DNA of 64,000 nt from Alteromonas mediterranea DE (GTDB lineage Bacteria; Pseudomonadota; Gammaproteobacteria; Enterobacterales; Alteromonadaceae), in the NCBI RefSeq assembly GCF_000020585.3, contig NC_011138.3, positions 717,914 to 781,913 of the forward strand, read 5' to 3'. Shown here piece after piece: positions 1 to 64,000 of the stretch. A program made the position numbers and the translations under genes. The notes below the pieces were generated by a model, which saw only the letters and a program-made list of their open reading frames with translations, had not been told where the DNA came from and did no database searches. Position 1 is the stretch's first letter, and every line of letters begins with the position of its first letter.

Positions 1-1406
1 TTTACCACGTTGGCCATTCGCTCGGGGTAAAGCGAGTAGGTCAGGTCGCCGCCGCTTACCGCATCTGCGTAGACTTCAGGCAACGCAAGTTCATAAGCGC
101 TCAGTTTACGTTCAGGAAAGCCTTCAATATTAGCGCGACGGTTTCTAAACAGCATGCGGCCAGTGCCGTGACAGTCAATTAACTGGTGTAACAGCGCATG
201 GCGGTTTTCTGGCGTGCTCAAATCGCCGGTGTGCTCCATGACATCAGGGGCGAACTCTGCCAATTTGGTACGTTGTTTGTCGTTAGGCTCTGCATCTGAA
301 AGCAGTGGCGCGACGGCGTCGGCCAGCTGGCTATATTTCGACTCTTCTTCTAAAAAAGCGTTGTAACTATGAAAACGAGCAGGGTCAAGAAGACGCAGGC
401 GAGCAAAGTGACTTTCGTGACCAAGCTGATCTGGGGTTGCCGTAAGCAGCAATACACCAGGCGTTAGGTTAGCTAAAGCTTCAACGCACTTATACTCAGC
501 TGATTGCGCCTCGCTTGACCACGCCAAGTGATGAGCTTCATCCACAACCATCAAATCCCAGCTTGCGGCTTGAACTTGCTTTTGGCGCTTTTCACTTTGG
601 CTTAAAAAGTCGATGCTACAAAGTACTAGCTGATCGTTTTCAAACGGATTCACTTCGCCAGCATCAGACGCTTCGCTTTCTTCTATCGCGTCGCAACGAC
701 TTTCATCGTAAATGGCAAAGGGTAGGTTTACTCTACGAAGCATCTCAACCAGCCATTGGTGTACTAATGAGTCAGGGACCAAAATAAGCACGCGTTCAGC
801 GCGGCCCGTTTTAAGCTGCTGATGGATAATTAGCGCAGCTTCAATGGTTTTACCTAACCCTACTTCATCGGCAAGGAGTACGCGCGGCGCGTGTCTACCG
901 CCGACTTCTGAAGCAATGTGAAGCTGATGAGGAATAAGAGAAATACGCGCGCCAGCTAGGCCGATAGTGCTAGAGCGAAGGTAGTCGTATTGATAGTCTA
1001 AAGCACGCTCTCGTAAATCGAACCACTTTGGGTTGTCGAGCTGCTGGCTGAACAAACGTCTTTCAGGTTGGTTTAGTTGAATATGGCTGTCTAGCATCGT
1101 CTCGGGCAAACGCACTTGCGCTTTGGTGTCTTCGCGAAGCCCGTGATAAATACACACCCCTTGGCTTTCTTCTTTTTCTGTAATGGTCATTTCCCAACCA
1201 TCTTGGCTTTTTACTGTTTCGCCAATTTCAAAGATGAGTCGCGTTAGTGGAGCGTCTTGTTTGGTATATTTACGTGCTTCGCCAGTTGCGGGGTACAATA
1301 CTTCAACTGAACGGAAATCGGTGCCCATAATCACACCTAAACCTAGCTCTGTTTCCGTGTTGCTTAACCAACGTTGACCAACTGAAAATTGACTATCTGA
1401 ACTCAT
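1..1406 (-). CDS. rapA: RNA polymerase-associated ATPase RapA, N-terminal part (runs off left edge)
   Basis: About 468 N-terminal residues are present, against roughly 960 for the family, so the C-terminal helicase lobe lies outside the window. RapA is a SWI2/SNF2-family ATPase that binds RNA polymerase and helps recycle it. The protein starts at the ATG read from 1406 (MSSDSQFSVGQRW), has the N-terminal Tudor-like region, then Walker A (ADEVGLGKTIEA), the DEAH box (VVDEAHH) and a TATP motif. The frame is open to the window edge. It is divergent from the gene at 1853. Family identity is clear from these motifs and the N-terminal sequence. Confidence 0.95.
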   Translation of the reverse strand, partial: MSSDSQFSVGQRWLSNTETELGLGVIMGTDFRSVEVLYPATGEARKYTKQDAPLTRLIFEIGETVKSQDGWEMTITEKEESQGVCIYHGLREDTKAQVRLPETMLDSHIQLNQPERRLFSQQLDNPKWFDLRERALDYQYDYLRSSTIGLAGARISLIPHQLHIASEVGGRHAPRVLLADEVGLGKTIEAALIIHQQLKTGRAERVLILVPDSLVHQWLVEMLRRVNLPFAIYDESRCDAIEESEASDAGEVNPFENDQLVLCSIDFLSQSEKRQKQVQAASWDLMVVDEAHHLAWSSEAQSAEYKCVEALANLTPGVLLLTATPDQLGHESHFARLRLLDPARFHSYNAFLEEESKYSQLADAVAPLLSDAEPNDKQRTKLAEFAPDVMEHTGDLSTPENRHALLHQLIDCHGTGRMLFRNRRANIEGFPERKLSAYELALPEVYADAVSGGDLTYSLYPERMANVV

Positions 1407-1852
1407 AAATCACCAACCTGTTTTTCGGGGGGGCGGTATTGTACGCATTGCGCTGTGATAAGTCATTAATACTAGACTATTGGTTGTCGTTTTTACTACA
1501 TAGGCGTAGAGGGGGCGAATTTGCAACACGCATAAACACATCCATGTGGTTCTCAAATGGTCGTGTCTACTGCCAATGCATTTTATACAGGGCTTGTATG
1601 CCTTGTATCGCCTTTTTATCATCGTTGTTGGTTGCATTCTTTATGGCGTTAATAAGTTCGGGGGCGTTGTAAGGCTCAAGTAATGTTAAGAAAGTCGCTG
1701 TGCCAGGCGGCATGCCTATACTCGATAAGTAGAGTTGAGGTGATGTTAACAAGTGTCGGTTGATTGAATGGTAAATTATTTGACGATAGTAACGCACTTT
1801 TTGTTTTTATCTGCTATTTATCTAACACTTACTCCACAAAAGGAATTGCGTA
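1407..1852. other. intergenic stretch between rapA and a solute-binding protein gene
   Basis: This 446-base gap separates divergent genes and should carry both promoters. A run of seven G lies just upstream of rapA (about 1428-1434). A possible 76-codon minus-strand frame (1567-1797, GTG start, no clear ribosome site) is not supported well enough to call. I see no RNA gene or convincing operator. Confidence 0.4.
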
Positions 1853-3928
1853 GTGTCGCAGACAAGACGTTTTGTCTCTAGCTTTCGAGTCCCGCCGTTA
1901 ATGCTACATTTAGCGACTGCAGCTCGCTGGCTATTTGTCACTGCCCTCATTATTAGCGAGCTGGCCTATGCGCGTCCTATCGTGCTTGCAACCTCGGAAG
2001 TTAGTCCCTTTAGTGACAGCAAAGACGTGTCGAAAGGATACGTAAATGAAGAGGTGGTAAAAGCTTTTGAAGAACTAGATGAGCAGCTTAACGTTGAGCG
2101 TTATCCTCATGCTAGGGCTCTGATGTTGGCGAAGAAGGGAACCGTCGATGGCGTATTTCCTGTTCACCATCATGAGCGCTTCACAGACGCATTTCTTTTA
2201 TCTGATGCCATCCCTGCAGGAGCAAGTGGGTTCCTAATTAGGACGAAAGACTTCAAGGATAACAGTAGCCCCGACAACCTTGTTGAATGGCTTAAACGAC
2301 AAAATTTACGAGGAATCGGGTATCTGAGGGGGACGACAGCCCCCAAATTCTTATCAAAAGAAACGTTTTTCAACCTGTATCCGGGTGCATCTACCGTTAA
2401 CCTATTGGATTTACTTGGTAAAGGGCGAATTGATGTACTGTTTATTGATAAATACAGCGCAAAGGAGGCGTTAGTAAATGAACGGCCCAATTTAATTGGG
2501 AAGTTTAATTTTATCCCTGGTGCGGAGGTAGCTAGCACTTATCATCTCGCACTGTCTAAGCAGACACCTGGAGCCTCTCAGTTAATTGAAAAATTTAACT
2601 TAGCGTTACAGAAACAAAAACAAAGCAGATTATTAACGCTCACACTCGAGAAATATGGCGTCTATGACGCTTCACAGGGGGAAGAGGCATTAGTTGTCGG
2701 GGCGCCAGATATTAATGCCGTTTTTCAAGCTAAAGCATACTTAGATAAACACGATTCGCCTTTGCTGCACTCCAATATTCAATGGCGAATAATGGATGAA
2801 ACCGTTTTGCGCCGTAGACTGCTAGGTGACTTTTCTGTTAACGAAAACAGCTTCGACTTGGTGTTAATCGGCAGCTATGGTCTTCCCATATGGGCTAAAC
2901 GAGGCGTTCTACTTCCTTTCAAATCGCATCCCGCCGATTACGATATCGACGACATTATTCCTGCCGCTCTGCATGCAAACATTGTAGATGGACAGCTTTA
3001 TGGATTGCCTTTTGTCGCTGAAACTACGCTTACTTTTTACCGAAAAGATCTGCTAGAAAAGTTTAGTTTAAGTCTACCCACCGTACTCACCTATAACGAT
3101 ATTAAGTCTCTTGCTAAACAAGTACATATACCTGAAAAAGAAGTCTATGGTATAGGGCTTAGAACGCGAGTGGGCTGGGGACAGAATATGGCATTAGTGA
3201 GCACCATGGCTAACACCTATGGCGGGGCGTGGTTAGACAACAACATGCAGCCCACACTGGATAGTAAGGCATGGTTTGATGCAGTCGGTATGTATGCTGA
3301 ACTTGTTAGGCAATATGGGCCGCCTGATAATCATGATATGGGGTGGCAAGAGAATCAAGAGCTCTTTGCCCAAGGGAAATTAGCCTTTTTCGTTGACGCT
3401 TCTTCATTAGGCGGGGCTTTATTTGATGATCACTTTTCTAAAGTGACTCAATTTACCGGAGTAACCTATGCGCCGCTGGGTAAGCAACAGAAAGGGGCGC
3501 AATGGTTTTGGTCATGGAATTTTGCAATACCGAAACAATCTCGCTATGTAGAAGAGGCCCAGCTACTTGCGCATTTTTTAACGTCTAAAATCTTTATTAA
3601 TTTACTTAAGAAAGCCCGCGGAGAATACGCGGCCCCGTCTGGTACTCGACACTCAACATATTCTAGCGATTATCTGCAAGCCGTACCTTATGCGGCTTTT
3701 GAACATCAAGCATTGAAGTTACTTTCAAGCGATAAACCAGGTAATGCCATGGTAGGCAAACAGTTTATCCCTATCCCAGAATTTACCGCTATCGGTTACG
3801 CCGTAGGGGCACAAATTAATGATGTGGTTACTGGGGGAAAAAGCGTAAAAGCGGCGCTAGAAGGAGCGCAAAGCCAGACTCAGATTATTTTGGAACGGGC
3901 AGGGTACTTCGCTGATAAAGAAGAATAG
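1853..3928 (+). CDS. exported double substrate-binding protein (SBP_bac_3-like plus SBP_bac_1-like)
   Basis: A 691-residue exported protein. The GTG start is set by AGGA eight bases upstream. A long basic N-region and hydrophobic segment end at AYA (residues 38-40), a likely signal peptidase site. Residues about 41-275 resemble amino-acid type periplasmic binding proteins (family 3). Residues about 277-680 resemble sugar-type family 1 binding proteins, with the features LYGLPFVAETTLTFYRKDLL and an aromatic-rich QWFWSWNFAIP stretch. No permease or ATPase gene is adjacent. Two unrelated binding folds in one chain without a transporter is unusual, so it could serve a distant ABC system or act as a periplasmic sensor. 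Ligand is unknown. Confidence 0.7.
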   Translation: MSQTRRFVSSFRVPPLMLHLATAARWLFVTALIISELAYARPIVLATSEVSPFSDSKDVSKGYVNEEVVKAFEELDEQLNVERYPHARALMLAKKGTVDGVFPVHHHERFTDAFLLSDAIPAGASGFLIRTKDFKDNSSPDNLVEWLKRQNLRGIGYLRGTTAPKFLSKETFFNLYPGASTVNLLDLLGKGRIDVLFIDKYSAKEALVNERPNLIGKFNFIPGAEVASTYHLALSKQTPGASQLIEKFNLALQKQKQSRLLTLTLEKYGVYDASQGEEALVVGAPDINAVFQAKAYLDKHDSPLLHSNIQWRIMDETVLRRRLLGDFSVNENSFDLVLIGSYGLPIWAKRGVLLPFKSHPADYDIDDIIPAALHANIVDGQLYGLPFVAETTLTFYRKDLLEKFSLSLPTVLTYNDIKSLAKQVHIPEKEVYGIGLRTRVGWGQNMALVSTMANTYGGAWLDNNMQPTLDSKAWFDAVGMYAELVRQYGPPDNHDMGWQENQELFAQGKLAFFVDASSLGGALFDDHFSKVTQFTGVTYAPLGKQQKGAQWFWSWNFAIPKQSRYVEEAQLLAHFLTSKIFINLLKKARGEYAAPSGTRHSTYSSDYLQAVPYAAFEHQALKLLSSDKPGNAMVGKQFIPIPEFTAIGYAVGAQINDVVTGGKSVKAALEGAQSQTQIILERAGYFADKEE

Positions 3929-4231
3929 CGTGTTAGCAAAGTAGTTAGTATTACGAATGTGCGAGAAGTGCAAAGGCGAGTCACTCCACAAAATAAATAT
4001 CAAAAAACAGTGCTAATTCTCAAAAACTGGATTATGGTGGAATTAAGGGTTCGCTATTTTACTAACGAACTCGCGAGGCAGAATGAGTAGTACTGCTTCT
4101 CAGTCGACGCGAGTAGGGGAAGAGGTCCTGTTTCGAGCGGCATTCTCCTACAACCGTAACTGCAGCTTGTTAGCGCGTGCGTTCATTAAAGAGCATAACG
4201 GCTAACCTGGCTTTATTTACCGGAGTGAAGG
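3929..4231. other. intergenic stretch upstream of the PhoH-family gene
   Basis: A 303-base gap between two plus-strand genes. It presumably holds the promoter of the downstream PIN-PhoH gene. No intrinsic terminator with a T-run, RNA gene or clear operator was recognised. Confidence 0.4.
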
Positions 4232-5629
4232 ATGCCAAGAAAAAATTCTACCGAAACTAAGATTTACGTCCTCGATACTAATATTCTGCTTCACGAACCC
4301 CACGCTTTTCTCTCCTTTAAAGAACACGACGTTGTAATTCCAATGACTGTATTGGAAGAGCTCGACTACATCAAAGACAGCAAAAAAGACGTGGCGCGTG
4401 ACGCACGGGTATCCATTCGCGCAATGGAGGACTTACTCCACGATGCAACGCCAGAAGATATGCTGGCTGGCGTATCTATGGATGGGTTAGGCGCGGGACA
4501 AACGGCACCCTCAGGCAGTTTATCTATTTTCGCCGACCTTAACATGGTTGAGTCTCAGCAGGTCTTTACCAGCAATGAGAATGACAATCGCATTATTAAC
4601 GTAGCGCTGCATTTACAAAAGACGTTTGCGCCGCAAAAAGTGGTATTGGTGACCAAAGACTTAAACATGCGGCTTAAGGCGAAAGGGGCAGGCCTTGCTC
4701 ATGTTGAAGATTATCGCACCGACCAACTCATTACCGACATCAAGTATCTATCCCGAGGCTTCCATACATTTGAAGGCAACTTTTGGGAAAGCGTAAAAAG
4801 TGTGGATAGTCGCACCGAAGGGCGAGACACCATTCATACTATTCCCAAATCTATGCTGCCAGAAGCGTATGTAAATGAGTTCTTGTTAGATGAAACCAAA
4901 CAGTTCGCAGGCTTGGTGGAAGAAATTACCGACGATCATTTAGAGGTACTGGATTTAGGTTACGAACGCTTAATGGGCCGTCATGCGTGGGGAATTACGC
5001 CTAAAAATATCGGCCAGGCTATGGCGCTTCATGCGCTACTCGACCCGCACATTGATATGGTTATCCTTACCGGGCCTGCCGGTAGTGGTAAAACTCTCCT
5101 TGCGCTAGCTGCTGCCCTTGAAATGGTGGTAGAGCGAAACATGTACGATAAGATCATCGTAACGCGAAGCACGCCTGAAATTGCCGAATCTATTGGCTTT
5201 TTACCGGGAACCGAAGAGGAAAAAATGTTGCCCTGGTTGGCGGCTATCACCGACTCGCTTGAAGTGCTTCACAAACACGATGAGAATACCAAAGGCTCTA
5301 TGAATTACATCATGGAAAAAGCCAACATTCAGTACAAGTCGGTGAACTTTATGCGAGGCCGAAGCATTCAAAATGCCATTGTGATTTTGGATGAGTCGCA
5401 AAACTTAACGGCGTCACAGCTTAAAACCATTATCACGCGCTGTGGTGAAGGCACTAAGCTCATTGTTGGGGGCAACCTAGCGCAGATAGACAGCAATTAC
5501 CTAAGTGCTGTGACCTCGGGTTTGACCTATCTAGTTGAGAAATTTAAAGACTTCTCTGGCAGTGCCACCATTAACTTAGATGGGGTGGTAAGAAGCCGCT
5601 TGGCGAGTTTTGCCGAAGAAAACCTATAG
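4232..5629 (+). CDS. PIN domain-PhoH family ATPase (YlaK type)
   Basis: A 465-residue cytoplasmic protein that joins an N-terminal PIN nuclease fold to a C-terminal PhoH ATPase. The PIN domain starts with IYVLDTNILLHEP (acidic residue D15) and has further acidic positions around NDNRI and VTKDLNMR. The ATPase has Walker A GPAGSGKT near residues 281-288 and Walker B IVILDESQN near 385-390. PIN-PhoH proteins are thought to be RNA-unwinding ribonucleases; the target here is unknown. Start ATG follows GGAGTGAAGG. A strong intrinsic terminator lies 36 bases downstream, so it is probably monocistronic. Confidence 0.9.
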   Translation: MPRKNSTETKIYVLDTNILLHEPHAFLSFKEHDVVIPMTVLEELDYIKDSKKDVARDARVSIRAMEDLLHDATPEDMLAGVSMDGLGAGQTAPSGSLSIFADLNMVESQQVFTSNENDNRIINVALHLQKTFAPQKVVLVTKDLNMRLKAKGAGLAHVEDYRTDQLITDIKYLSRGFHTFEGNFWESVKSVDSRTEGRDTIHTIPKSMLPEAYVNEFLLDETKQFAGLVEEITDDHLEVLDLGYERLMGRHAWGITPKNIGQAMALHALLDPHIDMVILTGPAGSGKTLLALAAALEMVVERNMYDKIIVTRSTPEIAESIGFLPGTEEEKMLPWLAAITDSLEVLHKHDENTKGSMNYIMEKANIQYKSVNFMRGRSIQNAIVILDESQNLTASQLKTIITRCGEGTKLIVGGNLAQIDSNYLSAVTSGLTYLVEKFKDFSGSATINLDGVVRSRLASFAEENL

Positions 5630-5664
5630 CTTAAATGCGTACCGGTAATTCATAGGTTTATACC

Positions 5665-5697
5665 AAAAGCGCCTTGACTCATTTGAAGGCGCTTTTT
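5665..5697 (+). terminator. intrinsic terminator after the PIN-PhoH gene
   Basis: AAAAGCGCCTT (5665-5675) pairs with AAGGCGCTTTT (5686-5696) around a 10-base loop and runs into a T-run. The mirrored A-run makes it potentially bidirectional, which would also serve the convergent gene ending at 5763. Confidence 0.85.
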
Positions 5698-5762
5698 CCC
5701 ACTAAATTTCAATTAAAGGTATGACTTGCCCGCCTTTTGTGTAGGGCGTGAGTAAGCCGCTT

Positions 5763-6758
5763 TTAGTCCACCGCTTCTACTTGATAGCGACCTGTCACTA
5801 TATAACGCTCAGTGTCTTCAGAGACTTGTCCAAATGGAATAAGGGCTGGGCCAGTGGGGTCGTAGAGGACGTAAGTCTCGCCGTCGTGGACTATGGTTCT
5901 ATCATCTACCATAGGGGTGAGCGCTATGCCCAACAACGCGTGATTGGGCAGAAATACCATTATCATTTTCGTGGACGGTAAAAATGCGCGAACCATCGAC
6001 GATGCCAGTACAGCCTTACTGTCACAGTCTCCGACATTTTGCATAAGTACGTTAATGGGTGGAGCATAGCCTGAACCATTACTTACCACTCTGTCTTCAA
6101 GTGTGTCATACGGAATACTTTGCAGCCAGCTTAGAATCAGCGAAAAGTACGCCCGTGAATCAGACTGTGCGTTGACCTTTTCGTAAAACGCTTGCGAGGC
6201 GGCGACCAGCGGTTTCACCGACTCGGCGGCATAGCGGGTATGGTCGGGTTTTATCGCCTTTTGATTGAACAACGTGGTGAAGCGCGTAAAGTAATGCTCA
6301 TCTAAGTACGCGTTATACGCCTCTCGCTGGACGGCTTTAAGGTTGCTGAGTATGGCCTCGACCTTATCTTCATTCGCCCCTTTAACCTGTATATCAATAG
6401 AGTCGCGCTTTGGTATTATCTTAACGCGGGCCTCTTTGGGGTTAATTTTTTTGGCCTCTTCCATCAGCGCAACCGTTACGTAACGCTGGGCTATTTTGGG
6501 CCGATAGTTGGCTTGTTGAGTTGGTGCTGCTTTAATTGCGGTGTGAGGTAATTCGAAGGAAATAGATTGTCGAGTGCTATCCATATCTAGCCATTCATAG
6601 CTAAATAGTACGCCCGATTCACTCTGCGCCTTTTTGAATTTGAGTTGCTCGGCCCCTGCGGTGGTTGAGAAGAAAAGCCCAACCGATAGCCAATACAAGC
6701 CCACTAATAACACCCTATTGATGGCGCTTAATGGTGGGGAAGTAATTTTTCTAAACAC
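5763..6758 (-). CDS. exported transglutaminase-like protein, function unknown
   Basis: A 331-residue protein with an N-terminal hydrophobic segment ending in AGA, read as a signal peptide. The C-terminal half has a transglutaminase-like Cys-His-Asp arrangement: Cys in NVGDCDSKAV, His in LPNHALLG and Asp in YVLYDPTGP. Such folds act as peptidases or protein-binding modules in bacteria; no substrate can be named. The start is GTG at 6758, with AGTAGG about ten bases upstream. It lies downstream of cysG on the same strand with a 97-base gap. It has no link to siroheme synthesis that I can see. Confidence 0.6.
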   Translation of the reverse strand: MFRKITSPPLSAINRVLLVGLYWLSVGLFFSTTAGAEQLKFKKAQSESGVLFSYEWLDMDSTRQSISFELPHTAIKAAPTQQANYRPKIAQRYVTVALMEEAKKINPKEARVKIIPKRDSIDIQVKGANEDKVEAILSNLKAVQREAYNAYLDEHYFTRFTTLFNQKAIKPDHTRYAAESVKPLVAASQAFYEKVNAQSDSRAYFSLILSWLQSIPYDTLEDRVVSNGSGYAPPINVLMQNVGDCDSKAVLASSMVRAFLPSTKMIMVFLPNHALLGIALTPMVDDRTIVHDGETYVLYDPTGPALIPFGQVSEDTERYIVTGRYQVEAVD

Positions 6759-6855
6759 TGTGCAGTACGCCTACTCATAACCAACGTCGTGTTACTGAGT
6801 ATGCGTACCTTAGTAGAAAATACAAGGCTATCTGAAAAGCGGCTATCTCATTGGC

Positions 6856-8241
6856 CTACTCTTGAAACCAGTTTAGCTCATCGTGAAGGCCAACAACGCT
6901 ACCTACAATTATAAGGGTAGGAGGCTGAAGCTGGGCTTTTTCTTGCTTAGCGACAATGTCTTCAAGCGTACCCGTTAACACCTGCTGCTTTTCAGTGGTG
7001 GCAGATTGCACAAGTGCGATTGGGGTAGAGGCATCTAGCCCTTGCTCTATCATCTTTTCGCAGATGATAGGCAAACCTGTTAAACCCATGTAAAACACTG
7101 CGGTTTGGTTTTTCTGTGCAAGAGCAGGCCAATTAAGGTCAATAGTGCCATTTCTTAAGTGGCCGGTGGCAAATACCACAGACTGTGCGTGATCTCTATG
7201 GGTAAGGGGAATGCCCGCATAGCTTGATGCACCGCTTGCTGCGGTAATTCCGGGTACAACTTGAAACTCAATGCCGTGCTGAATAAGGGTTTGAATTTCT
7301 TCACCACCGCGGCCGAAAATGAACGGATCGCCGCCTTTTAAACGCACCACGCGGTTACCTTTTTTCGCTTCGTCAACCATAAGTTGGTTAATATCATCTT
7401 GTGGGAGCGTGTGATTGCTTTTGGCTTTACCCACGTAAATTTTCTCGGCATCACGGCGCACCAGCTCAAGGATTTGTGGTGAAACCAGACGGTCGTAAAC
7501 TACCACGTCGGCTTTCTGCATTAAGCGTAAGGCACGAAAGGTAAGCAAGTCTGGGTCGCCAGGGCCTGCACCCACAAGATAAACCTGACCTTCCACCTTT
7601 TTATCTTCGGCGGCCGCTTGCAGTGCCACATCAAACGCCTCATCGGCTTTCTTGTCTTGGCCCTTTTCAACCATTTCAGCAATGTCGCCGTCAAGTACGT
7701 CTTCCCAGAAGTAGCGTCTTGCGGTTACCCCGTTAAGGGTTTGCTTTACTTTTTCGCGAAATTTCTCAGAAAACGCACCTAGTCGACTTAAATTAGCGGG
7801 AAGTACCGTCTCTAACTTTTGACGTAAATAACGCAGTAAAACAGGCGCAACGCCACCACTGCTCATGGCTATAATAATGGGCGAGCGGTCGACAATAGAG
7901 GGGGTGATAAACTGGCAAAGTGGCGTATTATCTACCACATTCACCAGCACTTTGTTAGCGCGTGCAAGGTCGTGGATATACTGATTCACATCGCCTTTAT
8001 CGGTGGCAATGAAGACCATGTCCTTGTCTGACAGGTCAGTGTCTTGAAACTCACGTTCAATGAGCGTTACTTTCTCGTTGTTAGCAAGCAGCTTAACCGT
8101 ATCGCAAACCCAAGGTGCCACCACGGTAACGGTGGCTGGGGTCTTCATAATAAGCTCTAGCTTACGGGCTGCAACTTCACCCGCCCCTACAATAAGGACG
8201 TTAAGTTTTCTGGCATCAAGGAATAACGGAAAGTAATCCAT
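6856..8241 (-). CDS. cysG: siroheme synthase CysG
   Basis: A trifunctional cytoplasmic enzyme that makes siroheme from uroporphyrinogen III by two methylations, oxidation and iron insertion. Residues 1-150 are the precorrin-2 dehydrogenase/ferrochelatase part (VLIVGAGEVAARK; SSGGVAPVLLRYLRQKLE). Residues about 215-460 are the SAM methyltransferase (YLVGAGPGDPDLLT, VRLKGGDPFIFGRGGEE, VPGITAASG). I chose the ATG at 8241 because it gives 461 residues beginning MDYFPLFLDAR, matching known CysG. A TTG at 8295 would add 18 residues. Siroheme is the cofactor of the nitrite reductase at 44.5 kb, whose operon holds a second methyltransferase. Confidence 0.95.
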   Translation of the reverse strand: MDYFPLFLDARKLNVLIVGAGEVAARKLELIMKTPATVTVVAPWVCDTVKLLANNEKVTLIEREFQDTDLSDKDMVFIATDKGDVNQYIHDLARANKVLVNVVDNTPLCQFITPSIVDRSPIIIAMSSGGVAPVLLRYLRQKLETVLPANLSRLGAFSEKFREKVKQTLNGVTARRYFWEDVLDGDIAEMVEKGQDKKADEAFDVALQAAAEDKKVEGQVYLVGAGPGDPDLLTFRALRLMQKADVVVYDRLVSPQILELVRRDAEKIYVGKAKSNHTLPQDDINQLMVDEAKKGNRVVRLKGGDPFIFGRGGEEIQTLIQHGIEFQVVPGITAASGASSYAGIPLTHRDHAQSVVFATGHLRNGTIDLNWPALAQKNQTAVFYMGLTGLPIICEKMIEQGLDASTPIALVQSATTEKQQVLTGTLEDIVAKQEKAQLQPPTLIIVGSVVGLHDELNWFQE

Positions 8242-8322
8242 AGCGGTTTTCTTAGCTTCAAATACAAAAAAAGAACTGACACTATTTTGCGCCAATTCTT
8301 TTTAATTAGAAAACAACGAAAA

Positions 8323-8357
8323 CAGCCTTCATATTGCAATTAGTTATATAAAGGCTG
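8323..8357 (-). terminator. probable terminator after deaD
   Basis: On the minus strand CAGCCTT pairs with AAGGCTG, with an inner ATAT/ATAT pairing, and is followed by TTTTCGTT. It lies between the end of deaD and cysG. The T-run is short. Confidence 0.5.
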
Positions 8358-8370
8358 GAAGTGTTGCTAT

Positions 8371-10140
8371 TTAGTTCTTACGTTTACGGTTTTCACGGTT
8401 GCCTCTAGGTGCACGATCACCTTTGTCACCGCGGCTTCCACGACCGTCGCGCTTAGGTGGCGTGTCTGACCATTCACGAATGTTCAATCGCTGACCTGCT
8501 ACGCGTGTGCCCGAAAGGGTGTCACGGGTTTCTTTTGGCATACCGTCAGGTAAATCAACAGTACTGAAGTTATCATAAATCTCGATAGCGCCAATGTGCT
8601 TCGAGTTTATGTTTGCTTCGTTCGCAATAGCGCCAACGATGTTGCCAGGCTTAGCGCCGTGAACATGACCTACTTCAATACGGAAGCGCTGCATGCCTTC
8701 TTCTGGCTTGCGGTTACCACGTGGTACTCTTGGCTTTCTTTCGCGGCCATCACGACCATCGCGAGAGTTTCTATCACGATTATCGCGTGGAGGCTTGCTG
8801 TTGATGTCTGGTCGATCTGATTCTTTAAGAATTAACGGCTCGTCGCCTTGCGCAATTTTAAGTAGCGCAGCCATGATGGTTTCAGGCGATGCTTCGTTTT
8901 CTTCTTTAATCATCTCAACAATAGGCATTAATGATTCAATGCTATCGTCTTGCGTTGCTTCGGCAACCGACTGTTTGAAACGGCTTAAGCGTGTCTCATT
9001 GATTTCGCTGATTGAAGGAATAGGCATCGCTTCAATAGGCTGTTTAGTGGTTTTCTCGATAGAGAACAACAAGCGCTTTTCGCGGTGAGAAATAAATAGG
9101 ATTGCATCACCTTGACGACCAGCACGACCGGTACGACCAATACGGTGTACGTAAGACTCACTGTCATACGGGATATCGTAGTTGATAACGTGGCTTACAC
9201 GCTCAACGTCAAGACCTCGGGCTACTACGTCAGTAGCTACAAGAATGTCGATTTTACCCTGTTTAAGCTTTTCAACAGTACGCTCACGGGCTGCCTGAGG
9301 AATATCACCGTTTAGTGGTTCTACATCGTAACCACGGGCAGATAGCTTATCGGCAAGTTCCACGGTAGCGGTTTTCGTGCGTACGAAAATAATCATACCG
9401 TCGAACACTTCCACTTCCATGATGCGGGTTAGCGCTTCAAGTTTGTGGTGCGGTGCGATTTGGCAGTAACGCTGGCGAATGGTGCTGGCAGTGCTTACCT
9501 TAGACGCAATTTTGACGTGCTTAGGATCTTTCAAATAGCGCTGGGTAATCTTCTTGATTGGGCCAGGCATGGTTGCCGAGAACAGCGCAGTTTGGCGCTC
9601 TTCTGGCGCGTGGCTAAGAATAAGCTCAACGTCATCGATAAAGCCCATGCGAAGCATTTCATCTGCTTCATCTAGCACTAAATACTTAAGTTCGCTTAAG
9701 TCTAGTGTTTTGCGCTTGATATGGTCGATGATACGCCCTGGTGTACCAACAACCACTTGCACGCCGCGCTTAAGCTGGCGAATTTGGTTGTCGTACGACT
9801 GGCCGCCGTATACGGGAAGTACTTTAATTTTTTGACTAAAGCTCGCATAAACCTGAAACGCCTCTGCAACCTGAATTGCTAATTCACGGGTTGGGGCCAA
9901 TACCAGTAATTGCGGCTTACGTTGCTCAGGATCGATATTTGCCAACATGGGCAGGGCAAACGCAGCGGTTTTTCCTGTCCCTGTCTGTGCCTGACCGAGT
10001 AAGTCGTGTCCTTCAAGTAAAAGAGGAATACTCTCAGCTTGAATAGGAGACGGTTTCTCGTAGCCAACTTTTTCAAGGGCTTGTAAGATTGGTTCTGGTA
10101 AATTGAGGTCTTTAAATGTCATGTCGACAGTTGTTGTCAT
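8371..10140 (-). CDS. deaD: DEAD-box RNA helicase DeaD (CsdA)
   Basis: A 589-residue ATP-dependent RNA helicase involved in ribosome assembly and mRNA turnover, notably in the cold. Motifs in order: Q motif (PSPIQAESIP), AQTGTGKT, PTRELA, TPGR, DEAD, SAT, and HRIGRTGRAGR. After the helicase core come an acidic linker, an arginine/aspartate-rich stretch, the DbpA-type RNA-binding domain (FRIEVGHVHG, GAIEIYDNFS) and a basic RG-rich tail. This layout matches DeaD rather than RhlE or SrmB. The ATG at 10140 follows AGGA. About 300 bases separate it from the divergent gene, room for a long leader as known for csdA. Confidence 0.93.
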   Translation of the reverse strand: MTTTVDMTFKDLNLPEPILQALEKVGYEKPSPIQAESIPLLLEGHDLLGQAQTGTGKTAAFALPMLANIDPEQRKPQLLVLAPTRELAIQVAEAFQVYASFSQKIKVLPVYGGQSYDNQIRQLKRGVQVVVGTPGRIIDHIKRKTLDLSELKYLVLDEADEMLRMGFIDDVELILSHAPEERQTALFSATMPGPIKKITQRYLKDPKHVKIASKVSTASTIRQRYCQIAPHHKLEALTRIMEVEVFDGMIIFVRTKTATVELADKLSARGYDVEPLNGDIPQAARERTVEKLKQGKIDILVATDVVARGLDVERVSHVINYDIPYDSESYVHRIGRTGRAGRQGDAILFISHREKRLLFSIEKTTKQPIEAMPIPSISEINETRLSRFKQSVAEATQDDSIESLMPIVEMIKEENEASPETIMAALLKIAQGDEPLILKESDRPDINSKPPRDNRDRNSRDGRDGRERKPRVPRGNRKPEEGMQRFRIEVGHVHGAKPGNIVGAIANEANINSKHIGAIEIYDNFSTVDLPDGMPKETRDTLSGTRVAGQRLNIREWSDTPPKRDGRGSRGDKGDRAPRGNRENRKRKN

Positions 10141-10446
10141 TAAGGGTCCTGGTGCATTAAGTAAGGAGGGTGCGGCATACGACTAAACCGTACTTTTTCG
10201 GTTTATTATCGCAAGACGCTATACAGCGTTGAACTGGCCTGTCCGGCGAGTTAATGAAGCGTATTCTTAGCGTATTTCGCGATATGCTTGCCAGCAGTGT
10301 TGCAAAAAACAGTATTATATTCGAATAATGGACAGGTTGCCACGAAATTGCATAAATTTGACGAAATAATAAGCAGTGCGGTGAGCGTTTTTTTACAATG
10401 TGCAGCAATGTGACAATAAAAATTTGAGGAAGGGCAAGGAATTACA
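10141..10446. other. divergent intergenic region deaD / prsT-like gene
   Basis: 306 bases carrying the promoters of two divergent genes. Minus-strand frames across it look non-coding. I recognise no specific operator. Confidence 0.4.
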
Positions 10447-13221
10447 ATGACAAAGCATAAAACAAATAAATTAATTAAACGTACAACGTTAGCGGTTATG
10501 TTGACCAGTGCGCTTTTGTCAGGGTGTAGCGAAAAGTCGATGGAAAGCCACTTGGCAGATGCGAGAAACTATGTTTCTCAGCAGCAAGTTGATGCAGCCA
10601 TTGTTGAGTACAAAAATGCAATTCAAAAAGGGCCTAATGCTGCTGAGCCACGCTTCGAGTTAGGCAAGCTTTATTTACAAAAGAACAACTTTGCCGCGGC
10701 AGAAAAAGAATTAAACAAAGCCATGGAGCTTGGTTATCCCGTAAGTCAAGTTATCCCTCTTTTATCTGTCGCTTATCAGCAATCAGGAGCAGAAAATGCC
10801 CTTGCTGAAGTGGATTACCGCGCAGAAGGTATGACTGCGGTAGAGTCAGCGGAAGTCGGGTTTTACAAGCTTCAGGCGCTTATGCAATTAGGTAAGACCG
10901 AAGAGGCACAAACGTTAATAGCCGATCTTTCTACGCTAGATACAAGCTCGGTATACAAGGGGCTAATCGATAGCTATACGTTTGTTTTAGACAATGACAT
11001 GGAAGGCGCGTTAGCAGCAACTGAAGCGCTGCGCGAACAAGCACCAACCAATAAAGACGTACTTCAGCAGTTAGCAAAAATCTATCTGCAAAGTGGTGAG
11101 CCAGCAAAAGCCGCTGAAGTCTATGGCGTTTACGTGAGTCATTACCCTGATGATGTTACCAGTAAGTTTGCCTATGCTTCGCTGCTCATTGAAATAAGAG
11201 AACTCGATAAAGCAGAGCCCATTGTAGATGATTTGCTAACGCTTAATGAGAATCATCCTTTACTCAATACGTTTAAAGGCATTATTGAGTCGGCCAATGA
11301 AAACTATGCCAATGCTTTAGAGTACTTGGAAATTGCGGTGCAAAACGGCAGAAGCGACCAAGTTGTTAGATTGGTCGCTGGGTTTAGTGCATATCAAATT
11401 CAAGATTTTGAGGCAGCTCAGCGTCACTTAACCATGGTGGCATCCAGCTTACCTGATAATCATCCCGGCCTGCGTATGTTAGCAGACAGCATGCTTCAGC
11501 TTGGTGAAAATGATGAAGCGCTAGAAGTATTGGCGCGGGTGGAAGGTGAGCAAGGCGTAGACGCGGCACTTTTCTCAAAGGCGAGCTATCAGTTACTTAA
11601 AGATGGTAACGTGGTAGGTGCTAAGCAAATGGTAGCAAAGTCTGAGGCGGTAAGTACTACGGCTGATGATTTATCTCGTTTAGGTGTGCTTCAGCTTTCA
11701 CTTAACGACATTGATGGTCTGGTTAATTTGGAAGAAGCGGTAGAAAAAGCGCCTGAGTCAGTGACATCTCAAGCGACCTTGCTACGCGCTTACATTGCCA
11801 CCAATCAACTTGATAAAGCCAAGACTGCGGCAAAAGACTGGCACGAACAATCGCCAGAAACTGCTGCGCCACTTATCTACCTAGGTAATATTGCTACTGC
11901 TGAAGGTGCGTATCAAGATGCCGCCCAATACCTCGACAAAGCAAGTGAACTTAGTGATGCGGGCAATGAAGTAACGTATTCACGGGCTAAGCTATTGGTA
12001 GCAGAAGGCAAAAAAGATAATGCCATGGCGTTCATTCGCGCATTTGTTGATAAGAACCCTGCCGACGTACAAGCGCTAGCGCTGTGGTTTGCATTAGCCG
12101 TTGAAAAAGGCAATGGCGATGAGGTTATCGCGCATGCCCAAACGCAGTTTAATGGCAACAAAGATCAGCTTAATTTACGGCTTTTACTCGCAAGAATGTA
12201 TTCCCTTAACAATCAGCTTGATAAAACAGTCTCGCTTTTAGCCGACGTAAAAGGCGACGAGTCATCACCGCAGGCGTTTTGGAACTTAAAAGGGCAGTCG
12301 CTTATTGCGACTAATAATGTAAAAGAAGCGACCGCATTTTTCGATCATTGGTTATCCCTTTACCCTCAGGATAAAAACGCGGTACTGGGCAAACTGCTTA
12401 TCGTTGATTCACAAAAGCAGTTTAAGCAAGGGCTAGCGTTAACCAACAAGGTGCTAGCAAAACGCCCAGACGCACAATTAACGCTTTTAAAAGCGTATTT
12501 CCATAGCCGTTTGGGTCAGGCACAGCCTGCGTGGGAGATCATTAACAACACCGCGGATGATGTTAAAACGCTGCCGTTTGTTAGAGGGGTTATTGCTCGT
12601 TTACACCTTATCGAGAAAGCGCCAGAGCAGGCGGTAGACCATGCTAAAGCGGCTTATGATGCCACACCTAATTCAGACAATGCCTTACTTCTCGTGGCTG
12701 CACTAGAAATGTCTGGGAAAAAAGAGCAGGCCTTTAGTTTTCTACAAAAGCATGTAAAGGCGCATAACAACGATGTTCAAAGCGCCATGCTGTTAGCTGA
12801 GCGACAAATTCGCAACGACAGAGACAGCGCAATTGAAACCTATGAGCAGGTGTTAACACAAACGCCGGACAACTTTGTTGTGCTCAACAACTTAGCTTAT
12901 TTGGCGTTTGAAGATAACGACTTAGCCCGTGCGGAAACACTTGCCAAAAAAGCGGTATCACTACAGCGCGAGAATGCCGATGCGGTCGATACACTGGCCC
13001 AAATACATATTGCGAAAGGTGAAAAAGAGGCAGCACTGGCACTCTATGAGCAAATTTCTGCGGGGCCGATTGCAAACGATGAAGTCTATCTTAATCACGT
13101 AGCCTTGCTGCTTGAATTAGACAAAGACGCTTTGGCTAAACGCAGGCTAGCAAGTAGAGAGTTTACAACTGAGGCTGCAAAACAAAGGGTGGAAGCGCTT
13201 AAAACGCAGTACGGCTTGTAA
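10447..13221 (+). CDS. prsT: TPR-repeat lipoprotein, PrsT-like (XrtA/PEP-CTERM system family)
   Basis: A 924-residue protein with a lipoprotein signal (LLSGC, cysteine at about residue 27) followed almost entirely by tetratricopeptide repeats such as AEPRFELGKLYLQKNNF and FVVLNNLAYLAFEDND. Length, N-terminal layout (AIVEYKNAIQKGPNAAEPR) and repeat content match the PrsT family, which accompanies exosortase and exopolysaccharide loci. It should sit on the periplasmic face of a membrane and act as a scaffold. Ribosome site GGAAGGGCAAGGA precedes the ATG. It stands alone: no exosortase or PEP-CTERM protein is in the window, so the link to that system is by family only. Confidence 0.75.
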   Translation: MTKHKTNKLIKRTTLAVMLTSALLSGCSEKSMESHLADARNYVSQQQVDAAIVEYKNAIQKGPNAAEPRFELGKLYLQKNNFAAAEKELNKAMELGYPVSQVIPLLSVAYQQSGAENALAEVDYRAEGMTAVESAEVGFYKLQALMQLGKTEEAQTLIADLSTLDTSSVYKGLIDSYTFVLDNDMEGALAATEALREQAPTNKDVLQQLAKIYLQSGEPAKAAEVYGVYVSHYPDDVTSKFAYASLLIEIRELDKAEPIVDDLLTLNENHPLLNTFKGIIESANENYANALEYLEIAVQNGRSDQVVRLVAGFSAYQIQDFEAAQRHLTMVASSLPDNHPGLRMLADSMLQLGENDEALEVLARVEGEQGVDAALFSKASYQLLKDGNVVGAKQMVAKSEAVSTTADDLSRLGVLQLSLNDIDGLVNLEEAVEKAPESVTSQATLLRAYIATNQLDKAKTAAKDWHEQSPETAAPLIYLGNIATAEGAYQDAAQYLDKASELSDAGNEVTYSRAKLLVAEGKKDNAMAFIRAFVDKNPADVQALALWFALAVEKGNGDEVIAHAQTQFNGNKDQLNLRLLLARMYSLNNQLDKTVSLLADVKGDESSPQAFWNLKGQSLIATNNVKEATAFFDHWLSLYPQDKNAVLGKLLIVDSQKQFKQGLALTNKVLAKRPDAQLTLLKAYFHSRLGQAQPAWEIINNTADDVKTLPFVRGVIARLHLIEKAPEQAVDHAKAAYDATPNSDNALLLVAALEMSGKKEQAFSFLQKHVKAHNNDVQSAMLLAERQIRNDRDSAIETYEQVLTQTPDNFVVLNNLAYLAFEDNDLARAETLAKKAVSLQRENADAVDTLAQIHIAKGEKEAALALYEQISAGPIANDEVYLNHVALLLELDKDALAKRRLASREFTTEAAKQRVEALKTQYGL

Positions 13222-13318
13222 GGCGTACCTGCCAGCACCGGGTGCTAAACAGGTTTAGCCGAGGTTAAGTGAATTAGCAGAGCAATGCTGCTTTGCCGCT
13301 TACTCCAAACTTTATAAA

Positions 13319-13352
13319 ACAAAGGCCACTCACAGTGGCCTTTGTTATTTTT
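13319..13352 (+). terminator. intrinsic terminator after the TPR lipoprotein gene
   Basis: ACAAAGGCCACT pairs with AGTGGCCTTTGT around a CAC loop, followed by TATTTTT. The gene downstream is convergent. Confidence 0.85.
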
Positions 13353-13411
13353 GGGGCGTTTCTAGAAGCGCGCGAGAGTGCCGTTTGAGTTATCAAAAAC
13401 GGTGTAGAGGT

Positions 13412-14266
13412 TTAATCAGAGGTGTTTGTTTCACCTTTTACCGCTTGCGCTGACACCTGGGCCTTAAGCTCGCGTAATTCCTTCATAACGTCGTGCAACG
13501 TTGGCTCAACATGCCCTTGTGCCATTTGCTCCTCTAGCAGCGCTGCTTCTTTCTCTGCGCGGGCTTTTTCGTTTTCCCTTTCCATTACGTTTACTACAAT
13601 GCCAATCACCATATTTAAGAACGCAAACGCCGTGAAAAAGATAAAGGTGAGGTAGAAGATCCAGCTTAGTGAATACACTTCCTGGGTTTCATACATCACG
13701 TCTGTCCAATCCTCGAATGTCATTATTCTAAAGAGCGTTAACATTGAGATGGTAATGTCGCCCCACAGCACGGGATTAATGTTTTCAAATAACGTACTGC
13801 CTACCGCTGCGTATATGTAAAAAATGATAAACATCAGCAGCATGACATAAGCCAACTGAGGCAAAGCTTTTACTAAAGAAACAAGCAATATTCTAAGCTC
13901 TGGAATAATTGAAATCATACGAAGTACGCGGAATACACGTACCAAACGGGCTATCAATGCCAATTCCGTATCGTCAGCTGGAATAAGACTTATAACCACA
14001 ATAAGCGTATCGAACCAGTTCCAAAAGCTTCTGAAAAAAAAGCGTTTTTGCTTTTCAGCTAAAAAACGAATAGTGAGTTCAGTTAAAAAGAACGCGCTAA
14101 TGAACCAGTCTAAGAACAACGTGACTGAAGCCATCCCTGAAGGCAGTTCGTAAGTTTTAGCCCCCACCAGCAGTGCCGAAATAACGATGACACTGATGAC
14201 AAAGGCTTCAAACCATTTATTGGCGCGGATTCGTTCAAATTTATTTTGAAGTTCAGAGGCTTGCAT
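13412..14266 (-). CDS. voltage-gated cation channel (BacNav-like) with calcium-type filter
   Basis: A 284-residue single-repeat six-helix channel subunit that should assemble as a tetramer in the inner membrane. S4 carries four arginines at three-residue spacing (RLVRVFRVLR, residues 107-116). The pore region is followed by the filter TFEDWTD (residues 183-189) and a last helix FLNMVIGIVVNVM. The C-terminus (residues 229-272) is charged and heptad-like, fitting the coiled-coil bundle of bacterial sodium channels. Those channels usually have TLESWSM-type filters. Here aspartates stand at the two positions that confer calcium selectivity in engineered CavAb. Calcium conduction is therefore an inference, not shown. 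Confidence 0.88.
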   Translation of the reverse strand: MQASELQNKFERIRANKWFEAFVISVIVISALLVGAKTYELPSGMASVTLFLDWFISAFFLTELTIRFLAEKQKRFFFRSFWNWFDTLIVVISLIPADDTELALIARLVRVFRVLRMISIIPELRILLVSLVKALPQLAYVMLLMFIIFYIYAAVGSTLFENINPVLWGDITISMLTLFRIMTFEDWTDVMYETQEVYSLSWIFYLTFIFFTAFAFLNMVIGIVVNVMERENEKARAEKEAALLEEQMAQGHVEPTLHDVMKELRELKAQVSAQAVKGETNTSD

Positions 14267-14480
14267 TTTTAATTATCACTCAAGGAAAAATCAATAAACC
14301 AATTGGCTTGTGGTAAACCTTATTGGCGTTATACTAAAGTTGCTATGCGCACATTTATTGCGACATAAATGTAGGGGCAGTCAGCGCGAATTAAAACCTG
14401 TATCCCTACATAAAAGGTAAAACTGTAACGTAAAAAGCTAGGTCATTTACTATATAGGTAAGAAACAAAAGGGCATAATC

Positions 14481-14633
14481 ATGGATGATGAGTTAAGACT
14501 GTTGCAAGCAAAATTACACGCCGTGTCCGTACGTTTATCTAATTTTGTATTGACGAAGCAAAACGCTCAAGCCTTGTGTAATGAGTATCGACAGCTTCTA
14601 GGTGCCCTGCAAAAGTTCACGCCGGCCAAATAA
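14481..14633 (+). CDS. small protein of unknown function (50 residues)
   Basis: A 50-codon frame starting ATG, MDDELRLLQAKLHAVSVRLS..., ending before TAA. AAAAGGG about eight bases upstream is a good ribosome site. The sequence is predicted helical with leucine/alanine spacing typical of a short coiled coil. It lies divergent from the ion channel and convergent with tolC. I do not recognise a family. Coding is supported by the ribosome site and amphipathic composition only. Confidence 0.6.
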   Translation: MDDELRLLQAKLHAVSVRLSNFVLTKQNAQALCNEYRQLLGALQKFTPAK

Positions 14634-14672
14634 CCCTCACGCTTTTCTTTACTACAAACTAGGCGGCGCACA

Positions 14673-14699
14673 AAAAAGGGCAGCGCTGCGCTACCCTTC
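14673..14699 (-). terminator. intrinsic terminator after tolC
   Basis: On the minus strand GGGTAGCG pairs with CGCTGCCC around a three-base loop and is followed by six T. It ends transcription of tolC and may act on the small plus-strand gene. Confidence 0.8.
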
Positions 14700-14730
14700 T
14701 AATTCATCATCGAATGAACGACGATACAAT

Positions 14731-16119
14731 TTAGCCGTTGTCATTGTTCGTAACGGGCTTAAGGCCGCGATTTATCATCGCTACGTCTTCACCTGTCAAC
14801 GTACCTGCTGCTTGTTTAAGCGTAATTACAGACTGAATAAAGTCGTATCGAGCACCGGCTAGGTTACGGCGTGCGTCGAATAAGTTACGCGTGCTGTCGA
14901 GTACGTCAACGATAGTACGTGTGCCTACATCGAACCCTGCTTCAGTTGCTTTGAGTGCACTGTCTGCCGACACAACGGATTGTTCTAGCGCACGAATAGT
15001 CGAGATAGACGCTTTTACGTTATTAAACGAGCTACGTACTGACTGTACGGTTTGGCGGTAAGTTTGTTCTGCCGCTTGGCTCGCCGCCACGTAGTTGTAT
15101 TTAGCTTGTGAAGTTTGCGCGCTTACGCTACCGCCTTGGTAAATAGGTACGTTTAGTGAAATCCCTATTGACTGGCTGTCTAGGTAAGGCGTTTCGTAAC
15201 CAAACGGTGTGGTAGAGCCGTCGTCATTTAATATTTCAGCATCAACATCATCTTTCGAGCGACCGTAGCTGCCAGACAGTGATAATGTTGGCAAGTGACC
15301 AGAGCGCGCAATAGCAATATCTTCTTTTGCCACGTCCATGGCCAAACGGTCAACTAATAGAGCAAGATTTTGGTCCTGCGCGGTCTCTAGCCAGCTGTCT
15401 ACAGTTTCTGGTACTGGCATAGTCGCAGAGAAATTCTCTGTATTTAGACCGAAAAGACGATCGTGGTACTTGCCGGTAATAACACGAAGTGCTTCAAGGG
15501 CAAACTCAAGCTGGTTTTTCGCTTGGATTTCCTGAGCTACTGTGCTGTCGTAGTTCGCTTGCGCTTCGTGCACGTCAGTAATAGCTGTTAGACCTACTTC
15601 GAAGCGCTGGCGTGTTTGCTCGAGCTGACGCTCAATGGCGCGTTTTTCAGCACCTACAAATTCTACGTTGTCACGCGCGCGCAATACGTCGAAGTAAGCT
15701 GTAACCGTACGCACGATAACGTCTTGCATACTAGCGGCAAGTTGTGCATCGCTTTGCTCAGCTACTTTCTCTGCGCGGTCTAGACCCAACCAGTTTGCGT
15801 GGTCGTATAAAGACATTGAAAGTGATAAACCGTAGTTAAGCGTGTCTACTTCAGTATCTGTTGTGAAGATCGTATCTGGACCAAGCAGCTGAAAGCGTTC
15901 AGACTCCGAGTGCGTATAACCCACAGAGCCAGAGATTTGGGGTAGTAGGCTTGCGCGGCTAAGACTGATCCCTTCGAACGCAGCATCACGTTGCGCTTTC
16001 GCCTGGTTTACCAGTGGATCGTTTGCCAGTGCTTGTTGATATACCTGCATTAGGTCATCGGCTAGCGCACCAGTTGTCATCGAAACACCGATAACTAGCG
16101 ACAGAAGTGTTCGTTTCAT
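14731..16119 (-). CDS. tolC: TolC-family outer membrane channel
   Basis: A 462-residue outer membrane efflux protein: the exit duct for tripartite drug pumps and type I secretion. It has a signal peptide (MKRTLLSLVIGVSMTTGALA) and two repeats of the OEP domain. Typical TolC segments include VYQQALANDPLVNQAKAQRD near the start, QRFEVGLTAITDVHEAQANY, and GFDVGTRTIVDVLDSTRNLF in the second repeat. The length is close to E. coli TolC. It is divergent from nudF, the same arrangement as in E. coli, which supports true tolC orthology over a general OEP paralogue. Confidence 0.92.
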   Translation of the reverse strand: MKRTLLSLVIGVSMTTGALADDLMQVYQQALANDPLVNQAKAQRDAAFEGISLSRASLLPQISGSVGYTHSESERFQLLGPDTIFTTDTEVDTLNYGLSLSMSLYDHANWLGLDRAEKVAEQSDAQLAASMQDVIVRTVTAYFDVLRARDNVEFVGAEKRAIERQLEQTRQRFEVGLTAITDVHEAQANYDSTVAQEIQAKNQLEFALEALRVITGKYHDRLFGLNTENFSATMPVPETVDSWLETAQDQNLALLVDRLAMDVAKEDIAIARSGHLPTLSLSGSYGRSKDDVDAEILNDDGSTTPFGYETPYLDSQSIGISLNVPIYQGGSVSAQTSQAKYNYVAASQAAEQTYRQTVQSVRSSFNNVKASISTIRALEQSVVSADSALKATEAGFDVGTRTIVDVLDSTRNLFDARRNLAGARYDFIQSVITLKQAAGTLTGEDVAMINRGLKPVTNNDNG

Positions 16120-16415
16120 GCTTACGTCTTCCTGTTGTGTTCAAGTTGCGTCGTCGTTTATTCGTTGAGACGACTTATTAAAACCAAGTGTATGAAAATT
16201 CAACCACAAACCGAAAGTCCAAACTCGTAACAGTATTCGATTAACTGTAACAGAATATGTGATCTACCCACGCAATTATTATAGTAATAGACGACTTGTA
16301 ATATGAGTTTTCTGTTATTCGCTCACACGCCGTACCGCATTTTTCATGCGTATACATGGTTGGTGTGTAAATGTACTATGTATGATAAATCTATTTGAAC
16401 CATAAGTGTCAGCAA

Positions 16416-17042
16416 ATGAGCAAGGAATTCCTTTCATTTACCTCAAATGACGTCGAAATCACCGACATAAAGCCAGTGTATCGTGGTTTCTTTACCATGA
16501 ATCAGTATCAATTTAAGCACAAGTGTTTTAACGGAGAGTGGAGCGATACCGTTACTCGCGAAATATTTGAACGCGGTCATGCGGTAGGTGTATTGCCTTA
16601 CGACCCCGTTCTCCAAGAGTTCGTGCTAATCGAGCAAGTAAGAATTGGGGCATTAGCGACTTCTTCAAGTCCTTGGTTAATAGAAATTATTGCAGGCATG
16701 ATAGATAAAGGTGAAACGGCAGAAGCGGTTTGCCATCGAGAGTCGATGGAAGAAGCGGGTATCGAGCTTGAAAACCTAACTAAAGCGCTGAGCTATTTGT
16801 CGAGTCCTGGCGGTACAACAGAAAGATTACATATTTTTATAGCGAAGGCCGACGCCAGTAAGGCGCACGGCATACACGGTTTAGACAGTGAGTCAGAAGA
16901 CATTAAAGTTCATCGAGTAAAAGAGAATACCGCCCTTGAATGGTTGGAAAATGGCCATATTGACAACGCCGCAGCGGTAATTGCGCTACAATGGTTTTTT
17001 ATGCACAAAACACAACTTCTGGAGCAGTGGCAGACATCGTGA
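16416..17042 (+). CDS. nudF: ADP-ribose pyrophosphatase NudF
   Basis: A 208-residue Nudix hydrolase that splits ADP-ribose to AMP and ribose 5-phosphate. The Nudix box GMIDKGETAEAVCHRESMEE fits GX5EX7REUXEE. Flanking stretches YRGFF, FERGHAVGVLPYDP, EQVRIGA and SSPGGTTER are NudF-specific. I chose the ATG at 16416; an in-frame TTG at 16395 would add seven residues and has no better ribosome site. It is the first gene of a run whose stop overlaps the next start (GTGA), so translation is probably coupled to yqiB. Confidence 0.92.
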   Translation: MSKEFLSFTSNDVEITDIKPVYRGFFTMNQYQFKHKCFNGEWSDTVTREIFERGHAVGVLPYDPVLQEFVLIEQVRIGALATSSSPWLIEIIAGMIDKGETAEAVCHRESMEEAGIELENLTKALSYLSSPGGTTERLHIFIAKADASKAHGIHGLDSESEDIKVHRVKENTALEWLENGHIDNAAAVIALQWFFMHKTQLLEQWQTS

Positions 17043-17479
17043 CTCAACGCAATCAACGAAAATACGTACCTAACCTTCCGTCCATGCAGGCGTTATGCGA
17101 ACTGAACTATTCCCATGTTCTGAGAATTTTGCCTGACTGTGACACAGAAGACCTGAGGTATGAGTTTTCAGTAGGCGTTGGGCTTTCTTACGAAATTCGC
17201 ATTGTTGAATCGGCCCGATACACCAGTACACTTAGTATCAAGCAGACCACGAAAGACATGCCTTCTTATTTGACCCCGGCGATGACCGTGAGGCTTTATC
17301 ACGATGCGCGTATGGCCGAAGTGATAAACAGTCAAAATACAGGGGCGCTGCAGCCATCTTACGACTACCCCAATATTAAAATGCGCCAACGCAACGAAAA
17401 GCATATGGTCAACATTTTTTTGGCGGAGTGGCTGAATTTCTGTCTTCAACATACCTCTAGCGTTACGTCCGAAGCGTGA
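17039..17479 (+). CDS. yqiB: DUF1249 family protein YqiB
   Basis: A 146-residue cytoplasmic protein with no assigned biochemical role. Recognisable YqiB signatures are NLPSMQALCELNYSHVLRIL, VESARYTSTLSI, MTVRLYHDARMAEV, YDYPN and QRNEKHMVNIFLAEWL. The start is taken as the GTG at 17039, which overlaps the nudF stop as GTGA and gives a protein beginning where E. coli YqiB does; an upstream ATG at 16991 would lie inside nudF. Its own stop overlaps the cpdA start in the same GTGA manner. Confidence 0.88.
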   Translation: MTQRNQRKYVPNLPSMQALCELNYSHVLRILPDCDTEDLRYEFSVGVGLSYEIRIVESARYTSTLSIKQTTKDMPSYLTPAMTVRLYHDARMAEVINSQNTGALQPSYDYPNIKMRQRNEKHMVNIFLAEWLNFCLQHTSSVTSEA

Positions 17480-27748: not shown

Positions 27749-30214
27749 ATGAAAATGCGTTCGCTGCTAAGTTTGTCCATAGCAGGGCTATTAAGTGCGC
27801 CTGTGTATGCCACAACAGTTACCGGAAAGGTTACCGATACCGCAGGTCAGCCCGTTGCTGGCGCCGAAGTAAAAATAGAAGGTAGCCGCCGCGTGGCTTA
27901 CACAGATGAAAATGGTGTTTATCGCTTCGACGATGTGAAGCAGCCTCATATTCATTTACACGTCTATTCTTCTAACTTCATACACGGTGATAACGACTTA
28001 GGTGATGTAGACACCGATCAAAACGTCGACTTCGTATTAAAGCCAGCATCGGTCGAAAACATTGTTGTAACCGCTAATGCATTACAGTCTTCAGTGCTTG
28101 AATCAGTGACCCCTGTTACCGTCATTGGCGCTGAAAAGCTACGCAAAATAGAAGCGCCTACCCTTGGTGAAACTCTAAAAAATGCGCCGGGTGTTCACAG
28201 TACCTATTTTGGCCCGGTTTCGAGTAGCCCGGTGATCCGCGGTAACGATGGCCCGCGCGTCAAGATTGTTCAAAACGGACTCGATGTGTCTGACGTATCC
28301 CGCGTCGGCCCCGATCACAACGTAGCGACATCTCTTGCCAGTGCTACGCAAGTAGAGGTGCTTCGTGGGCCGGCTACGTTACAGTACGGAAGCGGCGCCA
28401 TTGGGGGCGTGGTAAACGTAGTCGACAAGCGCATTCCTCAGTATCAATTAGACGGTGTTGAAGGGGAAGCTGAAACCAGCTACAGCACGGTCAATAACGG
28501 TTCGTACACCCGTGCTGACGTGACGGGGGGCAGCGACAACATTGTATGGCATGTTGATGGTTTTTATCGCGATACAGATAATGCCGATATTCCAGGCTTT
28601 GCCTCTATCGACCCAGACGAAGATGAACCAAACGGTGAACTTGAAAGCAGTGCCATGGAAACCCGCAATGTTGTTGCCGGTTTATCTTACGTGGCTGAAG
28701 AAGGTTACTTTGGCTTTGCCGTAGAACAGCTTGATAATGAGTACGGCGTGCCTGGTCATAGTCATGGGCATGAAGACGAACATGACGAACACGATGAAGA
28801 GCGTGACGAGCTTGATGGCAATCATGAAGATGAAGATCATGAAGGCGAAGAGGGCGTGCTACTTGATGTAGACATGACCCGTTATCAAGCTGCAGGTGAA
28901 TGGCATTCACCTATACAAGGTTTGACTAACCTTAAATTTGCCGCTGCCTACACAGATTACCAGCATGCTGAAATAGAAGACGGTGAGCCAGGTACTGTAT
29001 TTACAAATGAGTCGAGTGATATTCGCTTGTCTGCTTATCACGAAGAAGTTAACGGCTGGCACGGCGTACTTGGTGTGCAGTTTAACCACAGTGATTATAA
29101 CGCTGTAGGCGAAGAAGCGTTTACGCCGGGTAATTCAACATCAAGTTATGCACTTTATGTGATTGAGCAGAAAAATGTGGGTGATGTAACTTTCGAGCTA
29201 GGCGGCCGTTTAGAGCGCACAACGCTAGACGCTGAAGCCAGTGAAATTGAGTTGGAAGTACTTCACGAAGCGCATGAAGGGGAAGAGCACGACGAAGATC
29301 ACGAGGGCGAAGAACATGAGGAGCATGCTGTAGCCTTTACCTTCCCAGATTACGACTTTACCAGCGTGTCGCTTTCCGCAGGGGCCAACTGGGAATATCA
29401 AGAAGGTCACTCAATTGCAGTTACGCTTTCACGCAGCGAACGCGCCCCAAGTCAGCAAGAGCTTTTCTCTGCTGGTCAGCATTTGGCTACCCAAAGCTAT
29501 GAAGTGGGTTTAGTCTTCGATATGGACGATGAAGGGCATATTGAAGAAACCCTCAAAGGCGTAAAGGAAGAAGTGAGTACGAATCTAGATCTAACCTTCC
29601 GCAAGTTTACGGGCGATTGGGGTTACAGCGTGTCGTTCTTCTACAATCAAGCAGACGACTACATTTATCAAACCAGTAAAGGGCTAATCGCGCTAACCGA
29701 GCATGAAGAGCACGACGAAGATGAAGCTGTAGAAGAAGAGCATGATGAGCACGGCAATGAAGAAGGTTTGCCGGTATATTACTTCCAACAGGCTGATGCT
29801 GATATCTGGGGTTTTGAAGCAGAAACCTATGTAGATTTAAGCGATTCGTTGCGCCTTACCGTGTTCGGTGACTACATTCGCGCAGAAGTGGAAGACGATA
29901 ACCTTCCGCGTACACCACCTATGCGTTTTGGTAGTGAATTAAGCTACGTAAACGACGGGTTAAGCGCCGATGTAGGTTTCACATGGTATGACGAGCAAAA
30001 TAACGTTGCGTCGTTTGAAACGACCACCGACGGCTACACCTTAGTAAACGCTAGCGTGCAATACGAATTTGCTACACAAAACATAGACTGGGTAGTATTC
30101 GCCCGTGGTGATAACCTAACCGATGAGGAAGCGCGAGTGCATACGTCTTTCTTAAAAGACCAGGCACCGCTTCCGGGTAGAAACTTTACTATGGGTGTGA
30201 GAGCGTTGTTTTAA
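27749..30214 (+). CDS. znuD: TonB-dependent zinc receptor, ZnuD-like, His-rich
   Basis: An 821-residue outer membrane receptor. After a signal peptide (VYA, residues 19-21) comes a carboxypeptidase-regulatory-like domain (residues 22-95), then the plug (TVIGAEKLRKIEAPTLGETLKNAPGV in two parts) and a 22-strand barrel ending in phenylalanine. Three His/Asp/Glu-rich segments lie in predicted external loops: residues about 335-371, 504-529 and 650-674. The same feature marks ZnuD of Neisseria, which imports zinc. Two Zur-like operators upstream support zinc. Nickel or another metal remains possible. It is a single gene with its own terminator. Confidence 0.85.
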   Translation: MKMRSLLSLSIAGLLSAPVYATTVTGKVTDTAGQPVAGAEVKIEGSRRVAYTDENGVYRFDDVKQPHIHLHVYSSNFIHGDNDLGDVDTDQNVDFVLKPASVENIVVTANALQSSVLESVTPVTVIGAEKLRKIEAPTLGETLKNAPGVHSTYFGPVSSSPVIRGNDGPRVKIVQNGLDVSDVSRVGPDHNVATSLASATQVEVLRGPATLQYGSGAIGGVVNVVDKRIPQYQLDGVEGEAETSYSTVNNGSYTRADVTGGSDNIVWHVDGFYRDTDNADIPGFASIDPDEDEPNGELESSAMETRNVVAGLSYVAEEGYFGFAVEQLDNEYGVPGHSHGHEDEHDEHDEERDELDGNHEDEDHEGEEGVLLDVDMTRYQAAGEWHSPIQGLTNLKFAAAYTDYQHAEIEDGEPGTVFTNESSDIRLSAYHEEVNGWHGVLGVQFNHSDYNAVGEEAFTPGNSTSSYALYVIEQKNVGDVTFELGGRLERTTLDAEASEIELEVLHEAHEGEEHDEDHEGEEHEEHAVAFTFPDYDFTSVSLSAGANWEYQEGHSIAVTLSRSERAPSQQELFSAGQHLATQSYEVGLVFDMDDEGHIEETLKGVKEEVSTNLDLTFRKFTGDWGYSVSFFYNQADDYIYQTSKGLIALTEHEEHDEDEAVEEEHDEHGNEEGLPVYYFQQADADIWGFEAETYVDLSDSLRLTVFGDYIRAEVEDDNLPRTPPMRFGSELSYVNDGLSADVGFTWYDEQNNVASFETTTDGYTLVNASVQYEFATQNIDWVVFARGDNLTDEEARVHTSFLKDQAPLPGRNFTMGVRALF

Positions 30215-30240
30215 TTAAACAACCTTCACACAAGTAAACG

Positions 30241-30268
30241 AAGGCGGTATATTGCACACCGCCTTTTG
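30241..30268 (+). terminator. intrinsic terminator after the zinc receptor gene
   Basis: AAGGCGGT (30241-30248) pairs with ACCGCCTT (30258-30265), ending in TTTT. Confidence 0.8.
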
Positions 30269-30320
30269 CGTTTCTACACTAGGGAGAATGTAACCCCGCG
30301 GCTGTGACACAGAGGTAACA

Positions 30321-30944
30321 ATGAATGAACTAACCCAGTGGCTAAACGTTCAAACTGAAAAGCACATGGTTTTAGGTTACGGAAGCTTACTAAGCAAATG
30401 CAGCAGAGAGCGCTATTCCAATATTTTCACCGAAGGTGTGCCGGTCACGGTAGCCGGGTTTGAACGAGCTTGGGTTACGCGCAGCTTGCAAGAGCAGCAA
30501 ACCTACGTGGGCGCGGTAGCTAATGCGCATAGCAAGCTCAATGCACAGCTAATACCCACCCAAATAAATCCAGCCTTGCAAGAGAGGGAAAAGGACTACC
30601 GGTTTGTAGAAGTAAGCCCGCAAGACCTCGACTTTCACTTACATAACCAAAGCGAATACGTACCACCTAGTGAGCTCTTATCCCAGTTTACTTTTTGGAT
30701 TTGTGAAACCCTTGCCTGTGAGCCTGCAAATGAAACGTTTCCCGTTCACCAAACGTATATCGATACCTGTATGGCTGGTTGCTTAGAGCACGGAGGGCAA
30801 GCGGAGGCCGAGCGTTTTGTAGCCCACACTTCCCTTTGGGGGCACCCTAGAGTGAATGACAGAGCCAGCCCTAAGTATCCCCGGGCGGCGTTAGTAAATA
30901 GTGAAGATACAGCTCATATAGACCGTTTGCTCGCGAAGCGGTAG
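30321..30944 (+). CDS. gamma-glutamylcyclotransferase-like (GGCT-fold) protein
   Basis: A 207-residue cytoplasmic protein. The N-terminal VLGYGSLLSKCSRER contains the YGSL signature of GGCT-like folds, which bind the substrate carboxylate. The later part (TLACEPANETFPVHQTYIDTCMAG in pieces) resembles longer bacterial GGCT relatives. The usual catalytic glutamate may lie in the region of KDYRFVEV but cannot be assigned with confidence. Substrate is unknown; family members open gamma-glutamyl amino acids or glutathione. Confidence 0.65.
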   Translation: MNELTQWLNVQTEKHMVLGYGSLLSKCSRERYSNIFTEGVPVTVAGFERAWVTRSLQEQQTYVGAVANAHSKLNAQLIPTQINPALQEREKDYRFVEVSPQDLDFHLHNQSEYVPPSELLSQFTFWICETLACEPANETFPVHQTYIDTCMAGCLEHGGQAEAERFVAHTSLWGHPRVNDRASPKYPRAALVNSEDTAHIDRLLAKR

Positions 30945-31014
30945 CGCCTGCGCTATTGTTCTAAAGGCTTTATATTAAAGCATAACTCGACCCACATGTA
31001 ATAACAGGATTAGC

Positions 31015-31539
31015 GTGAACACAGCCCTTCCAATATTTACCACCGACAGAATTACCTTGCGCCCGCTTACCTTTGACGACCAGCACTGGGTACTTGCACT
31101 TCAGCAAGATGCGTTATGGCTTAAATATATTGGCAGCAAGAACGTAAATAGCCTTGATGATGCATGCGACTATATTGGTAAGACGAATGCTCAGCGAGAA
31201 GAGTGGGGCTACGGACTGTTAGCCGTGGAAGATAACGACGCTAGACGGCCGCTTGGCGTATGCGGTCTTTTTAACCGCTTCTCTTTTGAATGCCCTGATT
31301 TGGGTTTTGCCATGTTACCGGATGCTCGGGGCAAGGGAGTGTGCTTAGAGGCATGTGAGCGCGTAATTGCCTGGTCTGCCTTACAAGGCTACAGCTTTTT
31401 AACTGCGATGACGCACCCCGAAAATAGGGCATCACAGAACCTGCTGTTGCGCTTAGGGTTTGAAAAGCAGGGGTTGTACTTTGACAAAGCCTTTCCTCAT
31501 CAATACCTGTATAGGTTAGAAATAACTTCACACATCTAG
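31015..31539 (+). CDS. GNAT-family N-acetyltransferase (RimJ/RimL-like)
   Basis: A 174-residue acetyltransferase. It opens with TTDRITLRPLTFDDQHWVL, the usual RimJ/RimL start, and has the acetyl-CoA segment FAMLPDARGKGVCLEACERVIAW (split over motif A) and ENRASQNLLLRLGFEKQG at the C-terminus. It probably acetylates an amino group on a protein or small molecule. The start is GTG at 31015 with AGGA six bases before it. It is close to but probably separate from the preceding gene. Confidence 0.85.
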   Translation: MNTALPIFTTDRITLRPLTFDDQHWVLALQQDALWLKYIGSKNVNSLDDACDYIGKTNAQREEWGYGLLAVEDNDARRPLGVCGLFNRFSFECPDLGFAMLPDARGKGVCLEACERVIAWSALQGYSFLTAMTHPENRASQNLLLRLGFEKQGLYFDKAFPHQYLYRLEITSHI

Positions 31540-31961
31540 CGCCATCATGTTCAGCGCTTACCTGCATTACGGTCTTAAGCTTAAACCTAGTCTTTAATCG
31601 CTAAAAGGCCTCACCGTTTCAACCTTCCTGTAATGATTCGTTTGTCTTAACCAGGGTGCTATTGCTTATTTATACTTTCGTCTAATTTGGTGCATTGCTG
31701 TCAAAATGGGTGCTTTTCAGCGATCTCTTTGCCATTTAAATGTTACTTGTACGTTAACAGTTCAGCCTCTTCTACTACGGTATTTCCCCTGGTTGAGTCA
31801 TTCGTCTCTGATTAAAGGTAATTCGTCAAAATTTCTCGCCCCTCTTTGCGCAATGGTATGCCTGTTGAACAACAGGTAGTAAACGCACCGCAAATGGAAA
31901 TGCGCAGAATAAAAAACAGGGTCGCCAAGTCGATATAAAACCTAATAAGAAGACCGCAGCT
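31540..31961 (+). other. 422-base intergenic region upstream of a TonB receptor
   Basis: A long non-coding stretch before the receptor-dipeptidase pair, so promoter and control sites of that pair should be here. It contains one clear inverted repeat (31861-31876). No riboswitch or RNA gene was recognised. Confidence 0.45.
31861..31876. promoter_or_regulatory. inverted repeat, possible operator
   Basis: CCTGTTGAACAACAGG has 7-base arms around AA, about 85 bases before the TonB receptor start. It could be a repressor site. No family is assigned. Confidence 0.35.
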
Positions 31962-34307
31962 ATGACAATAAAAAGTACACATACAACATTCAAATGCACA
32001 TTGTTAGCAGGAATAATAAGCCAAGCGCTTATCCCTACCTACGCTAATTCTCAAGAGAGGACTAGTGAACAGCAAGTCGAAACAGAAGAAAAAATAGTTG
32101 TCACAGGACGTCGTGTAACCCAAACCGATATTGCAATTGGAACTGACGAAGCCACCAATACACTTGCGGTGAGTCGCGAGGAGTTGCTTTCAGCACCTTC
32201 GGGCATTTCCGGCCTGAAAATGCTAGAGAGTTTACCTGGCTTTAACGTTCAAACTGATGGTGCACTTGGCCTTTATGAGTTTGGTAACTCGGTACAAGTG
32301 CGAGCTTTCCAGCTCAGTCAAATGGGATTTGTTCTTGATGGTATTCCAATGGGACGCTCTGATGCATTTGGAGGAAGCCCTATATTCCGATACGTTGATA
32401 ATGAGAATTTAGGGGCTGTCATTGCCTCACCTGGCGCGGGAGATGTCTCTGCACCAACTTACGCATCGCTCGGTCCGATTGCGCAATACAATACGGTGCG
32501 GCCTTCGGATGAAATGGGAGGTATGGTCGCAGTTACTGCTGGCGATTTTGATTTACAGCGTACCTTCGTCAAGCTGGAAACCGGCGACATCGATGGTTTT
32601 AAAGCGTATGTAAGTCGCTCGAAAACCGATTCTGACTTATGGCGGGGTCCAGGTACTATCGACAGAGAGCATATTGAAGCAAAAGCGCTTTATGAATTTG
32701 GCAGTAGCTATATTCAAGCTACTTACGTAGCAAATGACTTTTTCGACTACGATTCACCTTCTGCACCAGCCTCTGTTTTTGAAGATGACTATTACTACAG
32801 CTACCTAGACAGTATTCCCGAAGGATGTATCGAACCTCAACCTGAGGTTTATGACTTCAATGGTGACGGTACTATTGATGACACTGACTTTACGCCGGTA
32901 TTTACAGGTTCTAATTGTACAAGCTATTACGAAGATAGAATTAATATACGAGACGATAAACTTTATTCTCTTGGGTTTGGCACCTACTTAACCGATGATA
33001 TTCAACTTGAAGCTACGGCGTATTATGAAGATAAAAATGGTTACGGTGTATCGCCTGATAGCTATTCTAATACGTTGAGTATTTATACTGACCAAGCAGC
33101 AGCGGGGTTAGATGTGGTTCACCCTAGGGGCGTGCAATACGGCCTATCTACTGTAGGTGGTGAGCGAGAGGGGCTCGTGGGAAGCGTCACTTGGTTTGTT
33201 GGTGAGCACAAATTCGAGGCGGGTGGCTGGGTAGAAGAAGACACCTACAATAGAACACAGGCGCGTTTGAATAAAACCGGCGGCAGTGCGGACGGTGACG
33301 TTATTTACGACGAAGTAGCTTATTACCGAAGGAATTACACTGCCGTTCGTGATACTACACAGTTATTTATTAAAGATAACTTTGCCATGATGAACGATGA
33401 CTTGTTGCTAGAAGTCGGGTTTAAGTCGCTGTCTATCGACTATTCACTAGACGGGTACAGAGACTATAACGATTACGAAATAGATGGCGAACTTGGTTAT
33501 GGACCGCAGTCTATTGAGGCTGAATACACTGATAACTTTCTGCCAATGGTTGGCGCGGTTTATCGTTTAAATGAATCGGATCAGCTATTCGCTTCGTTCG
33601 CGCAAAACTTTGCACTGCCGGCAGGAACGGACGATATCTTTGACAATGCTGTTGGGTTTGACGTTGAAGCTCCGCAAGGAGAGGAAGCCGACAACTATGA
33701 GCTCGGATTTAGAACCAACCGAGAGCATTACAACGGTGCGGTCGCGCTATTTTATACCCAGTTTGATAATCGACTAATTGCCAGTAGCGTGATTAATCCA
33801 GCAACAGGCCAACCAGAAACCTTTTATGTTAACGCCGGTGCATCTAAAGCCTACGGCATCGAATTTAGCGGAGTTTTTCAACCCGAAATGTTCGACAGAA
33901 AGCTCTATTTCAATGCAAATATATCGTATAAGAAAGCCGAACTAGAAGACGGGTTTGCAGGTAATCCAGCCGGCAGCCAATTACCTGATAGCCCTGAATG
34001 GTTAATGACCGGCGGTATTACCTATGAACCTACCGAATGGCTAGTTGCGAATTTCTCTGCCAAATATACAGACATTCGATATACAGACTTTAACGAGACC
34101 TATGAGTTAGAGAGCTACCTGGTTGCTCAGGCTTACGTAGATATTGGTGGTCCTAACAATTTTGGTATGCCCGAGAATATTCGATTGCGGTTTAACGTTG
34201 ATAATGTATTCGATAAAGAAGTTATGTCTTTCGGCTTCACCGGTTCCTCGTTTGGTCGCCCACTTAGCCCACGTACTTTCCAAGCAACATTAACGGTGGA
34301 TTTCTAA
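31962..34307 (+). CDS. TonB-dependent receptor with a calcium-loop insertion
   Basis: A 781-residue outer membrane receptor with signal peptide (ending near residue 29), TonB box EEKIVVTGR, plug (LKMLESLPGFNVQ; MGFVLDGIPMGRS) and a barrel ending TLTVDF. Residues 298-309, DFNGDGTIDDTD, form a textbook EF-hand/dockerin type calcium loop, flanked by cysteines 289 and 319 that could form a disulfide across an external loop. The next gene, an M19 dipeptidase, starts directly after the stop, so the pair is translationally coupled and may take up a peptide-like substrate. The substrate is inferred from context only. Confidence 0.85.
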   Translation: MTIKSTHTTFKCTLLAGIISQALIPTYANSQERTSEQQVETEEKIVVTGRRVTQTDIAIGTDEATNTLAVSREELLSAPSGISGLKMLESLPGFNVQTDGALGLYEFGNSVQVRAFQLSQMGFVLDGIPMGRSDAFGGSPIFRYVDNENLGAVIASPGAGDVSAPTYASLGPIAQYNTVRPSDEMGGMVAVTAGDFDLQRTFVKLETGDIDGFKAYVSRSKTDSDLWRGPGTIDREHIEAKALYEFGSSYIQATYVANDFFDYDSPSAPASVFEDDYYYSYLDSIPEGCIEPQPEVYDFNGDGTIDDTDFTPVFTGSNCTSYYEDRINIRDDKLYSLGFGTYLTDDIQLEATAYYEDKNGYGVSPDSYSNTLSIYTDQAAAGLDVVHPRGVQYGLSTVGGEREGLVGSVTWFVGEHKFEAGGWVEEDTYNRTQARLNKTGGSADGDVIYDEVAYYRRNYTAVRDTTQLFIKDNFAMMNDDLLLEVGFKSLSIDYSLDGYRDYNDYEIDGELGYGPQSIEAEYTDNFLPMVGAVYRLNESDQLFASFAQNFALPAGTDDIFDNAVGFDVEAPQGEEADNYELGFRTNREHYNGAVALFYTQFDNRLIASSVINPATGQPETFYVNAGASKAYGIEFSGVFQPEMFDRKLYFNANISYKKAELEDGFAGNPAGSQLPDSPEWLMTGGITYEPTEWLVANFSAKYTDIRYTDFNETYELESYLVAQAYVDIGGPNNFGMPENIRLRFNVDNVFDKEVMSFGFTGSSFGRPLSPRTFQATLTVDF

Positions 34308-35537
34308 ATGCGGTACGTAAATGGTAAAACAGTAAGCGCTTTAGCACTCTCTTTAGCTTTAACAAGTGCCTATTCTAATGCGGAGTCAGTAAAGGCAAGC
34401 GATATTCATGACTCTATGGTCGTCATGGATACGCACCTAGATACGCCAGCGCTGCTCGTACAGCCCGGTTTTAATATTATGCATGCGCATAATGTTGAGG
34501 ATGACTTTTCCCAAGTGGATGTTCCAAGAATGGAAAGCGGCGGATTAGACGGCGGGTTCTGGGTTATTTACACGCCACAGGGCCCAGTTACAGTAGAGGG
34601 GTTTAAATCTGCACGCGACACAGCGATTCTTCGTGCTATGGCTATTCATAAAATGGTCGAAGCCAACCCGGATACATTTACTCTTGCCACTGATCCAAAA
34701 GACGCCAAAGCTATCGCTGATAATGATAAGAAAATTGTTTATATCAGTATGGAAAATGCTTACCCGCTGGGGGAAGACCTCAGCTTGTTAGATACTTTCT
34801 ATAAAATGGGGCTTAGGATGGTTGGTCCCGTTCATTTTAAGAATAACCAATTTGGCGATAGTTCCACTGATCCTAATGGCCAGCAATACGGAGGGCTTTC
34901 TCCACTTGGAGAAAAGCTTGTAAAGAAAGCTAACGAACTGGGTATAATTTTGGATGGCTCGCATGCTCACGACGACTTACTCGAAGACATGATACGGCTG
35001 TCGAAAACGCCTGTCATCCTGTCGCATTCGGGCACGAAAGCCGTCTATGATCATCCGAGAAACATCAATGATGAACTACTAAAAAAGTTGGTCGCAAGTG
35101 GCGGTGTTATCCATGTCAACGCCTATGGCTCTTACTTAACAGAATTGCCAAGCGACCCCAAACGCAAGAAAGCGTATGGGGAATTATTTAAGCAAATGGG
35201 GAACATTGCTGAAATGACGCCAGAGCAAGTGGCTGCGCTAAAGCAAAAACGTAAGCAAATTGATATGGAGCACCCTGCTGTTCGTGCAACCTTTGACGAT
35301 TATATGGCTCACTTTCTTCATATTTTAAAAGTTGCTGGGCCTAAACATACTGGGGTGGGTGCAGATTGGGATGGCGGCGGCGGTGTGGAGCGCATGATGG
35401 ATGTTGCCGCTTTACCGCTGATAACAGAGAGGCTTCTAGCCGAAGGCTACACCAAAGAAGACTTGCAAGATATTTGGGGTAACAACGTGTTGCGGTTGTT
35501 AACTCAGGCACAAGAATACGCCCAGTCGCTAAAATGA
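34308..35537 (+). CDS. exported M19-family (renal-type) dipeptidase
   Basis: A 409-residue zinc dipeptidase with a signal peptide (about residues 1-25, SNA). The dinuclear zinc ligands are visible: DTHLDTP (His and Asp), SMENAYPLG (bridging Glu), GSHAHDD and LSHSGTKAV (His), and GVGADWDGGGG near the C-terminus. Family members cut dipeptides, often with a D-residue, and some act on beta-lactams or glutathione products. The ATG abuts the stop of the upstream TonB receptor with GGTGGA inside that gene. It probably processes the imported ligand in the periplasm. Confidence 0.88.
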   Translation: MRYVNGKTVSALALSLALTSAYSNAESVKASDIHDSMVVMDTHLDTPALLVQPGFNIMHAHNVEDDFSQVDVPRMESGGLDGGFWVIYTPQGPVTVEGFKSARDTAILRAMAIHKMVEANPDTFTLATDPKDAKAIADNDKKIVYISMENAYPLGEDLSLLDTFYKMGLRMVGPVHFKNNQFGDSSTDPNGQQYGGLSPLGEKLVKKANELGIILDGSHAHDDLLEDMIRLSKTPVILSHSGTKAVYDHPRNINDELLKKLVASGGVIHVNAYGSYLTELPSDPKRKKAYGELFKQMGNIAEMTPEQVAALKQKRKQIDMEHPAVRATFDDYMAHFLHILKVAGPKHTGVGADWDGGGGVERMMDVAALPLITERLLAEGYTKEDLQDIWGNNVLRLLTQAQEYAQSLK

Positions 35538-35558
35538 CATCTACCTAAACCTTGAAGC

Positions 35559-35591
35559 AATGTGTCCGTTTTCGCCAGAAAAGGACACATT
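35559..35591. terminator. strong hairpin without T-run between convergent genes
   Basis: AATGTGTCC pairs with GGACACATT and continues as TTTTC/GAAAA around GCCA, with one unpaired G: about 14 base pairs. No T-run follows. It sits between the convergent dipeptidase and cyclophilin genes, where a terminator is expected. Confidence 0.5.
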
Positions 35592-35635
35592 GATATCTAA
35601 ATCGAAAAAGGGTGGTTAAATCGAAGAAAGATGTA

Positions 35636-36244
35636 CTAAAGCGGCGGCAGAACCGTCATTTTTTTAATGACAATAGGTTCAATAGGCACATTATTCGCGT
35701 TCAAGCGAAGTGAGTACTCAGTTTCCACCTCTGACATGGCATCTACAATATCTTCGCCTTCCACAATCACGCCAAATACCGCGTAGCCCCAGTCTCTGCC
35801 CGGGTTTAAGCTGCTGTTGTCGTTCACATTAAAGAAAAACTGTCGGTTTGCGGTATGTGGGTCACCTTGTCGTGCCATCGCAATGGTGTGTAGATCGTTA
35901 GTTAAACCGTTACCTGACTCATTAAAGATATCGGGGAAGTTTGATTTGCCGTCGAAGTCTGCGGTATAGCCGCCGCCCTGTACAACAAAGCCGGGCACAA
36001 TGCGATGGAAAATAGTGTCTTCATAGGCGCGTTTATCTACGTAGCGAAGAAAGTTATTTACCGTAATAGGCGCACGTCTTCTGTCGAGTTCAACCACAAT
36101 ATCGCCCATGGTAGTTTCAATTTTTACCCGAGGATAGTAGTTATCTGGCTGAACCTGTGAACCGTCATCTTTCTTTGCCAAAACCGCTGAACTGCTGCCT
36201 AGCAGCGCGATGGCGGTAAGAAGTGGTAAAAGTATTTTTTTCAT
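35636..36244 (-). CDS. periplasmic cyclophilin-type peptidyl-prolyl isomerase
   Basis: A 202-residue exported isomerase. The signal peptide is MKKILLPLLTAIALLGSSSAVLA. Cyclophilin motifs are VKIETTMGDIVVELD, YEDTIFHRIVPGFVVQGGG (catalytic Arg in FHRI), MARQGDPHTANRQFFFNV and YAVFGVIVEGEDIVD. It catalyses proline isomerisation during folding in the periplasm, like PpiA. It lies just downstream of rlmG on the same strand (47-base gap) but the functions are unrelated. Confidence 0.92.
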   Translation of the reverse strand: MKKILLPLLTAIALLGSSSAVLAKKDDGSQVQPDNYYPRVKIETTMGDIVVELDRRRAPITVNNFLRYVDKRAYEDTIFHRIVPGFVVQGGGYTADFDGKSNFPDIFNESGNGLTNDLHTIAMARQGDPHTANRQFFFNVNDNSSLNPGRDWGYAVFGVIVEGEDIVDAMSEVETEYSLRLNANNVPIEPIVIKKMTVLPPL

Positions 36245-36291
36245 AAAAATGCCTTTAAATATATTCCGTATTACGCGTTTTTTAAGCGTGC

Positions 36292-37524
36292 TTATCGTTT
36301 AGCAGTGCCTAAGATAACGAACTTTTTGTCACTCGCAAGTACCTTTGCGCCACCAAACAGTTTTTTAAGCTTAATGTGATACTCAAGGTGTCTATTCCCA
36401 ACCACAACCAAATGCCCGCTTTTGACAAGCAGGTCGCGAGAGTCGGTAAACATCTGCCACGCGATATGATCGGTAATCGCGTTTTGCTGATGAAACGGTG
36501 GGTTACACAAAATTTTAGTAACAGCAGGTTTATTTTCTCGGTTTAAGAGTGTCTCTAAGCAATTACTTGCGACAAACTCACACTGTTCGATTTTATCGGG
36601 GAAGTTGTTAAGTACATTAAGTCTGGCACTTTCTAACGCCATATATGACTCATCTACAAAAATCACCTTGGCATCTGGGGCAAGAGAGAGTGCGTTAACA
36701 CCCAGTACGCCGTTGCCGCACCCTAAGTCTACCACTACGTCGTTGGCACTGACCGTCATGTGCTCCAGCATAATGCGTGCACCGATATCTAGCGACTGGC
36801 GTGCAAACGTATTGGCAAGGTTGTCTATAATAAGCGCAGCGCCCATGGTGCTTTTACACTGCCACCGCGTTGGGTAGGGCGATGTCGCCTGTTTTAACGA
36901 GTCTCTTGGTGTGGCAAAAATAAGTCGTGACTTTTTCTTCGCCAGAGATGTCGTCGTCGGGCCAATGTATTTTTCGAAAAGGTTAAGTGCCGATTTCGTG
37001 ATCGCCTTGACCTTGCCCGTCGCGATAACCTGGGTTTCAGGCGTAATATAGGCTTGTAAATCAATAAGCTGTTGTTCAAGTAAAGCAAGCGCTCGAGGCA
37101 CTTTTATGACTACCACGGCCGGTGCACATGCAGGCTTAAAACTAGCGCTCTCAACGCTGGTTAATGTTTTAACCGGTGACGTTTTTAGTTCTTGTGTACA
37201 CGAGCCTTCAGAAGCGCGTATCAAGGAATTTGCTTTTAAATTCTCGTGCAACGAACGCAAAGATATATAGGAATCGGAAACCCAATAAGGGGCTAAATGT
37301 GAAAACCAACAGCCTAATGCGCCGAAATCGTCGTTAAAGATCATTAGCGACGGCGTACTTTCATTATCGCCGATAGACAGCTCATTCTCACTCAAAAGAG
37401 ACTCTAGATGCTCTATCACCAGTTCATCAGCACTGTCCCATGCTTGAAGGCTCACATGCTGGTGCTTTTCAGGGTAGCGAATAAGCGAGAGTTGACGGTC
37501 GGCAAATATAAATTCTGTATTCAT
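36292..37524 (-). CDS. rlmG: 23S rRNA (guanine-1835-N2)-methyltransferase RlmG
   Basis: A 410-residue SAM-dependent RNA methyltransferase. The C-terminal catalytic domain has VVDLGCGNGVLG (SAM site), VFVDESYMALESARLNV and the N-methyltransferase motif ILCNPPFHQQNAITDH. The N-terminal half (LSLIRYPEKHQHVSLQAWDSADE; SLMIFNDDFGALGCW) matches RlmG rather than RsmC. I chose the ATG at 37524; a TTG at 37539 would add five residues. An insert of about 30 residues around 125-150 makes it longer than E. coli RlmG. Confidence 0.92.
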   Translation of the reverse strand: MNTEFIFADRQLSLIRYPEKHQHVSLQAWDSADELVIEHLESLLSENELSIGDNESTPSLMIFNDDFGALGCWFSHLAPYWVSDSYISLRSLHENLKANSLIRASEGSCTQELKTSPVKTLTSVESASFKPACAPAVVVIKVPRALALLEQQLIDLQAYITPETQVIATGKVKAITKSALNLFEKYIGPTTTSLAKKKSRLIFATPRDSLKQATSPYPTRWQCKSTMGAALIIDNLANTFARQSLDIGARIMLEHMTVSANDVVVDLGCGNGVLGVNALSLAPDAKVIFVDESYMALESARLNVLNNFPDKIEQCEFVASNCLETLLNRENKPAVTKILCNPPFHQQNAITDHIAWQMFTDSRDLLVKSGHLVVVGNRHLEYHIKLKKLFGGAKVLASDKKFVILGTAKR

Positions 37525-37857
37525 TGGGGTCTGTTGCAAAGGAAAGGCTCACGACATTCGCTATTGACGAATGCGCCATTAGGTTAGAGATTTACTGTCT
37601 ATCTTACCATACCCAAAATAAGGCTCTACTTAATAACGCCTTATAATGAAATATCCTGGCCGTCTTTTTTAATTCCGCTTGTAGACCGAGTATTTAACTG
37701 GCCACTAAATCAAACCACAATGTCACGCAGCCCGTAATGAAGACTACGCTAAGAAATAGCGAAAAATAAATTATCACCGCGGCGGCCAATATTGGAGTTT
37801 GTATAATAAGCGGGAGCAACCCCTCACAATTACCACAATGGAATTAAACGAATAGAC
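37525..37857. other. divergent intergenic region rlmG / alkB
   Basis: 333 bases that should carry both promoters. It is AT-rich with no RNA gene or operator that I can name. No obvious Ada-type repeat was noticed. Confidence 0.4.
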
Positions 37858-38499
37858 ATGCAATTTTCTCTCTTTGAGACACCTGATGAAGAAAGTGTGC
37901 CTTACCAGCTTCCGCTGACTGAGGCAGATGTTCGGTATTTTCCTAACGCATTGTCGAAGAATGATGCTGACGCTTTCTTCGAACGGCTAAAAACCGAATT
38001 ACCCTGGAGACAAGATACTCTTCGGTTGTTTGGTAAACAGGTGAAAATTCCCCGTCTTCAAAGCTGGCATGGCGACCCTGAGTGCACCTATACCTATTCA
38101 AACCTTACTATGCCACCTAACCCATGGACATCAAGCCTCGCGTTAATTAAAGCCCGTTGTGAAGCGTTATGCTCGCCCAACTACGGTACAAAATTTAACA
38201 GTGTACTCGCTAACTGGTATCGCGACGGGCAAGATAGCATGAGTTTTCACTCTGATAATGAACCAGAGTTAGGTACGAACCCAGTGATTGCTTCGGTAAC
38301 GCTAGGTGAGGCTAGGCCTTTTGTTTTAAAACACAAAGAAACAAAAGAAAAATATACCCAAATACTCGAACACGGTAGTGTGTTGATTATGGCTGGGGCA
38401 ACGCAAAGTCATTATGTGCACGGGATTGCGAAGACGGCTAAGCCTATCGGTGGTAGAATTAATCTTACTTTTCGACACCTTATTCAAAGAGCAAGGTAA
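37858..38499 (+). CDS. alkB: alpha-ketoglutarate-dependent DNA repair dioxygenase AlkB (ALKBH2/3-like)
   Basis: A 213-residue Fe(II)/2-oxoglutarate dioxygenase that removes alkyl groups from damaged bases. Iron ligands are H131 and D133 in FHSDNEPELG and H188 in HYVHGI; 2-oxoglutarate is bound by R200 and R206 in RINLTFR. The YSNLTMPPNPW and NWYRDGQDSMSFHSD stretches place it with the ALKBH2/3-like group rather than E. coli AlkB. It is followed closely by bolA (7 bases), with no clear functional link. Confidence 0.93.
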   Translation: MQFSLFETPDEESVPYQLPLTEADVRYFPNALSKNDADAFFERLKTELPWRQDTLRLFGKQVKIPRLQSWHGDPECTYTYSNLTMPPNPWTSSLALIKARCEALCSPNYGTKFNSVLANWYRDGQDSMSFHSDNEPELGTNPVIASVTLGEARPFVLKHKETKEKYTQILEHGSVLIMAGATQSHYVHGIAKTAKPIGGRINLTFRHLIQRAR

Positions 38500-38506
38500 G
38501 CCAACC

Positions 38507-38827
38507 ATGCAAGTAAAAACGTTTCTTGAATCAACGATTAAAGCAGCACTAAACCCGAGCTACCTCGAAGTGGTGGATGAGAGCTTCATGCACAATGTGC
38601 CCGACGGCGCGCAGAGCCACTTTAAAGTAACCGTAGTAAGCGACGCGTTCGAAGGCAAACGCCTTATTGCTCGCCACAGAGAAATAAATGGTCTTGCCGC
38701 AGAAGCGTTACAGGGGCCTGTACATGCTCTTGCACTGCATACTTATACACCCGCAGAGTGGGAAGCCCGTGGCGGAGAGTCTTTGGCTTCTCCTAATTGT
38801 TTAGGCGGCAGTAAACACGACAAGTAA
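38507..38827 (+). CDS. bolA: BolA-family protein
   Basis: A 106-residue protein that with monothiol glutaredoxins handles iron-sulfur clusters, and in E. coli influences cell shape. The fold signature is LEVVDESFMHNVPDGAQSHF (in two parts), then KVTVVSDAFEGKRLIARHREINGLAAEAL and VHALALHTYTPAEWEAR. A C-terminal extension of about ten residues follows. The ATG at 38507 with AAGG upstream is used; longer in-frame starts lie within alkB. Confidence 0.93.
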   Translation: MQVKTFLESTIKAALNPSYLEVVDESFMHNVPDGAQSHFKVTVVSDAFEGKRLIARHREINGLAAEALQGPVHALALHTYTPAEWEARGGESLASPNCLGGSKHDK

Positions 38828-38859
38828 CGCTTTTTATCGTAATAAATGGAAGTAAATAA

Positions 38860-39552
38860 ATGAAAAGCAGCGATACAAAAAACAATGGGGCGCTCGCCTC
38901 TTACGTGAACATTATTAAAGCCCCAGCAATTCAAGTACTGCTAATGGGCACCGGCTTTTTACTTATGATGTTATTTGTTTATATGGGCGTAATGACCTCA
39001 TTCGACAATACATTATTTACGACACTGAGCGCGCTTGGCGATGTACATGGATGGAAGAACGATGTGTTAAGAGATGTTACCGCCCTTGGCAGTAACACCG
39101 TGCTTATATTTGTTGCTGCAGCGGTAGCAGGGGCATTGGCCTTGGCGGGGGAAAAGAAAAAATCACTGACTTTTATTCTCGCGGTAGCGGCAGGCATAGC
39201 GATGACTTTTTTACTTAAAGCGGGAATTGATAGGCCACGTCCGTCATTAACCATGCAACACGTTGATGTGTATACCCAAAGCTTTCCTTCGGCCCACGCT
39301 ACGCTGTCGACGTTGGTTTATTTCTATATTGCGCACTTGCTTACATACTTCACACAAAACACATCAGTGCGGACATGGATTTACTTCACCGCCGCTTTTT
39401 TGGTGTTTTGCATTGGCTTAAGCCGCGTTTTGTTGGGTGTGCATTGGCCTAGTGACATCATCGCGGGGTGGTTTGCAGGGGGCAGCATGGCGTCGTTTTG
39501 TTTTTACGTAATAAAGTGGAAACGTAAGCTGCGTATTAAAAAAGAAGGCTAA
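38860..39552 (+). CDS. PAP2-family membrane phosphatase
   Basis: A 230-residue inner membrane protein with about six transmembrane segments. The three-part PAP2 signature is complete: KAGIDRPRP, SFPSAHATLS and SRVLLGVHWPSD, with the catalytic histidines in the second and third. Such enzymes remove phosphate from undecaprenyl pyrophosphate or phosphatidyl lipids. The substrate cannot be decided. The next gene follows after two bases. Confidence 0.9.
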   Translation: MKSSDTKNNGALASYVNIIKAPAIQVLLMGTGFLLMMLFVYMGVMTSFDNTLFTTLSALGDVHGWKNDVLRDVTALGSNTVLIFVAAAVAGALALAGEKKKSLTFILAVAAGIAMTFLLKAGIDRPRPSLTMQHVDVYTQSFPSAHATLSTLVYFYIAHLLTYFTQNTSVRTWIYFTAAFLVFCIGLSRVLLGVHWPSDIIAGWFAGGSMASFCFYVIKWKRKLRIKKEG

Positions 39553-39554
39553 GT

Positions 39555-40184
39555 GTGGTGCTAAACCAGGCGCTTAGTAAAATAATACACCGCGACCCTT
39601 TCAGAATGGATTGCCTTCGCGCACTAAGCGCACTTAATTTACCACAAGGCTATTTGGGTGCGGGGTTTGTGCGAAATGCCATTTGGGATGATTTACACAA
39701 TAAGGCTAGACCTACGCCACTTAATGATATTGATGTGGTTTACTTTAGCGATGAAATTACCGTGCCGCAGAGCAAGGTTAGCGTTGAGAACACCATCGAA
39801 TCGCTTTCTCAGCCAGGCGTCCAGGCCGGCGTCTTATCTGAAGCTAAGGCACAGGAGAAAGCGTTTGAACATGAGCTTGCCCGTTTTGTGCCGAATGCCA
39901 ACTGGCAGGTAAAAAACCAAGCGCGTATGCATTTGGCTCACGGGCACGCGCCCTATAAAAGCTGCAGTGAGGCCATTTCATATTGGATAGAGCGGGAGAC
40001 CTGTGTAGCGGTGCGCCTTTTAGCAAATGACGATGTAGATATACTGGCGCCATTTGGCTTGGAAGCAAACTTCGCCGGCACGATAAGTATTAACCCCAAA
40101 TACCCTAGACCTGATGTTTTTGAGCAACGCGTTGTGTCTAAAAGTTGGCCTAAGGTTTGGCCTTTGTTGAAGGTCGTGTTATAG
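39555..40184 (+). CDS. nucleotidyltransferase-fold protein (NTP_transf_6/DUF925-like)
   Basis: A 209-residue protein of the family formerly DUF925. GYLGAGFVRNAIWD and LNDIDVVYFSD carry the GG/GA and DxD elements of nucleotidyltransferase folds. CSEAISYWIERETCVAVRL and AGTISINPKYP are family-typical. No substrate is known. The start is GTG at 39555 (a second GTG follows directly); AGAAGG lies a few bases upstream within the end of the PAP2 gene. Confidence 0.8.
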   Translation: MVLNQALSKIIHRDPFRMDCLRALSALNLPQGYLGAGFVRNAIWDDLHNKARPTPLNDIDVVYFSDEITVPQSKVSVENTIESLSQPGVQAGVLSEAKAQEKAFEHELARFVPNANWQVKNQARMHLAHGHAPYKSCSEAISYWIERETCVAVRLLANDDVDILAPFGLEANFAGTISINPKYPRPDVFEQRVVSKSWPKVWPLLKVVL

Positions 40185-40256
40185 CAACAGAAGTGCAGCA
40201 AATGGCATGTATATTCAGCTATTTTGGCTAATCACTAAAGCAAAAATGGGCTTAAG

Positions 40257-41597
40257 CTACTTTCTCACTGCACTTTTTGTAGCAATGCTAACTATCTTGG
40301 CAGCAATGGCCGCAATAGTGGTATTTTCGCTCATGGCTTGTTTTTGTAGTCGGCGATATGCATTGTTTTCGCTTAGCCCAAACTGCTCCATTACTACCAG
40401 TTTTGCTCGACTTATCAGCTTTTGATCTTGTATTGCCCGCTTGGCTTCTTCAAGTTCGCGGCCCATGTCTTCGATATGTTGTGCTTGTGAACGCAGTAAA
40501 TCATAAAAAGAGCGGTGGGCAGATAAGGTTTTGGTTTGCTCATTAAGTGGCAGCGTTTTAAGCTCGTCGTCTTTACTATCTTCCGCTAAGCCCGGCATGC
40601 TGGGGTCGAACAATAGGGTGAGTGGCGAGCCATCGGTGGCGTGTTCATCGTTGAAGCGTTTAAGCAACTGTTGATGATTGGCCATTTCATTTTTTGCGTC
40701 GGCCACTTTAGTATTGGCTTGATGCAAAAGGGCTTCCGTGAGCGCGACTTCAATGGCCTGCATGGCATCCATGCGACGTGTCGCTACATCAAACCAAACT
40801 TCTGATATCTCACCAGCAATTGGGCTGCCGTCACCAAGTTGCGCAATCATGTTTCTAAGCTGCGCGATATCGATAGCGGCAGGGCTTTTATTTAACGTAT
40901 CCAAGGCGTCTTTGTGTGCTTTACAGCTAAACTCACAGAAAATATTGAAGTGATGTTCTTGGGCTTGCTGAAGGGCAGCAAGCTTTTCGCATAAACGCGC
41001 ATCAAAATGGGTTTCTGCAAAACCAATCGCCCCCCAAGCCCGTTCTTGCCCTGCGTATTCCTTCGCCTGCATAAAGTTGAATAACGCCACTAGCAATCTA
41101 GTAATAGTTGGGTCGCTTGCAATATCCGCCGCTTCAAAAATAACGGTAAGTAAACTGGCGACTAAACGGCTGTACGCGCGTGTCGACTCCAGTGGCGTTA
41201 GCTTCTGCTTACTCACTTGTTCTCTTAATCGAGGTAGGTAGTCTGTGGCCTGCATTGCAAGCGTAATGCTACTCAATAAACGCGGGTTGCCCGTGGTGAT
41301 CTCATCAGTCAGGTAGAGGGATTTTAACTGGCTTTTTAGCGTTGACTCTGCGTGTTCACTAGCAGCAACATATTGCATCCGCTCTGAGCGATATCGCTCG
41401 GCGTTTGACGCGAGAAAGATATTGCTGGCACCCCGTTCCTTTTGAAGTTCATGAATAAGTTCTCGCACTGCAATAACAATGCGGCAGTTACTCGATAACT
41501 GTTCAAGTACCGTAATCTCAGCGTGTTTAGCTGCAAGTAAAAAGCGCTTAGTCGCGTCGCTACACAGTGTAATGGTCGGTTCGGATTCATGAAGCAT
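40257..41597 (-). CDS. nasR: nitrate-responsive antiterminator NasR (NIT-ANTAR)
   Basis: A 446-residue cytoplasmic regulator. Residues about 35-285 form the helical nitrate/nitrite-sensing NIT domain, opening with the family signature IHELQKERGASNIFLAS. Residues about 375-432 form the ANTAR RNA-binding domain (KRAIQDQKLISRAKLVVMEQ in part; SENNAYRRLQKQAM). In Klebsiella, NasR binds nitrate and then the nasF leader RNA, preventing termination. Here two candidate leaders with matching hairpins are present at 44.4 and 54.3 kb. Its own upstream region has a sigma-54 type promoter and an NtrC-like palindrome, so it should be made under nitrogen limitation. Confidence 0.9.
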   Translation of the reverse strand: MLHESEPTITLCSDATKRFLLAAKHAEITVLEQLSSNCRIVIAVRELIHELQKERGASNIFLASNAERYRSERMQYVAASEHAESTLKSQLKSLYLTDEITTGNPRLLSSITLAMQATDYLPRLREQVSKQKLTPLESTRAYSRLVASLLTVIFEAADIASDPTITRLLVALFNFMQAKEYAGQERAWGAIGFAETHFDARLCEKLAALQQAQEHHFNIFCEFSCKAHKDALDTLNKSPAAIDIAQLRNMIAQLGDGSPIAGEISEVWFDVATRRMDAMQAIEVALTEALLHQANTKVADAKNEMANHQQLLKRFNDEHATDGSPLTLLFDPSMPGLAEDSKDDELKTLPLNEQTKTLSAHRSFYDLLRSQAQHIEDMGRELEEAKRAIQDQKLISRAKLVVMEQFGLSENNAYRRLQKQAMSENTTIAAIAAKIVSIATKSAVRK

Positions 41598-41642
41598 AAG
41601 GAAACTACTTTAGCTAAAAATAGAGATAACGCATTAAGCCAA

Positions 41643-41657
41643 GCAACACTTATGCCC
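41643..41657 (-). promoter_or_regulatory. candidate sigma-54 promoter of nasR
   Basis: On the minus strand GGGCATAAGTGTTGC followed by TT has the GG and GC doublets at the correct 10-base separation. It lies 46 bases before the nasR start. Confidence 0.55.
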
Positions 41658-41817
41658 TGTTTATAATGCAGGGATGCCATGAAGGTTCAGTGGCGTTAAG
41701 TTCTTTCAGCGCCAATAAGAATAAAGGGCTGGGAGCCACGAAGGGTTTGACCATGGTTCGACATAAAGGGGTCGAGGGTGTGGCTGTTGCCTTATTTGTG
41801 TAGCGAGAAGTGAATGG

Positions 41818-41836
41818 TTGCGCCAAATTGGTGCAA
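41818..41836. promoter_or_regulatory. near-perfect NtrC-like palindrome upstream of nasR
   Basis: TTGCGCCAAATTGGTGCAA has 9-base arms around a central A with one mismatch, and matches TGCACC-N5-GGTGCA at 11 of 12 positions. It is about 170 bases upstream of the candidate sigma-54 promoter, a distance usable by an enhancer-binding protein. Confidence 0.65.
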
Positions 41837-41922
41837 CCTGGTGTTGGCGTTTTCGGGGCTGTTTATACGTACAACACAGCAAAACGCTGAAACTTTGGGA
41901 TTTTTCTTAATGTGGTTGTCTC

Positions 41923-42210
41923 TTAGTTTCTTACTACCCGAAGAAACCACCCTACAAATAAGGAAATGAGAAAGCCAAAGAACGCAATCATGGTTGTGAT
42001 AGTAAGCATTTGCCCTGAGAAGTCAGCGTTTTCTCCGGTGTGCTCGCTCACTAGCATGCCCGACGCTTGGAAGATAAATAGGGCGGCAACGGAAAATAAT
42101 AAAATAACGGCGGTCGACATAATGGTCGCTTTCCAATAAGCCTTTGGCGACATCCAATGAATAGCGCCTGCCACCAACACGCACAAAATAGTAAGAATAT
42201 AAGGTACCAC
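41923..42210 (-). CDS. small membrane protein of unknown function
   Basis: A 95-residue protein with three hydrophobic segments (residues about 2-15, 25-50 and 68-90) and a short polar loop EHTGENADFSGQ between the last two. The start is GTG at 42210; GAGGAG six bases upstream makes it convincing. It lies between nasR and the SulP transporter, on the nasR strand. I recognise no family. Conserved small inner membrane protein is as far as the sequence goes. Confidence 0.65.
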   Translation of the reverse strand: MVPYILTILCVLVAGAIHWMSPKAYWKATIMSTAVILLFSVAALFIFQASGMLVSEHTGENADFSGQMLTITTMIAFFGFLISLFVGWFLRVVRN

Positions 42211-42615
42211 TTTAACTCCTCGTTGAATAAGGCACTAGCCTTAAAGCGATGTCTCATCACCATGCTCGACTTAGTTCCAACCGTGAGCGCTGACGGACAA
42301 CATGAATAAAATACCGTAATACGATGCCATGGACGGCGCCATTTGTCAGCAAAGGCGAGAAAATTAAGCGATATGAAAACGCTCAAAAACAGGGTTCTAT
42401 CAACATAAAAAATTTGGGCAGCAACAAACTGGTGGCGAAAAGCGGAAAGACTTTACGGATTAAGGTTTGTCTTAGTGACAATCTATTGAAAGATTTTAAG
42501 CCCTAATGGTGATAGAATCGCCGAAAAATTCTCCTACTTGCATGGTGTGCTGCTCAATCTAGCGGTTTACGCCACGGTGGGTTGTTGTGTTTAACATCTT
42601 AGCTTCTGAGAGAAC
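42211..42615. other. divergent intergenic region before the SulP transporter gene
   Basis: 405 bases. A 60-codon plus-strand frame at 42324-42506 has no ribosome site and is rejected. No sigma-54 element, RNA gene or terminator was identified. Confidence 0.35.
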
Positions 42616-44181
42616 ATGTTCGATTTAATTACCAGTAAAGACAGCAACGTTAAAAACGACGTGCTATCAGGTATTACCGTGGCGCTTGCCTTGGTACCTG
42701 AGGCCGTAGCATTTGCATTTGTAGCCGGCGTAGAACCAATGATTGGTCTTTATGCGGCTTTCATGATGGGCTTGATCACTTCTGCTATTGGCGGTCGCCC
42801 GGGTATGATTTCTGGCGCTACCGGCGCTATGGCCGTGGTGATGGTGGCACTGGTTGCCCAGCACGGCGTACAGTACTTGTTCGCTGCGGTTATCTTGGCC
42901 GGTTTGCTGCAAATAATGTGCGGTATATTCAAGCTCGGCAAGTTTATTCGACTGGTGCCATACCCAGTAATGCTGGGCTTCGTAAACGGTTTGGCCATCG
43001 TTATTTTCTTGGCTCAGCTAGGTCAATTTAAAGTGACCAATGCGGCAGGTGAACTTCAGTGGATGGAAGGTACGCTGCTATATTGGATGCTAGGGCTTGT
43101 GGCGTTAACCATGGCCATTATTTACTTGCTTCCTAAGCTAACTAAAGCTGTACCTGCTTCGCTTGTGGCCATTGTTACGGTAACTGCATTAGTGCACGGC
43201 CTTGACCTAGAAGCCCGTACGGTTATCGACTTTGTTCGCGACTTGCTGCCAGCAGACCAGCGCGATACTGCTACGCTAGCCGGCGAATTGCCGAGTTTTG
43301 CTATTCCTATGGTGCCGTTCACTTGGGAAACCTTCATGATAATTCTGCCTACCTCAGTCATTCTTTGCTTGGTCGGTCTTATTGAATCGCTACTCACGCT
43401 TTCCTTGATTGATGAAATGACCGATACCCGTGGTCGCGGTAACAAAGAATGCGTGGGCCAAGGTGTTGCGAATACTGTTAACGGTTTCTTCGGCGGTATG
43501 GGCGGTTGCGCCATGATTGGTCAAAGCATGATTAATATTAACTCTGGTGGTCGTGGTCGCCTGTCAGGCATCACCGCGGCGTTAGTACTGTTGGGCTTTA
43601 TTTTATTCGCCGCCCCGCTTATTGAAATGATCCCGCTAGCCGCCCTTGTTGGGGTTATGTTTGTGGTAGTAATCGCTACTTTCGAATGGGCGTCATTTAG
43701 AATTGTTCGAGGCGTTAACAAAGAAGATGCCTTTGTATTATTCTTGGTCACCGGCGTTACGGTTATTGCTGACCTTGCGATAGCGGTTGTGGTAGGGGTT
43801 ATCGTTTCCGCGCTGGTGTTTGCATGGAAACACGCCCGTCATATTGAAGCGAAATCGCATATCGATAACGACGGCTGGAAAGTGTATGAGCTAGACGGCC
43901 CACTGTTCTTTGGTTCGGTATCTCACTTTAAAGATTTGTTTGATATTGCCAACGATCCTAATGATATCGTTATTGATTTTAAAGATTCTCGCATTTGGGA
44001 TTCGTCAGGTATTGATGCGCTGGACACCCTTGCTGACAAGTATGAAGAGCAAGGTAAGAAGCTGCACATTCGCCACATTAGCGATGAGTGTCGTTCACTA
44101 CTTCGCAAGGCAGACAAGTTTGTTGAGATAAACGTGGTAGAAGACCCTCGCTATCGCGTAGCGACAGACAAACTGGCGTAA
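42616..44181 (+). CDS. SulP-family inorganic anion transporter with STAS domain
   Basis: A 521-residue inner membrane transporter. The N-terminal membrane part opens with the SulP signature [21 protein letters not shown] and later has TGAMAVVM and the [22 protein letters not shown] region (in parts). Residues about 421-500 are the cytoplasmic STAS domain ([24 protein letters not shown]). SulP proteins carry sulfate, bicarbonate, molybdate or other anions. Its place next to the nitrate genes hints at a role in that pathway (for example molybdate or nitrate/nitrite), but sodium-bicarbonate uptake is equally possible. Confidence 0.88.
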
Positions 44182-44199
44182 ATCTTTAACATTAAGTAA

Positions 44200-44237
44200 T
44201 GCACCAAGTGAACACAGGTTTGCGTTTGTTTGGTGCA
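44200..44237 (+). promoter_or_regulatory. pair of NtrC-like sites upstream of nirB
   Basis: Two 17-base sites compared with TGCACC-N5-GGTGCA: 44200-44216 (TGCACC with a poor right half, 8/12) and 44221-44237 (TGCGTT-N5-GGTGCA, 9/12). Centres are 21 bases apart, and 93 and 72 bases from the -24 element. Confidence 0.6.
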
Positions 44238-44300
44238 GCTTAGAAATAAAAATATTGCCTTTTTTATCTTAAATCTATTAAAAACAGCGTGTTACACGAT

Positions 44301-44315
44301 TGGCACTGAATTTGG
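44301..44315 (+). promoter_or_regulatory. candidate sigma-54 promoter of the nirBD-nasA operon
   Basis: TGGCACTGAATTTGG matches TGGCACG-N4-TTGC with correct spacing, missing only the G at position 7 and the final C. The predicted start is near 44327, giving a leader of about 180 bases. Confidence 0.65.
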
Positions 44316-44378
44316 ATAGTATTAAACGTAAAGTGTGTTTTAGTGATTTGTGTCAATCGCTGAAAATTGTGTGATTTA

Positions 44379-44435
44379 TAACACTCCGTAAAATGTGTTA
44401 GCTAGAATATGCTGAACTTAAGTGTCAGTACTAGC
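44379..44435 (+). other. two leader hairpins upstream of nirB
   Basis: TAACAC (44379-44384) pairs with GTGTTA (44395-44400) around a loop containing TCCG. Directly next, GCTAG (44401-44405) pairs with CTAGC (44431-44435), with inner TGCTGA/TCAGTA pairing. One may be the first stem of the two-stem ANTAR target. The motif ACTCCG (44383-44388) recurs in the nrtA leader. Confidence 0.45.
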
Positions 44436-44441
44436 AAAATA

Positions 44442-44453
44442 GGCAACGAAGCC
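44442..44453 (+). promoter_or_regulatory. ANTAR-type antiterminator hairpin in the nirB leader
   Basis: GGC-AACGAA-GCC: a stem with a six-base loop carrying A at position 1 and G at position 4, the stated hallmark of ANTAR RNA targets. Its 3' arm is the 5' arm of the following terminator, so the two folds exclude each other. The 13-base GGCAACGAAGCCC is identical in the nrtA leader. Confidence 0.7.
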
Positions 44454-44486
44454 CGCATCAACGAAAGTTGAAGCGGGCTTTTTTTT
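44449..44486 (+). terminator. leader terminator before nirB
   Basis: AAGCCCGC and GCGGGCTT pair, with the inner stem TCAAC/GTTGA capped by GAAA and an A-A mismatch, followed by eight T in all. It lies 23 bases before the nirB start, so it must be bypassed for expression. Confidence 0.9.
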
Positions 44487-44508
44487 GTCCCGAAAAAAGG
44501 GGAATACC

Positions 44509-47058
44509 ATGACTTCATTGGACTCAAAAACGCAAATTGTCGTCGTAGGCAACGGCATGGTGGGGCACCATTTTGTTGAACAGCTTCACCAAAGCGACGC
44601 CAATGTAGAAATAACCGTCTTATGCGGCGAGTCTCGCCTCGCGTACGACCGCGTTTACTTATCTTCGTTTTTTAGTGGCGCAAGTGCTGATGATTTAGCG
44701 CTTACCACCCCAGCACAGTATGCCCAGTGGGGCGTAAGTGTAGTGACCAATGCGTTGGTGACCGATATAGACCGTGACAACAAAAAAGTGACGACGTCAG
44801 AGGGGCAGGTATTTAGTTACGATAAACTTGTGCTTGCTACCGGCTCATATCCTTTCGTGCCGCCTATTCCCGGTAACGAGCAAGAGCACTGTTTGGTCTA
44901 CCGTACCATCGATGACTTACTTGCCATTGAGGCCTCGGCGGCGGTAAGTAGCGTGGGGGTGGTTGTCGGCGGCGGCCTGTTAGGCTTAGAAGCGGCGAAC
45001 GCACTTAAGCAAGCCGGCCTTGATACTCATGTCGTCGAGTTCGCGCCACAGCTAATGGCGGTTCAACTTGACCAAGCCGGTGGTAAAGTCCTTAAAGATA
45101 AAATTGAAGATTTGGGCGTGACTGTTCATACCCAAAAAGCGACACAAAGCATTGAAGCGGGAAATACCTGTCGCTATAAAATGGTGTTCGCCGATGGCAC
45201 CGAACTTGAAACCGACATGATCCTTTTTTCTGCGGGTATTCGCCCTTCGGATCAGCTTGGTAGGAAGTCAGCACTAACACTTGGCGAGCGCGGCGGTATT
45301 GTTATTGATAACCACTGTGTGACGTCTGATCCGAATATATACGCCGTAGGCGAGTGCGCGCTATGGGACAACAAAATTTTCGGCCTTGTTGCCCCCGGCT
45401 ATACTATGGCTCGCACTGCGGTAAGTCATCTAACCGGTGGTGATGCTGAGTTTTCAGGTGCCGATATGAGCACCAAGTTGAAGCTTATGGGGGTTGAAGT
45501 TGGCTCAATTGGTGATGCGCACGAACGTACTGAAGGGGCATTAAGTTATACCTACTTAAACCAACCTGAAGGCGTTTACAAAAAGCTTGTTGTTGATAGT
45601 GAACAAAAGAAAGTGCTGGGCGCGGTACTGGTAGGTGACACAAGCGATTACGATACGTTATTGCAGTATGCGCTTAACGCTATCGACCTTCCTGAGCATC
45701 CTGAAAGCCTTATTCTTCCGTCGTCGGATGCCGCTCCTGCTCTTGGCGCCGATGCGTTACCCGACACCGCGTCTATTTGTTCCTGCCTGAATGTAACAAA
45801 AGGCGATATTGTTTCAGCCATTGAAGGTGGCTGCTGTAGCGTAGCGGATGTGAAAGGTGAAACCAAAGCCAGTACAGGCTGTGGTGGCTGTGCAGCGCTA
45901 CTTAAAAACGTGGTGGACAGCGAGCTTGAAAAACGCGGCGTTGAAGTTTCAAAAGCCATTTGTGAGCACTTTAACTATACACGTCAAGAGCTCTTTCACA
46001 TTGTAAAAGTAAACGGTATTCGCACGTTTGATGATCTGCTAGAGCAGCATGGTGAAGGTTTAGGTTGCGAGATTTGTAAGCCCGCAGTGGGCTCTATTTT
46101 GGCATCAGTTTATAACGACTACATTCTAAAATCGGCCCACCTACCGTTACAAGATACTAACGATATCTACCTTGGCAACATGCAAAAAGACGGGACTTAT
46201 TCCGTTGTGCCACGGGTGCCGGGCGGAGAAATCACGCCAGAGAAATTGATTTTGTTAGGTGAAGTGGCGAAAGAGTACAACCTGTACACCAAAATAACCG
46301 GTGGGCAGCGTATCGATTTATTCGGCGCGCGTGTTGAACACCTTCCTGACATCTGGGAGAAGCTAGTAGCGGGGGGATTTGAAACCGGTCATGCGTATGC
46401 GAAAGCACTGCGCACTGTGAAGTCGTGCGTGGGAAGTACTTGGTGTCGCTATGGCGTACAAGACTCAGTTGGTACCGCTATCGATTTAGAAAATCGCTAT
46501 AAAGGCTTACGTGCACCGCACAAAATCAAATTTGCTGTATCAGGCTGTACCCGTGAATGTGCTGAGGCCCAAAGTAAAGACATTGGTGTTATTGCCACTG
46601 AGCAGGGCTGGAACTTGTATGTATGCGGTAACGGCGGTATGAAGCCCCGCCATGCCGACTTGTTTGCCACCGACTTAGATACCGAAACCCTTATCAAATA
46701 TATCGACCGCGTGTTGATGTTCTATGTGAAGACTGCCGATCGCCTTCAGCGTACTTCAGTGTGGATGGATAACCTAGAAGGCGGCTTAGCTTATCTTCAA
46801 GATGTGGTGATAAACGACGCCTTGGGCATTAACGACGAGCTAGAAGCGCAAATGGATACCGTGGTTGACGCGTATCAATGTGAGTGGAAAACCACTATCG
46901 AAGACCCTGAAGCGCGCAAGCGTTTCCGTCAGTTTGTAAACAGTAATGCAGGCGATACCAATATTCAGTTTGTTTCAGAGCGCGGCCAGGTTCGCCCTGC
47001 AACAGAAGCTGAAAAAGTGGCAGGGAAAGACCAGTTTATTCCAGTCGCTATGGTATAG
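44509..47058 (+). CDS. nirB: assimilatory nitrite reductase [NAD(P)H] large subunit NirB
   Basis: An 849-residue cytoplasmic enzyme reducing nitrite to ammonium. Order: FAD-binding VVVGNGMVG (residues 11-19), NAD-binding VGGGLLGLEAAN (near 155), a BFD-like [2Fe-2S] domain (CSC near 423, CGGC near 458), nitrite/sulfite reductase ferredoxin-like half-domain, and the siroheme/[4Fe-4S] cysteines C640, C646, C680 and C684 (CVGSTWC, SGCTREC). The ATG at 44509 follows AAGGGGA; an upstream start would lie in the terminator. It is the first gene of nirB-nirD-nasA-cobA-ybiB, controlled by a leader terminator. Confidence 0.95.
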   Translation: MTSLDSKTQIVVVGNGMVGHHFVEQLHQSDANVEITVLCGESRLAYDRVYLSSFFSGASADDLALTTPAQYAQWGVSVVTNALVTDIDRDNKKVTTSEGQVFSYDKLVLATGSYPFVPPIPGNEQEHCLVYRTIDDLLAIEASAAVSSVGVVVGGGLLGLEAANALKQAGLDTHVVEFAPQLMAVQLDQAGGKVLKDKIEDLGVTVHTQKATQSIEAGNTCRYKMVFADGTELETDMILFSAGIRPSDQLGRKSALTLGERGGIVIDNHCVTSDPNIYAVGECALWDNKIFGLVAPGYTMARTAVSHLTGGDAEFSGADMSTKLKLMGVEVGSIGDAHERTEGALSYTYLNQPEGVYKKLVVDSEQKKVLGAVLVGDTSDYDTLLQYALNAIDLPEHPESLILPSSDAAPALGADALPDTASICSCLNVTKGDIVSAIEGGCCSVADVKGETKASTGCGGCAALLKNVVDSELEKRGVEVSKAICEHFNYTRQELFHIVKVNGIRTFDDLLEQHGEGLGCEICKPAVGSILASVYNDYILKSAHLPLQDTNDIYLGNMQKDGTYSVVPRVPGGEITPEKLILLGEVAKEYNLYTKITGGQRIDLFGARVEHLPDIWEKLVAGGFETGHAYAKALRTVKSCVGSTWCRYGVQDSVGTAIDLENRYKGLRAPHKIKFAVSGCTRECAEAQSKDIGVIATEQGWNLYVCGNGGMKPRHADLFATDLDTETLIKYIDRVLMFYVKTADRLQRTSVWMDNLEGGLAYLQDVVINDALGINDELEAQMDTVVDAYQCEWKTTIEDPEARKRFRQFVNSNAGDTNIQFVSERGQVRPATEAEKVAGKDQFIPVAMV

Positions 47059-47094
47059 CGATTTAGTTATTAAAGAGCTTAGGAGGAACATTTG

Positions 47095-47466
47095 ATGTCA
47101 GCAGCGCCAAATCTTTTAGCTTCAGGACAAGATATTCAGCAATGGCACCTAGTGTGCGAAACACGGGACTTAGTAAAAAATAGCGGCGTTTGCGCCCTGG
47201 TAGAGTCTCGGCAAATCGCGATTTTTTGTTTATGTGTCAAAGGGGAAACCCAGGTTTTTGCGATAAGTAATTACGACCCCATTGGCAAGGCCAACGTGCT
47301 ATATCGCGGGCTTTTGGGGTCAATTGGCGGCGCCCCGGTAGTTGCGTCTCCTTTATACAAGGAGCATTACTTTTTAGAAAGCGGGCTATGTAAGGAACAC
47401 GATGATATATCGGTTACCACTTACCCAGTAAAAGTAGAAGGTGAAAAGGTTTTCATTGGCATTTAA
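47095..47466 (+). CDS. nirD: nitrite reductase small subunit NirD
   Basis: A 123-residue Rieske-fold partner of NirB. The fold is seen in GVCALVESRQIAIFCL, QVFAISNYDPIGKANVLYRG and ASPLYKEHYFLESGLC. As usual for NirD, the Cys/His pairs that bind the Rieske cluster are not in place, so it is structural rather than a redox carrier. The ATG at 47095 has AGGAGG eight bases before it; a TTG one codon upstream is less likely. Confidence 0.93.
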   Translation: MSAAPNLLASGQDIQQWHLVCETRDLVKNSGVCALVESRQIAIFCLCVKGETQVFAISNYDPIGKANVLYRGLLGSIGGAPVVASPLYKEHYFLESGLCKEHDDISVTTYPVKVEGEKVFIGI

Positions 47467-47524
47467 GCGGTACGCTGCACACAGAAGGCGTTGACAAAGC
47501 AGAGAAAACGAAAAAGGTAATGAT

Positions 47525-50353
47525 ATGAATATGGCTACTCCACAACCCGATATTATGTCTGAACAGTTAAGACAAACAACATGCCCTTATTGCGGCGTGG
47601 GTTGTGGCGTAGATATCAGTTGCAACGCAAGTAAGCGTGCCGTAACCCTGGACACTGTTAAGGGCACGCCCGAGCATCCCGCCAATTTTGGTAGGTTGTG
47701 CGTTAAAGGAACAAACCTGCTTGAAACGAACGGCCTTAATGGGCGTTTACTTCACCCAACCATGGCAGGTAAATCGGTGGATTGGGACACGGCCACCGAT
47801 GTGATTGCGGATAAGATCGCCTCTACTATTGCGCAGTATGGCGCGGATGCCGTTGCTTTTTACGTGTCAGGTCAACTACTGACCGAAGACTATTACATTG
47901 CCAACAAATTAATGAAAGGCTACATCGGCAGTGCCAATATTGATACTAACTCACGCCTTTGCATGTCGTCAGCCGTGGCTGCCTACAAGCGTGCATTTGG
48001 CGAAGACGTGGTGCCATGCGATTACGCAGATTTAGAAAGCACTGACTTACTTGTTATAACAGGGAGTAACACGGCGTGGGCACATCCTGTACTCTTTCAG
48101 CGTATTCAGCGTGCAAAGCTTAAAAACCCGCACATGAAGGTGGTGGTCATAGACCCACGCAAAACCGAAACCTGTACCATTGCCGACCTTCACCTAGCAA
48201 TAAAACCCGGCAGTGATGTGGCACTCTTTAATGGCCTGCTACGCTTTGCTAATAAGCAGGAAAGGATAGACAAGGCAAGCGTTGGAAGGTTTGCCGACGG
48301 TTTAGATGAAGCCTTAGAAAGTGCGAGCGCGTCGACGCTTAGCGAAGTCGCCAAGATTTGCGATGTCGACGCTAGCAGCGTGAAAACCTTTTATGAGATT
48401 TTTTGTGAAGCGACTCGGGCTATTACCTTCTATTCAATGGGGGTGAACCAATCGTCAGCAGGCGTAGATAAAGCGCAAGCCATTATAAACTGCCATTTAG
48501 CCACCGATTTAATTGCAAAAGAAGGCTGCGGGCCTTTCTCAATTACGGGCCAGCCGAATGCCATGGGAGGCCGTGAAGTAGGTGGGCTAGCAAATATGCT
48601 TGCCGCACATATGGACCTTGAAAACCTTGAGCATATCAACGCAGTAAAAACGTATTGGAACGCGCCAGTTATGCCTAAAGGGCAGGGGCTTAAAGCTGTT
48701 GACCTCTTTAACGCCATTGAAAGGGGGGAAGTAAAATTCGTTTGGATAATGGGCACTAACCCTGTAGTAAGTATGCCCAACCGCGGTCAAGTCGAGCGCG
48801 CACTATCAAAGTGCGACATGGTGGTGGTGTCTGACATCGTGGAATCTAACGACACATTGAAATACGCCCACATTGCCCTTCCGGCAACGGGATGGTCTGA
48901 AAAAGATGGAACGGTGACCAATTCAGAGCGCCGTATATCACGTCAGCGGGGTATCTTGCCTCCGCCAGGCTGTGCAAAACACGATTGGCAAATTATGTGT
49001 GACGTAGCGGCTAAAATGGGCTTTGCTGAGGCATTTAATTTTACCCATCCATCGCAAATTTTTTGCGAATACGCAGGGTTAACCGGTTATCAAAATAATG
49101 GGCAACGCCAGCTGGACCTATCGCCTTTACAAAATATTACTCAGGCGCAATATGATGCCATGTCGCCTTTACAGTGGCCATTTACAACATCTGATGAGTT
49201 GCAAGGTATGCAAGGGCTTAACAGCAAGCGACCCTTTGCCGATAAACAGTTCTCTACGCCTAACGGTAAAGCCAAGCTTATTCCTGTTGTATTTAAAGCA
49301 CCACAGCAACAAACGTCGAAGCTGTTCCCGTTTGTGGTAAACAGTGGGCGCGCCAGAGATCAATGGCATACCATGACTCGTACCGGCAAAGCAGCAAAGT
49401 TGCTAGCCCATACGTCTAATGCCAGCGTGCATGTAAGCCCTCATGATGCTAAAACGCTAGGCGCGAGGAATAAAGACTACGTGGCTTTGCATAGTGCGGC
49501 ATGTGTAGATGCCCCGGTTATCTATCCCGTTAAAATCGATGAAGACATGCGCAAAGGAGAAGTCTTCATTCCTATCCATTGGTCTGCTCAGTACGGCTCA
49601 CACTGCAAGTTGGGGTCACTTTACGCCAGTGCGGTAGACCCTATTTCAGGTCAACCCGAGTTAAAGCACGCTGCCGTTGCTATAGAACCTGTACGCTTTA
49701 CCACCTACGGCAAAGTTTTCGTAGCATCAATAGTGCAAAACGCGCAGCCCAGTGAATTTAACTTTCTCGATGAAGTCGCGCTACAGCATGCTTGCGACTA
49801 TTGGACGAAAACGCCCATTGAAGGTGCAGTATTGACAGCGAATACAAACCTGTCTGGTGATGCGTCAACGGTATTTAATATTGCATCGAACAAGGGCCGC
49901 CGAGCATTCACACAAGACGTGTTACCTCTTTTACCACAAAACACTGTGTTATTGCAGTTTCATCATCACACCTACTCAGTATGTATAGCCCTTGTAGACG
50001 ATAAGCTTTGCTTTGCGGCGTTTTTAGGTGATGAGCCAGAGCAGGAAGCCGCAGTAGACGCTAACGTTGGATGGTCAGTGCCTAATGCTTGGGTTGCCAG
50101 TCTGCTGAATACCTCTATTAGCCTTGAAACCCAGCGCAAGTTATTACGCACTCAAGTAGACGAGGCGTTTTTAAATGGCGATGTAGTGTGTAGTTGCTTC
50201 GAGGTGCGCGAGAAAACAATTAGTGACGCTATAGAAGGCGGTTGCTCCTCGGTAACGGAACTTGGCAAAAAGCTAAAATGCGGTACGAACTGTGGCTCGT
50301 GTAAGCCTGCACTATCACAACGAATTAATCAGCACGCATTGATAGGTGCTTAA
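47525..50353 (+). CDS. nasA: assimilatory nitrate reductase catalytic subunit NasA
   Basis: A 942-residue molybdopterin enzyme of the cytoplasm that reduces nitrate to nitrite. The N-terminal [4Fe-4S] motif is CPYCGVGC (C20, C23, C27) with the fourth cysteine in FGRLCVKG. C146 in NSRLCMSSA is the molybdenum ligand. Later MGTNPVVS, GWSEKDGTVTNSERR and the C-terminal cofactor-binding domain (SGRARDQWHTMTRTGK) follow. A BFD-like [2Fe-2S] domain closes the protein (VCSCFEVRE near 888, CGTNCGSC). No separate NasB-like electron donor gene is adjacent, so the donor is uncertain; NirB-type diaphorase or ferredoxin are options. Confidence 0.95.
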   Translation: MNMATPQPDIMSEQLRQTTCPYCGVGCGVDISCNASKRAVTLDTVKGTPEHPANFGRLCVKGTNLLETNGLNGRLLHPTMAGKSVDWDTATDVIADKIASTIAQYGADAVAFYVSGQLLTEDYYIANKLMKGYIGSANIDTNSRLCMSSAVAAYKRAFGEDVVPCDYADLESTDLLVITGSNTAWAHPVLFQRIQRAKLKNPHMKVVVIDPRKTETCTIADLHLAIKPGSDVALFNGLLRFANKQERIDKASVGRFADGLDEALESASASTLSEVAKICDVDASSVKTFYEIFCEATRAITFYSMGVNQSSAGVDKAQAIINCHLATDLIAKEGCGPFSITGQPNAMGGREVGGLANMLAAHMDLENLEHINAVKTYWNAPVMPKGQGLKAVDLFNAIERGEVKFVWIMGTNPVVSMPNRGQVERALSKCDMVVVSDIVESNDTLKYAHIALPATGWSEKDGTVTNSERRISRQRGILPPPGCAKHDWQIMCDVAAKMGFAEAFNFTHPSQIFCEYAGLTGYQNNGQRQLDLSPLQNITQAQYDAMSPLQWPFTTSDELQGMQGLNSKRPFADKQFSTPNGKAKLIPVVFKAPQQQTSKLFPFVVNSGRARDQWHTMTRTGKAAKLLAHTSNASVHVSPHDAKTLGARNKDYVALHSAACVDAPVIYPVKIDEDMRKGEVFIPIHWSAQYGSHCKLGSLYASAVDPISGQPELKHAAVAIEPVRFTTYGKVFVASIVQNAQPSEFNFLDEVALQHACDYWTKTPIEGAVLTANTNLSGDASTVFNIASNKGRRAFTQDVLPLLPQNTVLLQFHHHTYSVCIALVDDKLCFAAFLGDEPEQEAAVDANVGWSVPNAWVASLLNTSISLETQRKLLRTQVDEAFLNGDVVCSCFEVREKTISDAIEGGCSSVTELGKKLKCGTNCGSCKPALSQRINQHALIGA

Positions 50354-50389
50354 GTTATCTACATTCAAATTATTTAGGAGCGTTTATTC

Positions 50390-51331
50390 ATGTCATTAGC
50401 ATCTAGCTGGTCGTTACCTTTTTTACGCACCTTTTTTAAAGCCCGCGGATCAAACCTTAGCGTAGCTAAACGCAATACCCAGCACATAACCAAGAACAAT
50501 TCGACGGCGTCGCGTTTTTTGAGCGAATTCTCAACGCCTTCTCAGCGTAACGCTGGAAAGCGCGGCCAAGTATTTATTGTAGGCGCAGGCCCAGGAGATG
50601 CCGAGTTACTTACATTAAAGGCGCTTCGCCTCTTACAACAGGCAGACATAGTGCTGTTCGATGCCTTAGTGAGCGAAGATATACTGGCGTTAATCCCTCA
50701 AGCAGTGGCGAAAGAATATGTGGGTAAACGCTGTAAAAAGCACAGCTTCACCCAAGATGCTATTTGTAAGCGCGTAGTTGAACTCGCAGGCATGGGGCGC
50801 ACCGTCGTGCGTTTAAAAGGGGGCGACCCAGCGCTATTTGCAAGAACCTGCGAAGAAACTGATGCATTAACCAAAGCGGAAATTCCTTTCGCTATCGTGC
50901 CTGGTATTACCGCTGCATCGGGCGTATCTGCCTATACCGGAATACCCCTTACCGACAGGCGCTGCGCCCAATCGGTAAGCTTTATGACGGCCCACTTTAA
51001 AGATGCAGACCAATGGCCAGAAATGGCGTCAATGGCACAAAGCGTATTGAAACACACCATGGTGGTTTACATGGGGCTAAGTCGCCTAGAAGGGCTTTGC
51101 CGTGGGCTGGTTAATCACAACGTGCCACTCGCATGGCCTGTAGCAGCCATAGAAAATGCGACCACCCCTGGGCAGCGCATGATTACAGGAACGCTGGCTG
51201 ATATACATAGTAAAGTAAACGCAGCGAATTTAACGGGCCCGACGTTACTTATATTTGGAAAAGTGGTAGAGTCTCGTCAACAGGTTAATACACTTCTACT
51301 ACATTCATCCGAGCATGCAGCAACCATTTAG
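50390..51331 (+). CDS. cobA: uroporphyrinogen-III C-methyltransferase (SUMT)
   Basis: A 313-residue SAM-dependent enzyme making precorrin-2 for siroheme. Motifs: VFIVGAGPGDAELLTLKALR, VVRLKGGDPALFA, VPGITAASGVSAYTGIPLTDR and MTAHFKD. The first 60 residues are an unusual basic extension with no clear targeting signal. Its presence in the nitrite reductase operon fits a boost of siroheme supply. It lacks the dehydrogenase/ferrochelatase part, which must come from CysG at 6.9 kb. The last 17 bases overlap the next gene. Confidence 0.92.
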   Translation: MSLASSWSLPFLRTFFKARGSNLSVAKRNTQHITKNNSTASRFLSEFSTPSQRNAGKRGQVFIVGAGPGDAELLTLKALRLLQQADIVLFDALVSEDILALIPQAVAKEYVGKRCKKHSFTQDAICKRVVELAGMGRTVVRLKGGDPALFARTCEETDALTKAEIPFAIVPGITAASGVSAYTGIPLTDRRCAQSVSFMTAHFKDADQWPEMASMAQSVLKHTMVVYMGLSRLEGLCRGLVNHNVPLAWPVAAIENATTPGQRMITGTLADIHSKVNAANLTGPTLLIFGKVVESRQQVNTLLLHSSEHAATI

Positions 51332-52310
51332 CGAATACATAAAAATAATTGGTAAGGGTCAGAAAGGGGGGCGCAGCCTAACCCGAGAAGAGGCCTACCA
51401 TGCCATGAAAATGGTGTTGGCTAATGAAGTGACAGGCGATCAGCGCGGCGCTTTTCTCATGCTGCTGCGCACGCGAGAAGAAACCCCAGAAGAAGTCATT
51501 GGTTTTGTCGATGCCTGTAGAGAGTTAATCGAGCCCGAGGTGAAAACACTTACGCCTACCTTAGATATAGGGTGTTATGCAGGTAAACGCCGTCAACTAC
51601 CTTGGTATTTATTGGCCGTGGCCATATTGGCAAGAAACGGGTATTCAGTTATGCTTCACGGTGCCCACGAGCCAGGTTCTGGTCGCCTTTACGCGAGTAT
51701 CGCTTTACCCAAACTTGGCTTACCCGAAGTTAATAGTATTGCTCAGGCAAAACAGCAGTTGACTGAAAAGGGTGTCACTTACCTTGATTTGTCTTATCTT
51801 CTTCGCGCTTTGGACACTATTATTAAATTACGAGACGTCTTTGGATTACGATCGTGTGCTAATACTCTCGCTAGACTATTGAACCCTACAGCTGCCAAAT
51901 TTTGTGTTCAAGGGGTTTATCACATGCACCTTGACCATAAACACTGCCGCGTAAACGAAAACTATCCTTCGATTGATGCGCTCTGCTTTCGCGGTGATGG
52001 AGGTGATCCAGAAGTTAACGGTGAAAGAGAAACTGAGCTTTTTATTACCCGAAACGGGAAAACCGAAGAAGTTATAATGCCTGTGCTCGCTGATAAATGG
52101 GCGCTCAAAGACAAAGATATGAAGGTTGACGACATGCTTGACGTCTGGGCAGGTAAAGCAAATAGCCTTTATGGTGAGCAGGCTATCCTAAGTACATTAG
52201 CTAGCTATCTAGTACTTCTTAAAAATTGTGCCGTTACCGATGCCCTTACCCAAGCAAGGCAGCTTTGGGCTGAGCGCGATAAACAATCCCTGCCTTTTTT
52301 ATTTTCTTAA
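51315..52310 (+). CDS. ybiB: YbiB/TrpD2-like glycosyltransferase family 3 protein
   Basis: A 331-residue relative of anthranilate phosphoribosyltransferase. The N-terminal helical domain (REEAYHAMKMVLANEVTGDQRGAFLMLLRTREETPEE in parts) and the phosphoribosyltransferase-like core (SVMLHGAHEPGSGR; LRDVFGLRSCANTLARLLNP) are intact. The typical PRPP-binding motif of TrpD is altered. YbiB is known to bind nucleic acid rather than make tryptophan precursors, and it is often found with nitrate reductase genes. It overlaps cobA by 17 bases, so it belongs to the operon. Its role in nitrate use is unexplained. Confidence 0.85.
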   Translation: MQQPFSEYIKIIGKGQKGGRSLTREEAYHAMKMVLANEVTGDQRGAFLMLLRTREETPEEVIGFVDACRELIEPEVKTLTPTLDIGCYAGKRRQLPWYLLAVAILARNGYSVMLHGAHEPGSGRLYASIALPKLGLPEVNSIAQAKQQLTEKGVTYLDLSYLLRALDTIIKLRDVFGLRSCANTLARLLNPTAAKFCVQGVYHMHLDHKHCRVNENYPSIDALCFRGDGGDPEVNGERETELFITRNGKTEEVIMPVLADKWALKDKDMKVDDMLDVWAGKANSLYGEQAILSTLASYLVLLKNCAVTDALTQARQLWAERDKQSLPFLFS

Positions 52311-52494
52311 ATTTTTAATGCTCTTCAAATCCTCTGCTATCTTTAATCAAGACCAAAAAAAATTAGCCTATTGTTTCAAAATGACTGCGCTTACCGAGGC
52401 ATGCTACGGGCATGCCTGTAGTGGTGATTTGCCTTTAGTGTAAATAGATGCAGACGTTAAAAATGCGTGAAACGAGGTCCATTAGGAGCGCAGA

Positions 52495-53811
52495 ATGTTT
52501 TTCAAAAATAAAGAGTTGATAGCCGAGAAGCAACGTTTGGAAAAGGAAATCGAGGCATATCATACCGTTCAGGAAGAATTACGGGAAGAAATGTTGTATG
52601 TCGAATTAAGTGCAGAAGGCCGAATTCGCGCAGTGAATGACCTCTATTCCCAAGCTACTGGCTATTCACTCAGCGAATTAGAAGGCAAGAGTCTAGACAG
52701 CCTAATGAGTCAAAATGCGTTAAGAAAGCCAGCTGCACAGGATTTACTTGGCGCCATCAAAACTCACCGCCACTGGCATGGCGCGATAAGCTTTTTCGAT
52801 GCTAAAGGCCAAGAGGTTTGGGTGAGGGGGATTATTCAGCCTATTGATGATGCCTTTGGAAATGTGAAGTACATCGCCTTTTATATGGCAGAGCAAACGC
52901 GAAATATCACTCACAGCAATGAATTGAGAGACATGATTGCTGCGCTTCATCGTTCTTCTGCTGTTATCGAATTTAAATTAGACGGCACTATCATCACGGC
53001 GAACGAGAACTTTTTAAAAGGGACCGGCTATACCTTAGAACAAGTTCAAGGTAAGCATCACCGCATCTTCTGTACCGAAGAAGAAGCAAATTCTGAGGAA
53101 TATAAACAGTTTTGGCGGGGTTTAGCAAAAGGACAGTTAGAATCGGGGCGTTACAAGCGTATAGATAGTGCTGGCAATGAAGTGTGGTTAGAAGCGTCAT
53201 ACAACCCAATTAGAAATGAAGACGGAGAACTGTATAAAGTGGTGAAATTTGCCACTGTGATTACAGAGCAAATGCAGCGCGAATTTGCTATTTCTGAAGC
53301 CGCGAATGTCGCTTTTAATATTTCACAGGAAACAGGTGAACAGGCGCGCAAAGGTAATGAAGTACTCGATTCCACAGTGAATGCGATGAACGAACTTACC
53401 GCTCAAATGGGTAATGCTAGCGCAGGTATTAAGGATCTTGACGAGCAATCACAAAAAGTCGCCGACCTTGTAAAAAGCATTAGCGGTATTGCCGATCAGA
53501 CTAACTTATTAGCATTAAACGCCGCTATTGAAGCGGCACGGGCCGGCGACCAAGGTCGTGGGTTTGCCGTGGTGGCTGATGAGGTTAGGCAACTTGCCTC
53601 GCGAACAAGCAGTGCTACAGAAGAAATTGTCAATGTGGTAGTAGAAAATAGAAAGCTAACTGAAAATGCAGTGCAGTTGATTGAAGCTGGGCAAGAAAAA
53701 GCCCGAGAAGCGTTAGAGTATTCAACTCAGTCTGGTCAAGCGATGGGCGAAATACAAAGTGGCGCGAACGAGGTGGTAAACGCCATAGGCCAATTCACTA
53801 AGCGTTTGTAA
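52495..53811 (+). CDS. soluble PAS-PAS methyl-accepting chemotaxis protein
   Basis: A 438-residue cytoplasmic chemoreceptor without membrane segments. A short coiled coil (residues 1-33) leads to two PAS domains (about 34-145 and 150-265; [22 protein letters not shown]), each with a PAC-like tail, then a short signalling domain with the conserved hairpin tip [20 protein letters not shown]. Cofactor-binding residues (haem or flavin) cannot be fixed. It lies between the nasA operon and the nrt operon; a redox or nitrate taxis role is possible but inferred from position. A GGAG ribosome site precedes the ATG. Confidence 0.88.
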
Positions 53812-53866
53812 GGTAGTCTCCCTTTAACAAGGCCAACACATGATTCAGCGGTGGACGCGTATCACA

Positions 53867-53903
53867 CGCACCACCGTTGAACAGTACCCCCTTTTTTGGT
53901 GCA
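53867..53903 (+). promoter_or_regulatory. pair of NtrC-like sites upstream of nrtA
   Basis: Site 53867-53883 (left half CGCACC, 8/12 to TGCACC-N5-GGTGCA) and site 53887-53903 (right half GGTGCA complete, left half poor). Centres are 20 bases apart, and 104 and 84 bases from the -24 element, the same layout as upstream of nirB. Confidence 0.5.
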
Positions 53904-53978
53904 CTTAGCTCCCCGTAATTCTTGAATGTCCTTCCTTGTTTTTTGCTAAATATCATATAAATCAGATGTTTATATTTG

Positions 53979-53993
53979 TGGCACAAAGGCTGC
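53979..53993 (+). promoter_or_regulatory. sigma-54 promoter of the nrt operon
   Basis: TGGCACAAAGGCTGC followed by T matches TGGCACG-N4-TTGCW except positions 7 and 12, with exact doublet spacing. The predicted start is near 54005, giving a leader of about 360 bases. Confidence 0.75.
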
Positions 53994-54075
53994 TATTAAT
54001 CTGGTGCAATAACGATGCTGCTATTAAAGAGTAGTGTTTGCATACACAGTGCAACGACATTGTGGAATGCACAAC

Positions 54076-54153
54076 ATTTGCCATAGGGTAAATAAACAGG
54101 ATTCAGCGGAGAACGGTAGGGAAGCGATATCATCTCCGGTAACTATGGCAAGT
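54076..54153 (+). other. nested inverted repeat in the nrtA leader (possible structured RNA)
   Basis: The outer arms TTGCCATAG (54078-54086) and CTATGGCAA (54143-54151) pair perfectly and extend to 11 pairs with a wobble. Inside, CGGAGA (54107-54112) pairs with TCTCCG (54133-54138). It lies between the sigma-54 promoter and the leader terminator. It matches no riboswitch class that I recognise. Confidence 0.55.
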
Positions 54154-54263
54154 GAATAATAATAAGAACAGAGTGGTTTTATAAGCTAAAGCTTTTGATA
54201 AACCTCCCTTAAAGATGAGGTGTGTGAGCGGGAATTCCTGACTTACCATTAACAACTTGATGC

Positions 54264-54290
54264 GTTTGTAAGAACTCCGATATTACAAAC
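54264..54290 (+). other. leader hairpin upstream of the nrtA antiterminator element
   Basis: GTTTGTAA (54264-54271) pairs with TTACAAAC (54283-54290) around an 11-base loop containing ACTCCG, the same hexamer found in the nirB leader. Two bases separate it from the GGC-AACGAA-GCC element, so it is a candidate first stem of the ANTAR target. Confidence 0.55.
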
Positions 54291-54292
54291 AC

Positions 54293-54304
54293 GGCAACGA
54301 AGCC
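54293..54304 (+). promoter_or_regulatory. ANTAR-type antiterminator hairpin in the nrtA leader
   Basis: GGC-AACGAA-GCC, identical over 13 bases with the nirB leader element, again overlapping the 5' arm of a terminator. The hexaloop has A at position 1 and G at position 4. Confidence 0.7.
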
Positions 54305-54350
54305 CACCATGCTCGACGGTATTACGTCGATAGCTGGTGGGTTTTTTTTT
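54303..54350 (+). terminator. leader terminator before nrtA
   Basis: CCCACCA (54303-54309) pairs with TGGTGGG (54335-54341), continued by GCT/AGC and CGACG/CGTCG around GTATTA, followed by nine T. It lies 17 bases before the nrtA start. Confidence 0.9.
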
Positions 54351-54367
54351 GGTTACGAGGAACACGT

Positions 54368-55777
54368 ATGACTGGGTTAAAAACAACATCACTACTTAAA
54401 CGCTTGCGAAAGGCGAGTGCTGGCGTATGCGCTGCTCTCGCTGTCTCCGTAGCGAGCTTCTCCACTTCTGTTACCGCACAGGAGCCAGCGTTGGGCTGGC
54501 CTGAAAAAGAAGAGTTAAAGTTTGGCTTTATCAAGTTAACTGACATGGCACCCCTAGCGGTAGCCTACGAGAAAGGCTTTTTCGAAGAAGAAGGGCTTTA
54601 CGTTACCCTTGAAGCACAAGCAAACTGGAAAGTGTTGCTAGATAGGGTTATTGATGGGCAGTTGGACGGAGCGCACATGCTCGCGGGGCAACCGCTCGGT
54701 GCGACTATCGGTTTTGGTACCGAGTCTCACGTGGTTACGGCCTTCAGTATGGATCTCAACGGTAACGGTATAACGGTATCCAATGAGGTTTGGGAAAAAA
54801 TGAAAGCCCATATCCCTCAGGAAAATGGCAAACCAGTACATCCTATTAAAGCCGACTACCTGAAACCTGTTGTTGACGAATACCGCAACGCCGGTAGGCC
54901 GTTTAATATGGGTATGGTTTTTCCAGTTTCTACCCATAACTATGAACTTCGTTACTGGCTAGCCGCGGGGGGTATTCATCCGGGGTACTACGCGCCACAC
55001 AAAGGTGATACAGCGGGGCAAATAGACGCACAGGCACTGCTTTCTGTAACCCCTCCTCCTCAAATGCCAGCAACCATGGAAGCGGGCACGATTTACGGAT
55101 ATTGCGTAGGCGAGCCGTGGAACCAACAGGCTGTATTTAAAGGCATTGGTGTTCCCGTTATCACTGACTACGAGATTTGGAAAAACAACCCCGAGAAAGT
55201 GTTCGGCGTTAGCCAAGGTTGGGCTGAAAAGTACCCCAATACGCATATTCGCGTGGTTAAAGCCCTTATTCGAGCAGCAATGTGGCTTGATGAAAACGAC
55301 AATGCGAATCGTCCTGAAGCGGTGAAAATTCTAGCGAAAAGTAACTATGTAGGCGCGGATGAAGATGTCCTTGCCAACAGCATGACCGGAACGTTTGAGT
55401 ACGAAAAAGGCGATAAACGCGATGTGCCAGACTTCAACGTATTCTTCCGTTATAACGCAACCTACCCTTACTACAGCGATGCGATTTGGTACCTCACGCA
55501 AATGCGTCGCTGGGGGCAAATATCTGAAGCAAAGTCTGACGACTGGTACAAAGAAACCGCGAAGAAGGTGTATAAGCCTGAAGTGTATGCTCAGGCCGCT
55601 AAAGCACTTATTGCAGAAGGAAAAGCGAAGGCGTCAGACTTCCCAGAGTTTTCGACAGAAACAGGTTACAAGCCTGCACAAAGCGAATTTATTGACGGCG
55701 TCACCTTTGATGGAAGCAAGCCAAATGCTTATTTAGAGCAATTTAAAATTGGCCTTAAAGGCAACACAGTTCTTTAA
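54368..55777 (+). CDS. nrtA: nitrate ABC transporter substrate-binding protein NrtA
   Basis: A 469-residue periplasmic protein of the NrtA/CmpA family. The signal peptide ends at VTAQ (about residue 38). The family start [28 protein letters not shown] is clear (two parts), and [25 protein letters not shown] and [14 protein letters not shown] are ligand-site regions in the family. It should deliver nitrate (or nitrite) to NrtB-NrtC. Bicarbonate-binding CmpA is a close relative, but the nitrate leader control upstream points to nitrate. Ribosome site TACGAGGAA lies just after the leader terminator. Confidence 0.9.
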
Positions 55778-55866
55778 GTGTCGAGTTTAATCGCCCCGGA
55801 AGCTTCCTTTGGGTGCAGCGGGGCAAACACAGTGCACCAGCGCTTAATCAATGTCAGGAGCAAGCA

Positions 55867-56862
55867 ATGAGCAAGATGACTACCATTCTTCGTCTTCCAA
55901 CCTCGCCGTCTAATGCTAATTCAATGGCGAGTCGGCTATACCAATCCACCCCTGCCTTGTTGCTGCCTGTTATCGGTTTGCTAATGTTTTTGGCTATTTG
56001 GAATGGCGTCGCGAAAAGTATTGATACCTCGCTAGGGCAATTTCCTGGCCCGGTACAGGTTTTTGAACAGACGGGGGCATTAATTGATGAACATATTGCA
56101 CAGCGTGAAAAGGCCGCGGCATTTTATGAACGTCAAGAGGCGAGAAACGCAGCTCGCGTAGCTCAAGACCCCACTTATGAGCCAAAAATAAGAGATTTTA
56201 CCGGTGCGCCGACCTTTTTTGACCAAATATGGACAAGTCTATACACCGTAATGGTGGGCTTTTTTATTGCATCAGTGGTAGCGGTACCGGTGGGAATACT
56301 GTGCGGGTTGAGCAAGTCTGCCTATACGGCGATTAACCCCTTAATTCAATTATTCAAACCTGTGTCGCCATTAGCGTGGTTGCCCTTAGTGACTATGGTT
56401 GTGAGTGCGCTTTACGTTAGCGACGATCCCGCGTTTTCAAAGTCTTTCGTCACTTCGGCTTTTACCGTGTCGCTTTGTTGCTTGTGGCCTACGCTTATTA
56501 ACACGGCGGTAGGCGTATCAAACATTGATAAAGACCTCATCAACGTGAGTAAAGTATTGCGACTAACGCCTTTAGCGCACCTAACTAAAATTGTTCTGCC
56601 ATCGTCAATACCTATGATCTTTACTGGCCTTCGCCTGTCCCTTGGCATTGGCTGGATGGTGCTTATTGCCGCTGAAATGCTCGCTCAAAACCCAGGGTTA
56701 GGCAAGTTTGTATGGGATGAGTTTCAAAACGGCAGTTCAGAATCGTTAGCCAGAATTATGGTGGCAGTGCTGACCATTGGCGTAATAGGCTTTGTATTAG
56801 ACCGCTTAATGTTATCAATTCAGCGCGCTGTAAGCTGGGACAAGTCGAGCGTACTACGCTAA
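55867..56862 (+). CDS. nrtB: nitrate ABC transporter permease NrtB
   Basis: A 331-residue inner membrane permease of the BPD transporter family with about six to seven helices. The EAA-type loop is DLINVSKVLRLTPLAHLTKIVLP, and the C-terminal RLSLGIGWMVLIAAEMLA is typical of NrtB/TauC. A soluble insert after the first helix (residues about 60-110) is longer than in simpler relatives. The ATG at 55867 follows AGGAG; an upstream start at 55813 has no ribosome site. Confidence 0.9.
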   Translation: MSKMTTILRLPTSPSNANSMASRLYQSTPALLLPVIGLLMFLAIWNGVAKSIDTSLGQFPGPVQVFEQTGALIDEHIAQREKAAAFYERQEARNAARVAQDPTYEPKIRDFTGAPTFFDQIWTSLYTVMVGFFIASVVAVPVGILCGLSKSAYTAINPLIQLFKPVSPLAWLPLVTMVVSALYVSDDPAFSKSFVTSAFTVSLCCLWPTLINTAVGVSNIDKDLINVSKVLRLTPLAHLTKIVLPSSIPMIFTGLRLSLGIGWMVLIAAEMLAQNPGLGKFVWDEFQNGSSESLARIMVAVLTIGVIGFVLDRLMLSIQRAVSWDKSSVLR

Positions 56863-56878
56863 TTTTGAGGAGATATTT

Positions 56879-57766
56879 ATGCACACTAAACACTTAGAGT
56901 TAGAACAGGTAGGTATCGATTTCCCTACGCCTAAAGGCCCGTTTACCGCGCTACAAGACGTGAATTTAAAAATTGCCAAAGGTGAGTTTGTTTCATTAAT
57001 CGGGCACTCGGGTTGTGGTAAGTCAACGGTTCTTAATATCGTGGCTGGTCTACACCAAGCCACTACCGGCGGTGTAATTTTAGATGGCGCTGAAGTTAAA
57101 CAACCTGGCCCAGAGCGTGCGGTAGTATTCCAAAACCACTCTTTATTACCCTGGCTGTCGGTGTATAAAAACGTAGAACTTGCGGTTAAATCTACCATGC
57201 GAGGTAAAAGCAAAGGCGAAATGCGCGACTGGATCATGCACAATTTAGAACTTGTACACATGACCCACGCCTTAGACAAGCTTCCCAATGAGATATCTGG
57301 GGGAATGAAGCAGCGAGTAGGTATTGCCAGAGCGTTAGCGATGGAGCCAAAAGTATTGCTGATGGATGAACCGTTTGGCGCACTTGATGCTCTCACTCGC
57401 GCACACCTGCAAGATTCACTTATGGAAATTCACGCTGACCTCGGCAATACGGTGATCATGATTACCCATGATGTAGATGAAGCGGTACTGCTGTCTGATC
57501 GTATTGTTATGATGAATAACGGGCCAGCGGCGACGATAGGTGAAATTCTAGATATTGAGTTACCTCGTCCTCGAAACAGGTTAGCGCTCGCTGATAATAA
57601 GCAATACAACCACTATCGACATGAAGTGCTGACTTTCCTTTACGATAAGCAGAAGAAAGTAGAAACCGTGCCTTCACGGACTAAGCACTCTGCTTCACAG
57701 AAAAACAGTAAATCCAATGAGGTGTCATCTGAAAAAAAAGACACTAAAAAATCAGATGCCGCTTAG
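56879..57766 (+). CDS. nrtC: nitrate ABC transporter ATP-binding protein NrtC/NrtD type
   Basis: A 295-residue ATPase for NrtB. Walker A is GHSGCGKST (residues 42-50), signature ISGGMKQR, Walker B VLLMDEPFGALD and switch histidine in MITHDVDEA. It is a single ATPase domain without the NrtA-like fusion of cyanobacterial NrtC, so it resembles NrtD in layout. A lysine/serine-rich tail of about 35 residues closes it. GAGGAG precedes the ATG, 16 bases after nrtB. Confidence 0.9.
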   Translation: MHTKHLELEQVGIDFPTPKGPFTALQDVNLKIAKGEFVSLIGHSGCGKSTVLNIVAGLHQATTGGVILDGAEVKQPGPERAVVFQNHSLLPWLSVYKNVELAVKSTMRGKSKGEMRDWIMHNLELVHMTHALDKLPNEISGGMKQRVGIARALAMEPKVLLMDEPFGALDALTRAHLQDSLMEIHADLGNTVIMITHDVDEAVLLSDRIVMMNNGPAATIGEILDIELPRPRNRLALADNKQYNHYRHEVLTFLYDKQKKVETVPSRTKHSASQKNSKSNEVSSEKKDTKKSDAA

Positions 57767-57896
57767 CACTGCCGGCATCTGAATAAGGCGGTATACCTTA
57801 CCGCCCACGCATTTTAACTATCGCTTTTCACCCGGCGTTTTCTGTCGGGCGGGAAAGTACTGACCAACAAAAATAAAGAACCGGTAGGTAAAACAC

Positions 57897-59117
57897 ATGA
57901 ACTCGTCACGAAACTTTGGAATGAAAATACTCGCTGCCTCTGTCATTACGCTGATAGGTACAAGCGCCATGGCCGATGATATTCACACTGCGCTAAGCGA
58001 CGCAACTGCGTGGGCCGATTTGAACTTGCGTTATGAGTCTGTAGAGCAAGATAATGCACTAGAAGATGCCAGCGCATTAACGCTGCGCACGCGATTAGGC
58101 TTTAGTTCGGGCAGCGTTAATGGCTTTTCCTTTACCGCAGAGGTTGAAGATAGTCGTATCGTATTAGGCCAAGATGAATTTACTGTGGGCCCAACGGGCT
58201 TTAACGTGGGCGAATACTCGGTTATTGCTGACCCCGAAACAACTGAAGTCGACCAAGCGTTTATTCAATATAAAGCGGATAACTTCACTGCAAAGGTAGG
58301 TCGTCAAGTTATTACTTTAGACGACCATCGCTTTGTGGGTCACGTTGGCTGGCGACAAGACCGCCAAACCTTTGATGCAGTGAGTGCAAAGTATGCTGCA
58401 TCAGAGAATTTATCGCTTTTCTACAGCTACCTTTATAAACGCAATCGCATCTTTGCCGAAGCGGCAGATTTGGACTCTAACGACCATATCTTACACGCCA
58501 CCTACACCTCTAAAATAGGTAAGTTCGTGGGTTATGCGTACTTACTCGAAATCGATAGTGATACTGATAATGCACTCGATACTTATGGCGTCAGTTACGA
58601 CGGGAAAACGAAAGGTGAAAAGGTTAACTGGGCGTATGGGGCTGAGTTTGCCACTCAGTCAAGTGAATCGGGCGCTGGTGAAACCGCGACGGATTTTGAT
58701 GCGTCATATCTTAATGCCTATTTAGCTGCCAGCTTTTCTGGCGTAACGGCTAAAGTTGATTACGAGATTCTGGGTTCAGATGACGGCCAATATGGGTTCT
58801 CGACACCGCTGGCCACGTTGCATAAATTCAATGGTTGGACCGATCAATTCCTAGGTACACCTGCGCAGGGGCTAAAAGACCTCAAGTTTTCCCTATCAGG
58901 TGGCCTTGCTGGTGGTAAGTGGCTATTGGCCTACCACGACTTCACTGCCGATGACAGTAGCAACGGGGTAGACGATTTAGGTAGCGAAATTAATGTTCAA
59001 TATACGAAGAAATTTGCAGGTAAATATAACTTTGGCATCAAGTACGGTACTTATGATGCAGGCGATATTAAAGTAGACGCGAACCGCTTCTGGATGTGGG
59101 TGGGGACACGTTTTTAA
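57897..59117 (+). CDS. outer membrane porin, alginate_exp family
   Basis: A 406-residue beta-barrel protein with signal peptide (SAMA, residues 23-26) and alternating aromatic/polar strands ending WMWVGTRF. TLRTRLGFSSG, AKVGRQVITLDDHRFVGHVGWRQ (in parts) and FDAVSAKYA are alginate-export family features, including the basic residues that line anion-favouring pores in that family. It follows nrtC by 130 bases with no terminator seen, so it is probably co-transcribed and may admit nitrate across the outer membrane. Substrate is inferred. Confidence 0.8.
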   Translation: MNSSRNFGMKILAASVITLIGTSAMADDIHTALSDATAWADLNLRYESVEQDNALEDASALTLRTRLGFSSGSVNGFSFTAEVEDSRIVLGQDEFTVGPTGFNVGEYSVIADPETTEVDQAFIQYKADNFTAKVGRQVITLDDHRFVGHVGWRQDRQTFDAVSAKYAASENLSLFYSYLYKRNRIFAEAADLDSNDHILHATYTSKIGKFVGYAYLLEIDSDTDNALDTYGVSYDGKTKGEKVNWAYGAEFATQSSESGAGETATDFDASYLNAYLAASFSGVTAKVDYEILGSDDGQYGFSTPLATLHKFNGWTDQFLGTPAQGLKDLKFSLSGGLAGGKWLLAYHDFTADDSSNGVDDLGSEINVQYTKKFAGKYNFGIKYGTYDAGDIKVDANRFWMWVGTRF

Positions 59118-59206
59118 GATTATCCCCCCGTGCTAACAACGCTGTTTGTGTTAGCTCTCCACACCATGAATAAATACGCTGGCTATAGTGATATTAACAT
59201 TGCTTG

Positions 59207-59797
59207 TTAATTGCTTAGCCAGCCGTTTTTAACCGCAATATCAAGCTGCTGTAAAACATAATCCCATAGGGCGGGTGCGCAGGTTTTAAGATGCGCGTTT
59301 CGCTTTTCTATTTTCTCTCTTGCAATATTATGCCGCTTCCAGCTACCGCCATTGTCTTTCATATTTTGAAACACGGGAAGTACACGGTCCATCGCTTTAG
59401 CAAACTCAGCATCGGCGGTTTCCGCTGCTTCAAATTCAAGCCAAAGGGAAAGCATTTCGCTATCTAGTGGGCTTGGAAGCAAGCCAAAGATTCGTTTAGC
59501 CGCTGCTAGTTCTTTTTCTGCTTGTTCATCGTGGTCGGCTTGGTGATTGAAAGCGAACATATCACCGGCGTCTATTTCAACGATATCGTGAATAAGGATC
59601 ATGCGAATAACCCGACTGACATCAATGGGCTTAGCGGCGTACTGGCTTAACATGTTTGCCATTAGTGCCACGTGCCAACTGTGCTCGGCTGAGTTTTCCT
59701 GGCGATAGTTATCACAAGGTAGCGTTATTTGCCTTTTAACGGCTTTTAAATGGTCTAGCTCACATATGAAATCAGCAAAGTCACTTACTGCGTGCAT
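59207..59797 (-). CDS. HD-domain phosphohydrolase (YfbR-like)
   Basis: A 196-residue HD hydrolase. Metal-binding residues are H39 (SAEHSWHVAL), H70-D71 (LIHDIVEID) and an aspartate in KAMDRVLPV. This layout is that of the YfbR/HDDC2 group of 5'-deoxynucleotidases. The substrate is likely a nucleoside monophosphate. The ATG at 59797 follows GGAGAA; a TTG at 59809 would add four residues. Confidence 0.85.
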   Translation of the reverse strand: MHAVSDFADFICELDHLKAVKRQITLPCDNYRQENSAEHSWHVALMANMLSQYAAKPIDVSRVIRMILIHDIVEIDAGDMFAFNHQADHDEQAEKELAAAKRIFGLLPSPLDSEMLSLWLEFEAAETADAEFAKAMDRVLPVFQNMKDNGGSWKRHNIAREKIEKRNAHLKTCAPALWDYVLQQLDIAVKNGWLSN

Positions 59798-59814
59798 TGG
59801 GTTCTCCAAGACAT

Positions 59815-59837
59815 AAAAATGGGCGCTTAAGCGCCCA
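59815..59837 (-). terminator. intrinsic terminator after dsbA
   Basis: The perfect palindrome TGGGCGCTTAAGCGCCCA (59820-59837) is followed on the minus strand by TTTTTA. The TTAA core makes the loop. Confidence 0.8.
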
Positions 59838-59873
59838 TAATGTGTTTAATTGATGTAGATACGAATGGCGTAA

Positions 59874-60506
59874 TTACTTTTGCTCTGATAGCCACACGAT
59901 TAAATCAGCAATGTCATCAAATGACATGTCAGCGGTGAATGTTGGCTGATATTTGCCGTTAATGATGAAGCTTGGCACACCCGTTAAGTGCTCACGGTAT
60001 TCGTCAATCTGCTGCTGATTTTTACGCAGCATGCTGTTTACGCCAAAACTTTTTGCCATTTTATCAAACTCTTCACCGTCTACGCCATTTACAACGAAGA
60101 TGTTACGAAGGTCTTTTAGGCCGGTAATTGACGCGCGCTGTTTGTGAATGTAGTTAAAGATGGCTTTGTTCATAGCATCTTCTTGCTTCATAGCGCGGGC
60201 AATAAGCATGGCTTTCGTTGCATCGTCCTGCACTTCAGGGCCAGTAAAACGCATAAAGTTTACGTGCACTTTGTTGAACTTAGTTCCGTCGCTTTTCTTT
60301 TCTTTAATTTGCGCAACGATAGGCTCAAACTGGAAACAGTGTGGGCACCAAAACGAGAAGTACTCAGTAATTACTGGCTTATCTGTGGCTTCTTTATCAA
60401 GTACTTTGTAGTGCGTACCTTCTTTCCATTTAGACGCTGGCTCTTGTGCACAGGCCGTTAATGGCAAAAGCATTGCCATGACAAACATTACTGCAAACTT
60501 TTTCAT
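59874..60506 (-). CDS. dsbA: thiol:disulfide interchange protein DsbA (possible lipoprotein)
   Basis: A 210-residue thioredoxin-fold oxidase that introduces disulfides into exported proteins. The active site is C54-P-H-C57 in FSFWCPHCFQF, and the cis-proline loop is TGVPSFIINGKY. The ATG at 60506 opens a signal peptide ending LPLTAC (cysteine 19), a good lipobox, with alanine after it, so the protein may be lipid-anchored rather than freely periplasmic as in E. coli. A longer frame from 60554 has no ribosome site. AGGATC lies upstream of the chosen start. Confidence 0.93.
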   Translation of the reverse strand: MKKFAVMFVMAMLLPLTACAQEPASKWKEGTHYKVLDKEATDKPVITEYFSFWCPHCFQFEPIVAQIKEKKSDGTKFNKVHVNFMRFTGPEVQDDATKAMLIARAMKQEDAMNKAIFNYIHKQRASITGLKDLRNIFVVNGVDGEEFDKMAKSFGVNSMLRKNQQQIDEYREHLTGVPSFIINGKYQPTFTADMSFDDIADLIVWLSEQK

Positions 60507-60820
60507 GGAATATGATCCTATGTTCAAAAATATTATCGGTGATGAGATTATCACAGCATTGTTCGCTTAACTAGGTTCTGTTGTTCTTCAAAACCTTATA
60601 CGCGATAAGCTCACCAAAAAACGAGATTCAAAGCCTAGTGTGTTACACGAATGGCTGCCGTTTCATACAAACTCTTGTAATAACCGGTATGGTGCGAACG
60701 CAGATTTCAACGTGTGGGTTAGGTTTTACAGGACGTAAGTGTAAAAGTGCCAAACTGAACAAAAGATGAATTAAGGCGGGTATCAAGGTTTTTTGGGTAC
60801 TCACGTGGCAACATGACACG

Positions 60821-60867
60821 TGGCTTACGTGTTTTCAATCGCGCTTGGCTTGTGTGTTTTCAATTGC
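60821..60867 (+). repeat. two-copy imperfect direct repeat, 25-base period
   Basis: TGGCTTACGTGTTTTCAATC and TGGCTTGTGTGTTTTCAATT start the two copies; three differences in 22 bases. Its function is unknown. Confidence 0.6.
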
Positions 60868-60878
60868 AATCTAGCCTA

Positions 60879-60915
60879 GCAAAAAATAAAAGGCTATACC
60901 GTGGATATAGCCTTT
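60879..60915 (-). terminator. intrinsic terminator after btuB
   Basis: On the minus strand AAAGGCTATA pairs with TATAGCCTTT around a 7-base loop and is followed by TATTTTTTG. Confidence 0.85.
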
Positions 60916-60940
60916 ATACTTGTGCCGCAAGTGGGGTTTC

Positions 60941-62863
60941 CTACATGCTGTAGTTAACTGAAAGGAGCGCCCGGCGCTCTTGACCGGCGTAGCCCACAAT
61001 GTCTTCATAGTCGGTATCAAAGGCATTATCGACCTTTAGTGAAACCTGCCATTTAGCATCAATCTGGTAACTAAGGTTGACCGTTGCCAGCGTGTAGGCC
61101 GACAGCGCTAGTGTCTGCGATGGCTCAGGGAACGGCGGGAAGAAGGTATCATAGTGGCTACCCGTATAAGCCAGCTTCGTGTACAAGCTGAATGTATCTG
61201 TTCCAAAGTCTGTGGTATAGGTGAGTGAGCCTTGATGACGCGCACGGCGAAGTTCTGTGTTGGTAATGCCATTATCTGTTTGCTCTGCGTCTAAATAGCT
61301 GTAAGCAGCAGTAATGTCACCATAGCCACTGTTCCAGTTAAGCTCTACGTCTACCCCTTCACGAGCGCTTTCGCCGTCAATGTTGTCGGCGCTAAATGCG
61401 CCAGCGTCTGGGACGAAAACGAAACCGTTTATCTCATCCTCTAAGTCGGCAGTATAGACGCTAATCTGACCCGTAACCTTCTTCCAATTAGCTTTAACAC
61501 CTACTTCCCACTCTTCACTAGTTTCAGGTTCTAGGTTGGGGTTGCCAACGAAGCTGGCTGGGAAAAAGCCAAAGCGCTCTGTAAAAGTAGGCGTTTTAAC
61601 CGCGCTTCCATAGCTGGTAAACAGCGTGTAGTGGTTATTTAATTGCCAGCTTAACCCGCCGCGATAGCTAAGTGCATTATCAAACTCGCTGTTGTTGTCA
61701 TAACGGGCGCTTAACGTAGCCGTTAAAGACTCGGTTAATTGACCGTTAGATTCTGCAAAAACGCTGTACGTATTGTCGTGCTGCTTTTGATTAGGATCGC
61801 CAAAATTGATGGGGCCGCGCTGGTCGAACAGTCGCTGTAGGTATTCAACGCCGCCAGCAAAATCCCAATTTTTAATGGCGTAAAAGCTTGTCCAATTTAA
61901 CTCAATACGCTCCCCGGTTGTACCACCGGCGTCAACGCCTGATTCGGTATTGTCGTTCTCGTCTTTTCGGTAGTGTGCACTTAATGCAGAACGATATTGC
62001 GTATTGTTTGGGGCAAACTCCCAGCGTAATTTAGCGCTAAGTTGTGCGCCGTCGGTCACATTATCGGTGTCAGTTGGTAAGCCGGTAACAGCAAAGTCAG
62101 TGCCGTCGTAGTCGTTTTCATAGTGCACGGTACGCAAATTAGCAATTAGCGTATGCTCATTAGATACAGCGTAGTTAAGGTTAAGACCAGCGGTCATGTT
62201 ATCGTAACCGTCATCTTCATTGCCTACGCGCGAAACATTATCGCCATCGGTACGGATATAGCTAGCATAGGCAGACACACCCACATTATCGCTTTGAGAG
62301 CGGGCATTCATACTGCCTTGTAGCGTGCCTTGTGTCCCTGCCGCCGCAGAGAAATCAACGTGTGACGTATTGGCCGCAAATTGGCCTGACTTTGTTGTAA
62401 TGCTCAGCACGCCACCAATTGCACCACTTCCCCAGCGGGCGCTTTGAGGGCCGCGAAGCAGTTCAATACGCACCACATTGGCGCTGGTTAAGTGGGCCAA
62501 GTCAACCAGGCTGCCTTGGCCTATATCGTTAGATACAACGCCATCAATTAATATAAGTAAATGGTTGGTTTCGCTTCCGCGAACGCGCACTTCAGCTAAG
62601 CCGCCTGGGCTACCTGACTGCGCTAGGCTAACGCCCGGCAAACCGCGAATAAGATCGGTCAGCTGCAGTGCTCCCGAAGCTTGTATGTCGCTTTCGGTGA
62701 GTACTGAAACAGAGCCGGGAAGTTTCGTTAACGATATAGGCAAACGCGTTCCGGTTACGGTTAGCGTTTCAATATCTTGGTTGAGTGTTTGAGAGTAAGC
62801 AGGTGTGCTTAAGCACGAGAGAACCGCAGCACTTAGCGCTGCTTTATTAAAATATGTACGCAT
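60941..62863 (-). CDS. btuB: TonB-dependent vitamin B12 receptor BtuB
   Basis: A 640-residue outer membrane cobalamin receptor. It has a signal peptide (AYSQ, near residue 24), TonB box ETLTVTG, plug (SVSVLTESDIQASGALQLTD; EVRVRGSETNHLLILIDGV; ELLRGPQSARWGSGAIGGVL, each part separate) and a C-terminal barrel ending LLSVNYSM. The specific assignment to B12 rests on the BtuB-like plug and on the cobalamin riboswitch just upstream. The ribosome site is weak (AGAAAA), consistent with control of translation by the upstream RNA. Confidence 0.93.
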   Translation of the reverse strand: MRTYFNKAALSAAVLSCLSTPAYSQTLNQDIETLTVTGTRLPISLTKLPGSVSVLTESDIQASGALQLTDLIRGLPGVSLAQSGSPGGLAEVRVRGSETNHLLILIDGVVSNDIGQGSLVDLAHLTSANVVRIELLRGPQSARWGSGAIGGVLSITTKSGQFAANTSHVDFSAAAGTQGTLQGSMNARSQSDNVGVSAYASYIRTDGDNVSRVGNEDDGYDNMTAGLNLNYAVSNEHTLIANLRTVHYENDYDGTDFAVTGLPTDTDNVTDGAQLSAKLRWEFAPNNTQYRSALSAHYRKDENDNTESGVDAGGTTGERIELNWTSFYAIKNWDFAGGVEYLQRLFDQRGPINFGDPNQKQHDNTYSVFAESNGQLTESLTATLSARYDNNSEFDNALSYRGGLSWQLNNHYTLFTSYGSAVKTPTFTERFGFFPASFVGNPNLEPETSEEWEVGVKANWKKVTGQISVYTADLEDEINGFVFVPDAGAFSADNIDGESAREGVDVELNWNSGYGDITAAYSYLDAEQTDNGITNTELRRARHQGSLTYTTDFGTDTFSLYTKLAYTGSHYDTFFPPFPEPSQTLALSAYTLATVNLSYQIDAKWQVSLKVDNAFDTDYEDIVGYAGQERRALLSVNYSM

Positions 62864-62962
62864 GGTTTTTTATATTTTCTTTGATGCACTCCGCCCGAGC
62901 ACATGTTTAAGGGAAGCGTTCTATTTGCTGATTTTGAGGCTACAAGCAAACGACACCGTGAG

Positions 62963-63199
62963 GCACAGGCCGGTATCCGGGCTTACTCACCATCACATTT
63001 AAAGTGATAGCTCTTTTGCCTTCCCATCTAATAGTGTTTGCTAGCGCAAAAGCGCGCTCACTTACAAAAGACAGTGGCGTATGAAAAGAAAACGACATAG
63101 CGTTGAGTTTACCGTTGCGGGGGCAGCATCAGTTTTCCACTGATTTCCCGTTTAACCCTAGTTATCGTCGCCATCGGTTGATAAACAAGGGCACCTACG
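62963..63199 (-). promoter_or_regulatory. cobalamin riboswitch upstream of btuB
   Basis: On the minus strand the conserved elements occur in order: AGGTGCC, AAACGGGAA, GCTGCCCCCGCAACGGTAA, the B12-box core GCCACTG, TGGGAAGG and AGTAAGCCCGGATACCGGCC. This is the standard adenosylcobalamin riboswitch layout. About 100 bases remain to the btuB start, where TTTGCT/AGCAAA can pair as part of the expression platform. Confidence 0.92.
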
Positions 63200-63254
63200 C
63201 GTGGGCGATTATATAGAAGTTAAAAATTGATAGCGAATACAGTTTTTTATACCT

Positions 63255-63295
63255 TACGCCTTTTCGTTGTCTTTAATACACTGCGAAAAGGCGTA
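63255..63295. terminator. long inverted repeat after srkA
   Basis: TACGCCTTTTCG pairs perfectly with CGAAAAGGCGTA around a 17-base loop. No uninterrupted T-run follows on the minus strand (AGGTATAAAAAAC), so terminator function is likely but not certain. Confidence 0.5.
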
Positions 63296-63319
63296 GTGAA
63301 AAAGCACGTGTTAAATGGG

Positions 63320-64000
63320 CTAATAGCCCAATTTTAATGAAGGCTCTTGAAGCGCAGATAGCTGCTCTTTTAATGCAAGAATTTGTCCTTCCCAATATTT
63401 ATCTTCTGCAAACCAAGGGAACGCACGGGGGAACGCAGGGTCTTCCCAGCGTCTTGATAGCCACGCCATATAGTGCACCATACGCATGGCGCGAAGGGGC
63501 TCGATAAGCGGAAGTTGCGACGTGTCGAAGGTGTGAAACTCCTCGTAAGCTTCAACTAAGGTATCAAGCTGCAAAAGCTGCTGTTGACGGTCGCCGCTTA
63601 GCATCATCCATAAATCCTGAATGGCTGGGCCCATACGACAGTCGTCAAGATCGACAAATGTCGGGCCGTCTCGCCATAAAATATTACCCGGGTGACAGTC
63701 GCCGTGTAAGCGAATGGAAGTGGTGGGCTTATACGCTTCTTTGGTGGCAGAAATGACGGGATTTAATATGGCAAAAAATGCGGTTTTTAAATGATCAGGC
63801 AGTAGCGTGCTCTGCTCGAGTACTTGTTTTGGCTCGTTGAGATAGCTTTCAACATCAATGGAAGGGCGAGAAGTAAATGCTTTGGAATGAGCGACACGAT
63901 GAATGCGACCTATAAAGCGGCCCATCCACTCGAGTTGGTCAAGGTTATCATTTTCAAATTGTCTGCCGCCAACAGAGGGAAACAGCGCAAAGCGGTAGTC
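63320..64000 (-). CDS. srkA: stress response kinase SrkA (YihE/RdoA), C-terminal part (runs off right edge)
   Basis: The last 226 residues of a protein of about 325. It is a Ser/Thr kinase with an aminoglycoside-phosphotransferase fold that counters programmed death after envelope or oxidative stress. FPSVGGRQFENDNLDQLEW and MGRFIGRIHRVA are SrkA-specific; the catalytic loop is LHGDCHPGNILW and the metal-binding site FVDLDDCRMGPAIQD. The N-terminus lies beyond the window. In E. coli it is followed by dsbA; here btuB lies between them on the same strand. Confidence 0.93.
   Translation of the reverse strand, partial: DYRFALFPSVGGRQFENDNLDQLEWMGRFIGRIHRVAHSKAFTSRPSIDVESYLNEPKQVLEQSTLLPDHLKTAFFAILNPVISATKEAYKPTTSIRLHGDCHPGNILWRDGPTFVDLDDCRMGPAIQDLWMMLSGDRQQQLLQLDTLVEAYEEFHTFDTSQLPLIEPLRAMRMVHYMAWLSRRWEDPAFPRAFPWFAEDKYWEGQILALKEQLSALQEPSLKLGY

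What the first reader, a model, noticed from the sequence alone, without database searches (positions are those of the whole stretch)
44442..54350. Two operons share an identical 13-base ANTAR-type antiterminator element
GGCAACGAAGCCC occurs at 44442-44454 and 54293-54305. In both places it can fold as GGC-AACGAA-GCC, with A at loop position 1 and G at position 4, and in both its 3' arm is the 5' arm of an intrinsic terminator placed 15-25 bases before the first gene (nirB, nrtA). A NIT-ANTAR protein gene (nasR) is 3 kb away. This is direct sequence evidence for nitrate-controlled antitermination of both reduction and uptake operons by one regulator. The Klebsiella precedent is known; the two-target layout here is worth documenting.
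Basis: partly seen in the sequence, partly recalled or inferred. Interest (0 to 1): 0.78.

Follow-up and report, generated by a model that had tools for sequence, protein, structure and literature searches.

The report
One-loop nitrate antiterminators in Alteromonas
In the marine bacterium Alteromonas one nitrate-sensing protein probably switches on both nitrate uptake and nitrate reduction by refolding a small RNA loop in front of each operon, and these RNA switches seem to lack one of the two loops that textbook examples require.

Summary
GGCAACGAAGCCC lies at 44442 and 54293; its 12-base core occurs only there in the 4.48 Mb genome. Each copy can fold as GGC-AACGAA-GCC, and its 3' arm begins a terminator ending 22 (nirB) or 17 (nrtA) bases before the first gene. 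The genome, an Alteromonas, has one ANTAR protein, the NIT-ANTAR NasR. The P2-plus-terminator pattern occurs in 47 of 59 genus genomes, the same 47 with a NasR match. The two-target layout is thus genus-wide, and multi-target ANTAR regulons are in print.

The upstream hairpin P1 lacks the A1/G4 hexaloop: a C:G-closed one occurs in 2 of 90 leaders of NasR genomes (1.5 expected) against 26 of 68 leaders of same-family genomes with a NasT-type regulator. Alteromonadales NasR also lacks two arginines that Klebsiella NasR needs for RNA binding: R340 in 56 of 56, R366 in 54 of 56 sequences. I read this as antitermination through one hexaloop, which bears on a question left open in 2022. It is unproven without binding and read-through assays.

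The parts
40257..41597 (-). nasR: NIT-ANTAR regulator, the only ANTAR protein found in the genome; residues 392 and 418 (Klebsiella R340, R366) are both Q
   Evidence: PF08376 and PF03861 over their cut-offs; one PF03861 match in the genome; mapping by the printed alignment to 4akk
44301..44316 (+). sigma54-like promoter site TGGCACTGAATTTGGA before nirB (GG instead of GC at -12)
   Evidence: similar TGGC-anchored site 80-165 nt before P2 is the best in 55 of 55 nirB leaders (no shuffle control); consensus recalled
44401..44435 (+). P1 hairpin of the nirB leader, outer stem GCTAG/CTAGC; no A1/G4 hexaloop
44442..44453 (+). P2 hairpin GGC-AACGAA-GCC of the nirB leader
44451..44486 (+). intrinsic terminator with U-tract; its first three bases are the 3' arm of P2
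44509..47058 (+). nirB, nitrite reductase large subunit
   Evidence: TIGR02374 over cut-off
47092..47466 (+). nirD-like, Rieske domain
   Evidence: PF13806
47525..50353 (+). nasA-like assimilatory nitrate reductase (below the NCBIfam cut-offs)
   Evidence: PF00384
50390..51331 (+). tetrapyrrole methylase (cobA-like)
   Evidence: PF00590
53979..53994 (+). sigma54-like promoter site TGGCACAAAGGCTGCT before nrtA
   Evidence: site scoring 9 or more of 12 in 25 of 39 nrtA leaders; consensus recalled
54264..54290 (+). P1 hairpin of the nrtA leader, GTTTGTAA/TTACAAAC with an 11-nt loop; ends 2 nt before P2
54293..54304 (+). P2 hairpin GGC-AACGAA-GCC of the nrtA leader
54302..54350 (+). intrinsic terminator with U-tract; its first three bases are the 3' arm of P2
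54368..55777 (+). nrtA-like nitrate-binding protein
   Evidence: PF13379 327 bits
55813..56862 (+). nrtB-like permease
   Evidence: PF00528
56879..57766 (+). nrtC/D-like ATPase
   Evidence: PF00005

Best explanation
Both operons are transcribed from promoters that look sigma54-dependent. By default the leader folds into an intrinsic terminator just before nirB or nrtA. With nitrate or nitrite, the NIT domain of NasR frees its ANTAR domains; NasR captures the three-base-pair hairpin GGC-AACGAA-GCC as it leaves RNA polymerase, which takes three bases from the base of the terminator, and polymerase reads on. Unlike the published ANTAR targets, the leader offers NasR one recognisable hexaloop only. 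The hairpin upstream of it (P1) is kept as a plain stem close to P2, where it may stack, insulate or pause rather than be read by sequence, and the RNA-facing surface of this NasR has changed in step. Shown: the elements, the co-occurrence, the lack of the P1 hexaloop consensus, the lack of the two arginines. Inferred: nitrate response, binding to P2, read-through, the role of P1.
For: One ANTAR protein in the genome; P2-terminator pattern in the same 47 of 59 genus genomes as NasR, reversed control 0; A1 and G4 in 94 of 94 P2 loops found without requiring them; forcing P2 costs 10.7 and 7.5 kcal/mol against the terminator, so a protein would have to hold it; canonical P1 in 2 of 90 leaders of NasR genomes against 26 of 68 of NasT-type genomes, 1.5 and 1.2 expected, 2 of 57 against 20 of 56 after thinning, and 0 of 90 further upstream; P1-region folding beyond shuffles; both arginines lacking in nearly all Alteromonadales NasR and present in 7 of 7 distant NasR.
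Against: No binding or expression data. P2 alone binds Klebsiella NasR about twelvefold more weakly than P1-P2. With any closing pair, A1/G4 hexaloops occur upstream in 17 of 90 NasR leaders (11.7 expected). One Alteromonas nrtA leader (L237) has a perfect canonical P1. 42 of 68 NasT-type leaders also lack it, so the loss is not specific to NasR, and R340 is kept in only 11 of 18 NasT-type proteins. Co-occurrence in the genus is confounded by loss of the whole pathway. NasR leaders are mostly one genus (81 of 90), so counts are not independent. P1 in deeper-clade nirB leaders is hardly stable.
Confidence: 0.7

Rival explanations
1. NasR does read P1, but by a diverged code: the altered ANTAR surface recognises other loops or the shape of the stem, so the element is still a two-site target.
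For: The P1 stem is kept at a near-constant distance from P2 (2-3 nt in 28 of 35 nrtA, 5-8 nt in 29 of 41 nirB leaders), and the ANTAR surface has changed. Loops around ACTCCG recur in both leaders of the window's clade.
Against: P1 loops vary freely in length (3-14 nt) and sequence across the genus, while P2 loops are fixed at A1 and G4.
Confidence: 0.17
2. A canonical P1 is present but hidden, in an alternative or weaker fold or further upstream.
For: A weak TAA-AATGTG-TTA hexaloop occurs in nirB leaders of the window's clade; L237 has a canonical P1.
Against: C:G-closed A1/G4 hexaloops are at chance level within 60 nt (2 of 90) and 0 of 90 at -120 to -61, while the same scan finds P1 in NasT-type leaders (26 of 68) and in distant NasR leaders. 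The weak hexaloop breaks in the relative L040.
Confidence: 0.06
3. The terminators are ordinary ones ending the upstream genes, or attenuators worked by something other than NasR.
For: Each terminator lies downstream of another gene on the same strand (SulP-like, PAS-MCP); no expression data are at hand.
Against: The terminators lie 17-22 bases before the operon's first gene and downstream of conserved promoter-like sites; P2 loops are invariant at A1 and G4; pattern and NasR co-occur in 47 of 47 genomes.
Confidence: 0.05

Closest known systems
Klebsiella oxytoca NasR and the nasF leader
   Same: NIT-ANTAR regulator, P2 hairpin sharing bases with an intrinsic terminator, A1/G4 hexaloop with C:G closing pair, nitrate assimilation operon
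   Different: nasF needs a second hexaloop in P1, and its NasR has R340 and R366, each needed for RNA binding; here P1 has no such loop and both residues are Q
EutV and the eut leaders of Enterococcus faecalis
   Same: ANTAR dimer, P2 hairpin overlapping a terminator, several targets under one regulator
   Different: receiver-ANTAR under a kinase; both hexaloops required in vivo
NasS-NasT with antiterminated nas/nirB leaders (Paracoccus, Pseudomonas)
   Same: same pathway and ANTAR output; the title of a cited 2012 paper reports antitermination within a nirBD-PA1779-cobA operon of P. aeruginosa, a similar gene set (reference list only)
   Different: nitrate is sensed by a separate NasS (passages of PMC3795266); about 200-aa ANTAR proteins of this kind occur in relatives of the family, not in this genome
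NmPAL (PAS-ANTAR-LOV) and its hairpin aptamers
   Same: ANTAR binding to one short hairpin; motif 3 has a six-nucleotide loop (passages of PMC10966536)
   Different: found by in vitro selection and genome mining; natural target unknown; light, not nitrate

Membership tests
ANTAR two-hairpin target RNA (Ramesh 2012) | P2 hairpin of at least 3 bp with hexaloop A1, G4 | tested here: met
   both window leaders; 94 of 94 loops found
ANTAR two-hairpin target RNA (Ramesh 2012) | P2 shares bases with an intrinsic terminator | tested here: met
ANTAR two-hairpin target RNA (Ramesh 2012) | P1 hairpin with hexaloop A1, G4 | tested here: not met
   no C:G-closed one in either window leader; 2 of 90 NasR leaders, 1.5 expected
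ANTAR two-hairpin target RNA (Ramesh 2012) | two stem-loops at constrained spacing (5-12 nt in eut leaders) | tested here: inconclusive
   a stem is present 2-3 nt (28 of 35 nrtA) or 5-8 nt (29 of 41 nirB) before P2, but without the loop
ANTAR two-hairpin target RNA (Ramesh 2012) | bound by the ANTAR protein | not testable with these tools
   needs protein and RNA
NasR (NIT-ANTAR one-component antiterminator) | NIT domain followed by ANTAR domain | tested here: met
   4akk E 1.7e-35
NasR (NIT-ANTAR one-component antiterminator) | encoded beside nitrate assimilation genes | tested here: met
NasR (NIT-ANTAR one-component antiterminator) | residues that Klebsiella NasR needs for RNA binding, R340 and R366 | tested here: not met
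   Q392 and Q418; aromatic 362 (Y), K347 and N373 are kept
NasR (NIT-ANTAR one-component antiterminator) | activated by nitrate or nitrite | not testable with these tools
   needs assay

The most novel reading that the evidence does not exclude
Alteromonadaceae hold natural transcription antiterminators that a dimeric ANTAR protein works through a single hexaloop under the time limit of a moving polymerase. The recruitment role proposed for the P1 hexaloop is dispensable or passed to a plain stem, the NasR RNA-binding surface (R340 and R366 to Q) has co-evolved with that loss, and NasT and NasR have been exchanged for one another on the same RNA element within the family.
Probability: 0.45. 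Interest if true: 0.7.

Novelty: new variant of a known kind. Interest (0 to 1): 0.58.

Why it matters
The EutV-RNA structure paper of 2022 (PMC8934654; abstract, three results sections or parts and the Discussion read) found that a dimer contacts one hexaloop at a time, asked why both are nevertheless required, proposed P1 as a recruitment hairpin, and allowed single-hexaloop sites where the time limit of a transcribing polymerase is absent. The Alteromonas leaders look like single-hexaloop sites that overlap terminators, so they put that model to a direct test. A search that demands two hexaloops would not count them, so ANTAR regulons may be undercounted. They also concern how marine Alteromonas switches nitrate use on.

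Tried and rejected
Rfam at gathering thresholds names no ANTAR element in the window; I built no covariance model and used explicit motif scans with shuffles instead. One search, a looser family-wide pattern, matched 102 of 196 genomes, some plainly without a stem. I kept by eye the 55 genomes in its printed list with a match bearing GCCC and GGG[C/T]; all 55 are among the 95 ANTAR-positive genomes. The printed list was truncated, so 55 is a lower bound, and one looser match with a terminator-like stem is in a genome (G556, 88% complete) where no ANTAR was found. One search, looser still on the own genome, added three places without a terminator stem; its control gave 4. The idea that the second AACGAA inside the nirB terminator loop is the missing hexaloop was dropped: it lies on a CAAC/GTTG stem with a GAAA loop and is not shared by all clades. 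One search's positive controls are not uniform: a second leader of L153 has P2 but no C:G-closed A1/G4 P1, and no nrtA, nirB or nasA was found in L151 and L152, so their leaders were not examined. The search for NasR with Alteromonas and nitrate listed nothing on this regulation among 20 of 24 papers shown; the passages seen of PMC12388587, PMC12021255 and PMC4899447 do not mention NasR.

Rows dropped before counts: L146 (NasR interrupted by a TGA) and L161 (no ANTAR in the stretch read) from the NasR residue counts; L253 and L259 from the NasT-type residue counts (18 of 20 counted, the anchor pattern did not fit them); matches whose stem failed a pairing test, and repeats of the same 60 nt. 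L047 and L136 are the same genome and both stand in the residue counts. L048 and L066 (Paraglaciecola, regulator not determined) are in the 76 leaders and the 55 loci but not in the 90. In one search nirB and nrtA were told apart by order in the locus.
Full report
WHAT IS THERE. The 13-mer GGCAACGAAGCCC lies at 44442-44454 and 54293-54305; its 12-base core occurs nowhere else in the genome of 4,480,937 bases (reversed control 1). The genome is an Alteromonas: NasR of the unnamed relative G044 is 95% identical, and the contig bearing it has the same length as a contig of Alteromonas sp. IB21. Behind the first copy come nirB, a nirD-like gene, a nasA-like gene and a cobA-like gene; behind the second come nrtA-, nrtB- and nrtC-like genes. 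Between them lies a PAS-chemoreceptor gene. The NIT-ANTAR gene at 40257-41597 holds the only ANTAR domain found in the genome.

THE SWITCH. Each copy can form a 3-bp hairpin with hexaloop AACGAA closed by C:G. Its 3' arm GCC starts a strong terminator (-27.3 and -29.6 kcal/mol, z about -6). Forcing the hairpin costs 10.7 and 7.5 kcal/mol, so the default is termination and a protein would have to hold the hairpin. The simple terminator scan lists neither. Sigma54-like sites lie upstream: the best TGGC-anchored site is 80-165 nt before P2 in 55 of 55 nirB leaders (scores 8-10 of 12, no shuffle control), and a site scoring 9 or more of 12 is found before 25 of 39 nrtA leaders. The promoter consensus is recalled.

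MORE THAN CHANCE. A pattern for P2 plus terminator occurs in 47 of 59 Alteromonas genomes, the same 47 that have a NasR match, with no reversed match in any. One of the 47 NasR matches is a fragment at a contig edge (G053) and one is interrupted by a stop codon (G045). In the 47, 38 have two copies, 2 have one and 7 have three; most third copies lie elsewhere and look unrelated. The 12 genomes without NasR also lack nasA, so this is loss of a pathway as much as of a regulator. G019 has NasR and both leaders but no close NasA. When P2 is sought only as GGC-N6-GCC with a T-run, it is found before nirB in 55 of 55 loci and before nrtA in 39 of 39 where nrtA was found, and all 94 loops have A1 and G4. 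In 196 genomes of the family, 95 have an ANTAR match, one each except G527 with a second below the cut-off: either NIT-ANTAR (open frames of 417-488 aa) or, in nearly all the rest, a protein with an open frame of 199-267 aa. Five of the short kind were tested and all five have a receiver-like front; I call them NasT-type, a recalled name, and did not look for NasS. All 55 genomes with a strict match in the printed part are among the 95.

Published ANTAR targets have two hairpins, both with A1/G4 hexaloops (PMC3369931, passages and section 10 part 1; PMC3369936, part 1 of 2 of the text; PMC7496416, passages and sections 8 and 9). In the Klebsiella nasF leader the P1 stem and the P1 loop residues A1 and G4 are essential, and P2 alone binds NasR at about 12 uM against 1 uM for both. 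Here P1 is a plain hairpin. Among 90 distinct leaders from NasR genomes of the family, 2 have a C:G-closed A1/G4 hexaloop within 60 nt upstream (1.5 expected from shuffles); among 68 leaders from NasT-type genomes, 26 do (1.2 expected). With any closing pair the counts are 17 of 90 (11.7 expected) and 36 of 68 (10.3 expected). Thinned to below 70% identity the C:G counts are 2 of 57 and 20 of 56. By genus, 1 of 5 NasR genera and 14 of 16 NasT genera have at least one; in the one genus with leaders from both, 0 of 3 and 3 of 5. Further up, at -120 to -61, there are 0 of 90 and 6 of 68 (1.4 and 1.0 expected). The scan can see P1: it finds it in leaders of distant NasR genomes (L147-L150, and one of two leaders of L153), and finds three hexaloops in four Burkholderiales leaders (L088, L089, L095, L104). 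Against a simple story: 42 of 68 NasT-type leaders also lack a canonical P1, one Alteromonas nrtA leader (L237) has a perfect one, and 81 of the 90 NasR leaders are from one genus, so the counts are not independent.

THE P1 STEM IS KEPT. The 40 nt before P2 fold better than shuffles: mean z -3.10 over 35 nrtA leaders (control window -0.86, itself below zero) and -1.32 over 41 nirB leaders (control 0.19). The hairpin ends 2-3 nt before P2 in 28 of 35 nrtA leaders and 5-8 nt before P2 in 29 of 41 nirB leaders; its loop length and sequence vary widely. Counted covariation within the close nrtA clade is slight: of eight P1 pairs six never vary, one varies on one side and one is compensated. In several deeper-clade nirB leaders P1 is hardly stable.

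THE PROTEIN DIFFERS TOO. In Klebsiella NasR, R340A and R366A lose RNA binding. In the EutV-RNA structure the equivalents Arg142 and Arg168 (mapping mine) bond G4 of P2 and a loop ribose. In the window these residues are Q392 and Q418. R340 is lacking in 56 of 56 and R366 in 54 of 56 Alteromonadales NasR counted (one genome counted twice), and both are present in 7 of 7 distant NasR; NasT-type proteins have R366 in 18 of 18 counted but R340 in only 11 of 18. A canonical P1 was seen for five of those seven distant NasR. The G4-stacking aromatic is Y in 45 of 46 Alteromonas NasR, and K347 is kept in 46 of 46. The partners of the two arginines in the autoinhibitory interface differ in the window as well: E191 is R and D201 is Q.

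HOW IT MOST LIKELY WORKS. NasR with nitrate catches P2 as it emerges and shortens the terminator from below; P1 is a structural neighbour, not a second recognition site. This departs from the recruitment-hairpin model of 2022, whose authors asked why both hairpins are required and allowed single-hexaloop sites where the time limit of transcription is absent. Whether P1 is read in another way is the main rival.

COMPARISON AND NOVELTY. It works like the Klebsiella nasF system but fails the two-hairpin definition in one tested feature. Multi-operon ANTAR regulons and antitermination within a nirBD-cobA operon of Pseudomonas (title in a reference list only) are known, so the layout is not new. 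A nasA mutant of A. macleodii cannot grow on nitrate (passage of PMC12021255). Nine paper searches in an open-access library listed no report of natural one-hexaloop terminator leaders or of this regulation in Alteromonas; PMC8934654 itself mentions single hexaloops outside terminators. Subscription papers are mostly missing from that library, so absence in print is not shown.

Noticed in passing
L170, L171, L210-L212 (NasT-type) and L155, L223, L224 (NasR), one genus: Within the family, and within one genus, the ANTAR regulator is either NIT-ANTAR or a receiver-like ANTAR protein while the P2-terminator element stays; this looks like exchange of regulators on one RNA element.
   Followed up: partly
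L088, L089, L095, L104: Leaders in Herbaspirillum, Janthinobacterium and a Rugamonas MAG hold three C:G-closed A1/G4 hexaloops in a row, the last in a terminator.
   Followed up: no
window 44381-44399 and 54274-54279: ACTCCG recurs in an upstream hairpin of the nirB leader and in the P1 loop of the nrtA leader in the window's clade; unexplained.
   Followed up: no
window 44200-44238: Widely spaced inverted repeat TGCACCAA...TTTGGTGCA upstream of the nirB promoter-like site, resembling separated NtrC half-sites (recalled).
   Followed up: no
window 52495-53811: A PAS-methyl-accepting chemotaxis gene sits between the two operons here and in most Alteromonas loci fetched; possibly nitrate taxis.
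   Followed up: no
window 57897-59117: An alginate-export-like barrel protein gene follows the nrt genes; possibly an outer-membrane pore for the same pathway.
   Followed up: no
window 62951-63213 (-): Cobalamin riboswitch (RF00174, 90.4 bits) before a TonB-dependent receptor gene at 60941-62863.
   Followed up: no
L141 (G019): This Alteromonas genome has NasR and both leaders but no NasA match at E 1e-100.
   Followed up: no
L146 (G045): nasR is interrupted by one TGA while both leaders keep P2 and terminator.
   Followed up: no
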